Assembly: GCA_017412645.1 (NCBI GenBank)
Contig: JAFPWX010000022.1
Span: 152,650 to 216,649 of the forward strand
DNA from: Bacteroidales bacterium
GTDB taxonomy: Bacteria > Bacteroidota > Bacteroidia > Bacteroidales > UBA932
DNA length: 64,000 bases
Direction: 5' to 3'
This document shows positions 1 through 64,000 of this stretch, piece after piece. The notes under the pieces are model-generated. The model was not told the DNA's origin and searched no databases. It saw only the letters and a list, made by a program, of their open reading frames with translations. Positions within the stretch are counted from its first letter, which is position 1. Every line of letters starts with the position of its first letter. The position numbers and the translations under genes are program-made.

Positions 1-1777
1 AGGACTTTTTGCCACTGTCGCTTCCTCCGGATGTGGTCGCACTGGAGGAAGTAGGCGCAGAACCTGTCGAAACTGTTCCAGTACTGGTCGTCGCCGTATC
101 GTCCATAACAAGCCTGCCGAGTGCAGACTGGTGTTGGGCTATATTCTTTTCGAGTTCCTTCAAGGCCTTCTCTTGGCGTTTTTTCTCCTTTTTATCAGAA
201 GTCGCAGCGAGTCTTTCCTTGAGAGCGTCCGCCGCCGTCATATATTCCAGCAGCTTGGCGTTGGCCGCTTCTGCAGCTTCCTCGGCGCTATCGAAAGTGG
301 TCTTATAATACTCCACCAGACCGTCAACCGCCTTTTCCTGACTGATCTGACCGCCACTCACCAGGTCAGTAATGCCCTGAATGGCCATGCGGGTATAATC
401 GACGATGCTCTTGAGCACGCCGGTGGTGCCGCGAAGCGTGAGCACGAACCTCTCCCAAGCGGATTTCAGTGACAGAACCGACCCTTCGAGGGTGTTCATC
501 CTGGTTTCTGCGAGTTCTTTGAGGGCCCCGTCCGTCAGTTCCAGTTCGTTGCGCAGTTCGGCTGCCGAATCCGCCCCGCGCAGGAACGAATTGAATGCTG
601 CCACGGACCGTTTGTCAGTCAGTTCGAGGGTGGTGGCCAGATCGATACCCTTTGCGTCCAGGGTCTGGAGCCCGGATATGAGCTCATCGAAGTTGCTGAC
701 AGGACCGCCCAGGGATTTCGCGAGGTCTCCGTTGGCGTCGGCCAGCTTCAGGAAGATATTTCTCGTGGCAGTAGCGGCCGAGGATGCGTCAAAGCCAGAA
801 TTGGCCAGGACACCCAGCAGGGCGGTAGTATCCTTGACGCTGAAACCGAAGGTCTTGGCCACCGGGCCGACGGTGCTCATGGCAGACTGGAGATATCCGA
901 AGTTGAGAGCGCTCTTGTTGGTGGAAAGCGCCAGGGCGGCAAGGGTATCCTCCGTGTCCGTAGCACTGAGCTCGAACATACGAAGTGTCGCACCTGCGAG
1001 AGCAGCTGCTTCCGGAAGATCCGCTCCGACCGCCGTTGCGAAGTTCAGCACCGGCTCTTCCATGGCTTTTATCTGGCCCTTGTTGAACCCGAGCTTTGCG
1101 AGTTCCGTCTGAAGGGCCGTGACTTCCGATGCCGTATAGCGGGTGCTGCCGCCGAGGCGCATGGCCTCATTGGTAAGATCCTCCATCTCCTTCACGTTTA
1201 CTCCGAGAATGGTCGAAAGGTTGACGTTCGCCTGCTCAAAGTCCTTCATGGTATTGACGGCGCTGCCAAAGACCTTGGTCAGACCGGCCACTACACCGGC
1301 AGCTGCCGCCCATCCGGCCTTGATGCCGGCAAGCCCCTTCATCGCCTTGCCTGTATCCCCGGCCTGGGTCTTCAGCTCCCGCATCCGGTCCTTGGTCTTC
1401 CTGAGCTCTTCGTTGTATTTTGTGAACTCGGGAGTACCAGGCTTGAGGTTCCGGAGCGTCGCGCTTACAGTCCGGGCGTGCGAAGCCAGCTCCTTCATCG
1501 TCATGCCGGTAATGCTCAGGCGGCGCTCATAGTCGGCATAATTCGACTGCAGGTTCTTGAGGGCGCTCCTGTGAGCGTTCAGTTCCTTATCCAGAGTCTT
1601 GACCTGGTTGGATTCCTCGCCATACTGTTTGACGAGTTTCTTCCTCTCTTTCTCAAGGTCGGAGATAGTGGATTTGGTCTTGGTGATTTCGCCGCGAAGC
1701 GAGGCCATGTTCTTTCTGGTCTCGTCTCCGTTGATTATGAGGTTCAGACGAAGGTCTTCTTCTTTGATTCGTGCCAT
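1..1777 (-). CDS. phage tail tape measure protein, partial
   Basis: The frame is open on the minus strand from an ATG at 1777 to the left window edge, so about 592 N-terminal residues are visible and the C-terminus is missing. A coiled-coil N-terminus, rich in Lys/Glu and beginning MARIKEEDLRLNL, is followed by a TP901/PhageMin_Tail-like core with stretches such as GGSTRYTASEVTALQTELAKLGF and repeated Ala/Thr helices. The protein sets tail length and is threaded through the tail tube. A Ser/Thr/Gly-rich linker lies at the window edge. It is separated from the upstream tail genes by the moron at 1833-2342 and its terminator, so it may need read-through or its own promoter. Confidence 0.88.
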   Translation of the reverse strand, partial: MARIKEEDLRLNLIINGDETRKNMASLRGEITKTKSTISDLEKERKKLVKQYGEESNQVKTLDKELNAHRSALKNLQSNYADYERRLSITGMTMKELASHARTVSATLRNLKPGTPEFTKYNEELRKTKDRMRELKTQAGDTGKAMKGLAGIKAGWAAAAGVVAGLTKVFGSAVNTMKDFEQANVNLSTILGVNVKEMEDLTNEAMRLGGSTRYTASEVTALQTELAKLGFNKGQIKAMEEPVLNFATAVGADLPEAAALAGATLRMFELSATDTEDTLAALALSTNKSALNFGYLQSAMSTVGPVAKTFGFSVKDTTALLGVLANSGFDASSAATATRNIFLKLADANGDLAKSLGGPVSNFDELISGLQTLDAKGIDLATTLELTDKRSVAAFNSFLRGADSAAELRNELELTDGALKELAETRMNTLEGSVLSLKSAWERFVLTLRGTTGVLKSIVDYTRMAIQGITDLVSGGQISQEKAVDGLVEYYKTTFDSAEEAAEAANAKLLEYMTAADALKERLAATSDKKEKKRQEKALKELEKNIAQHQSALGRLVMDDTATTSTGTVSTGSAPTSSSATTSGGSDSGKKS

Positions 1778-1795
1778 GGATTACCGGTTCTATGG

Positions 1796-1822
1796 CACAA
1801 AAATAGCCACTCGAAAGTGGCT
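1796..1822 (-). terminator. intrinsic terminator after the moron gene
   Basis: On the minus strand AGCCACT-TTCG-AGTGGCT forms a perfect 7-bp stem with a tetraloop followed by ATTTTTG. It sits just after the stop of the 1833-2342 gene and 19 bases before the tape measure start. Confidence 0.7.
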
Positions 1823-1832
1823 TAAAAGGACA

Positions 1833-2342
1833 TCACATATGCACGGACATACCTCGCTTCACCGACGGTAGATGCCATTCGAGCTCATCTGTTAGGTATG
1901 CTCTAAGCGTATCAAGAAATGCGGCATCTTTGGAACTGAGGCCGACATTATCAAGCGGAACCTTCATAAAGTTTGGTCCATGGACGCGGCCCGGCATAAT
2001 GCCGGTAATCTTAACCACGTAGTAGTTGTCATAGCAATATATTGCTAAATCATATCTCAAGTCCACCCGATATGTCTTATTTGCTTCTAAAGAGGGGATT
2101 CGAAGATCATAATCAGCATACATCAAGCTCTGACTATATACATAGTCATAGCACCTCGTGACTTGAGATTCCTTTGTAGGATAATTCCATAGTACCTCAA
2201 ATGCCCTTTTGTATAACTCACTCCTGCTCACCCCCGGCATCTCCACTGTCTTTTCCACCTTCCAGGCATCATCACCCCACTGCCCGAATGCCGCAAGGCT
2301 CGTACAAAGAATAAGAAGGGTTATGATTACCAGGCGTTTCAT
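1833..2342 (-). CDS. secreted DUF4468-like protein, prophage moron
   Basis: The 169-residue protein starts with a clear signal peptide (MKRLVIITLLILCTSLAAFG, cleavage near residue 20). The mature part (VEKTVEMPGVSRSELYKRAFEVL) resembles the DUF4468 family with a TBP-like fold, common in Bacteroidetes as secreted or periplasmic proteins of unknown role. A secreted host-type protein inside a tail operon is the hallmark of a moron. Its AT-rich flanks, a TATGTTTG box just upstream and a terminator just downstream suggest expression from the lysogen independently of the late operon. Function unknown; a role in lysogen fitness or superinfection exclusion would be a guess. Confidence 0.72.
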   Translation of the reverse strand: MKRLVIITLLILCTSLAAFGQWGDDAWKVEKTVEMPGVSRSELYKRAFEVLWNYPTKESQVTRCYDYVYSQSLMYADYDLRIPSLEANKTYRVDLRYDLAIYCYDNYYVVKITGIMPGRVHGPNFMKVPLDNVGLSSKDAAFLDTLRAYLTDELEWHLPSVKRGMSVHM

Positions 2343-2348
2343 CTGTCA

Positions 2349-2377
2349 CAAACATACAAAAAAGATTTTGCAAATGC
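2349..2377 (-). promoter_or_regulatory. candidate promoter of the moron gene
   Basis: On the minus strand a TATGTTTG -7 box (2349-2356) lies directly before the start codon at 2342, with a weak ATTG about 20 bases upstream. The region is strongly AT-rich compared with the surrounding late genes. The implied leader is almost absent, which is a weakness of the call. Confidence 0.4.
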
Positions 2378-2395
2378 AATGCCTTTGCAATAATA

Positions 2396-2785
2396 TTACG
2401 TACCGGAGAGGAATTTCGACCGGATTTCGTCAATTTCCTCCTTGAGCGCAGCCTGCATCAAGGAAGTAAATTCGGTCATCAGGCGGTCCGCCACCCGGTT
2501 GTACATCTTCATCACCGGGCGGTTGTGGATCCGGCGCCGGTGGGCCTTCTGCTGGCCGGAAAGACGGGGCATATCCAGGAAACGTTCGTATGCCGGGTGA
2601 ACGAACTCTATCACCCCGTCGAAGTCGCCGTCCGAACCCTTGGCCACGGCCGAACGGTGCGACAACAGGTAGCCGGTGCGGTCGGTGAGCACGCTGCGGA
2701 TTCTGGAGGTCTGGCCCTGAAGGAAGTTTTCGGCCTCCTCGTTCAGGACCTTATGGATGAACCTTGCCCGGACCAGATCTGCCAT
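2396..2785 (-). CDS. phage tail-region protein, unrecognised
   Basis: A 129-residue basic protein in the tail module, 3 bases after the preceding gene. It has no signal peptide or membrane segment and is predicted mainly helical, with Arg/His-rich middle parts (KAHRRRIHNRPVMKMYNRVADRL). Its position two genes before the tape measure and its size fit a head-tail connector or tail-completion protein, but I see no diagnostic motif. Confidence 0.6.
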   Translation of the reverse strand: MADLVRARFIHKVLNEEAENFLQGQTSRIRSVLTDRTGYLLSHRSAVAKGSDGDFDGVIEFVHPAYERFLDMPRLSGQQKAHRRRIHNRPVMKMYNRVADRLMTEFTSLMQAALKEEIDEIRSKFLSGT

Positions 2786-2788
2786 GGC

Positions 2789-3238
2789 TTATTCGAAAGA
2801 GAGTGAGAGAGAGTATCCGTTCCAGCTGCTGAACACCTTGACCTCCGGACGCACCTCGGCATCGGTGAGCGTGACTCCGGACAGGCCATCGCAACCGTCG
2901 GAGTCTTCCCGTATTTTCGACAGGATATCGTCCGCCACATCCAGGCAGCGGTCATACTGTTCGCGCTCCAGGATGTCGGTCTTGCCGTCCCCGAGGTCCT
3001 TTTCCAGGATAAAGAATGCGGCATCGATGATGTACCTGCGGGGCGAGTCCGGATCCAGGAAGTTCACCCTTGCCTCCGGGCGTACCGCAAGCACCTGGAT
3101 ACTGGCAAGAGTTGTAAGCCGGGGCGCGGCGTCCTCCTGGCCGGTGACGTAGTTGAAGTGAACATCCGGGCGCTCCGGCAGGCTGAAGTCCCGCAGATAC
3201 CCGTTAATCCTTTTTAGCTTTCTTAAGATTCCGTTCAT
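2789..3238 (-). CDS. phage tail-region protein, unrecognised
   Basis: A 149-residue protein whose start overlaps the preceding gene by 35 bases; there is no later in-frame Met near the N-terminus, so the overlap is probably real. Content is mixed alpha/beta with no membrane segments (RRYIIDAAFFILEKDLGDGKTD in the middle). Size and place between portal-side genes and tail genes suit a neck or tail-terminator protein. No family assigned. Confidence 0.6.
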   Translation of the reverse strand: MNGILRKLKRINGYLRDFSLPERPDVHFNYVTGQEDAAPRLTTLASIQVLAVRPEARVNFLDPDSPRRYIIDAAFFILEKDLGDGKTDILEREQYDRCLDVADDILSKIREDSDGCDGLSGVTLTDAEVRPEVKVFSSWNGYSLSLSFE

Positions 3239-4100
3239 TGCGCTGGTTTTCTTTGTAGTTTGACCACATGTGAAGGATTATGGTCATCAGCGGTGCTTCA
3301 TCCACCGCATCCATATTGCCGATGGTGCCCTCCCTCGCTATCTGCAGCAACAGGTCATTCCAGGTGGTCTTCTGACCGTCGGATTCTTCGCCGCCAGAGA
3401 AAAGCAGGCCGAGGTCTACGGATTCGCCGCCAAGCGTCAGCTTTTCCGTCTGGAGGAAGTTGATGCAGCTGGCGAACCAGAGCATTATCAGGTTCTTTTG
3501 CCACGGAAGCATAGCGAATACCGCCTTGACATCGTCCTCGAAGGTGTCAACCCTGACTGGCCGCACCTTGCGGCCGGCCTTGTTGGCGTTCATTGAACGC
3601 GGCCGATAGAGATGGGCTATGCATTCGTCGAGCGCTGCGGGGTCTTCCGTCTCGAAGAAGGTGTTCAGGGCCATAGCCGCGCTCCGGAACTCCCCGAACG
3701 TCAGGTCCTGGCATAGGGTAGCGGGGCCGCAGAGCGAACGGCCGCCACACTTCACGCTTTGCAGGGGATTCTGGATGCTCCGGAACGATAGCTGCGGGAC
3801 GGTGTCGTCTTCCGGAGTATTATAATATATATAGGAAATGAGGTTGCAAAGAGTGTTTAGATTCTCCACTACGGCACTGTTCACGGCTGCGGCGCGGGAT
3901 GGGCCCCGCTGCAGGCCGATGAGCCGGTAAACCACCAGTACTTCGAACTGCCGCCGGGTGAGTTCTCCCTTGGCGAGCCGCTCGTACTGCTGGAAGATAT
4001 ACCGCACCTGTGAGGCGGACATCTCATCCCAGGATTCGGGCATCTTGAGTGTCTTGACGGCCGGGCCTCCGGCAGCCGGGGTGAGATCTATCCTTATCAT
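3204..4100 (-). CDS. phage structural-module protein, unrecognised
   Basis: A 298-residue protein coupled by a 4-base ATGA overlap to the gene upstream (4097-4996). The N-terminal part (PESWDEMSASQVRYIFQQYERLAKGELTRRQF) looks like a helical interaction domain, and the C-terminus is highly basic and ends in a Lys-rich tail. No catalytic motif is visible. The coupling suggests it is made in fixed ratio with its neighbour, as for assembly proteins. Confidence 0.62.
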   Translation of the reverse strand: MIRIDLTPAAGGPAVKTLKMPESWDEMSASQVRYIFQQYERLAKGELTRRQFEVLVVYRLIGLQRGPSRAAAVNSAVVENLNTLCNLISYIYYNTPEDDTVPQLSFRSIQNPLQSVKCGGRSLCGPATLCQDLTFGEFRSAAMALNTFFETEDPAALDECIAHLYRPRSMNANKAGRKVRPVRVDTFEDDVKAVFAMLPWQKNLIMLWFASCINFLQTEKLTLGGESVDLGLLFSGGEESDGQKTTWNDLLLQIAREGTIGNMDAVDEAPLMTIILHMWSNYKENQRNERNLKKAKKD

Positions 4101-4996
4101 ACGGTGAAGTATTTGTTTTTCGGGTCGTTCTCCGGAATCAGGGGGAATCCCTTATATGGGTTCTCCTTCACTTCCGCGAGCACTTCTGATTCGGCCTGTG
4201 ATGCCTGCTCTTCGAGCTTGGCCACGGCCCAGTCTATCTCTTCAGTGGTCGCTGCCCGTTTTTCTTTATTACCCTGGTATGACGGGGCGAACTGACGTGC
4301 CACCTCGGTCGGGAATACCGACAGGGCCCAGCGGCGGAGCGCCAGTACCAGGGCCTTCAGCACGATAAATCTACGGGCTGCTGGGAGCAGGGCATCCGGA
4401 ATCTCGGTCACTCCTGCCTCAGATATGAGCTTTGCCTGCGACTCCTCCATGAGCGGGACCATCATGAAGAAGGTATACTGGCTGTGAGCCACAGGATAGA
4501 CCTGTTCCATTGCGGCGAGCGACGGCACCAGCAGCTGCGCGGTCCTCTGGTATATCGGAGTCGCTTCCCAATCGGAATCCCGTATTGCCGTCAGATAGCC
4601 GAAGAGCGCGTCGAGCGAACGGTAGTAACGTTCCCGCATCTCGCGGTCGTCACGGTCGATCATCCACTCGAACGGGACCTTCTCGTTGTCGCCGACGGTC
4701 ATCTTGCGACCGGAAGCCCCGTGCGTGAGCCCAGTAATCCGGGAGAAGTTGCAGATGGCAAGGAACGCCACCGGGCGCCTCACCATATCCAGGTACTCCT
4801 GGTTTTTCGAACTGATATTTTCCTGGGCGTATATCGCTTCGGCTTTCGCCACCACGGCATCTCCAACGACGCGCGCCACCTCCATCTGCGCGGATATCAC
4901 TTCGGTGGCCACTGCGCTGAAGGGAGTGGCGGCCTGGAAGGTACCGGACAGTTCGTAAAGCTCGACGGAGCCATTATCATTCTTATTGAAAAGCAT
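4097..4996 (-). CDS. phage structural-module protein, possibly DUF6712-like
   Basis: A 299-residue protein, 2 bases downstream of the portal gene. It starts MLFNKNDNGSVELYELSG and has a long helical middle part rich in aromatic and charged residues. In length, start and position next to the portal it resembles the uncharacterised DUF6712 proteins of Bacteroidetes phages; this match is from memory and unverified. A connector or head-completion role is inferred from position only. Confidence 0.6.
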   Translation of the reverse strand: MLFNKNDNGSVELYELSGTFQAATPFSAVATEVISAQMEVARVVGDAVVAKAEAIYAQENISSKNQEYLDMVRRPVAFLAICNFSRITGLTHGASGRKMTVGDNEKVPFEWMIDRDDREMRERYYRSLDALFGYLTAIRDSDWEATPIYQRTAQLLVPSLAAMEQVYPVAHSQYTFFMMVPLMEESQAKLISEAGVTEIPDALLPAARRFIVLKALVLALRRWALSVFPTEVARQFAPSYQGNKEKRAATTEEIDWAVAKLEEQASQAESEVLAEVKENPYKGFPLIPENDPKNKYFTV

Positions 4997-4998
4997 GG

Positions 4999-6372
4999 TT
5001 ACTGGTTTTTAATCCGGTCTCCGGACGAAATGGACTCTTCGGTCTTCACGCTTTGGTGGAAGAAACCCAGCTGGAGGTTCTTTCCGGGGAAGTTTATAGC
5101 GAGAGCCTCGTTGATGGAGGCCGTGAGCAGCATTGTCGGAATCGCCGTGTCGGAGTTCAGGTAGAGTTTGAAGGCATAGAGCATCTCGCTGCCGGATGCG
5201 AGCTTGCCGTTCACCATTATGTTCGACAGGGACGGATGAAGCCCCATTCCGGAAGTGATTGCAGACACGGACGCCTCGGCTATCTTCAGCTGCGAGTCGA
5301 CGAAGTCTTTGATCTTCTGGTCGACCGCTTCAATCTTCCAGGGATGGACGTTGCCCATGTCATCGGCGCAGTCGATGGAGTGGAACATCTTGCCGGCATT
5401 CTCCTTGCCGGTAAGCACCTGCGTCATGGAGTCGAGGAGTTCCTTGGTTATCTTCATAATCTCCTTCTCAATCTCCGCGTCGCTCCAGTCGGGGTTGGCG
5501 TTCCGGAGCACCTCGCGCCGATAGTCCCAGTATGCCTGCGAGCTGTGCACGTGATATGCCAGGTTGATGCCGTTGTCGGTGACGTACTTGAAGATAGTCG
5601 GTATTTCCGAACCTCGGATGATCCACCGGAGCGCTCCCCAGAACTGCGGGATGGAGTAGAAACTGCGGCCGAACGAGTCGAGGCGGCGGTAGAAGGCCGC
5701 TGCCGGGTACTTCCCCGGATTACGCCTATCGAAGACCGGGAATACCTGGATACCCGTATTCAGGCACCCGTGCTCGAAGTCACCTACGAGAATGTGTTTG
5801 CAGGCCTCGATGCGGCGGGAATCGTCTTCCGGCCACTCCAGCCGCGACATCCCGACCGGCAGGTGTTCGAGATGGCTCACCTTTTTGATGCTGCTGAGCC
5901 GGGAACCCCGGGTGAGATACCGTGCATCGAAGTAACCTCCGGTATGAAGGAAGTCCTCCATGATGCCGAGGAGATACTGCTTATAATTCCAGCTGTCAAG
6001 CCAGGCCTGGGCCTCTTCGTCTTCGGTCCACTGCTGGATAATCTGGCCGTTCTCGAACACGTTCCTGAAGAGCTGGGGACCCTGGCCCCAGAGCAGACCC
6101 TTCTGGCGGGCGATGATGCCGGGCGCCAGGTTATTGTCGCTGAGGGTGTCACGGATGAAAGACGGCACGTCATTGTTCCACCCGTAGGGCACTATCCGGT
6201 AATCGCCCACGGTCTGGGGCATCACCTCCCAGTCATGACGTCCGTTTATGATGAAAGTCTGCCCCATAGCCCCCTTCAGGGAGCCGTCGATGGCATTCGA
6301 CAGGATATACACTCGGCCGTCGTCAAGATGGGCGGCGAAACTGTGTTCTGATATTTGCTTTATGTTTTTCAC
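4999..6372 (-). CDS. phage portal protein, probable
   Basis: I place the start at a GTG (6372) that overlaps the TGA stop of the upstream gene as GTGA, giving 457 residues starting MKNIKQISEHSF. A longer frame open to 6666 overlaps the upstream gene completely and is rejected. The length, the position two genes after the large terminase, and stretches such as GWNNDVPSFIRDTLSDNNLAPGIIARQKGLLWGQGPQLF match the portal-like proteins of Bacteroidetes phages. Portals form the dodecameric DNA channel at one capsid vertex. No single decisive motif exists for this family, so the assignment rests on context and overall look. Confidence 0.7.
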   Translation of the reverse strand: MKNIKQISEHSFAAHLDDGRVYILSNAIDGSLKGAMGQTFIINGRHDWEVMPQTVGDYRIVPYGWNNDVPSFIRDTLSDNNLAPGIIARQKGLLWGQGPQLFRNVFENGQIIQQWTEDEEAQAWLDSWNYKQYLLGIMEDFLHTGGYFDARYLTRGSRLSSIKKVSHLEHLPVGMSRLEWPEDDSRRIEACKHILVGDFEHGCLNTGIQVFPVFDRRNPGKYPAAAFYRRLDSFGRSFYSIPQFWGALRWIIRGSEIPTIFKYVTDNGINLAYHVHSSQAYWDYRREVLRNANPDWSDAEIEKEIMKITKELLDSMTQVLTGKENAGKMFHSIDCADDMGNVHPWKIEAVDQKIKDFVDSQLKIAEASVSAITSGMGLHPSLSNIMVNGKLASGSEMLYAFKLYLNSDTAIPTMLLTASINEALAINFPGKNLQLGFFHQSVKTEESISSGDRIKNQ

Positions 6373-6641
6373 GACATCGTTACGTTTTCCCCGTTGAAGG
6401 TCATCAACAGCGGCTGATAGAAGCGGCGGGGCTCCATCGTATCCAGGTTGATATACCTTTCGATGATATCTGCATCTTTGTACTTCGAGCCCATCTCCCT
6501 GGAGGTGAGGCGGCCATGGAGCACTTCCACCATACCCTCGCTGCGGCCCCTTTCGAGGTCGCAGCTCATGAATGAGAAGCTGAAGTCCTTCCCTTCCCGG
6601 GAAAGGTCCCTCATCCGGTGTATGGCGTCCCAGATATTCAT
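6369..6641 (-). CDS. small phage protein before the portal
   Basis: A 90-residue protein beginning MNIWDAIHRMRDLSREG and ending at a TGA that overlaps the portal start. A TTG nine bases further upstream could also serve as start, but the ATG at 6641 is preferred. A TAATTTTG promoter-like box lies at 6648-6655. No family recognised; C-terminal FYQPLLMTFNGENVTMS suggests a beta-rich end. Translational coupling to the portal suggests a role in head assembly. Confidence 0.6.
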   Translation of the reverse strand: MNIWDAIHRMRDLSREGKDFSFSFMSCDLERGRSEGMVEVLHGRLTSREMGSKYKDADIIERYINLDTMEPRRFYQPLLMTFNGENVTMS

Positions 6642-6916
6642 CCTGTGCAAAATTACCCCGAATCAATCCTTTGGAAAGGACGGAAAATCCTCTTGTCGGC
6701 GCCGGGAGGTCTTAAGCGCCCTTTCGGGCGATGTGTACCCCCGCGCCGGGCGATATTCAGGCGTTATTTAACTGAACGAAAGTATTAAAGTGTTGAAAAG
6801 CAATTCGTTGACTCCACTGGCCGGGATGGACGCACTTTTTGTGTCGTTCGAGAGCGCGGCCCGCCCTGCTCTGCGAGTGCAATCGCAAATGCCTGGAAAA
6901 GGTGATTTATGGCGGA
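6642..6916. other. non-coding gap inside the late operon
   Basis: About 270 bases without a convincing gene between terminase and the portal-side genes, unusual in this otherwise gapless operon. It holds a CGCCC-TTTC-GGGCG hairpin (6717-6730) and, next to the following gene, a minus-strand TAATTTTG box (6648-6655) that could be an internal late promoter. Nothing else recognised. Confidence 0.5.
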
Positions 6917-8707
6917 TTACTTGCCTGCGCCGGAGATATCGATGTTGCCCGGGATGACGCTGCGGGCGCTTTTTACCACCTTTCTCCAGTCCTTGGTCAT
7001 CAGCAGATATTTGAGGCTGTCGGACGGGTTGGTGGACTCGTTCGGAAGGCGCGAAAGTTCCAGTTTTTCGGTCGATTTGTCCTTATAGACCACCCCGTTC
7101 TTCATTATGAGCCGGGCCCGCTCAAGGGAGTTCTTGAGTTCCTTCGCCGCCTTCATGTCGATGCGCAGCAGCGGGAGCCGGACATTGTCTTCGCTCATAA
7201 GTATCTGCATGAAGTGGTACTCTTCGCTCTGGTAGATGGTGCCCTGTCCCCGGCTCATCAGATGAACCGTCCAGCCGGTGGGCCGGCCCGCTTCGTCGCG
7301 CTCGATGGCGTTCTTGAGTTCACCTGCATAGTCTTTCTTCACGTCTTTGTTGGCATTGCCGGCACGGTCATAGTACATGAATACCACGCGGTTGGTCATG
7401 GGGGCAAAGTAGGTCCTGAACTTCTCACCAAGTTCCTTCAGGTACGCGGGTGAAAGCGTGTAGAGGAACTTGATGACGCGTATGATATCGCGGGTGGAAC
7501 CGGATTCCTTTTGCAGCTGTGCGATGCTCATGCTGTTCATCCTTCCTCCAAAATCCACCCCGAGCCGCAATGGCAGGGCTGGGTTGCAGTGCTTGAGGAC
7601 GACGCATGTTTCCTGGCCAAGAAGCGCTATTTTATCATACTCCGCCTCATTGATGCTGTCTTCGAAGAAGTGGAACTCACAGAGCCTCGGATAGAACTTG
7701 TCCCCGGTACTGAGAGTGGAACGCATTGACAGCACTGCCGTCTGTGTGTCCGGAAGTGAAGCGGCGAACGCATCTGCGAACCAGTCGGCCCCGAGGATGT
7801 CTGCGTTTACATAGCTTGATGCACGCAGGTAGAGCGTATCCGCATCTGGCTGCAGGCGTGTCCGGATCCAACGCTCGCGCCAGCGTGAAGCGACGGCAAG
7901 CTTCGCCTCATACGCCTTGCGAGCCTTCTCGCTCCCGCTATCCACCCAGGCGTCTTTCGCCGCGATGGCCTCGCGGAGGGCTTCGTTATAAACCAGGCCG
8001 GCACGTATGACAAGGAGTATGGCCTCTTTGTTCATATTCCGCGCCTGGCTGCGCATCCAGTCGTATTCCCCCACGTGCGACGGATCGGCCACGTCCGAGG
8101 TGAAGAACTGGCCTCTGTAGTATGGACTTGACTTGTATTGCGGATATCCACGTACGGCCTTGAGCAAATTCGCAATCTGCGCCGGCTTGAGGTACTTCGC
8201 TTCATCGCCTATCACGAAGACGAAGGAACGGCCGGCAAGCGTCGAAGGCCTGTCTATAGATCCGAAGGTGATGTTCAGACCCGTGAAGAAGATTATGGTG
8301 CGCTTGTATGAGATTATATGGTTCACCGGATTCCAGAAATGCGGACGCAGCCACTCCTGCAGGGATTCCCGTTCCTTGTCGCTGAACTCCGGAGGAGCAG
8401 TCTCCACCACATAGTGGACGCCTTCCCGGAATCCCTTGCGCTCCAGGCCTTCCAGGACGGAAGGAAGGATATTGGAAGACAGGTTCGAGAATGTGTCGGC
8501 AATCCAGGCGATGGGAGCGCCAGGCAGCTCGTACACCAGTTCGATAAGCAGAGAACAGAGTATCTCCGTTGTCTTGGCTGAGCCGCGGCCGAGTTCCAGG
8601 AAAGTTTTTCTTGCCCCGACCAGGGAGATGATCTGGGCGAATTTGTTCTGGTAGAGTATGTCGGCCGAACGGGTTTTGTCCAGGTTAATTTTCTTCCTCG
8701 ATGGCAT
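6917..8707 (-). CDS. phage terminase large subunit
   Basis: A 596-residue packaging motor. Residues 40-47 carry the Walker A variant GRGSAKTT, and residues 163-170 (VFVIGDEA) the Walker B with catalytic acid. The C-terminal nuclease starts near residue 381 (LRLGVDFGG, Asp385 a likely metal ligand). This is the normal two-domain ATPase-nuclease layout that cuts concatemeric phage DNA and pumps it into proheads. It overlaps the upstream small-subunit-like gene by 23 bases. Confidence 0.93.
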   Translation of the reverse strand: MPSRKKINLDKTRSADILYQNKFAQIISLVGARKTFLELGRGSAKTTEILCSLLIELVYELPGAPIAWIADTFSNLSSNILPSVLEGLERKGFREGVHYVVETAPPEFSDKERESLQEWLRPHFWNPVNHIISYKRTIIFFTGLNITFGSIDRPSTLAGRSFVFVIGDEAKYLKPAQIANLLKAVRGYPQYKSSPYYRGQFFTSDVADPSHVGEYDWMRSQARNMNKEAILLVIRAGLVYNEALREAIAAKDAWVDSGSEKARKAYEAKLAVASRWRERWIRTRLQPDADTLYLRASSYVNADILGADWFADAFAASLPDTQTAVLSMRSTLSTGDKFYPRLCEFHFFEDSINEAEYDKIALLGQETCVVLKHCNPALPLRLGVDFGGRMNSMSIAQLQKESGSTRDIIRVIKFLYTLSPAYLKELGEKFRTYFAPMTNRVVFMYYDRAGNANKDVKKDYAGELKNAIERDEAGRPTGWTVHLMSRGQGTIYQSEEYHFMQILMSEDNVRLPLLRIDMKAAKELKNSLERARLIMKNGVVYKDKSTEKLELSRLPNESTNPSDSLKYLLMTKDWRKVVKSARSVIPGNIDISGAGK

Positions 8708-9638
8708 CGTCCAGAGTCTTTATGATGTCGAAATCCTTAATGCCGGCTTCGCGCTTGAGGCGGTCTGCTTCGGCTGCAGGCAACTCCAGCGCGTCGATCT
8801 GGGCGCCCAGGGCATCGCGGCTCACCGTCGGCAGACCTATGGACTCCGGCGCCAGACTCGACACTATGAACTTGCGGGGGTAGTTCTCCGGAGCCACGGT
8901 TTCAGGCTCCGGCTGGTCCAGCTGCAGAAGCTTTGCACGTTTGTCCAAAATCCCTGCCGCAAGGGCGAAATCCTGCGGAGTCTTCGCGGTTTCCAGGATG
9001 GCGTGATAGAGCGTGTCGTAGCTTTCCGCAATATGATACCGCATAGCCTGGCGGGTGTTACGACGTCCGCCGTTAAAAAGTTCTATGGCTTCCGCCAGCA
9101 TCTCTTTCGCCTGGGGGAAAGCCAGGGCGAACGGTTCCTTCTGAAGTAGCTGCAGGGTCTTGCGGTCGCCGAAGCGAAGCTGGAAGGAATATATCATCTG
9201 CAGGGCCTGGATGTACAGCTGTTCATCGCTGTCGAAGCGGCCGGACTTGCCGGAAGAGAGCAGCTGCTCCACCGATTCGAAAAGGGACGGATCATCCGCT
9301 CCTCCGAAAAGGTCGAGCTTCGTGAGTTTGAACGAACGTTCCCGGACCATGTCCGAGAAGAGCTTTATCGATGTCTGGTTGCCGGACTTCGCATCACTCA
9401 GCAGTTTGGACTCCATCTCAAAGGTGGCTTTCAGTTCACCTTTGAGGATGGCCTTCCTTACATCACTCGCCGGATCGTGCATCTCCGCTTCCAGGGCACT
9501 GGCATCCCAGCCGAAGAAGGTCGCGATGTCGTCAACGCTCCATCGCAGCTCCCCCAGTTTCTCCAGCTCGGTCAGATCGGTATCTGACGGGGTGATCTTC
9601 GAGTATGCAGGATTTGTAGAACTCATATATCCGTTCAT
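8685..9638 (-). CDS. terminase small subunit-like protein
   Basis: A 317-residue protein directly upstream of and overlapping the large terminase. Residues 30-50 (LRWSVDDIATFFGWDASAL) look like the helix-turn-helix DNA-recognition segment of small terminases, followed by a helical oligomerisation region. It is longer than most small terminases (150-200 residues), so extra domains are likely. Start may be the ATG at 9638 or at 9626 (MSSTNPAY). Its first 100 bases overlap the alternative C-terminal frame of the PLD-like gene upstream. Confidence 0.72.
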   Translation of the reverse strand: MNGYMSSTNPAYSKITPSDTDLTELEKLGELRWSVDDIATFFGWDASALEAEMHDPASDVRKAILKGELKATFEMESKLLSDAKSGNQTSIKLFSDMVRERSFKLTKLDLFGGADDPSLFESVEQLLSSGKSGRFDSDEQLYIQALQMIYSFQLRFGDRKTLQLLQKEPFALAFPQAKEMLAEAIELFNGGRRNTRQAMRYHIAESYDTLYHAILETAKTPQDFALAAGILDKRAKLLQLDQPEPETVAPENYPRKFIVSSLAPESIGLPTVSRDALGAQIDALELPAAEADRLKREAGIKDFDIIKTLDDAIEEEN

Positions 9639-10187
9639 TATTGCAGATTGTGTATTGTTCGTTGCCGGAATTCTCCGCGAAATTGCCGGATCCGGTGATT
9701 ACTATTTTACCCCCCCCCCGGTGGAGGCGAGCGTCACCTTGGAGTGATTGAATCCAAGGCCTATCCGAACCTTCTCCGCGCGGGCCGCGACCGCCGATTT
9801 CAAATAATCCCATTTTGCCGGGCTCATTCGCGGAACGTAATCGCTCAAGTAGAGATATACGCTGCGGATCTTTCCTTTGTCCAGCCAGTCGAAGAGCGTC
9901 TGGCAGCAGATGTTGCTGATACTGTAGGTGCTCACTATCAGTTCATCTATATTCCCCAGGGATTCAATGAGCCAGATTATCATCGACATCGTGTTGAACT
10001 GGGCAGTGGTCCAAAGGAAGAGCATCTCTCCCGGGCCCGGAGGCGCGGCTACGTTCTTGCGTATGTTCGCCACTTTCGCCACGTGCATCTCTTCGAAGGC
10101 CTGCACAGCTGCCGCTGTCTTCCCTTCCGGGCGCTCTGGCATCTGAGGTGCGGGGGCTGCCGGGACTTCAAGTGAGAAGAGGCCCAT
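9532..10187 (-). pseudogene. PLD-superfamily protein, split by a G10 tract
   Basis: The intact frame runs from the ATG at 10187 to a stop at 9702 (161 residues) and carries the start of a phospholipase D HKD motif (HSKVTLA, about residues 147-153). The second half of the motif, GKIVITGSGN followed by NEQYTICNNERIYEFY, is in the next frame, immediately after a run of ten G on this strand (9710-9719). With 8 or 11 G the two halves join into a protein ending at 9532, overlapping the small-terminase gene. Single-HKD proteins usually act as dimers, as nucleases or phosphodiesterases. The tract could be a phase-variable switch, a programmed slippage site, or a sequencing error. Confidence 0.75.
9710..9719. 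repeat. homopolymeric C10/G10 tract
   Basis: Ten consecutive C on the plus strand, i.e. G10 in the coding direction of the PLD-like gene, exactly between the HxK and GSGN parts of the catalytic motif. One extra base or two fewer would restore the frame. Confidence 0.97.
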
Positions 10188-10874
10188 TCACCTGGTGCGT
10201 TTATCGGATTCGGCAATCATGCCCTCGACTACTTCCAGCTGACGCCGTTTTGCTTCGATGCGCTCTTCGCGGGAATCCTTGAGGTGGGGTTTGTCTCCCC
10301 TGCGAATCTCCGACTCCGCCCGCCAGATGGCACCTTTTAGGCGCTTGCTTTCGGCGACCAGCTCCACGACGCTCATTTTCCGGTAGGCATCGTACTGTCT
10401 GGACTGAGCGAATACCGGGTGTTTGCCAAGGATTTTACCGTGCTCTTTGTAATACGCAAATTCGGCTGTGATCTGCCGGTTTTGCTGAAAATTTTTCAGC
10501 AGTTTTTTTGCAGTTTCGAAACAGTCTTCCAGAGATCCACACTCGAAGAGTGCTCTATGTCCTTCGATGGTCCCTTCATAGGCAGTGATTTTGTCGTTGG
10601 CCAGGATCTTCAACTCTACCGGACAGCCGGGCTTCGAGAGGAACGGCCACTCTTCACGAAATCGGTTGCGGGGCTGAGGTTCCGGAGGCGCAAGCAGCTG
10701 CCCGGCCGGCACGTCGGAATAGCCGGAAAGGGCCTTCACCAACTGCGATTTATACAGTCTCGGCCGTGCCGTGACGAGACGTTCCAGCAACGGGTTCGGA
10801 GTATATATGCCAAGGAGCCGAAGCCCTTCACGGACCTCGGCTCCACCTCTGAGCCATAGTGCTACGTCATTCAT
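10188..10874 (-). CDS. phage protein, helical, unrecognised
   Basis: I choose the ATG at 10874 (MNDVALWLRGGAEVREGLRLLG), 228 residues, which overlaps the upstream gene by 8 bases; a further upstream start would overlap by 77. The N-terminal half is compact and mixed; the C-terminal third is strongly charged and probably coiled-coil (RAESEIRRGDKPHLKDSREERIEAKRRQ). The PLD-like gene follows directly. No family recognised. Confidence 0.6.
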   Translation of the reverse strand: MNDVALWLRGGAEVREGLRLLGIYTPNPLLERLVTARPRLYKSQLVKALSGYSDVPAGQLLAPPEPQPRNRFREEWPFLSKPGCPVELKILANDKITAYEGTIEGHRALFECGSLEDCFETAKKLLKNFQQNRQITAEFAYYKEHGKILGKHPVFAQSRQYDAYRKMSVVELVAESKRLKGAIWRAESEIRRGDKPHLKDSREERIEAKRRQLEVVEGMIAESDKRTR

Positions 10875-11460
10875 TGCGGTCGGATTTAGCGTAATCTTGC
10901 AGCAGGTCGGAAATGGCGTTCCAGCCTGTGAGCGAGCAGCCAAGGAACCGCCTTGAGAGCAGCGCCTCTATGACCTTGTGCCGGCAGGGCGAACCGGACA
11001 GCACCTGGAAGAAGTATCCGTCGGGAGATGCGTGCGAAACCTTTAAGGGACGTCCGTTCGGGACGGTGCAGTCCCTGATGCATTTCTCTGTGTCAAAGTC
11101 TGACGTTTCCTTGAGACCGGAGAGGTATTCCACGACTCTTTCTTTGCTCAGGCGGACCGGAACGCGGCTGCTGTACTTCACATCACCGTTGCCCGCAGAT
11201 ACATAGACCGCCGGAAAGAGAATAGTTTCTACAGAGGTCGGTCCGAGTGGGACGGTGTTGGCCTGTACAAGAACGAAATCCTCGCCGATGGCGGCGTCGG
11301 TCACGATATCCAGAAGCACTTCCATGACGGAGTAGTCCTCCGGAACGCTCAGGATCATAACCGTTCCGGAGAACCGTTTCTCCCAGAGAGCCCGCATCAG
11401 GTCTTCCGTGCCTTCATAGGCCAGGACGATTACGGGATAGTTGTCGAGAGACTCCGCCAT
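10867..11460 (-). CDS. phage protein, unrecognised
   Basis: A 197-residue protein between the probable tail-tube gene and the charged helical gene. The N-terminal half has alternating hydrophobic strands (VIVLAYEGTEDLMRALWEKRFSGTVMILSV). The C-terminal part contains several Cys (KCIRDCT, SPCRHK, LGCS). It touches the upstream gene by one base (TAATGG arrangement), pointing to translational coupling. No function assigned. Confidence 0.6.
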   Translation of the reverse strand: MAESLDNYPVIVLAYEGTEDLMRALWEKRFSGTVMILSVPEDYSVMEVLLDIVTDAAIGEDFVLVQANTVPLGPTSVETILFPAVYVSAGNGDVKYSSRVPVRLSKERVVEYLSGLKETSDFDTEKCIRDCTVPNGRPLKVSHASPDGYFFQVLSGSPCRHKVIEALLSRRFLGCSLTGWNAISDLLQDYAKSDRNE

Positions 11461-12002
11461 TATTCACCTGCGCTTTCGTCCTCGGCGTCTTCGGCCACTG
11501 CGGGCAGGGTGCCGGTATAGACGCGGGGCACATAGGCGTCTCCCATCTCCTGGGTGAAGGAGAGGTGGGTCTTCAGGCCGTCCTTGCTGTCGGTCGGCTC
11601 AGCGCTCAGCACCAACGGGTTGCAGGTGCGACCGTAGATCTTCGTCGGAGCGTCGCAGCTCTGGACGATGATGATGACGCCCTTGTTGGCGTATGCCTCG
11701 ACGAAGTTGTTGAGCGCGACGGAATCGCCGGGATAGTCGAACTCGACCTTGTCTGCGAACACTTTCGCGTCCACGTCGCCGGAGTTCTCGTAGCCTACGC
11801 TGATGGAAGAGCGGGACACCTGGATGGCCACGGCCTTGGCTCCTTCGTTCAGCGCAAGGTTGGAGCTCGTGCTGGTGTTGCCGAACTCGCGGGTCACGTC
11901 GGTTGCCACGTCGTCCACATCGATGATGTAGATCTTATCCTTCTTTGCCACGGCAGCGCCGCCGCCGGGAATCTTGGGAATGGATGCTTTTACGTAAGTC
12001 AT
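11460..12002 (-). CDS. virion structural protein, possible tail tube
   Basis: A 180-residue acidic beta-rich protein encoded 64 bases after the capsid gene. The sequence has repeated beta strand patterns (KIYIIDVDDVATDV, GVIIIVQSCDAPTKIYG) and an acidic disordered C-terminus. Size, solubility and position right after the major capsid protein suit a tail tube or decoration protein. The call is from context; no specific motif is present. Confidence 0.5.
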   Translation of the reverse strand: MTYVKASIPKIPGGGAAVAKKDKIYIIDVDDVATDVTREFGNTSTSSNLALNEGAKAVAIQVSRSSISVGYENSGDVDAKVFADKVEFDYPGDSVALNNFVEAYANKGVIIIVQSCDAPTKIYGRTCNPLVLSAEPTDSKDGLKTHLSFTQEMGDAYVPRVYTGTLPAVAEDAEDESAGE

Positions 12003-12066
12003 TGTATTCTGTGTTTTATTGGGGGCCGGGAGGTGCGGCCCCCTGATTTAACATGTTACGACTCGA

Positions 12067-13677
12067 CTATTCGCCTTCGGAGTTAGCGTTTTCGCCTCCT
12101 TCAGCACCGCCTTCAGCACCTTCACCGCCTTCAGCACCTTCACCGCCTTCCGTGCCACTGCCGCTGCCCTCGCCAGAAGCTGCCTCCCCGCCAGAGTTTG
12201 GGTCCTGGCCGTTCTCCCACGCGTCGGATGCGCTCAGGGGATCGGTTGCCACGGAGGGAGTGTAACCGTCGGGAATGGCCGCGTAGACGGCTTCGGCCAC
12301 GAGGAAGCCCACGGAGAGGCTGTACTCACCGAAGATCTTCACGTCGTAGTTCTCGACCTGGATCATGTTGATGCAGGACTCTGCCTTGGCATAGTCCACG
12401 AGCATCACCATGTTGTCGGCGGGAGTGGCGAAGAGGATCTTCGAGCCGTACATGCTCTTGAGGGCAACCAGGTTGAAGCTGGTGAAGCGGATCTTGCCGT
12501 CGCTTTCGGCGTTGGTGTACTTGCCGTTCACCTCGAAGTCGGCACGGCGGTAAGCCGTGAGGAACTCCGGCGAGCAGTACACGTTGAAGATACGGCTGAA
12601 CAGCGGGGAGATGGCATCCACGAAGCTGTCCACGTATGCGAGGAGCTGGGCTGCCGTGAGGGTGGTGTAGTCCAGCGCGTTCCTGAAGAAGTTCATTTTG
12701 CAGGAAGAGTCGGACTTGCCGTTCACGAGGATGGTCTCGATACCGTCCATGGAGTCCTTGGCCGCGAAGCCGGCGTCGCCGTCGGACACGCTGCCGTCGT
12801 TGTGGTCCACGAAGGAGCCCTTGGCGACCATTGCGAGGGTGATGTCGTCCGTCACCTTCGGGAGTACGTGCTGCTCTATCATGTACTTGATGATAGGCAT
12901 CTCGGCCGGGGTCTTGCCCTGTTCGTAAAGGTACTGGAGCCAGCTTTCCAGGATGTCGGTGGCTTTGAGCTTAACGTTGATCTTGTGGCGGCGGTAGACG
13001 ATTTCGATGGGAGTGAACTTGGCGCTGCCTTTCGGGGTCCACGCCGGGGTGAACTGCTGCGAAACCTCGGTCATGAGGGCGGAGGTGGCCTTGTAGTTCG
13101 TGTTCGAGGTGATCTTGCGGAAGTACTTCGCATCGTCGAAGCCGTTATAGATCCGCTTTGCCAGGATCTCAATGCGGGTGTTGGCCGGCATTACGGCGCC
13201 GAACTCCGTGCGGAGATCGGAGGTATCGAGGGTTGCGGTGGCTGCAGTGGCCATCGCCGGGGCGAAGCCGCCTGCGAGCGCCTGCGCTGCGAGCTTGTTG
13301 TGCAGGGCACCGGCGTTCAGGTCGAACTTCTTTACGGTACCGGCTGCGGGAGCGGCGGGTTTCTGTGCCTGCGGCTGGGGCTCGGGCTGCTGCGAGAGGG
13401 TCTTGACATCGGCCTGCAGCCTGGACTTCTCTTCCTTAAGCTGCGCGATTTCGGCGTCCTTCGCCTTGGTGAGGTTGGCGAGGTTTTCGAGAAGAGTCTC
13501 TGCACTCTTCCCTTCGGAGGCGGCGGACTCTATCTCCCTGAGGATATCGGAGCCGTAGATGCTCTCCAGCTTGGCACGCTGTTCATCGCTAATGTCCAGC
13601 TTGCCTTCCTTGATCTCCAGGGCCTTGAGCCCGAGAGCACCGGCCATGACGGCCAGTATGCGTGCGAGTTTTTTCAT
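12067..13677 (-). CDS. major capsid protein, HK97-like, probable
   Basis: A 536-residue protein directly downstream of the prohead protease. The N-terminal 105 residues form a charged coiled coil with a Gln/Pro linker, resembling the delta/scaffold domain that the protease removes in HK97-type phages. The central 350 residues look like a capsid fold (FDDAKYFRKITSNTNYKATSALMTEVSQQFTP, LPKVTDDITLAMVAKGSF). The last 45 residues are a Gly/Glu repeat (EGGEGAEGG type) encoded by short tandem repeats. That tail is atypical and may be exposed on the capsid surface. Confidence 0.8.
   Translation of the reverse strand: MKKLARILAVMAGALGLKALEIKEGKLDISDEQRAKLESIYGSDILREIESAASEGKSAETLLENLANLTKAKDAEIAQLKEEKSRLQADVKTLSQQPEPQPQAQKPAAPAAGTVKKFDLNAGALHNKLAAQALAGGFAPAMATAATATLDTSDLRTEFGAVMPANTRIEILAKRIYNGFDDAKYFRKITSNTNYKATSALMTEVSQQFTPAWTPKGSAKFTPIEIVYRRHKINVKLKATDILESWLQYLYEQGKTPAEMPIIKYMIEQHVLPKVTDDITLAMVAKGSFVDHNDGSVSDGDAGFAAKDSMDGIETILVNGKSDSSCKMNFFRNALDYTTLTAAQLLAYVDSFVDAISPLFSRIFNVYCSPEFLTAYRRADFEVNGKYTNAESDGKIRFTSFNLVALKSMYGSKILFATPADNMVMLVDYAKAESCINMIQVENYDVKIFGEYSLSVGFLVAEAVYAAIPDGYTPSVATDPLSASDAWENGQDPNSGGEAASGEGSGSGTEGGEGAEGGEGAEGGAEGGENANSEGE
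12091..12150. repeat. low-complexity repeat in the capsid gene 3' end
   Basis: Imperfect copies of an 18-base unit (CCTTCAGCACCTTCACCG on the plus strand) encode the Glu-Gly-Ala-rich tail of the capsid protein. In-frame copy-number changes would lengthen or shorten the tail without a frameshift. Confidence 0.8.
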
Positions 13678-13713
13678 CGGTTGAATTATTGAATTGGTTT
13701 ACACTATGTTAAG

Positions 13714-14616
13714 TTAGAATCTTGAAGCCCTGATTGCCACTATCTCAACGCAGCTGGCCAGATCGCCGGTGCCATCAGCCATATTCAGTTCTATGGCTTT
13801 GGCCGTCGTGAAGACTGCTCCTGAGAGCACGCCCTCGGCCTCCGCCTTGAGTTTTGGGCGTCCCGCCTTGACGGATTCCTGGAAAACAACTGCGGTCTCG
13901 GAGAGTTCCTTCTCCATCGTTTCGAACTTTCCGTCCAGGGCGTCCCTGTAAGCTTTGTTCTTATCGACGGACTGAGGAGCATAGATGGTAAGGCGCTTCT
14001 CACCGGTAGCTTTGTCTTCGCGATCATCGATAACAGTGGCACAAACACCTATGCTACCTACTTCGGACAGGATATTGTCCATTATAATTGCATCGGTCTG
14101 AGAGGCAATCCAGTATGCGGCGGACGCCGCGAAGTCGCAGTGGGCGATGATCGGCTTACCGTCGGCCTGGATCTTCTTTATCTCGTTCACCAGGGGCATA
14201 ACCGCATTGACAGCGCCGCCGGGAGAGTTGATATCGAGGATGAAACCGATGACGTTCTCGTCAGTGCGGTACTGTTCGAGGATATCCACGACCTCCATAG
14301 TGGCCGTGCCGAAGCAGTTGTCGTACTGGGTGAGGGTTCCCTGCAGAGGAACGATGAGCACGAACGGCTGGGTGAGGTTAGCATCCTCGCCGCTCGGTAC
14401 CGTCTGCTCCTGGCCGTCAAGGGCCTGGAAGGTGAGACGTATGGGTTCGGTATTGGTGCCGTTCACCAGCTCCCGGCGGAGGAAGGCCCTTGCGGCCTCC
14501 AGCATCTTCGGGGCGGAACGGCTATCGAGTAACCACTTGCCGCGCAGGATATCGCCCGCGAGCATACGGTTGTTGACGAAGCTCTTTTTCATAACCTTTG
14601 CAAAAATGTTCATCAC
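13714..14616 (-). CDS. prohead protease, S49 (SppA-like) family
   Basis: A 300-residue serine peptidase with the ClpP/crotonase-like fold of SppA: INSPGG at 130-134, the nucleophile Ser165 in DFAASAAYW, SEVGSIGV at 184-191, and a candidate general-base Lys in VDKNKAYR (Lys219/221). S49 proteases next to capsid genes mature the prohead by cutting the capsid delta domain and scaffold. Start could also be Met9 (MKKSFVNN). It is followed 36 bases later by the capsid gene. Confidence 0.88.
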   Translation of the reverse strand: MMNIFAKVMKKSFVNNRMLAGDILRGKWLLDSRSAPKMLEAARAFLRRELVNGTNTEPIRLTFQALDGQEQTVPSGEDANLTQPFVLIVPLQGTLTQYDNCFGTATMEVVDILEQYRTDENVIGFILDINSPGGAVNAVMPLVNEIKKIQADGKPIIAHCDFAASAAYWIASQTDAIIMDNILSEVGSIGVCATVIDDREDKATGEKRLTIYAPQSVDKNKAYRDALDGKFETMEKELSETAVVFQESVKAGRPKLKAEAEGVLSGAVFTTAKAIELNMADGTGDLASCVEIVAIRASRF

Positions 14617-14652
14617 AAAGGTATGAAAACGCGCTCCGCACGAAAGGACAGC

Positions 14653-14985
14653 CTACAAAACGCGCCTGTAGGTGCATTTGACGGCTATGGTAGCATTGTC
14701 TTCCAACGTAAATCTTGCAGGAATATCCGAGCTTCCGAAGGTTAGCGTCTTCTGTGTGCCGGCTTGGTCATCGAGGTACGCGACTGAGACCATGGAGAGG
14801 TCTGCAGTACAGTCGGCAGGGACTTCCTTAAGACGGGCATTTACGGTTATCTCTTCGGTAAGGCCGTCGGAAGCTGTGGAACGCGACAGGGTTGCCGTGC
14901 CGGGAATAATCGGGAGGTTAAGAGCATCCTCATCGCTTTTGGGAAATGCGAAGGCAGCCGTAATGGCGGTGATTACGTGTTTCAT
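14653..14985 (-). CDS. small phage protein, unrecognised
   Basis: A 110-residue beta-rich protein (TEEITVNARLKEVPADCTADLSMVSVAYLD) whose start overlaps the upstream gene by 4 bases. The first residues (MKHVITAITAAFAF) are hydrophobic but lack a convincing signal peptide. Its place before the protease and capsid genes suggests a virion or assembly role. No family recognised. Confidence 0.55.
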   Translation of the reverse strand: MKHVITAITAAFAFPKSDEDALNLPIIPGTATLSRSTASDGLTEEITVNARLKEVPADCTADLSMVSVAYLDDQAGTQKTLTFGSSDIPARFTLEDNATIAVKCTYRRVL

Positions 14986-15542
14986 CGGGGTTGTATTGAG
15001 TTGGTGTCGGATTCGTCGAAGAAGTATTTCGCCTTGCGGCGCAGCTGCTCCACTTTGTGCTTCATTATGTCCATCTCCTTCCTGAACACCCTTTTGTGAA
15101 GAGTGTCGAAAGGTTCGCCGGTTACGAGGTTCCTGGAAAGAACATATGTCTCCACTATATCTTTCTTTTCGTAGCCATATTGGATGCCCTTCAGGTAATA
15201 TCGGTAGAAATCCAGGTCGAAGCAGTCGGAGAGCACGTGGTTGATGCGCACCATGTCATCCCGGCCGTACTGCATCCATTGTCCCCTGGGGAGCGCATCG
15301 ACGGCGGGGAGATCCAGGATGCAGACGGTCTTGCCCTGTTTATCCGGAAGGTACGCGGGCGTGAGTGATGGCTGTGCCAGGTAGGTCATCATCCCTCCCA
15401 CCGTGTTCGAGCTGGACACCGCATAGTGCCCGGATTCCTTATCGACGGGAAACAGATACCGCAGGTAATCCAGCGGGAACCCGTTGTCGATGTATATGGC
15501 GGCGCAACTGCGTGCGAAATTCGGTTGAGATGGTATCGGCAT
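14982..15542 (-). CDS. first gene of the late operon, unrecognised
   Basis: A 186-residue protein starting MPIPSQPNFARSCAAIY; the C-terminus is basic and helical (FRKEMDIMKHKVEQLRRKAKYFF). It is the first gene after the 545-base repeat-rich control region, so it probably heads the late transcript. It is coupled to the next gene by a 4-base overlap. A regulatory or head-assembly role is possible; nothing diagnostic is visible. Confidence 0.55.
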   Translation of the reverse strand: MPIPSQPNFARSCAAIYIDNGFPLDYLRYLFPVDKESGHYAVSSSNTVGGMMTYLAQPSLTPAYLPDKQGKTVCILDLPAVDALPRGQWMQYGRDDMVRINHVLSDCFDLDFYRYYLKGIQYGYEKKDIVETYVLSRNLVTGEPFDTLHKRVFRKEMDIMKHKVEQLRRKAKYFFDESDTNSIQPR

Positions 15543-15648
15543 TATAAGTTGTTAAGTTACAAATAATTCCGGAGAATTCCTAATGTTCCGGACGGTTTTT
15601 ATACCCCGGAAAAGGTATTTTTTCAAAAAGGAAGGCCATTTTTCCGTG

Positions 15649-15843
15649 CTACCATTAACTACCAAACTACCGCGCTGATTATCAGCACTTTAGAAAACTA
15701 CCTCCGGTAGCATTGGTAGTTTTTTCGGCGGCTATCTGGCCGCGAGGTAGCAAAAGGTAGTTTTTTTGTAGCAAAAAACTACCATAAAACTACCGCCTAA
15801 CTATTTGACTGATAGCGCGGTAGTTGGTGGTAGCAAAGGTAGT
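15649..15843. repeat. array of 13 GGTAG/CTACC motifs
   Basis: Within 195 bases the pentamer occurs 4 times as CTACC, then 4 times as GGTAG, 2 times as CTACC and 3 times as GGTAG; chance would give well under one. Most extend to AACTACC or GGTAGT. Opposed copies form hairpins, including a perfect 11-bp stem (GGTAGTTTTTT at 15756-15766 with AAAAAACTACC at 15773-15783). The 11-mer AACTACCGCGC (15665) is matched by GCGCGGTAGTT (15815). This looks like a multi-site protein-binding region such as an iteron origin or late activator array. Confidence 0.8.
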
Positions 15844-15930
15844 CGCAAAATATCCCCTATTTTTGGAGGAACATCATTTTTCGGCCGGATTTCCGCAGAC
15901 TCGGCCGACCTCTCTGCTTTTGGAGCGGAA

Positions 15931-15954
15931 GGCGGGGACCACCCCGCCCCTTTT
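15931..15954 (+). terminator. GC-rich hairpin with short T run
   Basis: GGCGGGG-ACCA-CCCCGCC is a perfect 7-bp stem followed by CC and TTTT on the plus strand. No plus-strand gene lies upstream, so it may instead be a structural element of the control region. Confidence 0.4.
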
Positions 15955-15984
15955 AAATAGGGGGTACGGGGGAATATGATTTCA

Positions 15985-16002
15985 ACCGGTTGTACAACCG
16001 GT
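15985..16002. promoter_or_regulatory. 18-bp perfect palindrome, candidate operator
   Basis: ACCGGTTGTACAACCGGT is self-complementary over its full length with no spacer, as expected for the site of a symmetric dimeric DNA-binding protein. It lies between the toxin-antitoxin cassette and the GGTAG array. Confidence 0.5.
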
Positions 16003-16027
16003 GGTATATTGTGAATGGAAAAGCCAA

Positions 16028-16066
16028 CGTCCGGCGCGATCCGGCCTTGCGGCCGGGCACCGGACG
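16028..16066. other. nested GC-rich hairpin
   Basis: An outer stem CGTCCGG/CCGGACG (16028-16034 with 16060-16066) encloses an inner stem CCGGCC-TTGC-GGCCGG (16041-16056). It lies just past the toxin stop codon and has no T run on the minus strand, so it is not a standard intrinsic terminator. Confidence 0.6.
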
Positions 16067-16087
16067 GGCATGTGATGAATTCAGCGT

Positions 16088-16363
16088 TTAACCGAAGATA
16101 TCGGAATGAGTGCCGGTATTGAGCATCAATAGCGTGAGCTCTGTGTCATTCTGCGACCATACCAGGAGCCAGTCTGGGCGGAGATGGCATTCCCATTCCC
16201 CTGCGTGATTGCTTGATAGTCTGTGAGGCCTGTACTCTGCCGGCAAAGTTCCAGTTTGCTGAAGAATATCTACAACTGTATTGAGGATACTGATATCATA
16301 CCCCCTCTTACTACAGCGTTTCACATCTTTACGAAACTGGGCAGTATATGTGATTGTGTACAT
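16088..16363 (-). CDS. YafQ/RelE-family mRNA interferase toxin
   Basis: A 91-residue toxin. The C-terminal block ECHLRPDWLLVW...LLMLNTGTHSDIFG is the YafQ signature, with the His, Asp and terminal Phe-region residues used for ribosome-dependent mRNA cleavage. The N-terminus (YTAQFRKDVKRCSKRGYDISIL) is the usual helix pair. It overlaps its antitoxin gene by one base and is translated after it, the normal RelB-RelE order. In a prophage the pair probably stabilises the element or acts in phage competition. Confidence 0.9.
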   Translation of the reverse strand: MYTITYTAQFRKDVKRCSKRGYDISILNTVVDILQQTGTLPAEYRPHRLSSNHAGEWECHLRPDWLLVWSQNDTELTLLMLNTGTHSDIFG

Positions 16364-16557
16364 TATCCAAGGATCTGACGAATCATGTCGCTCGCATCCT
16401 TGGCGTGGAATACATGTCCGGTACGGGCTTCGTACTTGGACTGTTCGTAGGCGCTGCGCTTGGGCCTGGCCACGGTAACGCCGTCAAAGGCCCTCACTAC
16501 CTTGCTCAGGGTAGGGATAACCTTCTCATCCTTGATGTTGAGAATCATCTGGGTCAT
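16363..16557 (-). CDS. antitoxin of the YafQ-type pair
   Basis: A 64-residue protein (MTQMILNIKDEKVIPTLSKVVRAFDGVTV) directly upstream of and overlapping the toxin. The N-terminus could form a dimeric DNA-binding part and the charged C-terminus would wrap the toxin. It is not a classical RelB/DinJ by eye, so the family is assigned by operon partner. It has its own TATATTTG box upstream at 16582-16589. Confidence 0.78.
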   Translation of the reverse strand: MTQMILNIKDEKVIPTLSKVVRAFDGVTVARPKRSAYEQSKYEARTGHVFHAKDASDMIRQILG

Positions 16558-16581
16558 ACTCGGTCACGTTTTGAGTCTGTG

Positions 16582-16589
16582 CAAATATA
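16582..16589 (-). promoter_or_regulatory. -7 box of the toxin-antitoxin promoter
   Basis: TATATTTG on the minus strand, 25 bases before the antitoxin start, in an AT-rich gap and directly after the terminator of the preceding gene. No good -33 TTTG at normal spacing is visible. Confidence 0.5.
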
Positions 16590-16603
16590 CAAATATTTCT
16601 TTC

Positions 16604-16629
16604 AAAAAAGCCCCGGACGAATCCGGGGC
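16604..16629 (-). terminator. strong intrinsic terminator
   Basis: On the minus strand GCCCCGGA-TTCG-TCCGGGGC forms a perfect 8-bp stem with a UUCG loop followed by six T. It ends the transcript of the lectin-like gene and insulates the toxin-antitoxin cassette. Confidence 0.88.
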
Positions 16630-16663
16630 CGAAAGACCTCCGCTTCCTGCCTTTCAAAAAGTA

Positions 16664-17320
16664 TTACAAATTTAAGTTTTGAAAAGCGGAGACAGCAAGA
16701 ACATAGTTAGTGGCGTTCTTACCGTTGTCGTTCACGTCTCCAGTGCTCATGTCCACGGACCATGCGTTGTAGAGAGAATAGGCGCAGGCGATGCTTGACC
16801 AATAGAAGCCCATAATCATTGCGGGAAATCCCATTGCCCTCCGGCAGCGATTGATTTCTTTGCGATAGCGACTTACGAACTTCAGTTGCGCCAAGGTAGG
16901 CAAATCCCACTTGCCCGAGCCTATTCCCGAAGTCTCATATCTCCGGCAAAACTCCGCAGCCGGTGAGCCAACGAAGTCGTATTCATCGTCTCCATCGTAA
17001 TCGTGCCAAATCTGTCCCCTGCTCGCATCGATTATTGCATCGGTAGCTGCCTTACTGTCAAGGCTGTTGACATCAGTGACGAATTTGCCGGATTCCGTCG
17101 GGACACCCCATTGGGCGACGATGGTGTTATGGAGACCGACGATGAACGAGGCTTCTTTCGTTACGACTGCTATGCATTCCGGATGAGAGTGCTCTGCCGG
17201 GTTCCAGCGGTCAAAGGAAATGAGTTCGTGCCTGTTGTCCGGGTCTTCTCCGGTCCTGTTGACACACCACACTCCGATTGGAGCGTCCTGAATCTTGTTT
17301 TCATTGTTTTTCTTTTTCAT
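16664..17320 (-). CDS. DUF1566/C-type-lectin-fold-like protein
   Basis: I choose the ATG at 17320 (MKKKNNENKIQDAPIGVWCV), 218 residues; an upstream extension would run into the methyltransferase gene. The C-terminal block (GKWDLPTLAQLKF...FYWSSIACAYSLYNAWSVDMSTGDV...YVLAVSAF) follows the DUF1566 pattern of WxLPT, YWSS and a final strand, a fold related to formylglycine-generating and C-type-lectin domains. Such domains often bind ligands or are diversity-generating targets, but no reverse transcriptase or template repeat is visible here. It sits away from the tail genes, after the methyltransferase. Confidence 0.6.
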   Translation of the reverse strand: MKKKNNENKIQDAPIGVWCVNRTGEDPDNRHELISFDRWNPAEHSHPECIAVVTKEASFIVGLHNTIVAQWGVPTESGKFVTDVNSLDSKAATDAIIDASRGQIWHDYDGDDEYDFVGSPAAEFCRRYETSGIGSGKWDLPTLAQLKFVSRYRKEINRCRRAMGFPAMIMGFYWSSIACAYSLYNAWSVDMSTGDVNDNGKNATNYVLAVSAFQNLNL

Positions 17321-17354
17321 ATCTATTTGATTTAGAGGTTGTTTTTTAACGTAT

Positions 17355-18293
17355 TCATCTCCTATTTTCGTTAAACAATCTTCTTGTAGCCATTGCCACA
17401 TACTCCGGATTGAGTTCAATGCCCACAAAGTTTCTCCCGAGAGACTTGGCCGCCACCCCAGTAGTGCCAGTTCCAAAGAATGGATCCAGAACGGTTCCTC
17501 CTTCTGGACATCCCGCAAGAATACACGGTTGTATTAACTTGACAGGAAAGGTAGCAAAATGGGCTTCTTTCGACCGAGAGGTAGCCACCTCCCAGACAGA
17601 ACGTTTGTTACGTAGCCCCCCCGCCTCAATTGAGAGTTTCCCTTCTCTCTCCCTTCTGCCGGAATTCGGTGTGAACGTCCCTTTGCTACCCATCGGCAAT
17701 CTTTTATTGCATCCCACGGCGGGTTCTTTAATCAGTTCTGCATTATAATAATAGTGCCTGCTCTTTGACAGGAGGAAAATATACTCATGGCTTTTCGTAC
17801 ACCTGTCGCGGACGGATTCCGGCATACAGTTCTTTTTCGACCAGATGATATCCTGCCTGAGATACCAACCACGTGAGCGAAGCGCAAAAGCAAGCATCCA
17901 GGGAATTCCAATTAGATCTTTCGGCTTATATCCCGGAAAATTTCCCCGCAGTACTTTCTTCCCGAGCATTCCCCGATTCGTCCCCTGCTTATAATTCATT
18001 GCATTGTCAGGCCATGTCGCAGCTCCTTTCCAGCTGCCCGAATAACTATCGCCAATGTTCACCCAGAGCGTCCCTTCTCTCTTGAGAACACGCCTTACTT
18101 CCTCGAAAATCACGACCAGACGTTCTATGTACTCTTCCGGAGAGTCCTCAAGGCCCAGTTGACCGATCATGCCATAATCACGCAGACCGTAATATGGCGG
18201 AGAGGTAACGCAGCAATCGATAGATTCGGGCTCCATTGCCTGCAGGCACTCCAACGCATCTCCTGTTATAACACTTGAGGTTTCCATTTCCAT
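17355..18293 (-). CDS. site-specific DNA methyltransferase (N4-C or N6-A)
   Basis: A 312-residue beta-class amino-methyltransferase: catalytic SPPY at 31-34 near the N-terminus and the AdoMet-binding DPFFGTGTTG at 270-279 near the C-terminus, with a target-recognition region between. The SPPY form is common in N4-cytosine enzymes but also occurs in N6-adenine ones. No restriction enzyme is adjacent, so it is an orphan phage methylase, probably protecting phage DNA or timing its replication. It lies in the early operon behind the primase. Confidence 0.93.
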   Translation of the reverse strand: MEMETSSVITGDALECLQAMEPESIDCCVTSPPYYGLRDYGMIGQLGLEDSPEEYIERLVVIFEEVRRVLKREGTLWVNIGDSYSGSWKGAATWPDNAMNYKQGTNRGMLGKKVLRGNFPGYKPKDLIGIPWMLAFALRSRGWYLRQDIIWSKKNCMPESVRDRCTKSHEYIFLLSKSRHYYYNAELIKEPAVGCNKRLPMGSKGTFTPNSGRREREGKLSIEAGGLRNKRSVWEVATSRSKEAHFATFPVKLIQPCILAGCPEGGTVLDPFFGTGTTGVAAKSLGRNFVGIELNPEYVAMATRRLFNENRR

Positions 18294-18326
18294 CGTTATC
18301 AGATTACAATTATATTGTGTGCCGTG

Positions 18327-18500
18327 CTATGATGCTATTCCGTTGATCTCTGCAGATAGCGAATAGCAGAGCGCACAGGCGACATGGGTTTCGACCGCAT
18401 TACCGATGTACTTCTTCTGTTCGGCCTGTGTTGCGGATTCAACACCGGTGGACGTGCCGCCAGCACCGCAGAAGAGATCAATATAGAGCAACTGTTTCAT
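18327..18500 (-). pseudogene. C5-cytosine methyltransferase remnant, internally deleted
   Basis: A 57-residue frame (ATG at 18500, overlapping the upstream stop as ATGA) joins the N-terminal motif I of a C5 methylase, YIDLFCGAGGTSTG, directly to motif X, KKYIGNAVETHVACALC, of the C-terminus. The catalytic PC motif, the ENV motif and the target-recognition domain are all missing. The reading frame is preserved across the join, which suggests a single clean in-frame deletion of several hundred bases. It cannot methylate; it is either decay or a retained small protein. Confidence 0.85.
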
Positions 18501-18799
18501 TTCGATTGTACCCATTTGTGGTATTCCTCAGGAGATAAGGCGCCCCGCTGCAGGAAGCGCATATCGCTGCTGAAGGTGAGATTGATCCGCCCGTCGATGT
18601 AAAGCAGACAAAGCAGGCCTGTAACGATTTCCTCCCGGCTGGGCTCAGGCCGAAACGGCACCCATTCAAAGAGAGGAAGTCTCTGGAACCACGCCTCCAT
18701 CGAGCGCATCGCCACGGCGAGAGCGTCCTCCCGGAAACGTCTGCGGAAAGCCGCGGCCTGCGCGTCGGTCCTGAGCAGATATCGGTCTGAGACGGCCAT
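18497..18799 (-). CDS. small early phage protein, unrecognised
   Basis: A 100-residue protein starting MAVSDRYLLRTDAQAAAFRRRF at 18799, one base after the primase stop. It is rich in Arg and aromatic residues and helical at the N-terminus, with IDGRINLTFSSDMRFL toward the end. Its place between the primase and methylase remnant suggests a replication-associated role, but nothing diagnostic is seen. Confidence 0.6.
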   Translation of the reverse strand: MAVSDRYLLRTDAQAAAFRRRFREDALAVAMRSMEAWFQRLPLFEWVPFRPEPSREEIVTGLLCLLYIDGRINLTFSSDMRFLQRGALSPEEYHKWVQSK

Positions 18800-18800
18800 A

Positions 18801-21800
18801 TCAGAGCAGAGGTATATCCTCCAGTTCCGTAGCAGGCGGAGCTGCAGGAGTGGTCGCCGGGGTATCGTCATCATCGGAGCCGGGAGCGCTGAGCACATCG
18901 AGGCTGATTCCGTAGCTGTCCATAAGCGCGTCATAATCGAACACCATCGCGGTAGTCACCTTCGTCTTGGGCGCGTTCGGATTTATGTAACCCGTCGCAT
19001 TCTCTATAATCTTGAACTTCACCTTTTCACAGGTGCCCACGAATTCCGGAGAGTGCTCCAGGTAATACTTGAGGGTGTCCGACGGTAGCGTCTTTCCTTG
19101 CGTATCCCGGCCTTCCTTCTGATACAGGCCGGACACTCTCTTGAAGTTGACGAACAGGTAACGCCTGTCGGGGTGCGGGGTGAAGACGCCTCCGTTCTTG
19201 GCGGCCTCCTTGGTCTTTATCGGACGGTCGCCGTCCTTGATGCGATAATCGACGTTCATCCATATCCTGGACGATGCGACCAGAGTCTCAAGCGTCTCCC
19301 AGAATCCGGACAGTTCGTTGTTCTGCTGGGTCTTGCTGTTCTGGTCGACGCACATCCTGGCACATAGGTCGAGCATCTCCTTGTAATCGAACGGGAAGTC
19401 AAGGGAACTCTCAAGAGTCTTATACGCAGCGAGCACCGTACACCAGTTCTGCAGAGTACGCGCTTCGATGCCGTATGTCCGGACTCGCTTCATCATATCC
19501 GCCTGCACATCCTCCCACGCAATCCGAAATCCTCCCTGGAAGCGGTTCCGGTTCTGCAGTATCTGGCCGGTAAGGTGTGAGAGGCCCCGGCGCTCGATAC
19601 GCTTGAGTTCATCGTAGGCCATCCGCTCGGCATCACTGAAGGCGGTCTTGCTGAACGGCAGGAAGACCACACGGTTGAAGAGGGCGATATCCGGGTGCGT
19701 GAGCATCTGCTGGCCGGAGATAATGACTCCGGAGTCCACAGCCGTGGTCACGCGCTTCTTGTTATTGTCCATATCCATCTTCGACCGGCCCTGGCCGTCC
19801 CAGATGGCCTTGAGGAACTCCCGCCGGTCGATGTCGATGTCCTGCCGGAACTCCTCCAGGTGCACAATAGCGTTCGAGACTTCCGCCACCGCTTCGGCAA
19901 GAGCAGCTTTTGTGGATCCAGAGATGTTCGGAGCCTCGAAGTTGCCGGTGACAAAGAATGCAGACAGTGAATGGCCAAGGGCGGACTTCCCCGTCCCCTT
20001 GGGGCCGAAGAGGTTCAGTATCGGGAACTGGATGGTGACACCGGTCACGATATCCTTGAAGAGAGTGGCCACCAGGAAGCAGAGCGCCACCTTGGCGTTG
20101 TCGCCGAATACGTTCACGAGTTTTTCCGCATAGGCCCTCAGTGTGATATCATTAGTAATCCCATACGTGAACCGCCGGTCGAGCATATACGCCTGGGTGT
20201 TCGTCTCAGTGTCGGCCGCCATTCCCGGCAGATAGAACCGGTGGTCCCCTACTTTCACGATTCCGTACTTATCGGCCGGTACAAAGTCGGCGCCGTCAAG
20301 GCAGCCGTTACCCCAGGCATAGATATTCCATCGTTTCTGCCATCCCAGCTGCTTCACTTCATCGGCGCTCGGAGTGTCGTCGTAGAGATACTTCTTCAGC
20401 TGGGTGAGCTCTGCTGCAGTAGCCTCCCAGACATAGTTGCCGGCCGTCTCCGTGCGGGTCTTGAAGTCGGCAAAGGAGACCAGCTCACTCTGGTTGAACT
20501 TGATGACCGATTCCTGCCGTTTCTGGTTCACGATGCGGTAGATGCGCTTCGCGTTGCGTTCATCCTTGATATGCAGCACCGGTTCAAGGATGAAGTTCGA
20601 CCAGCGACGGTCCGCTCCGCTTGCCGATGCTCCGTAATAGCAATTGTCCTTGATATAGAACCCGTATTCCTTCAGCATCTCACGGGACTTGTCGTCCACG
20701 CTCTCCGTCTGGCGCTGCCTGGCATTGCGGGCCTTGAAGTATTCGGCATTCCAAATCTTCTGGTACTTGTACTTCTTCACAAAGTCCGCAAGGTACATAT
20801 CCACCACCGACTGGTCCGAACACCAGGCCATAAGGCCGCATATTTCGGCGATGGCCATCGACACCTCCGCCTGGGAGGTCTTGCCTTTCATCGTACGCTC
20901 CGCCGTCCAGGGAATATAGTCCTGCGTGTCGCTGGTAAGCGTCTCCTCCCATCTTGCCGGATAAAGCTTGAAATATTCGTCCGGATCCTTGGGGCCTTCC
21001 TTCCGTTCCGCATCATAGCCCGTCCATTCCACCACCCGGACCTTGAATCCCGCCTTCAGAAGGTCTTCGCCCTGCCGGCTTGCCGCCTCGCGGCCGGGAC
21101 GGTCCATATCGCCTGCGATGATGACCGTGTCCACGTGCTTCTTCAGGTATTCCACGTTCGCCGGAGTGAGGGCCGTGCCCATGGGGGCGATGGCATTGCC
21201 GACTCCTATCTGATGCAGCCGTACCACGTCCGGATTCCCTTCGCAGAGCACCACCGTGCTGTTGGTCTTTGCTACCCGGCGGGCCTGGTACCAGCCGAAA
21301 AGCATCTCCCCTTTCTTGAAGAGGAGCGTTTCCTTGGTGTTCTTGTACTTCGCGATATCAGTCCTGTCACCGACGTACCGGCCGGTGAACCCTGCAATAT
21401 AACCTGTCTTCGAATATATGGGAAACATAATGCGGTCCCGGAAGGCATCGTAGTAGTTGCCGTCATCGGTCACCCCGGCAAGGCCGGCTTCCATTATGAG
21501 GTCCCGCTTCCAGCCAGCAGTCATCAAGTCCTGCAGAAGGCCGCCAGCCTTCGGAGCGAAGCCGATTCCGAACAGCTTCACCATATCCTCCTTCCAGCCG
21601 CGTTTCTTGATGTAATCCTGGGCTGCAGGAGCGGAGTTGAACCGGCCGATGAACCAGGCCTGAGCCGCCTGATTGAGTGCTATGAGCTGCTCCTTCTTGT
21701 GCGAGGCCTCGCGCTCCTCCGGAGTGGGTTCATGCTTCTCATACTGGATACCCAGTTTGCCGGCAAGGTATTCGAGCGCCTCCGGATAGGTCATCTGATA

Positions 21801-22022
21801 CTTATCACGCACAAAAGCGATGGCATCCCAGCTCTTGCCTTCCCCGAAGCAGGTGGCGATATTCCGCGTCGGTGATACCATGAAAGAGGGCGTCTTCTCG
21901 TTATGGAACGGGCAGCAGCACTTATAGTATGCTCCTTCGCGCTTGAGTTCAAGCCCTTCTTCTTTCAGGATGCTCACAAGGTCGGCATCCTTTATCTGCT
22001 CTTTTACATATTCAGGAATCAT
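18801..22022 (-). CDS. DnaG-type primase fused to a phage helicase
   Basis: A 1073-residue replication protein. Residues 35-70 form a CHC2 zinc-binding segment (CPFHNEKTPSF, then TCFGEG); ligands Cys37, His40 and Cys58 are present, but the fourth Cys is replaced by Glu61. A DnaG catalytic core follows, with a Toprim site at Glu261 and Asp305/Asp307 (AGDMDRPG). The C-terminal half carries an ATPase with Walker A GPKGTGKS at 673-680. Such fusions prime and unwind phage DNA. An acidic disordered tail (SDDDDTPATTPAAPPATE) closes the protein. Confidence 0.9.
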   Translation of the reverse strand: MIPEYVKEQIKDADLVSILKEEGLELKREGAYYKCCCPFHNEKTPSFMVSPTRNIATCFGEGKSWDAIAFVRDKYQMTYPEALEYLAGKLGIQYEKHEPTPEEREASHKKEQLIALNQAAQAWFIGRFNSAPAAQDYIKKRGWKEDMVKLFGIGFAPKAGGLLQDLMTAGWKRDLIMEAGLAGVTDDGNYYDAFRDRIMFPIYSKTGYIAGFTGRYVGDRTDIAKYKNTKETLLFKKGEMLFGWYQARRVAKTNSTVVLCEGNPDVVRLHQIGVGNAIAPMGTALTPANVEYLKKHVDTVIIAGDMDRPGREAASRQGEDLLKAGFKVRVVEWTGYDAERKEGPKDPDEYFKLYPARWEETLTSDTQDYIPWTAERTMKGKTSQAEVSMAIAEICGLMAWCSDQSVVDMYLADFVKKYKYQKIWNAEYFKARNARQRQTESVDDKSREMLKEYGFYIKDNCYYGASASGADRRWSNFILEPVLHIKDERNAKRIYRIVNQKRQESVIKFNQSELVSFADFKTRTETAGNYVWEATAAELTQLKKYLYDDTPSADEVKQLGWQKRWNIYAWGNGCLDGADFVPADKYGIVKVGDHRFYLPGMAADTETNTQAYMLDRRFTYGITNDITLRAYAEKLVNVFGDNAKVALCFLVATLFKDIVTGVTIQFPILNLFGPKGTGKSALGHSLSAFFVTGNFEAPNISGSTKAALAEAVAEVSNAIVHLEEFRQDIDIDRREFLKAIWDGQGRSKMDMDNNKKRVTTAVDSGVIISGQQMLTHPDIALFNRVVFLPFSKTAFSDAERMAYDELKRIERRGLSHLTGQILQNRNRFQGGFRIAWEDVQADMMKRVRTYGIEARTLQNWCTVLAAYKTLESSLDFPFDYKEMLDLCARMCVDQNSKTQQNNELSGFWETLETLVASSRIWMNVDYRIKDGDRPIKTKEAAKNGGVFTPHPDRRYLFVNFKRVSGLYQKEGRDTQGKTLPSDTLKYYLEHSPEFVGTCEKVKFKIIENATGYINPNAPKTKVTTAMVFDYDALMDSYGISLDVLSAPGSDDDDTPATTPAAPPATELEDIPLL

Positions 22023-22023
22023 C

Positions 22024-22161
22024 TTATACGCTCCTCGTTATCGGACACCAACCGAAATCTATAGGTTTGCCGCAGCCCCCCCCCCCGTGCAGGTACCAGC
22101 GGCACGAGAGACAAAGGTTCCGGCCCCTGACGGGACCGTTGCTCATTTTGAGTATATACAT
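22024..22161 (-). CDS. small zinc-finger protein with a G11 tract
   Basis: A 45-residue frame starting MYILKMSNGPVRGRNLCLSC and ending CGKPIDFGWCPITRSV, with four Cys (CxxC...C...C) that could bind one zinc ion. An uninterrupted run of eleven G in the coding strand encodes four Gly between the Cys pairs, so one-base slippage would remove the second half of the finger. It stops one base before the primase start. The Cys pattern and tight spacing support it being real; function unknown. Confidence 0.6.
   Translation of the reverse strand: MYILKMSNGPVRGRNLCLSCRWYLHGGGGCGKPIDFGWCPITRSV
22076..22086. repeat. homopolymeric C11/G11 tract
   Basis: Eleven consecutive C on the plus strand, within the small zinc-finger frame. 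With eleven bases the frame is intact. Together with the G10 tract at 9710 it gives two long G runs in the same prophage. Confidence 0.97.
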
Positions 22162-22162
22162 A

Positions 22163-22327
22163 TCAGTTGTTTTTTAGGATCTCGTCCTCTATCTTGCGCA
22201 AAAGAGTCTGGCATTTCAGGATGCGCAGGATATCATTCTCACTTTTGTTGATATATGAGTTCAGCAGGCGGAGCTGCGTCTCCACAGCCGTCTTGATCAA
22301 GTCCATATCTTGGGAAGTGAATTGCAT
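22163..22327 (-). CDS. small early phage protein
   Basis: A 54-residue frame, MQFTSQDMDLIKTAVETQLR..., predicted to be almost entirely helical and possibly dimerising, ending in DEILKNN. It fits exactly between its neighbours (3-base spacing upstream, 1-base downstream), as expected for a packed early operon. No family recognised. Confidence 0.6.
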   Translation of the reverse strand: MQFTSQDMDLIKTAVETQLRLLNSYINKSENDILRILKCQTLLRKIEDEILKNN

Positions 22328-22329
22328 AA

Positions 22330-22620
22330 TCACCATCCATATCCTTTCACTTCCTGCAGGGAAATATGCACGCGGCCCATCTGAATGTGAGGAACATAGC
22401 GCATTTCCTTCCGGATCTCCACGGGTTTGAGCCGCTTGCAGTCGGCGCAGAGTTTAGCCTGGTATTCTATCAGACCTTCTTTCACGAAGGCATTCAGGCT
22501 GTCTTCGTCGAGAACATAGCCGAGCACCTCCTTGGTAGCTTTGGCTTCGAGTTGTTTCTCAAGCGTGGTCATATTGGCGTATCCGTGTACGCCGGTCACG
22601 AAGTATTCTTTTTGTTCCAT
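22330..22620 (-). CDS. early phage protein, unrecognised
   Basis: A 96-residue protein (MEQKEYFVTGVHGYANMTTLEKQ) with a CADCKRLKP motif near residue 60 that offers a CxxC pair. Mixed charge, no membrane segment. It lies in the packed early operon between two small genes. No function assigned. Confidence 0.58.
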   Translation of the reverse strand: MEQKEYFVTGVHGYANMTTLEKQLEAKATKEVLGYVLDEDSLNAFVKEGLIEYQAKLCADCKRLKPVEIRKEMRYVPHIQMGRVHISLQEVKGYGW

Positions 22621-22629
22621 ATTGTTATG

Positions 22630-22905
22630 TTAGAACTCTATTATCCGGTCGGCAAGGCCGCTTACTACATATTCATCTACGAACCTGATAAGCAGTTCGA
22701 GGTTTTCGTTGTCAAGGGACAGAATTCTCGTGGTGATTGGCTCGGAAACGTTGATATATTCCCGCCACATATGCTCCCCGAACTCCCGTTCCTGCCAGCG
22801 TTCACTTCCGTTCGCTCTGCAGTACTCGTAGAGGTCAATTCTATATAGCTTCCATTCTGTAGAGAGGATTGCGATGCCGTATGCTATTCTTGCGTCGATG
22901 GTCAT
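22630..22905 (-). CDS. early phage protein, unrecognised
   Basis: A 91-residue acidic, aromatic-rich protein (YRIDLYEYCRANGSERWQEREFGEHMWREY) coupled by a 4-base overlap to the membrane protein upstream. Small acidic early proteins often inhibit host enzymes or defence; that is only a possibility here. Confidence 0.58.
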   Translation of the reverse strand: MTIDARIAYGIAILSTEWKLYRIDLYEYCRANGSERWQEREFGEHMWREYINVSEPITTRILSLDNENLELLIRFVDEYVVSGLADRIIEF

Positions 22906-23255
22906 GGCTCGGTCTGGATTTTGGGATTATCACGATTAAAAAGGGCGGACAGCGTGCGAACCGCCCGGTACGTGATCGAGAATGCCTGTCGAAAAAGACA
23001 TGCCGCTGTTTGTCGTATTGGCGTCCAAAGCCAGTTGGACAGGTTTTTGGCGAACCTGGATAGGATTTCTATCTGCCCTTTGGTAAGAGAGACCTTTGTA
23101 AGGTAGAAGAACACGGCCAGCCACGGATAATGCCACCAGGCAAGATTCGCAGTGCCGAGAAGGGCCATGACTGCGTTGACTGCCAACGCCACGGCCATTG
23201 CGCAAGTGAATCCTAACAGAATCCACCCGTGCAGGGTTTCGAAATTGTGTTGCAT
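22902..23255 (-). CDS. small membrane protein of the early operon
   Basis: A 117-residue protein with two predicted membrane helices (ILLGFTCAMAVALAVNAVMALLG and WWHYPWLAVFFYLTKVSL) and a basic, cytoplasmic-type C-terminus. Membrane proteins in early prophage operons can act in superinfection exclusion; no sequence evidence proves this. The following gene overlaps its stop by 4 bases. Confidence 0.6.
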   Translation of the reverse strand: MQHNFETLHGWILLGFTCAMAVALAVNAVMALLGTANLAWWHYPWLAVFFYLTKVSLTKGQIEILSRFAKNLSNWLWTPIRQTAACLFRQAFSITYRAVRTLSALFNRDNPKIQTEP

Positions 23256-23276
23256 TCTCGATCACGGTTTTATGAT

Positions 23277-23510
23277 TTAATTCATCGGGAATAGGGTTTC
23301 CGGAGTGTGCTGAGTCCCCAGAAGTTCATTTATTATCTGGGTCGCTGCCTTTCTGGTAAGGAAAAGGGTGGGATAATGGCCTTTCGTCCAACGCCAGAAG
23401 GTGGACTGGTTTATACGTAACTGATAAATCAGTTCCGCTTTAATACTCCCCTGCATTTCTACGGGGAGTCCCTGATAGATTTCTCTGAAATTCTTTGTGT
23501 TTGCTGCCAT
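23277..23510 (-). CDS. Cro-like early regulator, probable
   Basis: A 77-residue basic protein facing the repressor across a 120-base AT-rich gap. Residues 24-45 (IKAELIYQLRINQSTFWRWTKG) read as a helix-turn-helix with the recognition helix at NQSTFWRWT. First gene of the leftward early operon and divergent from the repressor, the classic position of a Cro or antirepressor-type regulator. Confidence 0.7.
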   Translation of the reverse strand: MAANTKNFREIYQGLPVEMQGSIKAELIYQLRINQSTFWRWTKGHYPTLFLTRKAATQIINELLGTQHTPETLFPMN

Positions 23511-23525
23511 TTTATTATATATTTG
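23494..23525 (+). promoter_or_regulatory. candidate rightward promoter of the repressor
   Basis: TTTG at 23494-23497, a 20-base spacer and TATATTTG at 23518-23525 match the Bacteroidetes -33/-7 consensus well. Transcription would start near 23532, giving the repressor a leader of about 100 bases that crosses the leftward promoter. Confidence 0.6.
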
Positions 23526-23572
23526 CTCTTTGCGTGTGCAACTCCGCTATAATTAACGGACATTTAACGATG

Positions 23573-23603
23573 CAAATATATGAATAATTTATGAAAATGC
23601 AAG
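23573..23603 (-). promoter_or_regulatory. candidate leftward early promoter
   Basis: On the minus strand CTTG (23600-23603), a 19-base spacer and TATATTTG (23573-23580) fit the Bacteroidetes consensus. It would drive the Cro-like gene and the early operon from about 23566, toward the rightward promoter, so the two start sites face each other. Confidence 0.62.
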
Positions 23604-23630
23604 AGTTTTCAAGAAAATTAAAGAAGAATT

Positions 23631-24104
23631 ATGTCTGATAATAGATTCGACACAATGGTTCGAGCCCTTGGATACAAGAGTGTTCGTTCCTTTGCTTCTC
23701 AGCTGGGAATCAATCCTCAGGTTTTTTACGATTTGGCAAGCGGAAAGGTTAAAAGGCTTAATCCTCAAATCAGCACCCGGATTAAAACAATGCATCCAGA
23801 AGTGTCGGTTGGTTGGTTAATTACAGGAGAGGGCTCTATGTTTGAAGGCAATTCTGCCCAGAATAATGGCTCAGGCCTTGTCATCAATGGGAATAATAAC
23901 ATTAACAGTCCTATAGATAACCGCCATTACTATTCGGATTCACCAGACGTGCTCCGGGCTCAAGTTGAACAAATGGACAATCTCCTGAAGGAAAAGGAAG
24001 AACGCATACGCGAGAAGGATGCTCAGATACGCGAGAAGGATGCTCAGATACGCGAGAAGGATGCTCAGATAGCAAAACTATTGAACATTTTAGCCAATAA
24101 ATGA
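23631..24104 (+). CDS. prophage repressor with HTH and repeat coiled coil
   Basis: A 157-residue regulator, the only plus-strand gene of the prophage. Residues 5-55 form a helix-turn-helix (SVRSFASQLGINPQVFYDLASGKVKRL). A polar Asn/Gly linker leads to a C-terminal coiled coil with three perfect copies of IREKDAQ encoded by 21-base tandem repeats. There is no S24 peptidase domain, so induction cannot work by LexA-type self-cleavage. The coiled coil probably sets oligomer state. It is divergent from the Cro-like gene, consistent with a lysogeny switch. Confidence 0.8.
   Translation: MSDNRFDTMVRALGYKSVRSFASQLGINPQVFYDLASGKVKRLNPQISTRIKTMHPEVSVGWLITGEGSMFEGNSAQNNGSGLVINGNNNINSPIDNRHYYSDSPDVLRAQVEQMDNLLKEKEERIREKDAQIREKDAQIREKDAQIAKLLNILANK
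24006..24068 (+). repeat. three perfect 21-bp tandem repeats
   Basis: Unit ATACGCGAGAAGGATGCTCA plus G, three identical copies head to tail, in frame within the repressor gene and encoding IREKDAQ. Copy-number change would alter the coiled-coil length by one heptad at a time. Confidence 0.97.
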
Positions 24105-24571
24105 TGGCCAGATAAATGTCCGTTTTTTAGTGCAGTAAAAAGAGCCGAAAAACGGGCGTTTTGCTTTATACAAATCGGGACAAAACCGGGACAAATAATC
24201 CGGTAAATTCTTATGCGGCAATACAATAATCTCTCTGGTTTTCTTGCACCGCACCGGGACTGGTTCGGGACAAGAATACCTCATTTTTGCCTCATTTTGG
24301 CAAAAATTCCAAAGATAACTATTTGATTATGAATAAATTAACCCTTCAAAAAATCACCAAGGAATTCCCGGTCTTTCCGCAAAGCAAGAATGGCATCGCA
24401 GCGCAGCTGCGGTGCTTTTTGTTTGCAGCTGGAGCGTAGAAAGCTGGCTTTCTAAAGCGAAAGCTGCGAACAAAAGCACAGATGTCACAAAGTGACACAT
24501 GCCATTCGCAGCTTTGCAGGGCCCCGCGGCGAGCGGACCGGGATGTGGCCTCGCGCAGCGAGGGCAAATCC
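24105..24571. other. presumed prophage right end and host junction
   Basis: 467 bases with no convincing gene. The left half holds two pairs of CGGGAC motifs at 11-base spacing (24176/24187 and 24255/24266), like arm-type integrase sites. The right half has hairpins: GCATCGCAGC/GCTGCGGTGC (24393-24415), TAGAAAGC-TG-GCTTTCTA (24437-24454), TGTCAC-AAA-GTGACA (24483-24497) and CCTCGC-GCA-GCGAGG (24549-24563). A 36-codon plus-strand frame (24329-24439, MNKLTLQKITKEFPVF) is probably not a gene. The exact att core cannot be set without the left end. Confidence 0.5.
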
Positions 24572-24898
24572 CTACTTCATCGGATTCTTCTTTGCCTTCG
24601 GCTTCGGAAGCGCCGGAATCGTAGCCTTGATTAGCTCCGTCAGATAATCCCGGTCATCTACATCACTTACATAGAAGTAGTCCTTGGCACCATCATATGG
24701 CGGCCGAAGAATCACTTCCTTCAACAGTGCCTTGCCGGGTTCAGTCACCTTCAAATAGAGGTTGTTGTCGCAGATCAGCCCGAACAGAACCCCGTCGCAG
24801 TAGACGCAATAATCTCCCATCATCTTCTTTACATCTATCACCCCGGCTCCGGAGCACTGGTCCACTATGTATTGTACAAAGTCCGAATTGGAAGCCAT
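24572..24898 (-). CDS. TfoX N-terminal-domain protein
   Basis: A 108-residue protein matching the stand-alone TfoX/Sxy N-terminal domain: KKMMGDYCVYCDGVLFGLICDNNLYLKV, then RPPYDGAKDYFYV. These small proteins are common in Bacteroidetes; they lack the TfoX C-terminal domain and their role is unknown, so competence control should not be assumed. First host-type gene beyond the prophage, 3 bases downstream of the GNAT gene. Confidence 0.88.
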   Translation of the reverse strand: MASNSDFVQYIVDQCSGAGVIDVKKMMGDYCVYCDGVLFGLICDNNLYLKVTEPGKALLKEVILRPPYDGAKDYFYVSDVDDRDYLTELIKATIPALPKPKAKKNPMK

Positions 24899-24901
24899 AT
24901 G

Positions 24902-25789
24902 CTATTTCCAACGCTTTAACATAGGGAAGAATCCCCGCATCATCTGAATATACTGTTCCCGCGTCATCGGTACAGGCATATTCTTGTTCACCTCATCAAG
25001 GAACTGCGCACAATGTTCAATCATCTCGTCCATCGTGCACTCCTGAAGGAATTTGCCACCCTGGTAGCAAAACTGGCAGTAGTCGAAATTTACGCTACCA
25101 TCGGCATTAGTCCCGCAGTCTTCCTTCCGGGTGAGCGGCATTCCGCAACTCTGGCAGAACTGCGGTAGCTGACCGGGAGCAAAATCTTTTTCTTTAGGCG
25201 GAAAGGAGGCCTCGTAAGCATCAAAAGCCTCTGGGTTGTCATCGGCCACAAAGTAGCCCTTGGGTGGACAGTAGACAGCCTCCATTATGCCGTTAGCCTT
25301 AAGCCAGCCTGGAACGAGTTCCTGTGCAAGGAAGTACGGCACCTGAGCTCCGGCTGGCTCAGAGTGATAATTGATATTCAGCTTGCATGCAAGATCAAAT
25401 CCTGCATGCTTGTAAAAGTCAATATTGCCCTCCATACAGAGGAATCCAATGCCAGCCTCGCGCGCCTTGCCAAGTGCGTAATTCAGCAACTGCAGTCCAT
25501 ACCCTTTTCGCTTGTAGTCAGGATGGATGCTAATTGGGCCGAAAGTCCAGGAAGGCTTATGCATGCCGTCCGGCAGAATCAATTCTGCCTTGGAGAACAT
25601 CACATGGCCGATAATGCGGCCATCCTCCTCCATTACGAAGTCCAGTTCCCGGATGAAATCCGGATTACTTCGGTATTGATTCAGCACAAAATGCTCTGTA
25701 CTACCGGGACGGTATACATTCCAGAACGCCTCGCGCGTGAGGTTCTCCACTTCAGCGTAATCAGCAGGTATCTCCAGTCTTATTCTCAT
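24902..25789 (-). CDS. GNAT acetyltransferase fused to a zinc ribbon
   Basis: A 295-residue fusion. Residues 1-170 are a YhbS-like GNAT domain (FGPISIHPDYKRKGYGLQLLNYAL, with the acetyl-CoA loop RKGYG). From about residue 210 there is the putative zinc-ribbon domain FCQSCGMPL...YCQFCYQGGKF, with two CxxC pairs. Substrate unknown. The TfoX-like gene follows after 3 bases, suggesting co-transcription. Confidence 0.85.
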   Translation of the reverse strand: MRIRLEIPADYAEVENLTREAFWNVYRPGSTEHFVLNQYRSNPDFIRELDFVMEEDGRIIGHVMFSKAELILPDGMHKPSWTFGPISIHPDYKRKGYGLQLLNYALGKAREAGIGFLCMEGNIDFYKHAGFDLACKLNINYHSEPAGAQVPYFLAQELVPGWLKANGIMEAVYCPPKGYFVADDNPEAFDAYEASFPPKEKDFAPGQLPQFCQSCGMPLTRKEDCGTNADGSVNFDYCQFCYQGGKFLQECTMDEMIEHCAQFLDEVNKNMPVPMTREQYIQMMRGFFPMLKRWK

Positions 25790-25829
25790 CTTTTCATTCC
25801 CATGAGAAATTTGCTATCCAAGATCTATA

Positions 25830-26933
25830 TTAATCACTGTAATTGTGGTCAATGACTACGGCAACCTGATGATCCGGCACCAATGCCTGAATCTCTTCCG
25901 TTAATAGCTTGCGGAGGGCTACATCATCGTGGCAGGAAATGTCTGGAACAACATCAACGGAAAGCATCTTGTCCTTCTCGGAATAATAGAATCCGTGGAC
26001 TTGGACGAGCTCCTTATGGGTGGCGAGAGCCTTCATTACCTTAGACTGGAGGTCGGCACACTGAGTCTCTCCCGTAGCCACTGCATAGATCCCCACGGTC
26101 ATAATGATTCCGTGCTTATCATACATCAGCGAGGTAATAGTTCGAGTGAGACCGTGAATCTCATGTGCTGACATAGTGTCCAGGACGCTGATATGGAGTG
26201 AACCGATCATCACATCAGGGCCGTAGTTATGGAGAATTATATCGAAGACGCCTCGTACGCCTTCAATGGCCATTATCTCCTGCTTTATCTCTTTGATGAG
26301 GTCCGGAGATACTCTGGCTCCAAGCAGTTCATTGACCGGAGATGCCAGCATCTCCACACCTGCCTTGATGATGAGAATAGAGATCAACGCGCCCAGGATT
26401 CCATCAAGGGAAAAGCCCCAAATCAGCATCACACCGGCAGAGACAAGTGTTGCAGTGGTAATTATGGCATCAAACAGTGCATCCGAACCGGAAGCTATCA
26501 GAGCGTCGCTCTTAAGTTGCTTACCCTTGTTCTTAACGAACCATCCCAGCGCTAACTTGACAACGATAGCGACGATGATTACAATAAGAGTCGGTGTCGT
26601 GTAGCTCGGTTCCGTGGGCTCTATGATTTTCTTTACCGACTCGATGAGCGAGGTAACACCTGCCGATAGCACAATGACAGCGATGATGATGGCACTGAAG
26701 TACTCAATGCGTCCGAACCCGAAAGGATGCTTCCGGTCCGCCGGCCGTTGTGACAGCTTTGTGCCTATAATGGTAATAACACTTGAAAGAGCGTCACTCA
26801 AATTGTTTATAGCGTCCATGACGATGGCAACGCTGCTTGCGATAATACCGACAACAGCCTTGAATGCCGCCAACATCACATTGGCGACAATCCCAATGAC
26901 GCTTGTGCGTATGATTTGAGAACTACGGTCCAT
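25830..26933 (-). CDS. cation diffusion facilitator transporter
   Basis: A 367-residue inner-membrane CDF protein. About five or six membrane helices cover residues 10-200, with metal-site signatures DAINNLSDALSS and SDALFDAI, and the RKHPFGFGRIEYFSA loop. A cytoplasmic CzcD-like dimerisation domain follows. It exports divalent metals such as zinc, manganese or iron in exchange for protons; the exact metal is unclear. Upstream there is a TATATTTG box at 26960-26967. Confidence 0.92.
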   Translation of the reverse strand: MDRSSQIIRTSVIGIVANVMLAAFKAVVGIIASSVAIVMDAINNLSDALSSVITIIGTKLSQRPADRKHPFGFGRIEYFSAIIIAVIVLSAGVTSLIESVKKIIEPTEPSYTTPTLIVIIVAIVVKLALGWFVKNKGKQLKSDALIASGSDALFDAIITTATLVSAGVMLIWGFSLDGILGALISILIIKAGVEMLASPVNELLGARVSPDLIKEIKQEIMAIEGVRGVFDIILHNYGPDVMIGSLHISVLDTMSAHEIHGLTRTITSLMYDKHGIIMTVGIYAVATGETQCADLQSKVMKALATHKELVQVHGFYYSEKDKMLSVDVVPDISCHDDVALRKLLTEEIQALVPDHQVAVVIDHNYSD

Positions 26934-26959
26934 GGTTTAATCCCGATTTATCAAACTCT

Positions 26960-26967
26960 CAAATATA
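26960..26967 (-). promoter_or_regulatory. -7 box upstream of the CDF gene
   Basis: TATATTTG on the minus strand, 27 bases before the CDF start codon. No convincing -33 at normal spacing. Confidence 0.45.
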
Positions 26968-27001
26968 ACGATTCTCGCGGAAAATTGAGTAAATTTGAGC
27001 C

Positions 27002-27469
27002 ATGGAATATCTGTCAAAGCAACGATACGACGAGATTGCAGCCGAGTTGAAGCATCTTATCGACGATGTTTATCCCAAGATAACTGACGCCCTTGCGGAG
27101 GCCAGCGCCCAGGGTGATAGGAGTGATAATGCCGGATACCGCGAAGCAAGGCGTCTTCAGGCGAAGACCATCAGTCGTATCCGTTTCCTACAGAAAATTC
27201 TCGAGAATTCACGCATACTAGACACCGCAGCCCTCCCCAAAGACAGGGTCTGCCTCCTTAGTACGGTCGAATTTACGAACCTGGCCACAAATGCACGTAT
27301 GAAGTTCGAGATTGTCAGCCCCCATGAGATGGATCTGGAGGCTGGCAAGATTTCGCTGAAATCTCCTATCGGCGCTGCCCTGATGGGCAAGAAGGTCGGT
27401 GAAATCGCAGAAGCGCAGGTCCCCTCCGGCACCCTTCGGCTGAGAATCGAAAGCATCAACCTTGATTGA
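27002..27469 (+). CDS. greA: transcription elongation factor GreA/GreB family
   Basis: A 155-residue Gre factor: N-terminal antiparallel coiled coil with the acidic tip around residues 38-46 (QGDRSDNAGYREA) and a C-terminal FKBP-like domain ending KVGEIAEAQVPSGTLRLRIESI. It rescues backtracked RNA polymerase by stimulating transcript cleavage. Divergent from the CDF gene; followed by a bidirectional terminator shared with tmRNA. Confidence 0.92.
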   Translation: MEYLSKQRYDEIAAELKHLIDDVYPKITDALAEASAQGDRSDNAGYREARRLQAKTISRIRFLQKILENSRILDTAALPKDRVCLLSTVEFTNLATNARMKFEIVSPHEMDLEAGKISLKSPIGAALMGKKVGEIAEAQVPSGTLRLRIESINLD

Positions 27470-27485
27470 GGGCACTCCAGTAACA

Positions 27486-27515
27486 AAAAAGACCGCGACT
27501 TGAATCGCGGTCTTC
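27486..27515. terminator. bidirectional terminator (greA and tmRNA)
   Basis: AAGACCGCGA/TCGCGGTCTT is a 10-bp stem with a six-base loop. The minus strand continues with a long T run, ending tmRNA; the plus strand continues with TCTTGT, ending greA. A nearly identical stem follows tRNA-Val at 30148. Confidence 0.85.
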
Positions 27516-27522
27516 TTGTCAG

Positions 27523-27913
27523 TGGAGATGGGCGGAGTCGAACCGCCGTCCAAACAACGCACCGAAAAGCTTTCTACACGCTTATTCTTCCATTGATTGT
27601 CGGGAGAGGGCTGCCGGAAGACAGGCCACCCGGACCTTATCCCCTAAATCTTAGCGCGGTTTAAGGGAGTCCCCGCGAGCAGACATCCTGAATGATACCC
27701 CTTGACCCCGGCATGGACGCCCTGAAGCGGGAGGGATACTCGTGAGGCCGCAACCTAGGCGGCGTCATTAAGCCAATCCGCTTGGCAGATTAGGCAGCGA
27801 GTGCATAGTTGCTGTTGCCAGCTAGTTGTTTGGAGTGTGTTTTAACGGGCATAACCCCATGGCCCGGCGTGCTTACTTCCCGACGTCGATGCTGTCAAAA
27901 CCAGAACATCCCC
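27523..27913 (-). ncRNA. ssrA: tmRNA (SsrA)
   Basis: The 5' end GGGGATG pairs with the 3' CATCTCC acceptor strand, with the T-arm GGCGGTTCGACTCCGCC next to it. The internal tag frame (27822-27790) reads AGNSNYALAA followed by TAA, matching the Bacteroidales tag form. The terminal CCA is not encoded. It rescues stalled ribosomes and marks the unfinished protein for proteolysis. Confidence 0.95.
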
Positions 27914-27926
27914 AGGAAATAGTGCG

Positions 27927-27934
27927 CAAAGGTA
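27927..27934 (-). promoter_or_regulatory. -7 box of the tmRNA promoter
   Basis: TACCTTTG on the minus strand, 13 bases before the mature tmRNA 5' end, fits the TAnnTTTG consensus. Confidence 0.6.
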
Positions 27935-27938
27935 TGAA

Positions 27939-29252
27939 TTATTTTCGATTCTGTGCGATTCTCGCTTCAATTTCCCAGCTACGGATGCTGTCTTTATAGA
28001 AATTATAGCGGTTGAGCGTCTCCTGCGGGAGCGCCGAATCCGAGTTGCCTCCCCAACGGCGGCAGTAGTACATGGTATCCCAGATGCGTCCGATGCGGTA
28101 TTCCCGGCAGATTCTCAACCCCACTGCATAGTCTTCACCGTATTTGGTGGGCGGGAAGTTGACAGTGCGAAGGAGCGGAGTCCAGAAACCTCTGGGAGCT
28201 CCCAGACCGTTGATCCTGAGTGCGTTGTTGCGGCCGTTGTCTTCCGTCCATTCACGATGGTCGATCTTTCCGGGAGGAAGGGGTTTGAGGTCGATATCCG
28301 TTATCTCATAGGTCCCCACCACCATCGCGCAGTTTTGCTCGCGGAAGGCATCCACGAAGCGCTGCACCGTATTCTCGGAAGAATATACGTCGTCGCTGTC
28401 GAGCTGGAGGGCGAAGCGACCGCATTGGGGATGATGCACAGCTGCGTTCCAGTTGCCTCCTATGCCATGCCAACTCTTCGGCTGGGCAATGTAGATGAGT
28501 TTGGGGTCGGAGAGGAATTCCTTGATGATATCTACCGTTCCGTCATCGGAATTGTCATCCACCACGAAAACGTTGTAAGGAAAATCGGTTTTCTGGGAAA
28601 GGGCGCTTCGCAGAGCATCAGCTATAGTCCTGACGCGGTTGCGGCAGGGAATCACCACGCTGGCCTCTACCGGGAAGGATCCTTCCGAGAGATCCACATC
28701 TTTAAAAACCGGTCGGAGCCAGGCGCCAATCGCCTTGAGGTGAGCCGTGCAGGCCGCTTCCATCTCTATCTGCACCTCGCGGTTGCGGGGATTCACGTAG
28801 TCGAACTGCTTTTCCCCGGAAGCGCGGTCATCTGTGTCTATCTCATAATAAAGGAATTCTCCCACGTGGACGATAGCGCCCTTTCGGCTGAGACGCAGAC
28901 GCGCATCGTACAAGCCGGCATAGCGGTAATCCACATTCATTTCGAGAACCACCTCTTTCAAGGTAGCAGTACGGATGAGCAGAAGGCCGCCGAAGTCGAA
29001 ATCGTCCCGAACCGAACCTAGCTGATACTCCGTCACCGGGCAGGGTTCCTCGCCGTTGAAATGGTCGGCATAAGTGAGCACAGCTCCGGTATTGTCGGCC
29101 ACCTGTACCATACGCTCGAGCCCGAATTCCACGAAGCGGAAATCGGTGGGACGGATGTATAGGAGAGAGTAGTCGGTATCGGCCTTCGAAGCCACATCGC
29201 GAACTGCTGAAGTGCTGAAGTTGCCCAGACGGAAGATTTTGACTCGGTTCAT
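27939..29252 (-). CDS. glycosyltransferase family 2 (GT-A) protein
   Basis: A 437-residue protein with an N-terminal extension of about 195 residues followed by a GT2 domain: ASVVIPCRNRVRTIADALRSAL, VVDDNSDDGT, the DxD-like LQLDSDDVY and acceptor motif YGEDYAVGLR. No membrane helices, so it works in the cytoplasm or at the membrane surface. The donor and acceptor sugars are unknown. Divergent from the polyprenol-phosphate mannosyltransferase gene. Confidence 0.85.
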   Translation of the reverse strand: MNRVKIFRLGNFSTSAVRDVASKADTDYSLLYIRPTDFRFVEFGLERMVQVADNTGAVLTYADHFNGEEPCPVTEYQLGSVRDDFDFGGLLLIRTATLKEVVLEMNVDYRYAGLYDARLRLSRKGAIVHVGEFLYYEIDTDDRASGEKQFDYVNPRNREVQIEMEAACTAHLKAIGAWLRPVFKDVDLSEGSFPVEASVVIPCRNRVRTIADALRSALSQKTDFPYNVFVVDDNSDDGTVDIIKEFLSDPKLIYIAQPKSWHGIGGNWNAAVHHPQCGRFALQLDSDDVYSSENTVQRFVDAFREQNCAMVVGTYEITDIDLKPLPPGKIDHREWTEDNGRNNALRINGLGAPRGFWTPLLRTVNFPPTKYGEDYAVGLRICREYRIGRIWDTMYYCRRWGGNSDSALPQETLNRYNFYKDSIRSWEIEARIAQNRK

Positions 29253-29290
29253 ACCTCAAAGTTAATTATTTTCCGTAACTTCGCACCGCT

Positions 29291-30016
29291 ATGGACAAGA
29301 AACTGGTCATCATACCCACTTATAACGAGATAGAGAACGCGGAAAAGATTATCCGCGCAGTCTTTGCTCTCGAGGGCGGATATCATATCCTCATCATAGA
29401 CGACGGCTCACCCGACGGCACGGCCGCTGCTGTGAAAACCCTCATGAAGGAACTCCCTGAAAGGCTTTTCCTTATCGAGCGCAGCGGCAAGCTTGGGCTT
29501 GGTACTGCCTATCTAACCGGTTTCAAATGGGCTCTCGAGCATGGCTACGACTATGTTTTCGAGATGGACGCGGATTTCTCGCATGCTCCGGCTGATCTTC
29601 CGCGTCTTTATGCGGCATGCGCAGATGATGGTGCTGATTTCTCCGTGGGTTCGCGTTATAAAGACGGTGTGAGCGTGGTCAACTGGCCCATTACCCGTAT
29701 TCTCATGAGTTACTTCGCTTCTGTATATGTGCGCACAGTGCTGGGGGTCAGGATCTTCGACTCCACGGCTGGTTTTGTATGTTACAGCCGCAAGGTCCTG
29801 GAAACAATCGACATGGATGCCGTGAAGATGAAGGGCTACGGCTTCCAGATAGAAATGAAGTACTCCGCAGTTAAGCTCGGCTTCAAACTTGCCGAAGTGC
29901 CGGTAATCTTTGTGAACCGCAAGGAAGGCACCAGCAAAATGAGCGGCAGCATATTCGGAGAGGCATTCTGGGGCGTAATCGGGCTCCGTTTCAGAAAGAT
30001 TCGCCCGAGAGTTTAA
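29291..30016 (+). CDS. polyprenol monophosphomannose synthase
   Basis: A 241-residue GT2 enzyme of the dolichol-phosphate mannosyltransferase (DPM1-like) type: VIIPTYNEIENAEKIIRAV, IIDDGSPDGT, the DxD MDADFSH and NRKEGTSKMSGSI. It moves a hexose (typically mannose) from GDP onto a polyprenyl phosphate, making a lipid donor for glycosylation outside the cytoplasm. It has no C-terminal membrane helices. Ends shortly before the tRNA-Val promoter. Confidence 0.92.
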   Translation: MDKKLVIIPTYNEIENAEKIIRAVFALEGGYHILIIDDGSPDGTAAAVKTLMKELPERLFLIERSGKLGLGTAYLTGFKWALEHGYDYVFEMDADFSHAPADLPRLYAACADDGADFSVGSRYKDGVSVVNWPITRILMSYFASVYVRTVLGVRIFDSTAGFVCYSRKVLETIDMDAVKMKGYGFQIEMKYSAVKLGFKLAEVPVIFVNRKEGTSKMSGSIFGEAFWGVIGLRFRKIRPRV

Positions 30017-30022
30017 AAAAAC

Positions 30023-30053
30023 TTGGCGGATTGATTTTTTTGCCTTACCTTTG
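30023..30053 (+). promoter_or_regulatory. promoter of tRNA-Val
   Basis: TTG at 30023-30025, a 20-base spacer and TACCTTTG at 30046-30053, just upstream of the tRNA. Confidence 0.7.
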
Positions 30054-30065
30054 CACTCCCTTGAA

Positions 30066-30140
30066 GGGCGCATAGCTCAGCTGGTTTAGAGCACCTGCCT
30101 TACAAGCAGGGGGTCGGCGGTTCAAATCCGTCTGCGCCCA
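30066..30140 (+). tRNA. tRNA-Val (anticodon TAC)
   Basis: Full cloverleaf: acceptor GGGCGCA/TGCGCCC, D arm GCTC...GAGC, anticodon stem CCTGC/GCAGG with loop CTTACAA, and T-arm GGCGG TTCAAAT CCGTC. Discriminator A; CCA not encoded. Confidence 0.97.
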
Positions 30141-30147
30141 CACAAAT

Positions 30148-30175
30148 AAGACCGCGATCCAAGTCGCGGTCTTTT
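30148..30175. terminator. bidirectional terminator (tRNA-Val and tex)
   Basis: AAGACCGCGA-TCCAAG-TCGCGGTCTT forms a 10-bp stem followed by TT on the plus strand and preceded by A-rich bases. It ends the tRNA transcript and lies 5 bases beyond the tex stop codon on the other strand. Confidence 0.8.
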
Positions 30176-30179
30176 GCGT

Positions 30180-32291
30180 TTATATAAGTCTCAGGGCTAT
30201 TCTTCCCCGCTCCAGATCCACGTCCAGTACCGTTACTCGCACCTGCTCGTGCAGGTGAACTTTGCGACGCATTTGGGAGCTGTGGATGAGACCATTCTCA
30301 TGAAGGCCAATATCAACGAAAGCTCCGAAGGCAGTGATATTTGTAACGATTCCTGGCAGTTCCATACCAGGCTTCAAATCTGATATGCTGCGCACATCAT
30401 CGGCAAAAGAGAACTCCGATGCAGCTTCACGCGGGTCCAGGCCCGGTTTTGCAAGCTCACGAAGGATATCGTTTACCGTAGGTAGTCCCACCTCTCCCCC
30501 GACATAACGGGTGGGATCAATCTTAGAACACAGTTCGGCGTTACCCACCAGCTCTTTAACGGAAACTCCCAAATCGGCGGCCATGTGGTCCACAACAAAA
30601 TAGCTTTCCGGATGCACGGCGGAATCATCCAAAGGATTTGCAGCGCCCTTCACGCGAAGGAAACCAGCGCACTGCTGATAGGCCTTGGGCCCCAGGCGGG
30701 GCACCTTAAGCAGTTCCGCACGCGAACGGAATCCGCCGCGCTCACTACGATAATCCACAATCGCTCGGGCCAGCGACGGGCCTATACCCGCCACATACCG
30801 CAGTAGCCAGGGCGAAGCCGTATTGAGGTTCACTCCCACTGCATTCACGCAGGCCTCCACCGTATTGTCCAGTTTCTCGCGCAGCAGAGCCTGATCCACA
30901 TCATGCTGATACTGGCCGATTCCAAGGTTCTTCGGGTCGATCTTCACCAGTTCGGAAAGCGGATCCTGAAGTCTCCGGCCGATGGAAACGGCTCCACGGA
31001 CGGTAACGTCTTCGTTCGGAAACTCCTCCCTCGCGGCCTCAGAAGCCGAATAGATGGAGGCACCATCCTCGGAAACCGTCCAGATGCGGCAGTCAGAGGG
31101 AAGGTCTATCATCTTAAGGAATTCCACGCTCTCGCGCGACGCGGTTCCGTTACCCACTGCTATCGCCTGGACATGATAACGGTCTACCAGATCCTGAACG
31201 GTAGTCAATGCCTTAACCTTCTCATTCTGAGGCGGATGCGGATAGATAATCGTATGGCAGAGCAGGTCTCCGCGTTCGGAAAGGACTGCCAGTTTGCATC
31301 CATTGCGGAAGCCGGGATCAAGGGCAAGGGTAACCTTCTGCCCCACAGGAGCCCCAAGCAGCAACTGCCGGAGATTGTCCCCGAACACCGCAATGCTCTC
31401 CACATCGGCTTTAGCCTTTGCTTCTCGTATCACCTCTCCCGAAATGGAGGGCTGTAGCAGACGGTCGAAAGAATCGCTTACTGCTTCCTGCACCTGAGCC
31501 TTGCAGCCTGCGGATGGGAACCCCGCTGCCTTGCAATAATCGTAAAACACCTTTGCGGAGCATTTCTCCGAATCCGTATCCAGATCTATCGACAGGAAAC
31601 CCTGATCTGCGGCACGAAGCACGGCCAGCAGGTTGTGAGCAGGCACACGGGCGATAGGCATCGACCAGTTGAAATAAGAACGGTATTTCGCGGCCTCGGG
31701 ATCATCAGATGCTGCCTTCGTGGCCTTAGCGATAATCCTTCTCTGCCTAAATGAAGCCCTCTGATTCTCCCTCACAGGAATGCACTCTGACACCCTTTCA
31801 GCGATAATATCACGCGCACCGGCAAGAGCGTCTTCTACCGTAGGCACGCCTTCTTTCACGAATGGCTTCGCTGCCGCTTCCGGATTCGATATACGGGCGG
31901 ACATAAGTGCGTCTGCAAGAGGCTCGAGGCCGAGCGATTTGGCAACGGTGGCCCTGGTGCGACGCTTCGGCTTCCAGGGAAGGTAGAGGTCTTCCAGTTC
32001 AGTGGAGGAGACAGTTCCTTCGATCTTCGAACGAAGCTCATCTGTGAGCGCTCCGGCCTCATCTATCACCTTGAGAATCGTTGCCTTACGCGTCTCCATC
32101 TCATCGAAAACGTCAACCCAATGCTTCACTTCGGCCACGGTGGCGTCATCCATGCCGCCCGTCTTTTCCTTGCGATAACGGGAGATGAACGGGATGGTGT
32201 CGCCGTCTTCCAGCATGGTGGCGCAGTTCTCAACCTGCCAAGTCTTAACCTGTAACTGAGCCGCGATATGTTTGATATAGAGTTCTTTCAT
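30180..32291 (-). CDS. tex: Tex-family RNA-binding transcriptional accessory protein
   Basis: A 703-residue protein from the ATG at 32291, which overlaps the ClC stop as ATGA. Domain order is typical: N-terminal helical Tex domain (FISRYRKEKTGGMDDATVAEVKHW), YqgF-like RNase H fold (LALDPGFRNGCKLAVL), helix-hairpin-helix repeats (VNLNTASPWLLRYVAGIGPSLARAIVDYR) and a C-terminal S1 domain (GIVTNITAFGAFVDIGLHENGLIH). It binds nucleic acids and assists transcription. Slightly short relative to some homologues but complete. Confidence 0.95.
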   Translation of the reverse strand: MKELYIKHIAAQLQVKTWQVENCATMLEDGDTIPFISRYRKEKTGGMDDATVAEVKHWVDVFDEMETRKATILKVIDEAGALTDELRSKIEGTVSSTELEDLYLPWKPKRRTRATVAKSLGLEPLADALMSARISNPEAAAKPFVKEGVPTVEDALAGARDIIAERVSECIPVRENQRASFRQRRIIAKATKAASDDPEAAKYRSYFNWSMPIARVPAHNLLAVLRAADQGFLSIDLDTDSEKCSAKVFYDYCKAAGFPSAGCKAQVQEAVSDSFDRLLQPSISGEVIREAKAKADVESIAVFGDNLRQLLLGAPVGQKVTLALDPGFRNGCKLAVLSERGDLLCHTIIYPHPPQNEKVKALTTVQDLVDRYHVQAIAVGNGTASRESVEFLKMIDLPSDCRIWTVSEDGASIYSASEAAREEFPNEDVTVRGAVSIGRRLQDPLSELVKIDPKNLGIGQYQHDVDQALLREKLDNTVEACVNAVGVNLNTASPWLLRYVAGIGPSLARAIVDYRSERGGFRSRAELLKVPRLGPKAYQQCAGFLRVKGAANPLDDSAVHPESYFVVDHMAADLGVSVKELVGNAELCSKIDPTRYVGGEVGLPTVNDILRELAKPGLDPREAASEFSFADDVRSISDLKPGMELPGIVTNITAFGAFVDIGLHENGLIHSSQMRRKVHLHEQVRVTVLDVDLERGRIALRLI

Positions 32292-34033
32292 CAGTCTTCG
32301 GAGCTGATACGCATGAGTTCGCGTCTGTAGGCCGCGAGAATGCGGGAACGGGAGATGAATCCGACGTAACGGCCTTCCGTGTCGATTACGGGCAGACGCC
32401 ATGCTTCGGTGCTGTCGAATTTACGCATCACGCTGGCGCTATCTTCTCCCTGCCGTATCTCCGCCGCCGGTTCTTTCATCAGCGAACGCAGCTTCACGGT
32501 CTCGCGCTCGCGAGCGTCGACCATATGCTTGCGCACATCGTCCACCTCAAGCATGCCGGCAAGGCGGCCATCTTCCGTGAGCACCGGGAACACCGCCACG
32601 GGGCTGTCTGCAACCACCGGAAGCACGTCCTGAAGGGTCTGGTCCACTCGGAGACGGGGATACTTGTCCGACACCAACTCCGCTGTATCAAGAAGAGCTA
32701 GCGCCGCCTGGTCGCTGTCGTGAGTGAGCAGTTCACCGCTGGTAGCGATTCGTTTCGTGTAGATGGAATACTTCTCCCAGATCCGGGTGACACCGAACGA
32801 CACGGCCGAACAGAGTATGAGCGGCAGCAGCAGATCGTAACCGCCGGTCATTTCGGCGATGAGGAAGATAGCTGTCATAGGAGCCTGCATAACCCCGGCC
32901 ATAAGGCCTGCCATGCCAACCAGCACGAAGTTTTGCTCCGGAAGAGGCATGCCCAGAAGGCTGATTGTCCGGGCAACCACGAATCCGGCGAGAGCGCCAG
33001 TGAACAGGGTGGGACCGAAAGTACCGCCCACTCCCCCTCCGGCATTGGTCAGGGTCATGCTTATAACCTTGACAAGAAGCACAAGAAGCACGAATAAAGG
33101 CACTCCCCAAGGAGTATGCAGCATGAATGCCAGGGGCGATTCGCCATCGAAGCTCCAGGCGTTTCCACTGAGGAGATTTCCAAGGAAATTGTATCCTTCT
33201 CCGAACAGAGGCGGGAAAAACAAGATGCAGAGCCCGACTCCTATGGAGCAGAGCAACCACTTGACCCAGGGACTCTTCAGTCCGGCGAACTTGTCTTCCA
33301 AGAACAGGGTGAAACGGGTGAAATACAGTGAGAACAGCCCGCAGAACACGCCCAGCACCAGATAGAAAGGCAGGTTCCCCATATTGAACGGGGCCAGAGT
33401 GCAGGTGAAAGGAGTGCCTGTTCCTGTGAGCAGCAGCGACACCACGGTAGCGGTGAGCGTGCTTATCAGCAGCGGCATCATGCTGCTCAGGCTCAGTTGG
33501 AAGAAGAGGATCTCCAGAGTGAACAGTATGCCTGCCAGAGGAGCCTTGAAGATGCCGGCTATTGCTCCTGCAGCGCCGCATCCGACCAGGATCGTGATGT
33601 TGCGGTAATTGAGATTGAACGCCCTGCCGATATTGCTGCCGATAGCGGCTCCCGTATAGACGATAGGCGCCTCGGCACCCACGGAACCGCCGAATCCTAT
33701 GGTAACGGCGGACGTGGCCATGGAAGACCACATATTGTGCGGTTTGATGCGGGATTCCTTGCGGGAAATGGCCTGGAGCACCTTGGTAACACCGTGGCTG
33801 ATGTCGTCCTTAACCAGAAAACGGATTAGGAGCAGTGAAACCATCATACCAAAGGCTGGGAACACCAGGGCAATAAAACTGAATCCTCCCTTGTTTACAA
33901 TGGGGAAGACGAAGTTTTGTATGAGCGTGATGAGTTTTTCCAGCAGAACTGCCGCGCAACCTGAGCCGATGCCCGTAAGGAAGCTCAGCAGAAGGAGTTT
34001 AGCTCTTTCGGAAATATTGGGCAGGCGGAACAT
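32291..34033 (-). CDS. ClC-family chloride channel with CBS domains
   Basis: A 580-residue membrane protein: ClC fold over residues 10-430 with the filter loop GFGGSVGAEAPIVYTGA (the gating Glu is kept although the usual GREGP is GAEAP), FKAPLAGILFTLE and GGGVGGTFGPTLF. Two C-terminal CBS domains (about 450-575) probably sense nucleotides. It acts as an anion channel or chloride/proton exchanger. Translationally coupled to tex. Confidence 0.93.
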   Translation of the reverse strand: MFRLPNISERAKLLLLSFLTGIGSGCAAVLLEKLITLIQNFVFPIVNKGGFSFIALVFPAFGMMVSLLLIRFLVKDDISHGVTKVLQAISRKESRIKPHNMWSSMATSAVTIGFGGSVGAEAPIVYTGAAIGSNIGRAFNLNYRNITILVGCGAAGAIAGIFKAPLAGILFTLEILFFQLSLSSMMPLLISTLTATVVSLLLTGTGTPFTCTLAPFNMGNLPFYLVLGVFCGLFSLYFTRFTLFLEDKFAGLKSPWVKWLLCSIGVGLCILFFPPLFGEGYNFLGNLLSGNAWSFDGESPLAFMLHTPWGVPLFVLLVLLVKVISMTLTNAGGGVGGTFGPTLFTGALAGFVVARTISLLGMPLPEQNFVLVGMAGLMAGVMQAPMTAIFLIAEMTGGYDLLLPLILCSAVSFGVTRIWEKYSIYTKRIATSGELLTHDSDQAALALLDTAELVSDKYPRLRVDQTLQDVLPVVADSPVAVFPVLTEDGRLAGMLEVDDVRKHMVDARERETVKLRSLMKEPAAEIRQGEDSASVMRKFDSTEAWRLPVIDTEGRYVGFISRSRILAAYRRELMRISSED

Positions 34034-34392
34034 TACTCGTCGTCGTCGGCGCCTTCGCCTCCGTACTGCGAGATATTGTCGTCGGGAAGAGTGTTGTCTT
34101 CGGGCTCGTTGTCGGGACCGGCGCCTGCAACCTGACGGTTCTCGGCATCCTCCTCACCCTCGAGCCAGCGCTCTATATCTTCAGCGTCGTCGGTCTTCAC
34201 CTGTATCTTGACAAGATAGATGGCGTCGGGAATCTCGATGGTAACGGCATAGAACGATGTGCCGTCCGGCTTCGGGTACTTTACCAAATCATCGAAGAAA
34301 TCCTGATATCCGCGGGGATACTTTTCATTGAAGGCCGCAAGGAGTTCCTGCGACATGTTTTCATAGCTTACTACGTGCCTTTTCTTGTCCAT
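34033..34392 (-). CDS. conserved Bacteroidetes protein of unknown function
   Basis: A 119-residue very acidic protein. Residues 1-75 look folded (SYENMSQELLAAFNEKYPRGYQDFFDDLVKYPKPDGTSFYAVTIEIPDAIYLVKI); the remaining 40 residues are disordered and Asp/Glu-rich. It overlaps the ClC start by one base, so the two are probably co-expressed. No function known to me. Confidence 0.75.
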   Translation of the reverse strand: MDKKRHVVSYENMSQELLAAFNEKYPRGYQDFFDDLVKYPKPDGTSFYAVTIEIPDAIYLVKIQVKTDDAEDIERWLEGEEDAENRQVAGAGPDNEPEDNTLPDDNISQYGGEGADDDE

Positions 34393-34453
34393 AATTCAGG
34401 TTTTGGTTTCAGGGCACAATATTAAGCCAAAAAAACGGATTTGCAAAAAAATC

Positions 34454-36181
34454 TTACATTCTTTCCGGCAAATCTATTCCAAGGAGTCCCATTCCTGTAC
34501 GAAGCACCTTTGAAATAAGATCCAGAAGCGCCAGACGCTGACTTCTCACGGCTGCATCCTCCTCGCGGAGGATCTGGGTGTCGTGGTAGTACTGGTTGAA
34601 CTCCTTGGCCAGATCGTAGCACCAGTTGGCGATGAGTGCCGGGGAAAGGCCTGCCGCCGCCTCGGAAACTTTCTGCGGGAATGCGGCGAGGATCTGCACG
34701 AGGCGGATTTCCTTCGGACTGAGTTCGGCGCCGGTAGGCTTCACCTCCAGTCCCTGCTCCGCGGCCTTGCGGAGTATGCTACGGATGCGGGCGTGGGTAT
34801 ACTGGATGAACGGGCCGGTGTTACCGTTGAAGTCGATGCTTTCGTGCGGGTCAAAGAGCATGGTCTTCTTGGGATCCACCTTGAGGATGAAGTATTTGAG
34901 GGCTCCGAGACCTATCATGGAGTAGAGCCTGTCGCGTTCCTCTTCGGGCACGTCAGCCAGTTTGCCGCTTTCCTCGGACACGCTGCGGGCTTCGTTCTTC
35001 ATCTGGGCGATGAGGTCGTCGGCATCCACGACGGTTCCTTCGCGGCTCTTCATCTTGCCCTCCGGGAGCTCGACCATACCGTATGAGAGATGGTAGATCT
35101 GGTCGGCCCAGGGGAAACCCAGCTTAGCAAGCACGAGCTTGAGCACCTGGAAATGGTAGTTCTGCTCGTCGCCCACCACATATATGTGGCTATCGAGTTT
35201 GTTCCTGGTAAAACGTTGCTCAGCCGTGCCAAGGTCCTGGGTCATGTATACCGAGGTTCCGTCGCTGCGAAGCAGGAGTTTGCGGTCGAGTCCGTCGGCA
35301 GTGAGGTCGCACCACACGCTGCCGTCGGGATCCTGAACGAAAACGCCCATGTCGAGCCCCTTCTGCACCAGACTCTTGCCGAGCAGATAGGTGTCGTGCT
35401 CGTAGTAGACCTGGTCGAAACTGATTCCGAGGGCCTTATAGGTCTCGTCGAAACCGGCGAACACCCAGCCGTTCATCATCTCCCAGAGTTTGCGGACTTC
35501 AGGATCGCCTTCCTCCCACTTGAGGAGCATCTCATGCACCTTCTCGTTCACGGAAGGATCTTCCTTCTCGAGCTTGGAATAGGCCACGTAGCAGTCTCCA
35601 ACGAGGTGGTCGCCCTTGATTCCGGTGCTTTCCGGGGTTGCGCCGTTCATGCACTGCTGCCATGCGTACATACTCTTGCAGATGTGCACGCCGCGGTCGT
35701 TCACCAGTGTAACCTTTATCACCTTGTTGCCCGCCGCGGCCAGCAGACGGCTCACCGAATCTCCGAGGAGATTGTTACGCACGTGGCCAAGGTGCAGGGG
35801 CTTGTTGGTATTGGGCGACGAGAACTCCACCATCACCGTTTTGCCGGTGCTGGGAAGCTGACCGTAGTCTTTCGAAGAGACGATTCCAGCGAAGCATTCC
35901 TGCCAGAACAGATTGCTGAGACTCAGGTTAAGGAAGCCCTTCACGCTATTGAAGGCTTCGATTTCAGGGCAGTTCTCCTTGAGCCAGGCGCCTATTGCAG
36001 TGCCGGTGGCATCTGGAGCCGCATGCGAGATGCGCAGCAGGGGGAACACCACAAGGGTATAGTCGCCCTCGAATTCCTTCCGGGTGACCTGAACCTGCAT
36101 CTGGTCCGGAGCGACCTCCGCTCCGTACAGGGCCTTAACTGCTTCTGAAGCCTTTGAGGCGATGAACTGCTCCGCGGTCAT
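34454..36181 (-). CDS. argS: arginyl-tRNA synthetase
   Basis: A 575-residue class I synthetase. N-terminal Add1 domain, HIGH motif as HLGH at 130-133 within SSPNTNKPLHLGHVRNN, KMSKS-like KMKSREGT around residue 380, and a C-terminal helical anticodon-binding domain with FNQYYHDTQIL. It charges tRNA-Arg. Start ATG is directly before the sigma factor stop (one base apart), suggesting an operon. Confidence 0.97.
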   Translation of the reverse strand: MTAEQFIASKASEAVKALYGAEVAPDQMQVQVTRKEFEGDYTLVVFPLLRISHAAPDATGTAIGAWLKENCPEIEAFNSVKGFLNLSLSNLFWQECFAGIVSSKDYGQLPSTGKTVMVEFSSPNTNKPLHLGHVRNNLLGDSVSRLLAAAGNKVIKVTLVNDRGVHICKSMYAWQQCMNGATPESTGIKGDHLVGDCYVAYSKLEKEDPSVNEKVHEMLLKWEEGDPEVRKLWEMMNGWVFAGFDETYKALGISFDQVYYEHDTYLLGKSLVQKGLDMGVFVQDPDGSVWCDLTADGLDRKLLLRSDGTSVYMTQDLGTAEQRFTRNKLDSHIYVVGDEQNYHFQVLKLVLAKLGFPWADQIYHLSYGMVELPEGKMKSREGTVVDADDLIAQMKNEARSVSEESGKLADVPEEERDRLYSMIGLGALKYFILKVDPKKTMLFDPHESIDFNGNTGPFIQYTHARIRSILRKAAEQGLEVKPTGAELSPKEIRLVQILAAFPQKVSEAAAGLSPALIANWCYDLAKEFNQYYHDTQILREEDAAVRSQRLALLDLISKVLRTGMGLLGIDLPERM

Positions 36182-37042
36182 TTATCCGAGGTAGCTCTTG
36201 AGGAGTTTCGAAGCGGACGGCTTCTTGAGTTTGCGTATGGCCTTTTCCTTAATCTGGCGCACACGCTCACGGGTGAGGTCGAGCCTCTCCCCTATTTCTT
36301 CCAGAGTCATTTCCTGGCAACCAATGCCGAAGAAGCTCTTGATGATCTCGCGCTCACGGGGAGTGAGGATTTGAAGGGCCCTTTCGATCTCGATGCTGAG
36401 GCTCTCGTTGGTGAGGCCCTTGTCGGCCATGGGACTGTCTTCGTTGGGAAGAACGTCCAGAAGCGAGTTGTCCTCGCCTTCCACGAACGGGGCGTCCACG
36501 CTCACATGACGGCCGCTGACACGCATGGTGTCGGCTATCTTGTCCTGCGGGATATCGATCATTTCGGCAAGTTCTTCGGTAGACGGCTGACGCTCATGCT
36601 CCTGCTCGAACTTACCGAGTGCCTTGTTGATCTTATTGAGCGATCCAACCTGGTTCAGGGGCAGACGCACGATACGGCTCTGCTCCGCGAGGGCCTGGAG
36701 TATGCTCTGGCGGATCCACCACACTGCGTAAGAGATGAACTTGAAACCACGGGTCTCATCGAATTTCTCAGCGGCTTTAATGAGGCCGAGGTTGCCTTCG
36801 TTGATGAGGTCGGGCAGGCTGAGGCCCTGGTTCTGATATTGCTTGGCTACTGAAACGACGACACGGAGGATTGCACGGGTAAGCTTCTCGAGAGCTTCCT
36901 GGTCCCCTTTACGGATACGCTGTGCAAGTTCTACTTCCTCTTCCGGGCTCACAAGCTCTTCGCGACCTATCTCCTGGAGATACTTGTCCAGCGAAGCGCT
37001 CTCACGGTTGGTGATGCTTTTTGTAATCTTAAGTTGTCTCAT
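36182..37042 (-). CDS. rpoD: primary sigma factor, Bacteroidetes RpoD type
   Basis: From the ATG at 37042 the protein is 286 residues, the length of the shortened primary sigma of Bacteroidetes, which lacks region 1.1. Region 2 ([41 protein letters not shown]), region 3 and region 4 ([28 protein letters not shown]) are complete. It directs RNA polymerase to the TTTG/TAnnTTTG promoters found across this window. Confidence 0.97.
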
Positions 37043-37061
37043 ACACCCTTTTATACGGAAG

Positions 37062-37099
37062 AATCCCGCGTAAGTTTCACACTCGCGCGGGATTTTTCG
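37062..37099 (-). terminator. hairpin between htrA and rpoD
   Basis: AATCCCGCG pairs with CGCGGGATT across a 15-base loop. On the minus strand it is followed by CTTC, a weak T run; on the plus strand by TTTTT. It lies after the HtrA stop and may limit read-through into rpoD. Confidence 0.5.
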
Positions 37100-37112
37100 G
37101 AAAAAAGTTTCA

Positions 37113-38528
37113 TCAGTCCTTACCGAAGCCGAAGTAACCTGGCTTGCCGGAAGCGGTGACACCCTCGATGAAGATGGAACGTTTGCTCTTTTTGGCGATG
37201 TCTATCACATCCTGCGGCTTGGAAACCTTCTGGTCGTTCACATAGCGGATGATGAATCCGTCTTCACCGCCTGCCGCCGCCAGTTTTCCGCTGCCGGCCG
37301 ACACTATCTCCACGCCGTCCTTTGCCTCGCGGAGCTGGGCGCCGTAGAAAGCCACGGTTCCATCGCTGCCAACGGTGCCGTTTTCAATATTGCCGTCCTG
37401 GAAGGTAACGTCCAACTCAAGCGTCTTGCCTCCGCGGAGGACCTTCACAGTTGCCTTGTCGCCCGGATGGAATGAATTCACCTTCGCCTGGAGCTGCGGC
37501 ATTGTGGAGATATGGGTGCCGTCGATCTCGGTGATGATATCTTCAGCCTTGATGCCGGCTTTGTCGGCCGCACCGCCCTTCACTACCTCGGCCACGTAGA
37601 CGCCTTCAGGAGAGGAAAGCTTGTTCTTGTTTGCGATTTCATCGGTCACTGTGCCGCCGCTGATGCCCAGCATTGCGCGCTTAACGCTTCCGAAGTCGAT
37701 GAGGTCGCTGACCACCTTCTTCACCATATTGGACGGAACGGCGAAGGAATAGCCGCTATAAGCCCCTGTCTGCGAGACGATTGCAGTGTTGATACCTACT
37801 AACTCGCCCTTCTTGTTCACGAGCGCGCCGCCGGAGTTGCCGGGATTCACGGCCGCGTCGGTTTGGATGAACGATTCGATCTTGAATTCGCCGCTATAGT
37901 TGGGCATGCTGCGGCCCTTTGCGGAGACGATGCCGGCGGTGATGGTGCCCTTCAGCTGTTCGCCGAGCGGAGAACCGATTGCCAGCACCCACTCGCCCAG
38001 GCGCAGATTGTCGCTGTCGCCAAAAGGAACGATGGGCAGACCGTCGGCGTCGATCTTTATCAGAGCCACGTCTGTGGCAGGATCAGTGCCGATAACGCTG
38101 GCGGTGTATACCTTATTGTTGTTCAGGGTGACTTCGATCTTGGTGGCTCCCTGAACCACGTGATTGTTCGTTACGATGTAGCCGTCCTGACGGATGATAA
38201 CGCCGGAACCGCTGCCCTGCTGCTCGCGTTCCTGACTCTCCGGAAGACCGAAGAAATAGCGGAACAGCGGGTCGATGTTGTATTGCTGCGTGGTTTTAAC
38301 GGTTACTTTTACGAAGACGACGGCATCCACAGCTGATTCGGCGGCGTACGTGAAGTCGGGATAGTCGGTTTCTGACAGATTGACAGTGCGGTAAGCCGAA
38401 CCGTCGATGGAATAGGTGGTAGTGGGAGCTGCAGCCGTTGCTTTGGGGGCGGAAGTCTTCACGACGACAAGAGCCACGAGGGCACTGCAAGCCACTGAAA
38501 GGATGGTAGTTAAAACGCTTTGTTTCAT
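37113..38528 (-). CDS. HtrA/DegP-type periplasmic serine protease
   Basis: A 471-residue protein with an N-terminal signal/anchor ([23 protein letters not shown]), a trypsin-like domain with catalytic His123 (TNNHVV), Asp153 and Ser232 (GNSGGAL), and two PDZ-like regions at the C-terminus ([46 protein letters not shown]). It degrades or refolds damaged envelope proteins. A Gly/Gln-rich loop LA ([13 protein letters not shown]) precedes the protease core. Confidence 0.95.
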
Positions 38529-38608
38529 ATGCTCGAATAATTTTACATTTTTCTGTCCAAATGAGGTTAAAAAATCAAAAGATATGCCAGATTCTCAAAT
38601 TAAATAGG

Positions 38609-38616
38609 TATATTTG
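38609..38616 (+). promoter_or_regulatory. -7 box of the dnaN promoter
   Basis: TATATTTG on the plus strand, 27 bases before the dnaN start, in an AT-rich intergenic gap. Confidence 0.55.
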
Positions 38617-38642
38617 CAATCCGACTAAAAATAGAAAGACAT

Positions 38643-39761
38643 ATGGAATTCAACGTATCTAGCGCAGAACTGCTGAAAGCAATGACGGACGTCGCAAAGG
38701 CCGTCCCAGCCAAGACTTCCCTCCCCATCTTGGAGTATCTCCTCTTCGTTCTCAAAGGGGACAAACTGGAAATCACAGCATCCGATCAGGAACTCACGCT
38801 CCGCACGGTGATAGACGTGGATTCCAAGGAAGACGGCAGCATCGCCGCTCCCGCAGGCCAGCTCATAGCCCTCTTCAAGGCTCTGCCGGACCAGCCGGTC
38901 ACCATCCGCACCACCGGAGAATCCTCCTTCGAGTGCGTCTGGAGCAACGGTAATTCTTCCCTGCCTTTCTTCCCGGCAGCCGACTATCCGGAAATCAAGA
39001 ACGTATCCGACGACGCCCCGTCCCTCACTATCCCGGCAGAATCCCTCATCGAAGGCATCTCCAGTACCGTATATGCTACGGCAGACGACGAAATGCGCCC
39101 AGCCATGAACGGTATCTTCTTCGATATCGCTCCGGAGAGCACCACCCTCGTTGCGTCGGATTCTCACAAGCTCATCTGCTACACCACCGCAGACGTCAAG
39201 GCAGCTGAGGCGGCATCGTTCATCCTCCACAAAAAGGCCGCCGCAGTGCTTCGCAGCACCCTTTCTAAGGAAGACGGCGACGTGCTCGTTAAGTTCGACT
39301 CCACCGGCGCGGCCTTCACCTTCGGCGAAACCGTAATGATCTGCCGTCTGGTAGTTGGCAAATACCCTAAGTATCGCGACGTCATCCCGCAGAACAACAG
39401 CAACGTGCTGCGCATCGACCGCGAACAGCTTCTCGCAACCGTTCGTCGCGTGAGCGTTTTCGCCAACAAGGCCTCCAACCATATCAAATTCGACCTTAAG
39501 GACGGCCAGATTGAGCTCACCGCCCAGGATCTCGGCTTCGCTATCGCAGCCTACGAAAAGCTCCCTTGCGACTATTCCGGCGACGATCTCACCATAGGCT
39601 TCAAGTCCTCCTTCCTTGTAGACATCCTGGCCAACATGAACTGCCAGACGATAGTGCTCAAGTTTGCGGACGCCCGCCGCGCCGCCCTCATAGTTCCCTC
39701 CGAAGAAGAGGCCGACAGCGAAAAGGTCTGCGGCATCCTCATGCCGATAATGGTTTCATAA
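38643..39761 (+). CDS. dnaN: DNA polymerase III beta sliding clamp
   Basis: A 372-residue clamp with three repeated domains; typical segments are MEFNVSSAELLKAMTDVAKAVPAKTSLPILEYLLF at the N-terminus and the C-terminal CGILMPIMVS hydrophobic peptide-binding end. It encircles DNA and tethers polymerases. It stands here with an exonuclease gene 10 bases downstream rather than next to dnaA. Confidence 0.97.
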   Translation: MEFNVSSAELLKAMTDVAKAVPAKTSLPILEYLLFVLKGDKLEITASDQELTLRTVIDVDSKEDGSIAAPAGQLIALFKALPDQPVTIRTTGESSFECVWSNGNSSLPFFPAADYPEIKNVSDDAPSLTIPAESLIEGISSTVYATADDEMRPAMNGIFFDIAPESTTLVASDSHKLICYTTADVKAAEAASFILHKKAAAVLRSTLSKEDGDVLVKFDSTGAAFTFGETVMICRLVVGKYPKYRDVIPQNNSNVLRIDREQLLATVRRVSVFANKASNHIKFDLKDGQIELTAQDLGFAIAAYEKLPCDYSGDDLTIGFKSSFLVDILANMNCQTIVLKFADARRAALIVPSEEEADSEKVCGILMPIMVS

Positions 39762-39771
39762 GGAGGTTTCC

Positions 39772-40749
39772 ATGGAACTCAATCTCAAACGGCCCCTGCT
39801 GTTTTTCGACATCGAAAGCACGGGCCTGAATATTCCGACGGATTCCATAATCGAACTCAGCTTCGTTAAGGTCTTCCCAGGCCAGCCGGAGCCCAAGGTT
39901 AAAACCTGGAAAATCCGCCCCTGGGACTATGAGAACAATTGCCAGAGGCATATAGCCGAGGAAGCTTCCAAGGTGAACGGCGTAACAGACGACATGCTCG
40001 TCGCCTGCCCCCGTTTCATAGAGGTCGCTCCCGAAGTCGTTGAATGGCTCAAGGATTCAGACCTTGCCGGATTCAATTCCGCCAAGTTTGACCTTCCCAT
40101 GCTCTCGGAAGAGATTGAAAGGGTAAAACGCTATTGCTTGCAGCGCATAGGCTCCTGGGACGCACCTGAGGTTCACAAGCAGAAGGCCCGCGAAACCCTG
40201 GCAGCAGTGGATATCAACCTCCACGAGCCCGTAATGGTGGATGTGCAGAACATCTACCATGCAATGGAGCCGCGCAACCTTCGCGCCGCCTACCGTTTCT
40301 ACTGCGGAGGCAAGGATTTCGAGGACGCACATACCGCTGAGGCGGATACCGTGGCCACTTACGAAGTGCTCAAGGCTCAGCTCGATATGTACAAAGAGCC
40401 AGCGCCCTACCGCGAGCAGGTGCTTCAGAACGACATCGTGTCGCTGAGCTCCTTCTCCGGCCGCAAATACGTGGACTTCTCGGGCCATTTGATCTACGAC
40501 GATTCAGGCAAGAAGGACCCGGCCCACATCCTCATAAACTTCGGCAAGCACAAGGGCAAAACCGCCCTCGAGGTGTACGAGAACGACCCTTCCTATTTCT
40601 CCTGGATCGACGGTGGCACCTTCACGCTCGACACGAAGGCCCAGTTCGCCCGCATCCGCAAGGAGATCGATGCCGCCAAGCGCGGGCCGGCGTCTCCCGA
40701 GAAACTGGACGCCCTCAAGGAAAAGTTCTCCGGTAATCTTTTCAAATAG
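39772..40749 (+). CDS. DEDDh 3'-5' exonuclease, Pol III epsilon-like
   Basis: A 325-residue protein. Exo I LFFDIESTGLN with the catalytic Asp-Glu, Exo II LAGFNSAKFDLPML, Exo III HTAEADTVATYEVL. The C-terminal third (ILINFGKHKGKTALEVYENDPSYFSWI) resembles a DUF3820-like add-on. It may serve as proofreading or repair exonuclease. An unusually good Shine-Dalgarno, AAGGAGG, overlaps the dnaN stop 5 bases before the start, rare in this phylum. Confidence 0.92.
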   Translation: MELNLKRPLLFFDIESTGLNIPTDSIIELSFVKVFPGQPEPKVKTWKIRPWDYENNCQRHIAEEASKVNGVTDDMLVACPRFIEVAPEVVEWLKDSDLAGFNSAKFDLPMLSEEIERVKRYCLQRIGSWDAPEVHKQKARETLAAVDINLHEPVMVDVQNIYHAMEPRNLRAAYRFYCGGKDFEDAHTAEADTVATYEVLKAQLDMYKEPAPYREQVLQNDIVSLSSFSGRKYVDFSGHLIYDDSGKKDPAHILINFGKHKGKTALEVYENDPSYFSWIDGGTFTLDTKAQFARIRKEIDAAKRGPASPEKLDALKEKFSGNLFK

Positions 40750-40751
40750 GC

Positions 40752-41300
40752 ATGACCGTCTCCGTCTATCTCGGCTCCCGTCCCGGCAACAATCCCGTTC
40801 ATTGCCAGAACGCTTATAAGCTTGGCCGTCTGCTGGCAGAGGCTGGCATTTCAGTAGTATACGGCGGCGCCAGAGTAGGCACGATGGGAGAACTCGCGCG
40901 AGGAGTAATCGAAGCCGGAGGCAGTATCAAGGGCGTCATTCCAACTGGCTTCAAAGGCCGCAAGAGCTATGCTGACAAGGGTATGGACGTATGGCTCTCC
41001 GGAATAGAAAAGATTGAGACGCCAGACTTCCCTACCCGCATCACCACCATGGAGAACATGTGCGATGCCTTCATCGTCCTGCCTGGCAGCTGCGGCACCC
41101 TGCATGAGTTCTCATCTGCCCTTGAAGGGAGTGTTCTGGGACGCTATGAAAAGAAGATAGCGATACTCAATACAGGAGGCTACTACAATCCCATGCTGGA
41201 GCTCATCCACAATATGGAGCGGGAAGGCTTCACCGATGTAAAAGATTCAGGGTGGCTCGTTGTAGCGGCCACCCCGGAAGAATTGGTTTCAAAGCTGTAA
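40752..41300 (+). CDS. LOG-family protein (TIGR00730 type)
   Basis: A 182-residue Rossmann-fold protein with the signature PGSCGTLHEF (canonical PGGxGTxxE with Gly to Ser) and GGARVGTMGELARGVIEAGG. Family members are cytokinin nucleoside monophosphate phosphoribohydrolases or nucleotide hydrolases. It starts 2 bases after the exonuclease gene, so the three genes from dnaN form an operon. Confidence 0.9.
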   Translation: MTVSVYLGSRPGNNPVHCQNAYKLGRLLAEAGISVVYGGARVGTMGELARGVIEAGGSIKGVIPTGFKGRKSYADKGMDVWLSGIEKIETPDFPTRITTMENMCDAFIVLPGSCGTLHEFSSALEGSVLGRYEKKIAILNTGGYYNPMLELIHNMEREGFTDVKDSGWLVVAATPEELVSKL

Positions 41301-42446
41301 TTACTCTTCTTCGAGTACTGTCCACCCGGCAGGGATACCGTCTTTTCCGGTAGTCCATTTATTCATCCCCTTTGCCTTGACGAATGTTCCCGTGGAGGCT
41401 ACTCTATGAGTCCAGCCCATAGTACAGTTGGTTGCAGAGATATCCGTTGCGAGGCACTTTATATACTGCAAGTTAGTACAACCGGCAAACATGTGTCCAA
41501 AACAGGTGTTCGAAACTACCTGCATCCTCAGGACAGGGGCCTTCTCAAGAGAAATGCAGTCATAGAACATATATCCCATTGAGTTTATGCCAGTGGTTTT
41601 AGCCATTATCTCCGGACCTTCCTTTATACTGGAGCAGGCGTTAAACATGCTCAAATAAGCATGTGATGCTACGTTTTCTGCTGGTAAGACTGTAGGAGTC
41701 TTTATCAGAGATTCGCAGTTATCGAACATACTGTGATAGCAGTGATCAGGGACGTTAACAGCCGGAAGTTCAGGAGCCCTCTCAAGCTTCGTACAACCAT
41801 AGAACATATATGCATATGCTCCTTCTGTGATTGTTGTTGCAGGCAGGAGGATGTCGAGTGTGGGATGGTTAACCAAATGATAATTGTCATTGAATAGGTT
41901 CTCGAATGCATATTCCTTTGTCAACTCAGTTCTTGAGGAAAAATCGTCCCAATAAATAATGCTCATCACATTTCCGAACACCTGGCAGTCTTCGTTGAAA
42001 ACAATCGAGCATCTCTTTGTTTCTCCCTGATTGCCCTTAACGAGCACCTTAGTCCCTGCTTTGGGGACTAAAAAATTGCTGATGTTATTATAATCTTCAA
42101 GTGCCCACTCATCTGGGGCCGTCCAGGTTTTACCTCCATCTATGCTTATGTTCCAGTCGTTATACTCATCGTCATCGTCCCAGCCCTCGTATGAGATGGT
42201 GACATACGTATTGTCATACAGAGTTTTTATTGTAAGGGGATATTCTACGGTATTGGCTTCCGGCTCCGGATAGGGATCAGGATCAGGATCTGGCTCCGGC
42301 TCTGGATCGGGTTCTGGTTCAGGTTCGGGATCTTGCTGCTCCTGGGGATCTTCCTTGGGGTCAGTTGACTTCTTGGGCTTATGAAACTTGCAGCATGAAA
42401 CGGCCACGAAGGCCAGAATCACGATAAGAGTGAATAGTTTTTTCAT
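41301..42446 (-). CDS. BspA-like leucine-rich-repeat lipoprotein
   Basis: A 381-residue surface lipoprotein: signal peptide with lipobox (LAFVAVSC, Cys18), a Pro/Glu/Asp spacer of about 35 residues, a domain with ISYEGWDDDDEYNDWNISIDGGKTW, then BspA/TpLRR repeats (MFYGCTKLERAPELPA, MFDNCESLIKTPTVLP, MFAGCTNLQYIKCLA). Such proteins mediate adhesion or are surface decoys. The gene is AT-richer than its neighbours and begins 15 bases after a tRNA gene, both suggestive of acquisition. Confidence 0.85.
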   Translation of the reverse strand: MKKLFTLIVILAFVAVSCCKFHKPKKSTDPKEDPQEQQDPEPEPEPDPEPEPDPDPDPYPEPEANTVEYPLTIKTLYDNTYVTISYEGWDDDDEYNDWNISIDGGKTWTAPDEWALEDYNNISNFLVPKAGTKVLVKGNQGETKRCSIVFNEDCQVFGNVMSIIYWDDFSSRTELTKEYAFENLFNDNYHLVNHPTLDILLPATTITEGAYAYMFYGCTKLERAPELPAVNVPDHCYHSMFDNCESLIKTPTVLPAENVASHAYLSMFNACSSIKEGPEIMAKTTGINSMGYMFYDCISLEKAPVLRMQVVSNTCFGHMFAGCTNLQYIKCLATDISATNCTMGWTHRVASTGTFVKAKGMNKWTTGKDGIPAGWTVLEEE

Positions 42447-42460
42447 ATGTGATTCAGGAT

Positions 42461-42536
42461 TGGAGCCACTTGCGAGACTCGAACTTGCGACCTGCGCGTT
42501 ACGAATGCGCTGCTCTACCGACTGAGCTAAAGTGGC
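42461..42536 (-). tRNA. tRNA-Thr (anticodon CGT), with two stem mismatches
   Basis: Acceptor GCCACTT/AAGTGGC is perfect, the D arm is normal and CCA is encoded. The anticodon loop TTCGTAA gives CGT. The anticodon stem GCGCA/CGCGC has an A-C mismatch at 31-39, and the T stem GCAAG/CTCGC has an A-C mismatch at 51-63. It may still function, but two mismatches are unusual. Confidence 0.9.
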
Positions 42537-42546
42537 ATTGGGTTTG

Positions 42547-42554
42547 CAAAGATA
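42547..42554 (-). promoter_or_regulatory. -7 box of the tRNA-Thr promoter
   Basis: TATCTTTG on the minus strand, 10 bases before the tRNA 5' end. The lipoprotein gene behind the tRNA may share this transcript. Confidence 0.6.
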
Positions 42555-42578
42555 GAAATAAATTTTTATTTTTAAGAC

Positions 42579-43343
42579 ATGAAAACCCTATTCTTGATTC
42601 TCAGTCTTATTCTAGGCGCTTTTCCCTTCCAGAACGGCGGGGCCCGCTTCGGCGGCGGCGAAAAGCAGGTATTCGTAGTACACTATAAATGGGGCGTGCT
42701 CAATGCCGACGTGGCCCGGGTAACATGCGAATGCGACAGCATAATGTTTCACGGGGTGCCGGCTTACAAAGCTAAGATATACGGTAAAACTGAAAAGTTC
42801 TGCGAAGCCATAGTCAAGGTGCGCGAAGACTTCCAGGGTACTTTCCGCGCCAGTGACTTCCGCCCGTTCAAATCCAGCCGTAAAGCCCAGGAAGCCAAGT
42901 TCAACGGAGGCGAAACCTATAAATACGACTGGTCGGCGAACAAGTTGGAGATGAACATCACCACCAAAGGCGGCGACAGGAAGAAGAGCTTCGACCTGGA
43001 GCCCGGAGTTCTGGATGTAAACGGCCTATATTTTGCCGTTCGCAGCATAGATATCGCCAAGGTATCCGACGGCAAACCCTTCAGCGTAAAGCTTGCGGTG
43101 GGCGACAATATAGAGAAGATCTCCATGCGCTACGACGGCCGCGAGATGCTGCAGGCCCGCGGAGTGGACAAGGCGATGGCCCACAAATTCCGCATCAGCG
43201 TCACCTCGGGCAACACTTTCGACAACAAGAGCGACATCCTCATCTGGATTTCGGACGACGAGCACCTCATCCCCCTCTATTTCGAGGCACCCATGAGGCT
43301 CGGAAAGGTGGTCGGCCGTCTGGAGAGTTCTACCGGAAAGTGA
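42579..43343 (+). CDS. DUF3108 domain protein
   Basis: A 254-residue protein with a signal peptide (MKTLFLILSLILGAFPF) and the beta-rich DUF3108 domain (HYKWGVLNADVARVTCECDSIMFHGVPAYKAKIYG; LIPLYFEAPMRLGKVVGRL). Periplasmic, function unknown; the fold may bind lipids or polysaccharides. It converges with the TonB receptor gene and overlaps it by 14 bases. Confidence 0.88.
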   Translation: MKTLFLILSLILGAFPFQNGGARFGGGEKQVFVVHYKWGVLNADVARVTCECDSIMFHGVPAYKAKIYGKTEKFCEAIVKVREDFQGTFRASDFRPFKSSRKAQEAKFNGGETYKYDWSANKLEMNITTKGGDRKKSFDLEPGVLDVNGLYFAVRSIDIAKVSDGKPFSVKLAVGDNIEKISMRYDGREMLQARGVDKAMAHKFRISVTSGNTFDNKSDILIWISDDEHLIPLYFEAPMRLGKVVGRLESSTGK

Positions 43344-45663
43344 TCTTTAGGCTTCCCATTACCGTTATCCCGGCAACCGGAATCCATCCGATCTGGCAAT
43401 AACGCTTGTCCAAAGTGTAACCGTACCTCTCGCTCACAGCGGAATACACCCATCCGTTTGCGGCATGGTGGGAATTGAATATGTTCCCGACGTTCAGCCC
43501 GAACACTGCTTCGCGGATGAATTTCGGGAACATCAGTTTATATGATAGTTCCAGATCCGAGGCGCTGAATGCCGGCAATGACCTCGTCTTGTTCGCTGTA
43601 TTGTCCAGATACTGTCTGCTCACAAAACCGGTGTGCCATACAGCTGTGAAGCCGCCCATCCTGAAGTCGATGAAGCCGTTGAGTATAGCAGCCGGAGAAT
43701 AAGCCAGGGTGGAATTGTCGTAATGCACGGTAATCGGGTCACCCTCCCAGTTTTCAACCACCTCGTCGAAGTCCAGAATACGGTTCTGGCTCAGGGCCGC
43801 ATTGGCCTCCAGATTAAGGCCGGGAAAGATCTCATATGCGGCTGCGAGTTCAGTTCCCAGTCGGTATGAATCCTTGATATTGGTGGTCAGGTACTCCCCT
43901 ATGTCGCTCTTTGCGCCAGTCTGCACGAACTGGTTCCTGTAATCCATCCAATAGATATTCTGCGAAGCTCTGAATTTGTCGCCATCATACTGCCAGCCGG
44001 TCTCTATATCAAGAACTCTTTCCGGCTTTGGAGCGGGATATGCCCCGTTATCGGTGAAATTGTTACGTTCAGGCTCGCGATGCGCAAGTGCGGCACTGGC
44101 ATAGGCCCTGAAAGACTTCCGCTTCCAGCTGACCCCCAGCTTCGGGTTGAAGAAATTATATTCCTTGTCTATGTCGAGCTCCTGATTCTGGTATGTGCCG
44201 TCGCCCTGCTTGATGAACTTGTCGTTAACCCCGTCAGTCAGGTATCTCACATAACGGTACTGAAGGTCCGAAAACAGCTCCCAGCCTATGCCAAGCCGTC
44301 GTATTATCTTCGCGTAAGCGCTCATATCGCTTTTTTTCGCGTCGGAATCGTAATACTTATAGGGGCCGTCCGCAAGGATATCGGAAGCAAGCCCGTCGGA
44401 AACGTAAGTAAGGTAGCCGAAATGGTTGCCCATGAAAGCCTGCATGGAGCCTCCTGCAATCCACTCCCACTCATCGTCTTCGTAATGTCCGCTAGCAACC
44501 AGACCGAAAGTATTCTGTTCCAAACCCTTCTGCCGGACGAAATCCGCCGTGGGTAACGCGGGGTCTGTGAGCCCGAACTTCTTCAGTTTGTTCTGGTAGC
44601 GGAATTCTTCGTAGTAGCCGTAGCCATAGGTGTAATGAAGGGCTGCGTTCCAGTCGAAGTAAGTGTCAACCCTTTGGGAAAGGGACAGGATATTGTGATC
44701 CTGCCAGAAATTGTCTGTGGTCTGGGGCCAGTAGGTCCCGTCTTTCATGGCATAACGCTCCGTGGAGTAATTGCCGTCGGCGTCTTTCGGGAAAACCCCA
44801 TTCACATCGTCGAAGACGAGGCGTTCATAGAGAGAATTGAAACGGCCGAGACCGTGAGCGTATATGTCGGAATATGTGAGAATGCCGTCGTCCATAAGAG
44901 AGGCGTCGTCATTTCCGGCGACCACGCCGTTCCAGGCCTGCCCTGTATGCTCAATATTGCCGATGTTGCTGTAGCGCACCAGGATATCGTCGCCCAGATA
45001 GGCTACACTGGCCAGCCAGCTACCGGAATTCCCGGCGGTGCCATGAAGATAGCCTTCGGTCGCGGTGCCGCTGGCCGTTCCTTCTATCACCCAGTGCCTG
45101 CCGAACAGCCCTGTCGAGAAACTGACACGGCCGTTCATAGTGTTGTAGGAGCCGAAAGACGAGGACACTTCCGCATAAGGCTTCAGCGATGGTGCTTTGG
45201 TCGACAGCGACACGCTGCCTCCGAATGCGCCGTCTCCATGGGTCGACGAGCCCACTCCCCTCTGAATCTGCGCGCTACCAAGAAATGCCGCATAGCCGTT
45301 CATATTCGCCCAGAAAACGCACTGGTCTTCCGGAGAATTGAGTGGCACACCATCGATTGTAACGTTGATCCTCGAATCCCCCACTCCACGGATGCGCATG
45401 TAGCTAGTGCCGGTGCCAAGGCCGTTCTCACCCCAGGCAAGCACACCCGGAGTACGGGAGAACAGCAAGGGCAGTTCACGACCGGTGGTCGAGAAATCTG
45501 AGAGTTCGGCCTTGCGTAGGTTAACCACTGCGAAAGGCGCGCTCTCACGGGCGCGCACCGCGCTCACAACGGATTCGGAGAGTTGTTCGACAATAAGGGA
45601 ATCCTGCTGGCCGTAAAGTGCGGCCGGTACCAGCAGACAGAGACAAAAAATAAAACCTCGCAT
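43330..45663 (-). CDS. TonB-dependent receptor, probable thiamine importer
   Basis: A 777-residue outer-membrane receptor: signal peptide (MRGFIFCLCLLVPAALYG), TonB-box-like start, plug domain (VVNLRKAELSDFSTTGRELPLLFSRTPGV, MRIRGVGDSRINVTIDGVPLN) and a large beta barrel ending KITFR with a terminal aromatic. It lacks the SusC carboxypeptidase-like N-terminal domain. A TPP riboswitch immediately upstream argues that the substrate is thiamine or a precursor. No other thiamine genes are adjacent. Confidence 0.9.
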   Translation of the reverse strand: MRGFIFCLCLLVPAALYGQQDSLIVEQLSESVVSAVRARESAPFAVVNLRKAELSDFSTTGRELPLLFSRTPGVLAWGENGLGTGTSYMRIRGVGDSRINVTIDGVPLNSPEDQCVFWANMNGYAAFLGSAQIQRGVGSSTHGDGAFGGSVSLSTKAPSLKPYAEVSSSFGSYNTMNGRVSFSTGLFGRHWVIEGTASGTATEGYLHGTAGNSGSWLASVAYLGDDILVRYSNIGNIEHTGQAWNGVVAGNDDASLMDDGILTYSDIYAHGLGRFNSLYERLVFDDVNGVFPKDADGNYSTERYAMKDGTYWPQTTDNFWQDHNILSLSQRVDTYFDWNAALHYTYGYGYYEEFRYQNKLKKFGLTDPALPTADFVRQKGLEQNTFGLVASGHYEDDEWEWIAGGSMQAFMGNHFGYLTYVSDGLASDILADGPYKYYDSDAKKSDMSAYAKIIRRLGIGWELFSDLQYRYVRYLTDGVNDKFIKQGDGTYQNQELDIDKEYNFFNPKLGVSWKRKSFRAYASAALAHREPERNNFTDNGAYPAPKPERVLDIETGWQYDGDKFRASQNIYWMDYRNQFVQTGAKSDIGEYLTTNIKDSYRLGTELAAAYEIFPGLNLEANAALSQNRILDFDEVVENWEGDPITVHYDNSTLAYSPAAILNGFIDFRMGGFTAVWHTGFVSRQYLDNTANKTRSLPAFSASDLELSYKLMFPKFIREAVFGLNVGNIFNSHHAANGWVYSAVSERYGYTLDKRYCQIGWIPVAGITVMGSLKITFR

Positions 45664-45675
45664 AACGTATATGTT

Positions 45676-45758
45676 CGCGGGGTTTTTCAGCTCCCTTCGG
45701 AGGTATTAGCCTCATCAGGTTCAAAGGGTATGATCTCAGCCTTTCGGCACCCCCGCAT
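45676..45758 (-). promoter_or_regulatory. TPP riboswitch
   Basis: The minus strand shows the thi-box landmarks in order: GGCTGAGAT, ACCCTTTGAACCTGAT and GGCTAATACCTCCG, closed by a P1 stem GCGGGG/CCCCGC. It ends only 13 bases before the receptor start, so TPP binding most likely blocks translation initiation. Confidence 0.95.
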
Positions 45759-45766
45759 ATTTGTTA

Positions 45767-45774
45767 CAAAGATA
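45767..45774 (-). promoter_or_regulatory. -7 box upstream of the TPP riboswitch
   Basis: TATCTTTG on the minus strand just upstream of the riboswitch 5' end, overlapping the space after the glutaminyl cyclase gene. Confidence 0.6.
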
Positions 45775-45776
45775 AA

Positions 45777-46523
45777 CTATTTCTTTGATACTTTGACTTT
45801 ATAAAGCTTGGGCCAGTTCTTTCCGGTCAGGAAAATCTCTCCCTTTGAATTCACGGCAATGCCGTTCAGCACGTCCGTATCGCGGTTCCGAAGGTTCTTC
45901 GGCAGCAATCCTGTGCAATCTATCTTGTCCGTCACCTTACCGTCGTCAGGATCGATTACCACGATCATGTCGGTGGTATACACATTGGCCCAGATCTTAC
46001 CGTCAACCCACTCAAGCTCATTCAGATAACGGAGCGGGCGGCCGTCTATACTCACAAAGATGGTGCGTTTCAGCTTGAATTCACTGTCCAGAACGTATAT
46101 CTTGTTGCTTCCGTCCGACGCGTACAGGAATTCGCCGTCAGTGGTGAGACCCCAGCCTTCGCGGGGATAGCTCCATGTGCTCTCATAAGTGAACGATTCC
46201 GCATTGTAGACAAAAGCTACTTTGCTGGTCCATGTGAGCACATACAACTTCCCGTCCAGCACGCAGGAGCCCTCCGCGAAATACTTGCGGGAGAAGTTGA
46301 TCTTCTTAAGCACCTTTCCTGTAGACAGATCCACCTTGCGGAGAGTACTTTCGCCGTATTGACCCGTGGTTTCGTAGAGCGTGTCGTTCTGAAAAAAAAG
46401 ACCCTGCGTGTATGCGGCACGGTCGTGAGGATACGATTCAAGCACAGTAACGCGATGCTCCCTGGGCCCTGCTGAACAGGCCAGACAAAGAAACAGAAGC
46501 AATATTGCCGGAATCTTTTTCAT
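45777..46523 (-). CDS. glutaminyl-peptide cyclotransferase, lipoprotein
   Basis: From the ATG at 46523, 248 residues. The start MKKIPAILLLFLCLACSAG is a lipoprotein signal with lipobox LACS. The rest is the five-bladed propeller of plant/bacterial-type glutaminyl cyclase (YPHDRAAYTQGLFF, GWGLTTDGEFLYASDGSN, LNELEWVDGKIWANVY, LNGIAVN). It converts N-terminal Gln to pyroglutamate, protecting exported proteins. A TACCTTTG box overlaps the region just before the start (46530-46537). Confidence 0.92.
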   Translation of the reverse strand: MKKIPAILLLFLCLACSAGPREHRVTVLESYPHDRAAYTQGLFFQNDTLYETTGQYGESTLRKVDLSTGKVLKKINFSRKYFAEGSCVLDGKLYVLTWTSKVAFVYNAESFTYESTWSYPREGWGLTTDGEFLYASDGSNKIYVLDSEFKLKRTIFVSIDGRPLRYLNELEWVDGKIWANVYTTDMIVVIDPDDGKVTDKIDCTGLLPKNLRNRDTDVLNGIAVNSKGEIFLTGKNWPKLYKVKVSKK

Positions 46524-46587
46524 GCTTTGCAAAGGTAATCATTTCCGCTGATTTTTATTATATTTGTAAGTCCTAAAACCTACGCAT

Positions 46588-47409
46588 ATGGCAGAATTGC
46601 ATCCGGAATACTGCATTCATATAGATCAGGTAATTGCCAGGAAATTCCCCGGGAAAAAGTTCCCGAAGTGGTTTATTTCTTGGATCAAGCGCTTCATTCA
46701 CGAAGATTTCCTTAACGACTTCTTCATCAAAGGCTACGAAGGCGTCGAGTTCTGCACCGAGTGCGCCAAAGCTCTCGATATCCACCTGGATGTCCAGGGC
46801 CTTGACAGGGTCAAGGTCCCCGAAGGAGCAAAGATAACCTTCGCCTGCAATCATCCTCTCGGTGGCATCGACGGAGTAGCTCTCACCGGAGTCATTGGCA
46901 CACATTTCAGCGATCGCGGAGTTCGCCTCCTGGTGAACGACTTCCTGATGGCCATCAAGGGTCTTGCCGGAATCAGCATTCCTGTGAGCAAGACAGGTGC
47001 GCAGGCCCGTGATCTGCCGCGTCTGGTGAACGAAATCTACGAATCCGACGATAACATAATGATCTTCCCAGCAGGACTCTGCTCCCGCAAGATCAAGGGC
47101 GTAATTCAGGACCTCCCATGGAGCAAGAACTTCATCAAGATGAGCTCCCGAACCGGCCGCTGGGTCGTCCCAGTGCACTTCATCGGCCAGAACAGCAAAC
47201 GTTTCTACCGCGTGGCGAATATTTGCAAACGTCTCGGATTTAAATTCAATTTCGCAATGCTCTTCCTGCCGGACGAACTCTATCGCGCCCAGCACGGAAG
47301 CTACCGCATTGTCTTTGGGGATCCCATTCCCCCAACAACTTTCGATTCCTCAAAGACCCAGACGGAATGGGCCGCGTGGGTCAGGGAAAAAGTATACAGT
47401 CTCGAGTAA
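46588..47409 (+). CDS. glsA: O-acyltransferase, PlsC-like, glycine-lipid type
   Basis: A 273-residue lysophospholipid-acyltransferase-like protein. The HX4D-type motif appears as CNHPLGGIDG around residues 90-99, and the acyl-acceptor block as IMIFPAGLCSRK. With the downstream GNAT-like gene it matches the O- and N-acyltransferase pair that makes glycine lipids in Bacteroides (GlsA/GlsB). The substrate is inferred from the pair; ornithine lipids are the alternative. Confidence 0.78.
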   Translation: MAELHPEYCIHIDQVIARKFPGKKFPKWFISWIKRFIHEDFLNDFFIKGYEGVEFCTECAKALDIHLDVQGLDRVKVPEGAKITFACNHPLGGIDGVALTGVIGTHFSDRGVRLLVNDFLMAIKGLAGISIPVSKTGAQARDLPRLVNEIYESDDNIMIFPAGLCSRKIKGVIQDLPWSKNFIKMSSRTGRWVVPVHFIGQNSKRFYRVANICKRLGFKFNFAMLFLPDELYRAQHGSYRIVFGDPIPPTTFDSSKTQTEWAAWVREKVYSLE

Positions 47410-47410
47410 T

Positions 47411-48466
47411 ATGGAAAAGATCATCGATCCGATACCGGTAGAGCTTCTGAAAGCGGAACTCACCCCGGAAAAGAAACTCCGCAACACGAACAAGGGCGGG
47501 AACGTCATATATGTTGTTGACGCTCACGACTCCCCCAACGTAATGCAGGAAATCGGCCGTCTTCGCGAAGAATCCTTCCGTCAGGCAGGAGGCAGCAGCG
47601 GCCTTGCCGCCGATATCGACGAGTTCGATACCATGGAGAACCCATACAAGCAGATTGTCGTCTGGGATCCCGATGCCGAGGCTATTCTCGGAGGTTACCG
47701 CTACATCATGGGACCTGACGTGCGTCTGGACGACAAAGGCCAGCCCATCCTTGCCACAGCCCATATGTTCCATTTCAGCAAGCGCTTCATAGAGGATTAT
47801 CTTCCTCACGTGATGGAACTGGGCCGCAGCTTCGTGGCTCCCGACTACCAGAGCTCCAAGGCTGGCGCAAAGGCCCTGTTCTCGCTGGACAATCTCTGGG
47901 ACGGCATCGCCACCATCGCCGCCGAGCATCCCCAGATCATCTATTTCTTCGGAAAGATGACGATGTATCCGTCGTACGACAAGCTCTCGCGCGACCTTAT
48001 CCTCCACTTCCTCTGGAAGCATTTCCCGGATCCGGAAGAGCTGGTGCGCCCGATAAAACCAGTTCTGCCCGATACGAACCCGCGCCTGATGGATATCATC
48101 CTCGACGAGTCCGAATTCAAAGCCGATTACAAGAAGCTCAAGGAAACTGTGCGCAAACTGGGAACAAATATCCCGCCGCTCGTCAATTCTTACATGAATA
48201 TCTCGTCAACCATGAAGATGCTCGGCACCGCCGTGAACGAAGAGTTCTCCGACGTTGAAGAAACCGGCATTCTGGTATGTTTCAACGAGATGTATCCAGA
48301 GAAACGCGACCGTCATGCCTTCTCTTCCTGGGGAGAATGGATGGATAAGGTCCGCGAACGCTTCCCGCGCCTTTCGGCGAGCGCCGACGAACGTCTTCTC
48401 GAGCGTCGCGAAGAAAAACGCCGCCGCATATTCGAGAGATTCAAAAACAAAGGAGATAATAAATAA
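47411..48466 (+). CDS. glsB: N-acyltransferase, hemolysin/OlsB-like, glycine-lipid type
   Basis: A 351-residue GNAT-fold protein from the ATG at 47411, one base after its partner stop. Blocks typical of the OlsB/hemolysin-like N-acyltransferases are present: EIGRLREESFRQAGGS, DPDAEAILGGYRYIMG and MELGRSFVAPDYQ. It would attach a 3-hydroxy fatty acid to an amino acid before the O-acylation. The basic C-terminus ends against the RNase P RNA gene, whose 3' end touches its stop codon. Confidence 0.8.
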   Translation: MEKIIDPIPVELLKAELTPEKKLRNTNKGGNVIYVVDAHDSPNVMQEIGRLREESFRQAGGSSGLAADIDEFDTMENPYKQIVVWDPDAEAILGGYRYIMGPDVRLDDKGQPILATAHMFHFSKRFIEDYLPHVMELGRSFVAPDYQSSKAGAKALFSLDNLWDGIATIAAEHPQIIYFFGKMTMYPSYDKLSRDLILHFLWKHFPDPEELVRPIKPVLPDTNPRLMDIILDESEFKADYKKLKETVRKLGTNIPPLVNSYMNISSTMKMLGTAVNEEFSDVEETGILVCFNEMYPEKRDRHAFSSWGEWMDKVRERFPRLSASADERLLERREEKRRRIFERFKNKGDNK

Positions 48467-48777
48467 AAGGCGGGGCCGTAAGCCGGTTTCTGTTTTTAAA
48501 TCTGCCATTTATCTTCGCAACCTACCCCCCGGCAGGAAGCGGGCAGCTCCCGTTTGCCGGTATATTTGGTCTTGCAGGCCCCGGTGCCGTACCCCTATTA
48601 CATCGCTGCAACAGGTCGTGAGCTCTTACCTCGCGTTTTCACCATCACCCTTACGGGCAGTCTTTCTCTGTTACGGCTGGCATAAGATTACTCCCATCTG
48701 CGCTTTCCGCAGCGGGGTGCCCTACCCTGTCCGGACTTTCCTCTGGGCGAACCCAGCGGCAGATCGTCCCGCCTTTT
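48465..48777 (-). ncRNA. rnpB: RNase P RNA, bacterial type A
   Basis: Conserved core elements on the minus strand: GAGGAAAGTCCGGAC near the 5' end, GGGTGATGGTGAAAACGCGAG mid-sequence (shown in parts), and ACAGAAACCGGCTTACGG near the 3' end. P1 is AAAAGGCGGG with CCCGCCTTTT. It trims tRNA 5' leaders. The gene converges on the acyltransferase gene with a 2-base overlap. Confidence 0.95.
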
Positions 48778-48787
48778 ATTCGGGCTG

Positions 48788-48795
48788 CAAAGATA
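48788..48795 (-). promoter_or_regulatory. -7 box of the RNase P RNA promoter
   Basis: TATCTTTG on the minus strand, 10 bases upstream of the RNA 5' end. Confidence 0.6.
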
Positions 48796-48813
48796 GTATA
48801 TTTTCAGGAAATA

Positions 48814-50112
48814 CTATATAAGCTCAGCAAGCAGGTCGTATTCCAGAGCATCCGTGATACGGACGTTCACGAACTTGTCAACAAGTGCTGCAGTATCAGT
48901 TCCCTCCGGGCATGTGACGATAATCTCGCCGTCAACCTCCGGACTTTCGAATTCGCTGCGAGCGATGAGTTTGCCGTCCAGAACAGAATCCACCAGAACA
49001 CGGTACTCCCGGCCGACCCTGGCGGCATTGCACTCGGCAGAAATCTTCTGCTGAAGACTCATGAGCGCGTCGTAACGGCGCTGCTTTTCCTCCTGCGGCA
49101 CATCGTCCTTCAGGTGTTGAGCGCCCCAGGTTCCTTCTTCTTCGGAGTACATGAAAGCACCGAGCCTTTCGAAGCGGGCCTCCCGGACGAAATCCAGCAG
49201 TTCCTGAAACTCTGCTTCTCCCTCGCCGGGATGGCCGACGATAAGGGTGGTCCTCAGCGCAACGCCCGGCACCTCTTCACGCAGACGCCTGATGAGCTGC
49301 CTCGTCCAGGCTCCATCCACATGCCGGTGCATATTGTCAAGAACCTTGTCTGCTATGTGCTGCAGCGGTATGTCCATATAGCGACAGACCTTCGGATTAT
49401 CTGCCAGTTCGCGAAGCACGTCCTCAGGGAAGCCTTCAGGATAAGAATAATGGATGCGCAGCCATTCGATGCCTGGCACATCCGAGAGGGCCCTCAGAAG
49501 ATCAGCCAGACGCCTGCGTCCGTACAGATCCAAGCCGTAGTAGGTTGTATCCTGCGCGATGAGCAGCAGTTCCTTCACTCCCTGTGCGGCCAGCTTTTCT
49601 GCCTCCTCCACTATCTTTTCGATCGGAACGGAGCGATGAGCGCCGCGGATGAAAGGAATGGCGCAATAGGAGCAACGACGGTCGCAGCCTTCGGAAATCT
49701 TTAGATAGGCCGCCGGACCGCCCCCAAAACGGCGGGAGGTTCGGAGTGTCTCGCTTGGCTGCACTCCCAGAGCACGCACTACAGGATCCAGGTCTCGGGC
49801 ACCGTACCATGCGTCAACTTCCGGAATAAGAGCCGGTAACTCTGCGGCATAACGCTGCGACAGGCAGCCGAAAGCAAGCAGCGTACCCACCTTCCCCTCT
49901 TTTTTGAGTTCTCCCTGCCTCAGAAGCTCCTGAATGCTCTCATCTTTGGCATCTGCAATAAAGCCGCAGGTATTGACCAGCACATAGTCGGCCGGTGCGT
50001 CTGAATCTTCCGGGAGAATCAAAAAACGGTCACCGGGCAACTGCGCAAGCAGATGCTCGGTGTCCACGGTGTTCTTGGAACAGCCCAGGGTTATGACCCG
50101 GACCGATTTCAC
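48814..50112 (-). CDS. rimO: ribosomal protein S12 methylthiotransferase
   Basis: A 432-residue radical-SAM enzyme. N-terminal UPF0004 domain with Cys11, Cys49 and Cys83 for one cluster; radical-SAM motif CDRRCSYC (Cys143, Cys147, Cys150) for the second; C-terminal TRAM domain (GREYRVLVDSVLDGKLIARSEFESPEVDGEIIVT). It adds a methylthio group to the conserved Asp of ribosomal protein S12. The start overlaps the upstream stop by 4 bases. Confidence 0.96.
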   Translation of the reverse strand: MKSVRVITLGCSKNTVDTEHLLAQLPGDRFLILPEDSDAPADYVLVNTCGFIADAKDESIQELLRQGELKKEGKVGTLLAFGCLSQRYAAELPALIPEVDAWYGARDLDPVVRALGVQPSETLRTSRRFGGGPAAYLKISEGCDRRCSYCAIPFIRGAHRSVPIEKIVEEAEKLAAQGVKELLLIAQDTTYYGLDLYGRRRLADLLRALSDVPGIEWLRIHYSYPEGFPEDVLRELADNPKVCRYMDIPLQHIADKVLDNMHRHVDGAWTRQLIRRLREEVPGVALRTTLIVGHPGEGEAEFQELLDFVREARFERLGAFMYSEEEGTWGAQHLKDDVPQEEKQRRYDALMSLQQKISAECNAARVGREYRVLVDSVLDGKLIARSEFESPEVDGEIIVTCPEGTDTAALVDKFVNVRITDALEYDLLAELI

Positions 50113-50537
50113 TTCTCTTCTGGAGCTTCCTCTTCCTCGACGAAATCGAGAGAAGCGTACTTTACGAGTTCCTCATACCATTCGATAATCTTCTTCATAT
50201 GAGAAGCATAGAAACGGTCGGAATCGTAATCGGGAACAGCCTTGTCGAAGAGAGCCTTAACGGCGGCCGCATCCTTCGCTGCGGGGACGTCCTTGCCGGC
50301 CAGAGCCTTCTGAATAGCAAGGAAGACCTCTTTAAGTTTCATCTCACCTTCGGCAGTGAAGATGCAGATGTCGGCAAGGGTGGTGATGCGGTTGTGGGCA
50401 TCAAATACGGTACGATGACCGTCTGCCAAAGCTTCAGCGATGACGGCATTTCCCCTCGAAAGAGCGAGGAAGCGGTAGAGGCCGTGTTTGCCGTTTACCG
50501 CGAGGATCTTTGAAAGATCAGTTTTCTGTGTATCCAT
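50109..50537 (-). CDS. DUF5606-like conserved protein
   Basis: From the ATG at 50537, 142 residues (MDTQKTDLSKILAVNGKHGLYRFLALSRGNAVIAEAL), matching the DUF5606 family of Bacteroidetes with a conserved SGKxGLY-like N-terminus and an acidic C-terminus. Function unknown. It overlaps coaE by 20 bases and rimO by 4, so it belongs to the same operon. Confidence 0.85.
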   Translation of the reverse strand: MDTQKTDLSKILAVNGKHGLYRFLALSRGNAVIAEALADGHRTVFDAHNRITTLADICIFTAEGEMKLKEVFLAIQKALAGKDVPAAKDAAAVKALFDKAVPDYDSDRFYASHMKKIIEWYEELVKYASLDFVEEEEAPEEK

Positions 50538-51054
50538 TGTGAATGATTTTGTCTGTTTTATCGTAAAGTGCCTCCAGCGTGGAGTCGTTTTCAATTATAT
50601 GACGGATAAGAGGGCTGTCGAAGCCACCTTGAAGCGGGTCCCTCAAGAGCACTGCAGGATTCCTTTCCAAGCGGGTCTGATAGGGTGCACGGAGCAGCCA
50701 GACTTCATCGTAAGTGCCGTCGAAAGCAGGTTTCTGAAGCGCGATTGCCGATTCCATAAAGAGAAGAGGAGCCGTTTGGGCAGCCTTCCAGGCAGCCAGG
50801 TCCGCCAGCACTTCCGGGTAGACGATTTCCTCCAGCACGCGCAGTTTGGCCGCATCCTTGAAGACTATGCCGATTTCCGAGAACGGCACGCCCAGCGCAG
50901 ATTCTATACGGGCCTTCAGGCCGGGAATCTCGTCGTAAAGGGCTTTGGTGCGGGCGTCGCATTCGTAAACGGGATAGCCAAGGTTCTCCAGATGACGGCA
51001 TAGAGCGGACTTGCCACTGCCGATTGGACCGGTTATGAGCACAGTTCTACTCAT
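50518..51054 (-). CDS. coaE: dephospho-CoA kinase
   Basis: A 178-residue P-loop kinase with GPIGSGKS at 9-16 and CoaE-type segments ECDARTKALYD and VYPEVLADLAAW. It makes the last step of coenzyme A synthesis. Slightly shorter than the usual 200 residues. Overlaps the upstream YbbR gene by 8 bases. Confidence 0.94.
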   Translation of the reverse strand: MSRTVLITGPIGSGKSALCRHLENLGYPVYECDARTKALYDEIPGLKARIESALGVPFSEIGIVFKDAAKLRVLEEIVYPEVLADLAAWKAAQTAPLLFMESAIALQKPAFDGTYDEVWLLRAPYQTRLERNPAVLLRDPLQGGFDSPLIRHIIENDSTLEALYDKTDKIIHNGYTEN

Positions 51055-51973
51055 TGGCTGTTTCCACGCACTCCACTACGTCCGGAGTAATGCTGCAGGA
51101 TATAACACCCTTTGGTAATGCTCCGTGATGCACAAGGCACCTGCCTGTGATGCTCCTCGCGAACTCGCCGTAGTCTACATGGAAATCTACCATGCCACGA
51201 GGATCGGAAAGAAGCGGAAAAACGCAGCGGAACACGGCCCTTACGGTAGAAGGATACACCCTCAGAGCCACTCCCGACGGGAGATTACGTATCGTGAGGG
51301 GCGATTCTGTTTCGAGTTCAACATAGCGCGACACCTCAATGGAATACTCTGTCTTGCGTTCCGATATTCTGGTTCCGACAGGTGGAACCAGTTTCACTTC
51401 CCCATGCACGCTGCCGTGCAGGTCGTTAAGTGAGAAACTGGCGGTCCGGACCTCTTCCACCCTGTCCAGAACTTCGGCCGGTCCGTAAACTGTTACCGAG
51501 TCTGGCTTGAGCGCCAGAGGAGAGACTTGCGTATACTGCGCCCTGAAGGAAGGCAGACACACGGCCCTGAGCGGCACCCTCCGGTTGTTTTCCGGAATAA
51601 ATCGGAACGAGGCTTCGTCGAAAAGGAAAGCTTCCACCTTGGCCCCGGGGCCGTAGATGTCGCCTGCGTAGCGAAGAAGTTTGCTGGAAGGAATTCCGAA
51701 GTAGTCGTCTCCAAGCGGGGATAGGTCTTCCGGGGCAAACTGAACGGTGACAGAGCCCTTCCGGAGCCCTACGCTCAGCAGCCTGAAGCCAGATGCACTG
51801 ACTCTGGCGGCCATAGTGACAGCGTCGCTCGAGCGGGCTGCACGCCCCTCAAGGCTGCTTTCCGCCACAACCTCCTGGCTCACGATGCTGGTGTGCACCT
51901 GAGAGAGGTTGTAGACGAGCCAGATGCTTGCCGACAACAGAAGACACGCTATGAAGAACGGCCACCGGCGCAT
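51047..51973 (-). CDS. YbbR-like domain protein
   Basis: A 308-residue protein with one N-terminal membrane helix (WPFFIACLLLSASIWLVYNL) followed by YbbR-type beta domains outside the membrane (KPDSVTVYGPAEVLDRVEEVRTASFSLNDLHGSVHGEVKLVPP). The order yajC-ybbR-coaE is conserved in the phylum. In Gram-positives YbbR (CdaR) regulates the diadenylate cyclase; that role is not shown for this form. Confidence 0.85.
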   Translation of the reverse strand: MRRWPFFIACLLLSASIWLVYNLSQVHTSIVSQEVVAESSLEGRAARSSDAVTMAARVSASGFRLLSVGLRKGSVTVQFAPEDLSPLGDDYFGIPSSKLLRYAGDIYGPGAKVEAFLFDEASFRFIPENNRRVPLRAVCLPSFRAQYTQVSPLALKPDSVTVYGPAEVLDRVEEVRTASFSLNDLHGSVHGEVKLVPPVGTRISERKTEYSIEVSRYVELETESPLTIRNLPSGVALRVYPSTVRAVFRCVFPLLSDPRGMVDFHVDYGEFARSITGRCLVHHGALPKGVISCSITPDVVECVETANE

Positions 51974-52408
51974 TTAATTCTCCTTCTGATTGTAATCGCC
52001 GTCCTTTGCCTTGGGAGCCTTCTTTGCAGCGGGCTTCTCGGCCTTGGGTTTTTCTTCTTTTGCAGCAGGCTGTGCCGGAGCAGCAGCTGCCGCATCGGAG
52101 TAGTCCTTCTGGATAGAGTTCTTATCCACGCGGAGCTTCACTTCGCCGTCGACCTTGATGAGAACGGTCCTTTCCTGGATTTCCTGGACGGTTCCATAGA
52201 TACCGCCTGCGGTGACCACCTTGTCACCTTTCTTGAGCGCATTGCGGAATGCTTCGAGTTCCTTCTGCTGTTTGCGCTGCGGGCGGATCATGAAGAACCA
52301 CATCACCACAAACATAAGGATAATCATAATCCAGAAACCGGCACCGCCGCCGACCTGTCCCTGAGCGGCTGCACCCTGGGCCTGGAGAGCAATGTAAAGG
52401 ATATTCAT
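51974..52408 (-). CDS. yajC: preprotein translocase subunit YajC
   Basis: A 144-residue protein with one membrane helix (GAGFWIMIILMFVVMWFFMIRPQRKQQKE) and the YajC core KKGDKVVTAGGIYGTVQEIQERTVLIKVD. The C-terminus is an Ala/Lys/Pro-rich extension. It accompanies SecDF at the Sec channel. Stop and next start are adjacent. Confidence 0.96.
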   Translation of the reverse strand: MNILYIALQAQGAAAQGQVGGGAGFWIMIILMFVVMWFFMIRPQRKQQKELEAFRNALKKGDKVVTAGGIYGTVQEIQERTVLIKVDGEVKLRVDKNSIQKDYSDAAAAAPAQPAAKEEKPKAEKPAAKKAPKAKDGDYNQKEN

Positions 52409-52410
52409 AA

Positions 52411-53328
52411 TTATTTCTGTTTTTTGTTGATCAGTCTGTCAAGTATGCCGTTCACAAAGGCACGGCTTTCCGGAGTGGAGTAGAACTTTGAGATTTCCAC
52501 GTACTCGTTGATTATTATGCCACTGCCCTGCTGAGGGAAAGCTGCATTCTCTGCAAGACCGGCGATGATGAGTGCCAGATCGGTGGAGCAGATGCGGCTG
52601 CGGTCCCATTTGGGAGTGATGGCGGCTATCTCGCTCACGTATTCGTCGAAATGTGCAAATGCTGCGCGCAGGACCTTGGAGATGAAGGCCTTATCGCTCT
52701 CCGCCTTTTCGGAAAGATCGCTCATGTACAGGGGCGGAAGGCTCCAGCGCTCTCCCTTTCCGAGGGAATCCATGGTGCGGCAGCACCAGTTGAGTGCGTA
52801 CGCAAGGTCGTCATTCCACCATATGCCCATATCTTCCAGAATCTCCTCCAGCTCGGCATTATCTTCCAGCTCGGAAGCGTAGATGTTGGCCCAGAGGGCG
52901 GCGTCTTCCGAGAGAGAGCGGTCCGCAGAGGCCATGTAGGCCGAATAGTACTCGCGCGTGCGGAGCTCATCATAAAGATGGCGCAGCAACACGTCGTACT
53001 GTTCCCACGAGAATTTCTTTTTCTGTATGATCTTCTGGAAATCTGGATCCTGCTCCAGAAGCGGAGCAATGAGATTATCCGCAAACTTCATGTTCGGGTT
53101 GAGTTCTTCCTCAGAAGGATTGAACTTCCCCCGGGCTGCTTCTATTCTGTTTTTAGCCTCACTCGTAAGTGCCTGCGGCAGAGCAAGCAGGAAGAGATAC
53201 AGATCCCTTGTTGCTTCGCACGATAGTTCCAGCTGGGCTTCGCCCTCCTTCACGGTCATGGCAGGGTTTTCCGTGCGCGAATAGATTGCCTTGAATGCCT
53301 TGATTCGGAGAATTCTTCGGTTAAGCAT
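52411..53328 (-). CDS. nusB: transcription antitermination factor NusB
   Basis: A 305-residue protein. The start MLNRRILRIKAFKAIYS is typical of Bacteroidetes NusB; the C-terminal NusB domain holds WDRSRICSTDLALIIAGLAE and IIINEYVEISKFYSTPESRAFVNGILDRL. The phylum form is about twice the length of E. coli NusB. It acts in rRNA antitermination. A TATCTTTG box lies at 53350-53357. Confidence 0.95.
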   Translation of the reverse strand: MLNRRILRIKAFKAIYSRTENPAMTVKEGEAQLELSCEATRDLYLFLLALPQALTSEAKNRIEAARGKFNPSEEELNPNMKFADNLIAPLLEQDPDFQKIIQKKKFSWEQYDVLLRHLYDELRTREYYSAYMASADRSLSEDAALWANIYASELEDNAELEEILEDMGIWWNDDLAYALNWCCRTMDSLGKGERWSLPPLYMSDLSEKAESDKAFISKVLRAAFAHFDEYVSEIAAITPKWDRSRICSTDLALIIAGLAENAAFPQQGSGIIINEYVEISKFYSTPESRAFVNGILDRLINKKQK

Positions 53329-53349
53329 CTTTTAATGTCAAAATTTACG

Positions 53350-53387
53350 CAAAGATAGCATTTACTCGCGAAAAAAACTTAACTTTG
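53350..53387. promoter_or_regulatory. divergent promoter boxes, nusB and the PUR-like gene
   Basis: Minus-strand TATCTTTG (53350-53357) faces nusB; plus-strand TAACTTTG (53380-53387) faces the DUF3276 gene. Both fit TAnnTTTG; the intergenic gap is strongly AT-rich. Confidence 0.5.
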
Positions 53388-53416
53388 GGGGTAATTAATT
53401 AATATTTGAACAAATT

Positions 53417-53752
53417 ATGTACAGAGAAGACAGAGATCAGGAAAGATTTCAAAACAGAGATTCCGAAGATGTGTACTCCAAACCTGTGAGGGCCGGTAAA
53501 CGTACATATTTCTTTGACGTAAAGTCAACTAGGGGAAGCAAGGACTTCTATCTCACCATCACCGAGAGCAAGCGCCGCAACAACCCCGACGGTTCATTCA
53601 CTTTCGACAAGCACAAGATCTTCCTTTACAAGGAGGATTTCCAGAAATTCAAAGAGGGTCTCGACGAAGTTGTGGAATACATCCGTGTGAACTGCTTCGG
53701 CGGCGAGATTCCCGTCAGGCCCGAAGCTACAGAGGAAAACGAAGACTTCTAG
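53417..53752 (+). CDS. PUR-alpha-like DNA/RNA-binding protein (DUF3276)
   Basis: A 111-residue protein matching DUF3276: KRTYFFDVKSTRGSKDFYLTITESKR and HKIFLYKEDFQKFKEGLDEVVEYI form one PUR domain. PUR domains bind purine-rich single-stranded nucleic acid. It starts the operon of purine-salvage genes, 10 bases before the deaminase, which may be only positional. Confidence 0.93.
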   Translation: MYREDRDQERFQNRDSEDVYSKPVRAGKRTYFFDVKSTRGSKDFYLTITESKRRNNPDGSFTFDKHKIFLYKEDFQKFKEGLDEVVEYIRVNCFGGEIPVRPEATEENEDF

Positions 53753-53762
53753 CGTTTCTGCT

Positions 53763-55046
53763 ATGGCATCCATCCTCCTCAAGGACGTAACCATAGCTGA
53801 TGAACGCAAGGATGTGTTCATAGACAAAGGACGGATCGAAAAGATTCGTCCCTCTGGATCTTGCGTAGATTGGGACATTGCAGGCGACTGCGAAGTGTAC
53901 AACTGCAGCGGCAAGGTAGCCATTCCCGGCTTCATCAATATGCACACCCATGCCGGCATGTCCCTCATGCGTGGCATAGGCGAAGACATGCTCTTCCATG
54001 ACTGGCTTTCCAAAATCTGGAAGATAGAAGCCAATTTCGATCACGAATACGTCTACTGGGCGGCCAAGGTTGCATGTCTGGAGATGATCCGCACCGGAAC
54101 CACCACCTTCAACGATCAGTACTGGTTCTTCCAGAGCTGTCAGAAGGCTGCGGCCGAAACGGGCATACGCCCCGCCGTCGGCTACGACATCATCGACCAC
54201 GGCGATCCGGAAGAAGCCAAGCGCCAGATGGAGCAGTGCGAGCAGAAATACGAAGAAGTGGCGGACCTATGGGACAAAGAGGGTTCCATCTACGAACTCG
54301 CCTTCCATGCCATCTATTCCGTGAGCGAACCCATGATGATTTGGGCCTCCGATTTCGCCCGCAAGCACGACATTCCGCTGCACATCCATCTTTGCGAGAC
54401 TCAGAAAGAGGTAGAAGACTGCAAGGCGGCTCACGGCGGGCTTACTCCGGTGGAATACCTTGAGAGCCTCGGAATACTTGGGCCTGAACTCCTGGCAGCC
54501 CACTGCCTCTGGCTCTCTGAGCACGATATCGAACTGCTCGCCAAATATGGCGTGCACTGTATACATAACATCAACTCCAACACGAAACTGTCTTCAGGAT
54601 ATCGCTTCCTCTACAACGAGTTGCGCGACGCCGGCGTGAACATCTGCATCGGCACCGACGGCTGCGCTTCCTCCAACAATCTCGACATCCTGGAGGCAAT
54701 GAAGACGTCGGCTCTCTTCCAGAAGGCCTGGAGGGGCGACCCGAAGGCCCTGCCCCTGCCCGAGTTGCTGGATATGGCTACCGTTAACGGCGCCAAGGCA
54801 CTCCGCCTCAATTCCGGCCGTCTGGTAGAAGGCGCCCTGGCAGACATCTCCCTGGTGGAGACGGACAGCACCTACTTCCTCTCCCCCGGCCCGTTCCTCG
54901 CAAACCTCGTCTACTCCGCGCACTCCGACTGCATCGTCTCCGTAATTGCCGGAGGCCGTTTTGTCATGCGCGACCGGGAAATCCCGGGCGAAAAGGAAGT
55001 GCTCCACGAAGCAAGGAAAGTATTATCGCAAATCAAAACACTCTGA
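53763..55046 (+). CDS. mtaD: MTA/SAH deaminase-family amidohydrolase
   Basis: A 427-residue metal-dependent amidohydrolase: NMHTHAGMS (His61, His63), HLHIHLCET-like HIHLCET near residue 208, AAHCLWLSE, and GTDGCASSNN with the catalytic Asp. The family deaminates S-adenosylhomocysteine, methylthioadenosine or adenosine. Two purine nucleoside phosphorylases follow directly, so the likely route is deamination to an inosine-type nucleoside and then phosphorolysis to hypoxanthine. Confidence 0.9.
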   Translation: MASILLKDVTIADERKDVFIDKGRIEKIRPSGSCVDWDIAGDCEVYNCSGKVAIPGFINMHTHAGMSLMRGIGEDMLFHDWLSKIWKIEANFDHEYVYWAAKVACLEMIRTGTTTFNDQYWFFQSCQKAAAETGIRPAVGYDIIDHGDPEEAKRQMEQCEQKYEEVADLWDKEGSIYELAFHAIYSVSEPMMIWASDFARKHDIPLHIHLCETQKEVEDCKAAHGGLTPVEYLESLGILGPELLAAHCLWLSEHDIELLAKYGVHCIHNINSNTKLSSGYRFLYNELRDAGVNICIGTDGCASSNNLDILEAMKTSALFQKAWRGDPKALPLPELLDMATVNGAKALRLNSGRLVEGALADISLVETDSTYFLSPGPFLANLVYSAHSDCIVSVIAGGRFVMRDREIPGEKEVLHEARKVLSQIKTL

Positions 55047-55051
55047 TAACC

Positions 55052-55879
55052 ATGGATGAAAGAATAGCACGCATAAACAAAGCCGCTGATTATATCAAGG
55101 AGCGCCTGGGTGGCCGCAAGCCCAAGGTAGCCCTCATTCTCGGCAGCGGACTTGGCCCCATCGCGGACAGCGTAAAAGACCCAATAGTAATACCTTATAA
55201 GGAGATTCCGGGTTTTCCTGTCTCAACGGCTGTAGGCCATAAGGGGAATTTCCTTTCCGGGACTCTGCACGGTGTCCAGGTGCTTGTGATGCAGGGCCGC
55301 TTCCACTATTACGAAGGCTATCCTATGGAAACAGTAACCATAGGCGTGCGTGTATTCAGGCAGCTCGGCATCGAATTCCTCTTCGTGTTCAATGCAGCCG
55401 GTGCCGCCAATCCGGCGTTCAAGGTGGGCGACATGGTCATGATTACAGACCACATCAATATGATGCCCAACCCTCTCATCGGCCCGAACATGGAGGAATT
55501 CGGCCCCCGCTTCCCCGACATGACCTGCCCGTACGATCTTGACCTTCAGGAACTTGCGCGAGAGAGCGCAAAAAAGCTTGGGCTTGATATCCACGAAGGA
55601 GTGTATTTCGGGAGCACGGGTCCCACCTACGAGACCCCGGCCGAGGTACGCTTCTACCGCAGCGTCGGTGCAGACCTCCTTGGCATGAGCACCATTCCTG
55701 AAGTTATCGTTGCCCGTCACTGCGGCATCCGGGTATTCGGAATGTCGGCAGTAACCAACGTCTGCAACACTTCCAACAAGCCGACCAATTTCAATGACGG
55801 TCACGACGTAGTGCTCCAGGCGGAAAAAGTGGTTATCGGTATTGGCCGCCTGCTTGGCGAAATGCTCCCCCGACTGTAA
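55052..55879 (+). CDS. purine nucleoside phosphorylase, copy 1
   Basis: A 275-residue trimeric-type (class I, PNP-1) phosphorylase: LILGSGLGPIAD, MQGRFHYYEGYPMETVT, FVFNAAGAANPAFKVGDMV and GPTYETPAEVRF with ADLLGMSTIPEV. It splits inosine/guanosine-type nucleosides. 5 bases after the deaminase gene; its stop overlaps the start of copy 2. Confidence 0.95.
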   Translation: MDERIARINKAADYIKERLGGRKPKVALILGSGLGPIADSVKDPIVIPYKEIPGFPVSTAVGHKGNFLSGTLHGVQVLVMQGRFHYYEGYPMETVTIGVRVFRQLGIEFLFVFNAAGAANPAFKVGDMVMITDHINMMPNPLIGPNMEEFGPRFPDMTCPYDLDLQELARESAKKLGLDIHEGVYFGSTGPTYETPAEVRFYRSVGADLLGMSTIPEVIVARHCGIRVFGMSAVTNVCNTSNKPTNFNDGHDVVLQAEKVVIGIGRLLGEMLPRL

Positions 55880-56700
55880 TGGAAACCATGGAACGCATCA
55901 AGGCCGCGGCTGAGTATCTTCAGGGTAGGCTCGGAGGCCGCAGACCCGAGGTAGGCATTATCCTCGGCAGCGGTCTTGGCAATCTGGCCGACAAGATTGA
56001 AGAGCAAATCGTCGTACCTTATGTAGACGTGCCCGGCTTCCCTGCCGCCACTGCCATCGGCCACAAGGGCAACTTCATTTCCGGAGTTCTCGGGGGAAGG
56101 CAGGTTCTTGCAATGCAGGGACGCTACCATTTCTACGAAGGCTACGGCATGGAGGTCGTGGTTCTCCCGGTTCGCGTCATGGCGGCAATGGGAATAGGAT
56201 ATCTCTTCGTTTCCAATGCCGTCGGCACCATGAATCCAGCCTATTCAATCGGCGACCTGGTGCTCATCCGAGACCATATCAACATGATTCCCAATTCGTT
56301 GATTGGCCGCAATCTGGAAGAGCTCGGCCCGCGCTTCCCCGACATGACCTGTGCCTACGATCTGGATCTTCAGGAAAAGATGGTTTCCATCGCAGAAATG
56401 GAGGGAATTCCCATCCAGCGCGGCGTCTATGTCTCCACTTCCGGCCCCTGCTACGAGACTCCGGCCGAATATAAGTTCTTCCGCGCTATCGGAGGCGACA
56501 CCGTTGGCATGAGCGTCACGCCCGAGGTCATCGCGGCTCGCCATGCCGGTTTGCGCGTTCTGGGAATGTCTGTCGTCACCGATGTAGCCCACGAGGCAGG
56601 AGACGGCTACGTTACCGACGAGAACGAGATCGTGCGTCAGGCCGATGCCGCCGCTCACCGCATGGAGAAGCTGTTTTCGAGGTTGATAGAGGAGCTGTAA
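55879..56700 (+). CDS. purine nucleoside phosphorylase, copy 2
   Basis: A 273-residue paralogue of the gene before it, with the same signatures (ILGSGLGNLADK, MQGRYHFYEGYGMEVV, SNAVGTMNPAYSIGDLV, GPCYETPAEYKF) but many substitutions: the Asn-Ala-Ala loop is Asn-Ala-Val, and the base-pocket block reads VVTDVAHEAG rather than AVTNVCNTSN. The Asn to Asp change in the VTN/VTD motif suggests altered base specificity. The TAATGG overlap couples it to copy 1. Confidence 0.93.
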   Translation: METMERIKAAAEYLQGRLGGRRPEVGIILGSGLGNLADKIEEQIVVPYVDVPGFPAATAIGHKGNFISGVLGGRQVLAMQGRYHFYEGYGMEVVVLPVRVMAAMGIGYLFVSNAVGTMNPAYSIGDLVLIRDHINMIPNSLIGRNLEELGPRFPDMTCAYDLDLQEKMVSIAEMEGIPIQRGVYVSTSGPCYETPAEYKFFRAIGGDTVGMSVTPEVIAARHAGLRVLGMSVVTDVAHEAGDGYVTDENEIVRQADAAAHRMEKLFSRLIEEL

Positions 56701-56703
56701 GGG

Positions 56704-57069
56704 CTATACTCCAAGTACAATAGACGGACTGATATTCAGTTCTTTGGATATGATGCGAGCCTGCTTGATAGTGGGCTCGCATTTTCCGGACATTATTTCG
56801 CTAACCTTTGACTGGTTCATGCCGAGAAGCGCAGCGAGGGAGCCTTGAGTGAGTCCCATCTCGTACATACGCAGTTTGAGCACCTCGACAAGGGACGGTG
56901 CTTCTATGGGATAATGCTCGTCCTCATAATCTGCCACCAACTCGGAGAGCAGGTCGAGTTCGACGAGGTTCATATCATCGTCCGGCGTGTCATTGTCTAC
57001 TACCTTCAGCAGTTCTTCTATCCTCTGCATTACAAGGTTGTACTGTGTTTCGTTTTCAATGCGTACCAT
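56704..57069 (-). CDS. higA: HigA-type antitoxin
   Basis: A 121-residue protein: an N-terminal acidic helical region (DNDTPDDDMNLVELDLLSELVADYEDEHYPI) and a C-terminal XRE helix-turn-helix (MGLTQGSLAALLGMNQSKVSEIMSGKCEPTIKQ). The HTH-at-C-terminus layout is the HigA form found with HigB toxins. It lies 2 bases after the toxin gene, the toxin-first order typical of hig operons. Confidence 0.92.
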   Translation of the reverse strand: MVRIENETQYNLVMQRIEELLKVVDNDTPDDDMNLVELDLLSELVADYEDEHYPIEAPSLVEVLKLRMYEMGLTQGSLAALLGMNQSKVSEIMSGKCEPTIKQARIISKELNISPSIVLGV

Positions 57070-57071
57070 AA

Positions 57072-57368
57072 CTATATTGCTTCAATGTTTCCTATCCTGT
57101 CATACGCTTCATGGGTACCTACAAATCTAATATAGACCTTTTTCTTTCGGTAAACAACCATGGCAATAAGGCGGTAATCGTTCCCCTTTATGTTGAAAAC
57201 TATTCGATCACTCCCAACGTAATCAGCAGAATTGAAAGTTCTTCGAACATCGGCGAAGTTGTTCCAGACGGCTTGCCTAGTTTTTTCGTGCCAATCCGAA
57301 AGGGCTACTTTCGCATCTCTATGCACTTCATAGAAATCTACCAGCCTCTTTTTAGTTATCACTCTCAT
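57072..57368 (-). CDS. higB: HigB-family toxin
   Basis: From the ATG at 57368, 98 residues (MRVITKKRLVDFYEVHRDAKVALSDWH), a RelE-fold mRNA interferase of the HigB_toxin type; the C-terminal block IVFNIKGNDYRLIAMVVYRKKKVYIRFVGTHEAYDRI carries the basic and His residues of the active site. Ribosome-dependent cleavage is expected. An ATG at 57377 is also possible. Confidence 0.92.
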   Translation of the reverse strand: MRVITKKRLVDFYEVHRDAKVALSDWHEKTRQAVWNNFADVRRTFNSADYVGSDRIVFNIKGNDYRLIAMVVYRKKKVYIRFVGTHEAYDRIGNIEAI

Positions 57369-57383
57369 ACTCAACATCGATTG

Positions 57384-57415
57384 CAAAGATACACAATAAT
57401 TTCTAATTTCCTAAA
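57384..57415 (-). promoter_or_regulatory. promoter of higBA
   Basis: TATCTTTG at 57384-57391 on the minus strand with TTTA about 20 bases upstream, placed so that transcription starts a few bases before the toxin ATG. HigA is expected to bind here. Confidence 0.55.
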
Positions 57416-57422
57416 TAAATTT

Positions 57423-57692
57423 CTAATATTTAGATATTAGCGAATCGGCTTCAGCTCGGAAATCGCGAAGGGCTTCGCCGAGATTGGAAGAGCAAAGAAT
57501 GGCTCCAAAGGCTATCTGCCGGATGCAGGAAGTGACTGGCAGCGCTAGATTTCCCCGGAGCATCGTCATCGCTTGCTGTATAGTGCTTATGAGTTCTGCC
57601 CTTTCGTCCTCAGACATGTTATCCGGGATATTCGATCGCAGAATGATGCGGCCGTTGCATAATTTGTGCAAGCTAAGTACCGTCCCTGTCAT
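57423..57692 (-). CDS. hypothetical protein, possible mobile-element origin
   Basis: An 89-residue protein (MTGTVLSLHKLCNGRIILRSNIPDNMSEDERAELI) with a helical middle segment and four Cys. It overlaps the upstream gene by 4 bases. No family recognised. The AT-rich higBA promoter region follows. Confidence 0.5.
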   Translation of the reverse strand: MTGTVLSLHKLCNGRIILRSNIPDNMSEDERAELISTIQQAMTMLRGNLALPVTSCIRQIAFGAILCSSNLGEALRDFRAEADSLISKY

Positions 57693-58000
57693 GCCGTTGC
57701 GAATTTAAAGTTTAGTTCGCCCCCGAAGTTTTTTAGGATCTGGTTCCTCGCCGGTTCCAGTTCTTCTGCTGTCCGTTCAAACATCGCCATTGTGAGCGCA
57801 GGTCTCTTCGCCGAGCAGACATCCGCCAGGCCGAGGATGCGAATGGCTTCCATCCAACGGCGAACGAGCCTCTGATCCGTTTCGAACAGAAGACTTACGA
57901 AGACGTCCTGATAAAGATTCATCCCCCGCAGAGCATTGTAGTGGCTCTCGAACGACACTTTGCCGTCCGTGTCAATCTTGATTTCCAGTAGTGCAGCCAT
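57689..58000 (-). CDS. hypothetical protein
   Basis: A 103-residue protein (MAALLEIKIDTDGKVSFESHYNALRGMNLYQDVFVSLLFETDQRLVRRWMEAIRILG). The C-terminal part is helical with RNQILKNFGGEL. It forms a two-gene unit with the overlapping downstream gene. Unknown function; its size and context next to a toxin-antitoxin pair suggest a small mobile island. Confidence 0.52.
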   Translation of the reverse strand: MAALLEIKIDTDGKVSFESHYNALRGMNLYQDVFVSLLFETDQRLVRRWMEAIRILGLADVCSAKRPALTMAMFERTAEELEPARNQILKNFGGELNFKFATA

Positions 58001-58227
58001 ATGTGGTGTGAATTAGTTTCAGAAAAGGGCCCCGGAAGTAAGTTGATCGACAAAACGGAAAAGGATTTTAGGTGATCAGCCAAAACAGAAACCGGGGCCT
58101 CGTCCCATGCAAAGATTACAAACAGTTTTCTCCCCTGCAACGGTGTAAATCGTTTCCCATGCAGATTTTTCTGTTTCTTAATTTCCAAAAGATTTTTTCT
58201 AGGGTATGAATAAATCTTTAGATTCAT
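58001..58227. other. intergenic region with long inverted and direct repeats
   Basis: GGCCCCGG (near 58030) and CCGGGGCC (near 58093) are inverted copies about 55 bases apart, and between and within them two similar blocks (GATCGACAAAACGGAAA and GATCAGCCAAAACAGAAA) are direct repeats. A minus-strand open frame here has no coding character. This could be an operator, or the end of a decayed element. Confidence 0.45.
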
Positions 58228-58270
58228 TCAAAAAAAAGCCGGAAGCTTTATGCTCCCGGCTTTTTAAAAA
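58228..58270 (-). terminator. intrinsic terminator of gap
   Basis: On the minus strand AAAAAGCCGGGAGC pairs with GCTTCCGGCTTTTT (one bulge region), followed by a run of T. It lies right after the gap stop codon. Confidence 0.88.
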
Positions 58271-58284
58271 GGATGAAGAATAAA

Positions 58285-59289
<1,005 letters not shown>

Positions 59290-59328
59290 TTAAGTCTTTA
59301 AAAAATTAGAGTTTTCAATTAGAACTCA

Positions 59329-59367
59329 CAAAAGTAGAAAAAATTTCAGTGAAAATCAATATCTTTG
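59329..59367. promoter_or_regulatory. divergent promoters of gap and surE
   Basis: For gap (minus strand): ATTG at 59357-59360, 20-base spacer, TACTTTTG at 59329-59336. For surE (plus strand): TATCTTTG at 59360-59367. The gap -33 and surE -7 boxes touch, so the two promoters may interfere. Confidence 0.65.
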
Positions 59368-59392
59368 CATGAATAATCAACGGCACGAAGCG

Positions 59393-60232
59393 ATGAAAAT
59401 CCTCATTACCAACGACGACGGCTATACATCCAAAGGCATCAAAACACTGGTGGAGATACTGCGCCCCTATGGCGACCTCACTATAGTAGCGCCCAAATAT
59501 CATCAGAGCGGGATGAGCATGGCGGTAGCACTGGGGCACAAGCCAATGGCGGCGCGCAAACTCTCGGAGGAGCCCGGCGAGCGCTGGTTCTACATCGACG
59601 CCACTCCGTCGTCCTGCGTTAAGTTCGGTATTGATAATATCTTCGTGACGGAAAAGCCGGATGTCGTGGTGAGCGGCATCAACCACGGAATCAATGCAGG
59701 AATGTGCGCCCCCTACTCCGGGACCATCGGTGCTGCCAGTGAGGCCGCCCTTGCCAGGGTACCTTCAATAGCTGTATCGCTCTGTGACTTCAGCCGCGAT
59801 GCCGATTTTTCCGTAGTAAAGGAACTCTTCCCTCCCATCTTTGAAAAGCTTCTTGCAGAGGGAAAAAGGAGTTTCGGCACCTTCTATAATGTGAATTTCC
59901 CTCAGCTACCGGCTTCCGAAGTAAAAGGCGTGCGCGTAACACGCCTCGGGCGCATGCACTGGGAAAGGGAATTCCAGCCCTTCGATCCGTATATCTACGA
60001 GAAACTCGGCCTGAGGCCGCTGGAAGATCTGGGGGTAACATGGCGTCCCGAGCCCGAGCCCGGTGAAGAGGTGTATGCCATGGTAGGCGACATGATAACC
60101 GACCCGGACACCCCCGAGAATTCCGACCAGATCATGGTAAGTGAAGGATACATTACAATCACCCCACAAAATCTCGATAATACCGACATGGTCGAAATCG
60201 AGCGTCTGCGAGGCCTTGGATTCGAAAGATAA
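59393..60232 (+). CDS. surE: 5'/3'-nucleotidase SurE
   Basis: From the ATG at 59393, 279 residues starting MKILITNDDGY with metal-binding Asp8-Asp9; SGMSMAV, SGINHGINAG and YSGTIGAASEA are the family blocks. It removes phosphate from nucleoside monophosphates and polyphosphate. The alternative ATG at 59369 lies at the expected transcription start and is rejected. It overlaps lpxB by one base. Confidence 0.96.
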   Translation: MKILITNDDGYTSKGIKTLVEILRPYGDLTIVAPKYHQSGMSMAVALGHKPMAARKLSEEPGERWFYIDATPSSCVKFGIDNIFVTEKPDVVVSGINHGINAGMCAPYSGTIGAASEAALARVPSIAVSLCDFSRDADFSVVKELFPPIFEKLLAEGKRSFGTFYNVNFPQLPASEVKGVRVTRLGRMHWEREFQPFDPYIYEKLGLRPLEDLGVTWRPEPEPGEEVYAMVGDMITDPDTPENSDQIMVSEGYITITPQNLDNTDMVEIERLRGLGFER

Positions 60233-61350
60233 TGAAGTACTACCTCATAGCGGGCGAAGCATCGGGCGACCTGCATGGCAGCAACCTGATGAAGGGCCTT
60301 GTGGCCGAAGACCCGAAAGCGGAGTTTCGCTTCTGGGGCGGAGGCTTCATGGAGGCAGTCGGGGGCACGAAGGTGCGGGACTACGCCGCAACCGCGGTAA
60401 TGGGTCTTGCGGACGTTGTAAGCAGCCTGGGAAAGATTTCCAGAAACCTTCGCGACTGCAAGGCTGATATCCTGGAATGGAAACCTGATGTGGTGATTCT
60501 CATAGACTATCCCGGCTTCAATATGAAGATCGCGCAGTTCTGCCACGAGCACGGCGTGCGCGTCTTCTATTACATCGCTCCAAAAACCTGGGCATCCCGT
60601 GAGGGCCGCAACCGCAAACTCAAAGCCTGGGTGGACAAACTCTTCATAGTTTTCCCGTTCGAGATTCCATACTTCACGGAAAGAGACATTCCGTTTATTT
60701 ATGAGGGAAATCCCCTGCTCGATGCCGTGGACAATCACGAATACTCGAGGCCGGAAGAAGGCAAATACATTGCGATACTTGCAGGTTCACGCAAAGGTGA
60801 GATTTCTCACACCATGCCGAATGCGATGGCAATGGCGGATTCTTTGCATGCCCTGCCGGAATATGCAGACTACAAGTTTCTCGTGGCGGGCGCACCTTCC
60901 CGAAGCGAAGCCGATTACCTTAAATATACAGGCAGCCGCAGCTATGTGAAGGTTCTATTCGGCCGCACATACGATATCCTAAAGTATGCAGATGCTGCTC
61001 TCATCAATAGCGGCACCGCATCACTCGAAGCAGCCCTTATCGGCACGCCCCAGGTGGTATGCTGGAGCACTCAGCTAATCACCGCAGTTCTGGCCAAATA
61101 CGTGCTTCGCGTGCTCGACCACATCAAGTACATTTCCCTGGGCAACCTCATCCTGGATAAACTCGCCTTCCGCGAACTTATCCAGTTCGATTATACTCCT
61201 CAGGCCGCCGGTGATGAAATCCGCCGCCTCATGGAAGACCTCCCCTACCGCGAAGCCATGCTTTCCGATTATAAGGAAATCCGCCACCGTTTAGGCGGCA
61301 GCGGTGCTTCTCGCAAAGTGGCCCGTGCAATGATTGCCGAACTGAAGTAA
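60232..61350 (+). CDS. lpxB: lipid-A-disaccharide synthase
   Basis: A 372-residue GT19 enzyme: YYLIAGEASGDLHGSNLMKGL at the N-terminus, VVILIDYPGFNMKIAQFC, FYYIAPKTWASREGR, ILAGSRKGEI and INSGTASLEAALIGTPQVVCWS. It joins two acyl-glucosamine units in lipid A synthesis at the inner membrane. The surE-lpxB pair is common in Bacteroidetes. Confidence 0.97.
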   Translation: MKYYLIAGEASGDLHGSNLMKGLVAEDPKAEFRFWGGGFMEAVGGTKVRDYAATAVMGLADVVSSLGKISRNLRDCKADILEWKPDVVILIDYPGFNMKIAQFCHEHGVRVFYYIAPKTWASREGRNRKLKAWVDKLFIVFPFEIPYFTERDIPFIYEGNPLLDAVDNHEYSRPEEGKYIAILAGSRKGEISHTMPNAMAMADSLHALPEYADYKFLVAGAPSRSEADYLKYTGSRSYVKVLFGRTYDILKYADAALINSGTASLEAALIGTPQVVCWSTQLITAVLAKYVLRVLDHIKYISLGNLILDKLAFRELIQFDYTPQAAGDEIRRLMEDLPYREAMLSDYKEIRHRLGGSGASRKVARAMIAELK

Positions 61351-61365
61351 TCAACAACACATACA

Positions 61366-61396
61366 AAAAAGCGGCACCCGAAACCGGGAGCCGCTT
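61366..61396 (-). terminator. intrinsic terminator of the SusE/F-like gene
   Basis: On the minus strand AAGCGGC and GCCGCTT, extended by CCCGGT/ACCGGG-type pairing, form a long stem followed by six T. On the plus strand there is no T run, so lpxB has no obvious terminator of its own. Confidence 0.8.
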
Positions 61397-61415
61397 GATC
61401 TATTAGGAGAGCCTA

Positions 61416-62951
61416 TTAGTAGGTAAGTGCCACATTACCTGTGAATTCACCGGGAATGTAACCGAGTGCGAAAATCTTCATGCCAACCTCAGAAAGAGTA
61501 GTGGTGGTTCCAAGAGCAGCCTTGTCGAACTTGAGTTCCATCTGGAGAACCCTGTTGGTTGCGTCATCTACACTCTGCACAGATGCTGCAGCGGCATCGG
61601 CAGCAAGTCCTTCGCGAAGACCATTCGATGCAAACTTCACACGGTACTTCGGGTTGTCGGGATCATCGGCACCTGTACGATACCAGTCGGTAGAACCGGT
61701 GGCGGCATCGTTATCCTTGTCAAACGAGAAGTAAACATAGCTCTCATCATCAATTACATGATTCGCTGCATTTGCTTCAGCAGTTTCAACCTTAAGGTAC
61801 ACATAGATGGAAGAACCAAATGCAACAGCTTTCATTGTTGTGGTGTGGCCTTTACTGTTGGGGCCAGTAGTATTACCCTCGAGTGCAGCCCATTCGTCAT
61901 AATTGCCGTCAATCTCAACTGCATACTCTTCGACTACGATGTCGGAAATCTCTACGGTAGCACCGCTGTGACCTCCAAGACCAAGAGTCCAGTTTATGTT
62001 GTCACAGGCTTTGCCGGTGATAATAGCAGAATAAGTGTGAGCAACGTTGGCATCGAGTTTAACACCATTCCATATCTTGAACATTTCGCCCTCATGCTTT
62101 TTGTAAAGCTCAGAATTAGGATCATTGTTTGGCTCAGGATTATAGGCTGTGAAATGAATCTCAGGAGTGATTTCTGCTGTGGATTTAATGGTAATCGAAA
62201 CTAAGTATTTCTTTTCCGCAACCAGAGGAAGTGTAGCTTTGGCTGGATTGGGACGGAGGAAAAGCTGCGAATTCCAGATATTGCCAATTTCCGGAGAGCC
62301 CAAAGTCGCATCAAGGGTGTAAACACCATTTTCAACGGTAAGGTTGTCAAATGAATCTGCTTCAGTGGGAGGAACGTTAGGATTAGCCCAGTCAGTTGCG
62401 GCATAGTACTGGAAGAAGTGAATAGCACCTGCTTCTTCTGCTTCAGCCCAGGTCTTCGCTACGATAGGATTGTCTCCTTCCGGCTCGAGATCCTTCACGA
62501 ATTTGATCTTTGCCTTCTTGGTGAGGAGGTTGAGGGTGACGCTGTAGATACCGTCCTTCGCGCCGGCAATATTGTCTCCATCCTTCTGGAGGTCGAATTC
62601 AACATCATCATCAAATTTCTGGGTTGCACCGGTCTTGGGCGATGCGCCGAGATTGATGGTCCAAGCTCCGTCTTTGACGAACTTGAAGCCTTCGCCCTTA
62701 ACAGCAACTTCGGCTGCAGTCCAGACGTTGTCGCTTTCGGTCATGGCAGCGCCTTCTTTTTCGTTCCAGCCATTGGCTTTGCCAACGATGGTCCAAGTGC
62801 CAACGAGTTCCTCGTCGACCTTAGGCTCATCCACCGGCTTCTGCTCTTCCTTGTTGTCGTCGGGTTTCTCAACGGGTTCCTTTTTGCAGGAAACCATCAT
62901 CATCGCAGCTACTGCAATAATGGAGAGTGTGGTAAATAATACCTTCTTCAT
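61416..62951 (-). CDS. SusE/SusF-like outer-membrane lipoprotein
   Basis: A 511-residue lipoprotein: signal peptide with lipobox MMMVSC, a Lys/Glu/Pro spacer, an N-terminal SusE/F-type module (ELVGTWTIVGKANGWNEKEGAAMTESDNVWTA; GIYSVTLNLLTKKAKIKFV), a central carbohydrate-binding-like jelly roll (residues 165-350) and a C-terminal CBM9/DOMON-like domain (IDGNYDEWAALEG; YVYFSFDKDNDAATGSTDWYRTG). It probably binds glycans at the cell surface for the neighbouring glycoside hydrolase. Confidence 0.8.
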   Translation of the reverse strand: MKKVLFTTLSIIAVAAMMMVSCKKEPVEKPDDNKEEQKPVDEPKVDEELVGTWTIVGKANGWNEKEGAAMTESDNVWTAAEVAVKGEGFKFVKDGAWTINLGASPKTGATQKFDDDVEFDLQKDGDNIAGAKDGIYSVTLNLLTKKAKIKFVKDLEPEGDNPIVAKTWAEAEEAGAIHFFQYYAATDWANPNVPPTEADSFDNLTVENGVYTLDATLGSPEIGNIWNSQLFLRPNPAKATLPLVAEKKYLVSITIKSTAEITPEIHFTAYNPEPNNDPNSELYKKHEGEMFKIWNGVKLDANVAHTYSAIITGKACDNINWTLGLGGHSGATVEISDIVVEEYAVEIDGNYDEWAALEGNTTGPNSKGHTTTMKAVAFGSSIYVYLKVETAEANAANHVIDDESYVYFSFDKDNDAATGSTDWYRTGADDPDNPKYRVKFASNGLREGLAADAAAASVQSVDDATNRVLQMELKFDKAALGTTTTLSEVGMKIFALGYIPGEFTGNVALTY

Positions 62952-63034
62952 GTTTGAAAAAATAAAATGGTTATTGAGTTTTATTATCAGTTATCTATGA
63001 CTCACAAATATAGTAAAAAACTCAAAAAAGCGTT

Positions 63035-64000
63035 TTATTCTACACTAGGAACCTTATTTTCTGTTTCGTAGAGTTTCATTAATTCGTAGTAAACCTTGCG
63101 CGGGACAAGGTCATAAAGGCGCCCTTCAGTACCGTACGGATGCTTGGCACAGATTCCGAACCACTCCTCGTTCATATTCTCGCTCCCCTTTACATAATCA
63201 AAGTAATAACCGCCATTATGCCACGAAGGCTCGGTGTCGTGTTCGCACAGGCGCACGTCCTGGCCATGCTTCCACCATTCGTCGCTCCACTGGAAAGTAA
63301 AGCCGCCCAGACAGCTCCCGGAGGCGGACTCCGCCAGAATCTCGCGCCAGTTCGCAAGGTCGATCTCGGCCTGTCCGTTCTGCTCCTCAGCACCAGCAAG
63401 AACGTTATAAGCATCAGAGCCGAACTCGGTGAGCAGCAGCGGTTTGGGGCATTCATCTGCAACCCTTTCAAACAAATCCGTAAAGGACGCGCCACGATAT
63501 GTATTCACGCCAAATATATCGACGTCGGGGCATTCCTTCACGAACATATCCAGAAACAGCAAATCCCCGTTCACTACAGCAACCGGGACCGAAGGATCGA
63601 TGGCCTTCACCACCAAGGCAGATTCGTTCAGCAGCGAGTACAGATACTCTGCTCTCGCTGTGGATACGGAATCCGGTTCAGGGATATCTTCCGTTTCGGC
63701 ACCGTCCCAGAAGAGCCCATAGTTATTCTCGTTGCCGAGCAGATACGCCAGCAAGCCGGGAGTTCCCTTGTATCTCAAAGACATGTCACGCGCCTCCGCC
63801 ACCAGCATTTCGCGCACGTCGGTGTCGGAATAGTCGGTATGCGGCTGCCACTTCCCTCTCACCGTGAGCCCGTAGCGGCCCTGGGTGCAGTTCACCATCG
63901 TCCGGATACCGAAATTCTCCCAGATATACTCTATCCAGCGCGCCGGAATGCCATTGTAGATGCGGACGGTATTCACGCCCATATCACGCATGAGGCCGAA
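63035..64000 (-). CDS. glycoside hydrolase, TIM-barrel, partial at 5' end
   Basis: About 321 residues of the C-terminal part are visible; the frame is open through the right window edge, so the N-terminus is missing. Motifs fit the clan A (GH2-like) barrel: MGVNTVRIYNG, acid/base in LLGNENNYGL and the candidate nucleophile in LLTEFGSDA; QWSDEWWKHGQ lines the site. Substrate unknown; the family could be GH2 or a related beta-glycosidase. It precedes the SusE/F-like gene, so both may form one polysaccharide operon. Confidence 0.8.
   Translation of the reverse strand, partial: FGLMRDMGVNTVRIYNGIPARWIEYIWENFGIRTMVNCTQGRYGLTVRGKWQPHTDYSDTDVREMLVAEARDMSLRYKGTPGLLAYLLGNENNYGLFWDGAETEDIPEPDSVSTARAEYLYSLLNESALVVKAIDPSVPVAVVNGDLLFLDMFVKECPDVDIFGVNTYRGASFTDLFERVADECPKPLLLTEFGSDAYNVLAGAEEQNGQAEIDLANWREILAESASGSCLGGFTFQWSDEWWKHGQDVRLCEHDTEPSWHNGGYYFDYVKGSENMNEEWFGICAKHPYGTEGRLYDLVPRKVYYELMKLYETENKVPSVE

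What the first reader, a model, noticed from the sequence alone, without database searches (positions are those of the whole stretch)
9532..10187. G10 tract splits the catalytic motif of a prophage PLD-family protein
The frame up to 9702 contains HSKVTLA and then stops right after ten G. The next frame, starting inside the tract, continues with GKIVITGSGN and a typical PLD C-terminus. Only a tract of 8 or 11 G would join the HxK and GSxN parts. Homopolymeric G runs are classic contingency loci, so this could be an on/off switch for a nuclease or phosphodiesterase inside a phage late operon. The extension also overlaps the first 100 bases of the terminase small-subunit gene, meaning two proteins would be read from the same DNA.
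Basis: partly seen in the sequence, partly recalled or inferred. Interest (0 to 1): 0.75.

Follow-up and report, generated by a model that had tools for sequence, protein, structure and literature searches.

The report
Poly-G tracts in a gut prophage
A run of ten Gs splits a prophage gene for a nuclease-like protein that is whole in nearly all relatives examined, and the same prophage carries a second long G run in a tiny gene whose relatives are naturally found in and out of frame through such runs.

Summary
Ten G (9710-9719, minus strand) separate the HxK half and the GSxN half of one phage protein; both halves hit the same PHROG. The fold of an intact relative is PLD-like. The break looks recent: the 22 codons after the tract show no amino-acid change against the nearest relative but many silent ones. 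It is the only split gene among 17 compared with a syntenic prophage. But the tract is not a conserved contingency locus: in 117 of 118 homologous loci the motif lies in one frame with fixed spacing, and none of the 118 has a G/C run of 7 or more in the gene. Unstable off-state, plain loss and sequencing error cannot be told apart without reads. The better switch lies 12 kb away: G11 (22076-22086), in frame in a 45-aa Cys-rich gene before the primase. Of 15 homologues of that gene (window included) 13 carry a G or C run of 8-11, at two different places. Two near-identical pairs differ by one base of tract; one member of each reads through, the other does not. So homopolymer switching in this prophage family is likely real; for the PLD gene it is plausible but unproven.

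The parts
9710..9719 (-). G10 tract that separates the two halves of the PLD gene
9702..10187 (-). PLD-like protein, N-terminal part with HxK (161 aa ORF)
   Evidence: (phrog_20533, 36-158 of 202)
9532..9813 (-). ORF whose part after the tract (about 9532-9708) is the PLD C-terminal part with GSGN
   Evidence: (phrog_20533, 162-195 of 202)
9532..9638 (-). overlap of the PLD C-terminal frame with the next gene
   Evidence: two open frames also in L007, L008, L010
8685..9638 (-). next gene, 317 aa, by position the probable small terminase (unproven)
6917..8707 (-). large terminase, 596 aa
   Evidence: (phrog_2, E 2.2e-7)
10188..10943 (-). conserved gene upstream of the PLD gene (phrog_21662)
22024..22161 (-). 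small Cys-rich ORF, 45 aa, frame intact
22076..22086 (-). G11 tract inside the small Cys-rich ORF, in frame
18801..22022 (-). primase/helicase-like gene (1073 aa) directly after the small ORF; name by eye from an N-terminal Cys motif, recalled

Best explanation
The prophage belongs to a family in which long G/C homopolymers act as slippage sites. At 22076-22086 a G11 tract sits in frame in a tiny Cys-rich gene; in relatives of that gene a tract of 8-11 recurs at one of two places and one-base length differences put the gene in or out of frame: a phage-borne contingency (phase-variable) gene, here in the readable state. At 9710-9719 a G10 tract has recently arisen in the loop between the two catalytic strands of the PLD nuclease-like gene and has put its C-terminal half out of frame. 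I take this copy to be an unstable off-state made by the same slippage, expected to change at tract-mutation rates, rather than a conserved switch. Shown: tracts, split, signs of recency, absence of the tract in the homologues examined, and natural length variants in the small gene. Inferred: slippage as the cause, reversibility of the PLD break, and that loss of the PLD protein weakens the late (packaging) programme.
For: G10 and G11 tracts, two of the three runs of 9 or more in the 1.8 Mb genome. Both halves one family. Syntenic prophage of G054: of 17 sense ORFs that match the window, 16 match in one alignment, the PLD gene alone in two. Post-tract 22 codons pS 0.77, pN 0.00 against L010, so the frame was in use until recently. 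Fixed 21-residue HxK-GSxN spacing in 117 of 117 with the motif. In the model of the G054 protein the tract position falls at the turn between strands 151-156 and 159-165. Small gene: 13 of 15 homologues with a tract of 8-11; 9 of the 13 read through from an ATG, 4 do not. L280 (G9, reads through) and L283 (G8, does not) are identical from start to stop codon except for the tract; L284 (C9, reads through) and G311 (C8, does not) differ from start to stop in the tract and one substitution.
Against: None of 118 homologous PLD loci has such a tract. No reads, and no second copy of this phage to show length variants of the PLD tract. G9 or longer occurs in 323 of 400 genomes of the genus, and in 15 of 24 tract loci inspected the tract lay in no stop-to-stop segment with a good coding score (rough), so tracts also arise without a gene. 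The variant pairs of the small gene come from metagenome assemblies, where tract length can be miscalled. Part of the constraint after the tract may come from an overlapping start in G054.
Confidence: 0.5

Rival explanations
1. Sequencing or assembly error in tract length: the strain's PLD gene is whole and only the G count in the assembly is wrong.
For: G10 is hard for several platforms (general knowledge). The motif is in one frame in 117 of 118 homologous loci and both sides show purifying selection. It is the only break among 17 compared genes.
Against: The sequencing platform is unknown. The longer G11 tract of the same prophage is assembled in frame. Long G/C tracts as such recur in many separate assemblies.
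Confidence: 0.27
2. Ordinary fixed loss of function: the prophage is losing the gene through a frameshift that happens to lie in a homopolymer.
For: A PLD homologue of Bacteroides heparinolyticus DSM 23917 (L181) is also broken between the two motif halves, with no homopolymer. A tract in this place is absent from the other 117 loci too.
Against: The 16 other compared genes of the module match in one alignment; a G10 tract mutates far faster than other sequence (general knowledge of homopolymers), so the state is unlikely to be final.
Confidence: 0.17
3. Recoding: ribosomes or RNA polymerase slip on the G10 run and make some full-length protein without any DNA change.
For: The two frames are related by one slip within the run; long homopolymers are slippery (general knowledge).
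Against: Homologues need no recoding: one open frame in 117 of 118. The 70 nt after the tract fold little better than shuffles (z -1.06, 33 of 200 shuffles as good; with the tract included z 0.74, 156 of 200). Not conserved.
Confidence: 0.06

Closest known systems
Homopolymer (poly-G/C) contingency loci of Neisseria, Campylobacter, Helicobacter, Bordetella
   Same: Long G/C runs inside an ORF or just after its start whose one-base length differences put the gene in or out of frame (seen here for the small gene)
   Different: Host is a Bacteroidales genus; the passages seen of the review PMC11868660 speak of DNA inversion for Bacteroides. The gene is phage-borne. The PLD tract has no counterpart in the homologues examined and was not tested for variation
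PLD superfamily nucleases (NgoAVII R protein 4rct, SauUSI 7clg, mouse Zucchini 4ggj; NucT)
   Same: Fold (Foldseek E 2.5e-6 to 7.4e-6 for the first three, TM-score by query 0.46-0.53) and a single HxK...GSxN motif; PLDc_2 at E up to 0.01 in 15 of 43 aligned members
   Different: Much shorter than the restriction enzymes; found beside terminase genes of Bacteroidota phages; no activity known. The G054 protein itself scores below Pfam's cut-off (18.2 of 27 bits)
Flavobacterium phages (Duneviridae, e.g. FPSV-F7, laban6-1) PLD-like gene
   Same: Homologous gene (13 records), with two or three genes between it and a 1.7-kb ORF that by length and order should be the large terminase, though annotated hypothetical; laban gp033 annotated with PF13091
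   Different: 28.7-32.8% identical; in one frame in the two records read

Membership tests
PLD superfamily, single-motif nuclease-like | HxK and GSxN motif in one chain | tested here: not met
   In this copy the motif halves lie in two frames; met in 117 of 118 homologous loci
PLD superfamily, single-motif nuclease-like | PLD fold | tested here: met
   Model of the G054 relative, mean pLDDT 82.6; the first four PDB matches are PLD-superfamily nucleases (one NgoAVII chain, two SauUSI chains, Zucchini), followed by MITD1, BJ-TSA-9, polyphosphate kinase and phosphatidylserine synthase. Tested on the relative, not on the split copy
PLD superfamily, single-motif nuclease-like | phosphodiesterase or nuclease activity | not testable with these tools
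   -
Homopolymer contingency locus: PLD gene | long tract inside the ORF whose length sets the frame | tested here: met
   G10, halves in two frames
Homopolymer contingency locus: PLD gene | tract kept in relatives | tested here: not met
   0 of 118 homologous loci with a G/C run of 7 or more in the ORF
Homopolymer contingency locus: PLD gene | length variants within a population or between close copies | tested here: inconclusive
   no contig with the exact flanks in IMG/VR; no reads at hand
Homopolymer contingency locus: small Cys-rich gene | tract kept or regained in relatives | tested here: met
   13 of 15 homologues, at two positions
Homopolymer contingency locus: small Cys-rich gene | length variants that change the frame between close copies | tested here: met
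   L280/L283 and L284/G311
Homopolymer contingency locus: small Cys-rich gene | switching changes a phenotype | not testable with these tools
   -

The most novel reading that the evidence does not exclude
Temperate phages of this Bacteroidales genus carry homopolymer switches as part of their own programme: a recurrent one in a tiny Cys-rich early gene and, in this prophage, a newly arisen second one in the PLD gene of the packaging module, so that a lysogen population holds prophages that differ stochastically in early control and in late competence.
Probability: 0.25. Interest if true: 0.75.

Novelty: new variant of a known kind. Interest (0 to 1): 0.5.

Why it matters
Phase variation by homopolymers is well known for bacterial surface genes. 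Here it is placed in genes of temperate phages of gut Bacteroidales, in a gene family with natural in-frame and out-of-frame copies that can be read straight from metagenome data. If true it gives phages a fast, reversible way to vary their own genes, and it warns that long G runs make phage genes look broken in assemblies.

Tried and rejected
Conserved PLD contingency locus: rejected as stated, because none of 118 homologous loci has a tract. Limits of that count: of 239 viral-contig relatives only the best 80 were kept by the tool, and broken copies rank lower; 38 came from the genome collection; some of the 118 are near-identical to each other, some begin inside the gene.

Programmed frameshift: no clear RNA structure and no conservation. 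Pfam on the split pieces gave nothing; the PLD assignment came from the homologues and the fold. The profile search of solved structures gave three weak hits: a glycosyltransferase at E 0.16, NucT at 0.27, a guanylyltransferase at 0.92.

Genus-wide tract survey: 24 tract loci (23 of other genomes, one of the own) were looked at with a rough coding score; in 9 of 24 the tract lay in a stop-to-stop segment scoring above 15. Used only as background.

Small-gene homologues: the seed was found among 61 of 150 genomes with a match at E up to 1 (G048 at 1.8e-5 was the only match below 0.001 other than the window itself). In one search, 197 of 400 genomes had a match at E up to 0.5; six, own included, were below 0.001. 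One search looked at 19 chosen genomes (own, known hits and carriers of the related phage module); 9 matched at E up to 0.01, eight of them below 0.001. I counted those below 0.001 and dropped the rest, among them G422 at 0.0096. The first two seeds both had G tracts, which may favour such relatives; members with C tracts at the other place, or with no tract, were found all the same. Pfam and PHROGs gave no family for six members tried. A weak hit in MT835518 (E 0.1) I judged to be chance: stops shortly before it, and a longer open frame across it in another phase.

Papers: searches (the first two found nothing; the others list 20 of 118, 20 of 91, 12 of 17, 12 of 27, 3 of 3 and 3 of 3). Seen: listings with abstract starts, and passages of PMC11868660 (12 of 15 places) and PMC5567051. 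I saw no homopolymer-switched gene of a Bacteroidales phage in those listings; this is weak evidence of absence, as only an open-licence library and capped lists were seen.

Full report
What is there. On the minus strand of a prophage late module, ten G at 9710-9719 separate two ORFs, 9702-10187 and 9532-9813. Both hit phrog_20533, the first at profile positions 36-158, the second at 162-195 of 202. The HxK part and the GSxN part of a PLD motif are thus split. The genome is a 1.8 Mb assembly in 26 contigs.

Chance. In the window, G/C runs fall from 43 of length 5 to one of 6 and one of 7, then come a 10 and an 11. Markov models of order 1, 2 and 3 give 0.52, 0.15 and 0.13 runs of 9 or more per 64 kb. 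The genome has three runs of 9 or more, two in this prophage. In 1.02 Mb around 118 related phage loci no G/C run of 8 or more occurs. In the genus, 323 of 400 genomes have at least one run of 9, so such runs are common there.

What the gene is. The intact relative P0001 (G054) is 217 aa in one frame and 66% identical over the first 158 residues. Of 43 aligned members 15 hit PLDc_2 at E up to 0.01, the G054 protein itself at 0.0023, under Pfam's curated cut-off. A model from 40 sequences (pLDDT 82.6) matches PLD nucleases first in the PDB (NgoAVII R protein, two SauUSI chains, mouse Zucchini), then other PLD-like folds; among viral models a polyphosphate-kinase-like phage protein comes first and a NucT-like phage nuclease second. 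Flavobacterium phages have a homologue at the corresponding place.

How the split compares with relatives. Of 118 homologous loci (80 kept of 239 viral relatives, 38 of the genome collection) 117 have the motif in one frame, always spanning 21 residues from H to N; the 118th, L181, is broken without a homopolymer. None has a G/C run of 7 or more in the ORF. In the fetched piece L195 of the G054 prophage I count 17 sense ORFs of 100 aa or more that match the window; 16 match in one alignment, the PLD gene in two. Left out of this count: one gene cut by the ends of the pieces, an alternative-frame ORF inside the primase, and antisense ORFs. After the tract, 22 codons before the next gene's ATG show pS 0.77 and pN 0.00 against L010, and 0.98 and 0.07 against L067; the part before the tract shows pS about 0.7 and pN 0.24 against both. 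In G054 a possible start of the next gene lies within that stretch, so part of the constraint may come from it. The break is therefore recent or recurrent.

The second tract. G11 at 22076-22086 lies in frame in a 45-aa Cys-rich ORF (22024-22161), which ends one base before the start codon of the 1073-aa primase-like gene. Homologues: G048, G444, G385, G311, G105, G054, G347, seven IMG/VR contigs. With the window these are 15; 13 have a run of 8-11: G between the second and third Cys in seven, C between start codon and first Cys region in six. Nine of the 13 read through from an ATG within 75 nt, four do not; the two without a tract also read through. L280 and L283 (94-97% identical over two long pieces) do not differ between start and stop codon except for 9 against 8 G; L284 and G311 (95.6% over 770 bp) differ there by 9 against 8 C and one substitution. 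In each pair one reads through and the other does not. This is the signature of a contingency locus. No Pfam or PHROG family was found. Other tracts in these prophages: G8 seven bases before a possible TTG start of the primase in G385, and G9 in frame in another small ORF of G054.

How it most likely works. Slippage on long G/C runs (established for such runs in other bacteria; inferred here) changes length by one base; in the small gene this turns reading on and off. The PLD tract lies in the turn between the two catalytic strands, where extra residues may be tolerated, as the small gene's G tract lies in a loop of variable length. The PLD copy as assembled is off. I take it for an unstable state of recent origin. 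The early stop also ends translation 63 nt before the next gene's ATG, so the overlap of the two genes (107 bp here by the second frame, 149 in G054) is lost for ribosomes on the first ORF; whether this lowers the next gene's expression is unknown.

Limits. No reads; platform unknown; no near-identical copy of this phage found. Metagenome assemblies can miscall tracts, which also bears on the small-gene pairs. The name small terminase rests on position. The motif names HxK and GSxN and the primase call by eye are recalled.

Noticed in passing
window 22024-22161: Small Cys-rich phage gene with in-frame G11; family with recurrent G/C tracts and natural read-through and non-read-through copies.
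   Followed up: yes
L289 (reverse complement) 2505-2512: G8 run seven bases before a possible TTG start of the primase in the G385 prophage.
   Followed up: partly
L194 17818-17826: G9 in frame in another small ORF of the G054 prophage.
   Followed up: partly
L181 5932-6447: PLD homologue of Bacteroides heparinolyticus DSM 23917 broken between the motif halves without a homopolymer.
   Followed up: partly
window 8685-9638: The 317-aa gene hits two phrogs in two parts (17-92 and 175-308), as if fused from two genes that are separate in Flavobacterium phages.
   Followed up: no
window 11460-12002 and L198 14882-15421: The 180-aa protein of G054 matches two places in this prophage region, at 74% and 61% identity: two copies of one late gene.
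   Followed up: no
G000 contigs C4, C8, C10, C11, C12, C13: In the first 100 places listed, many C6 and G6 runs lie 18-19 bases apart on opposite strands, as in a repeated hairpin element.
   Followed up: no
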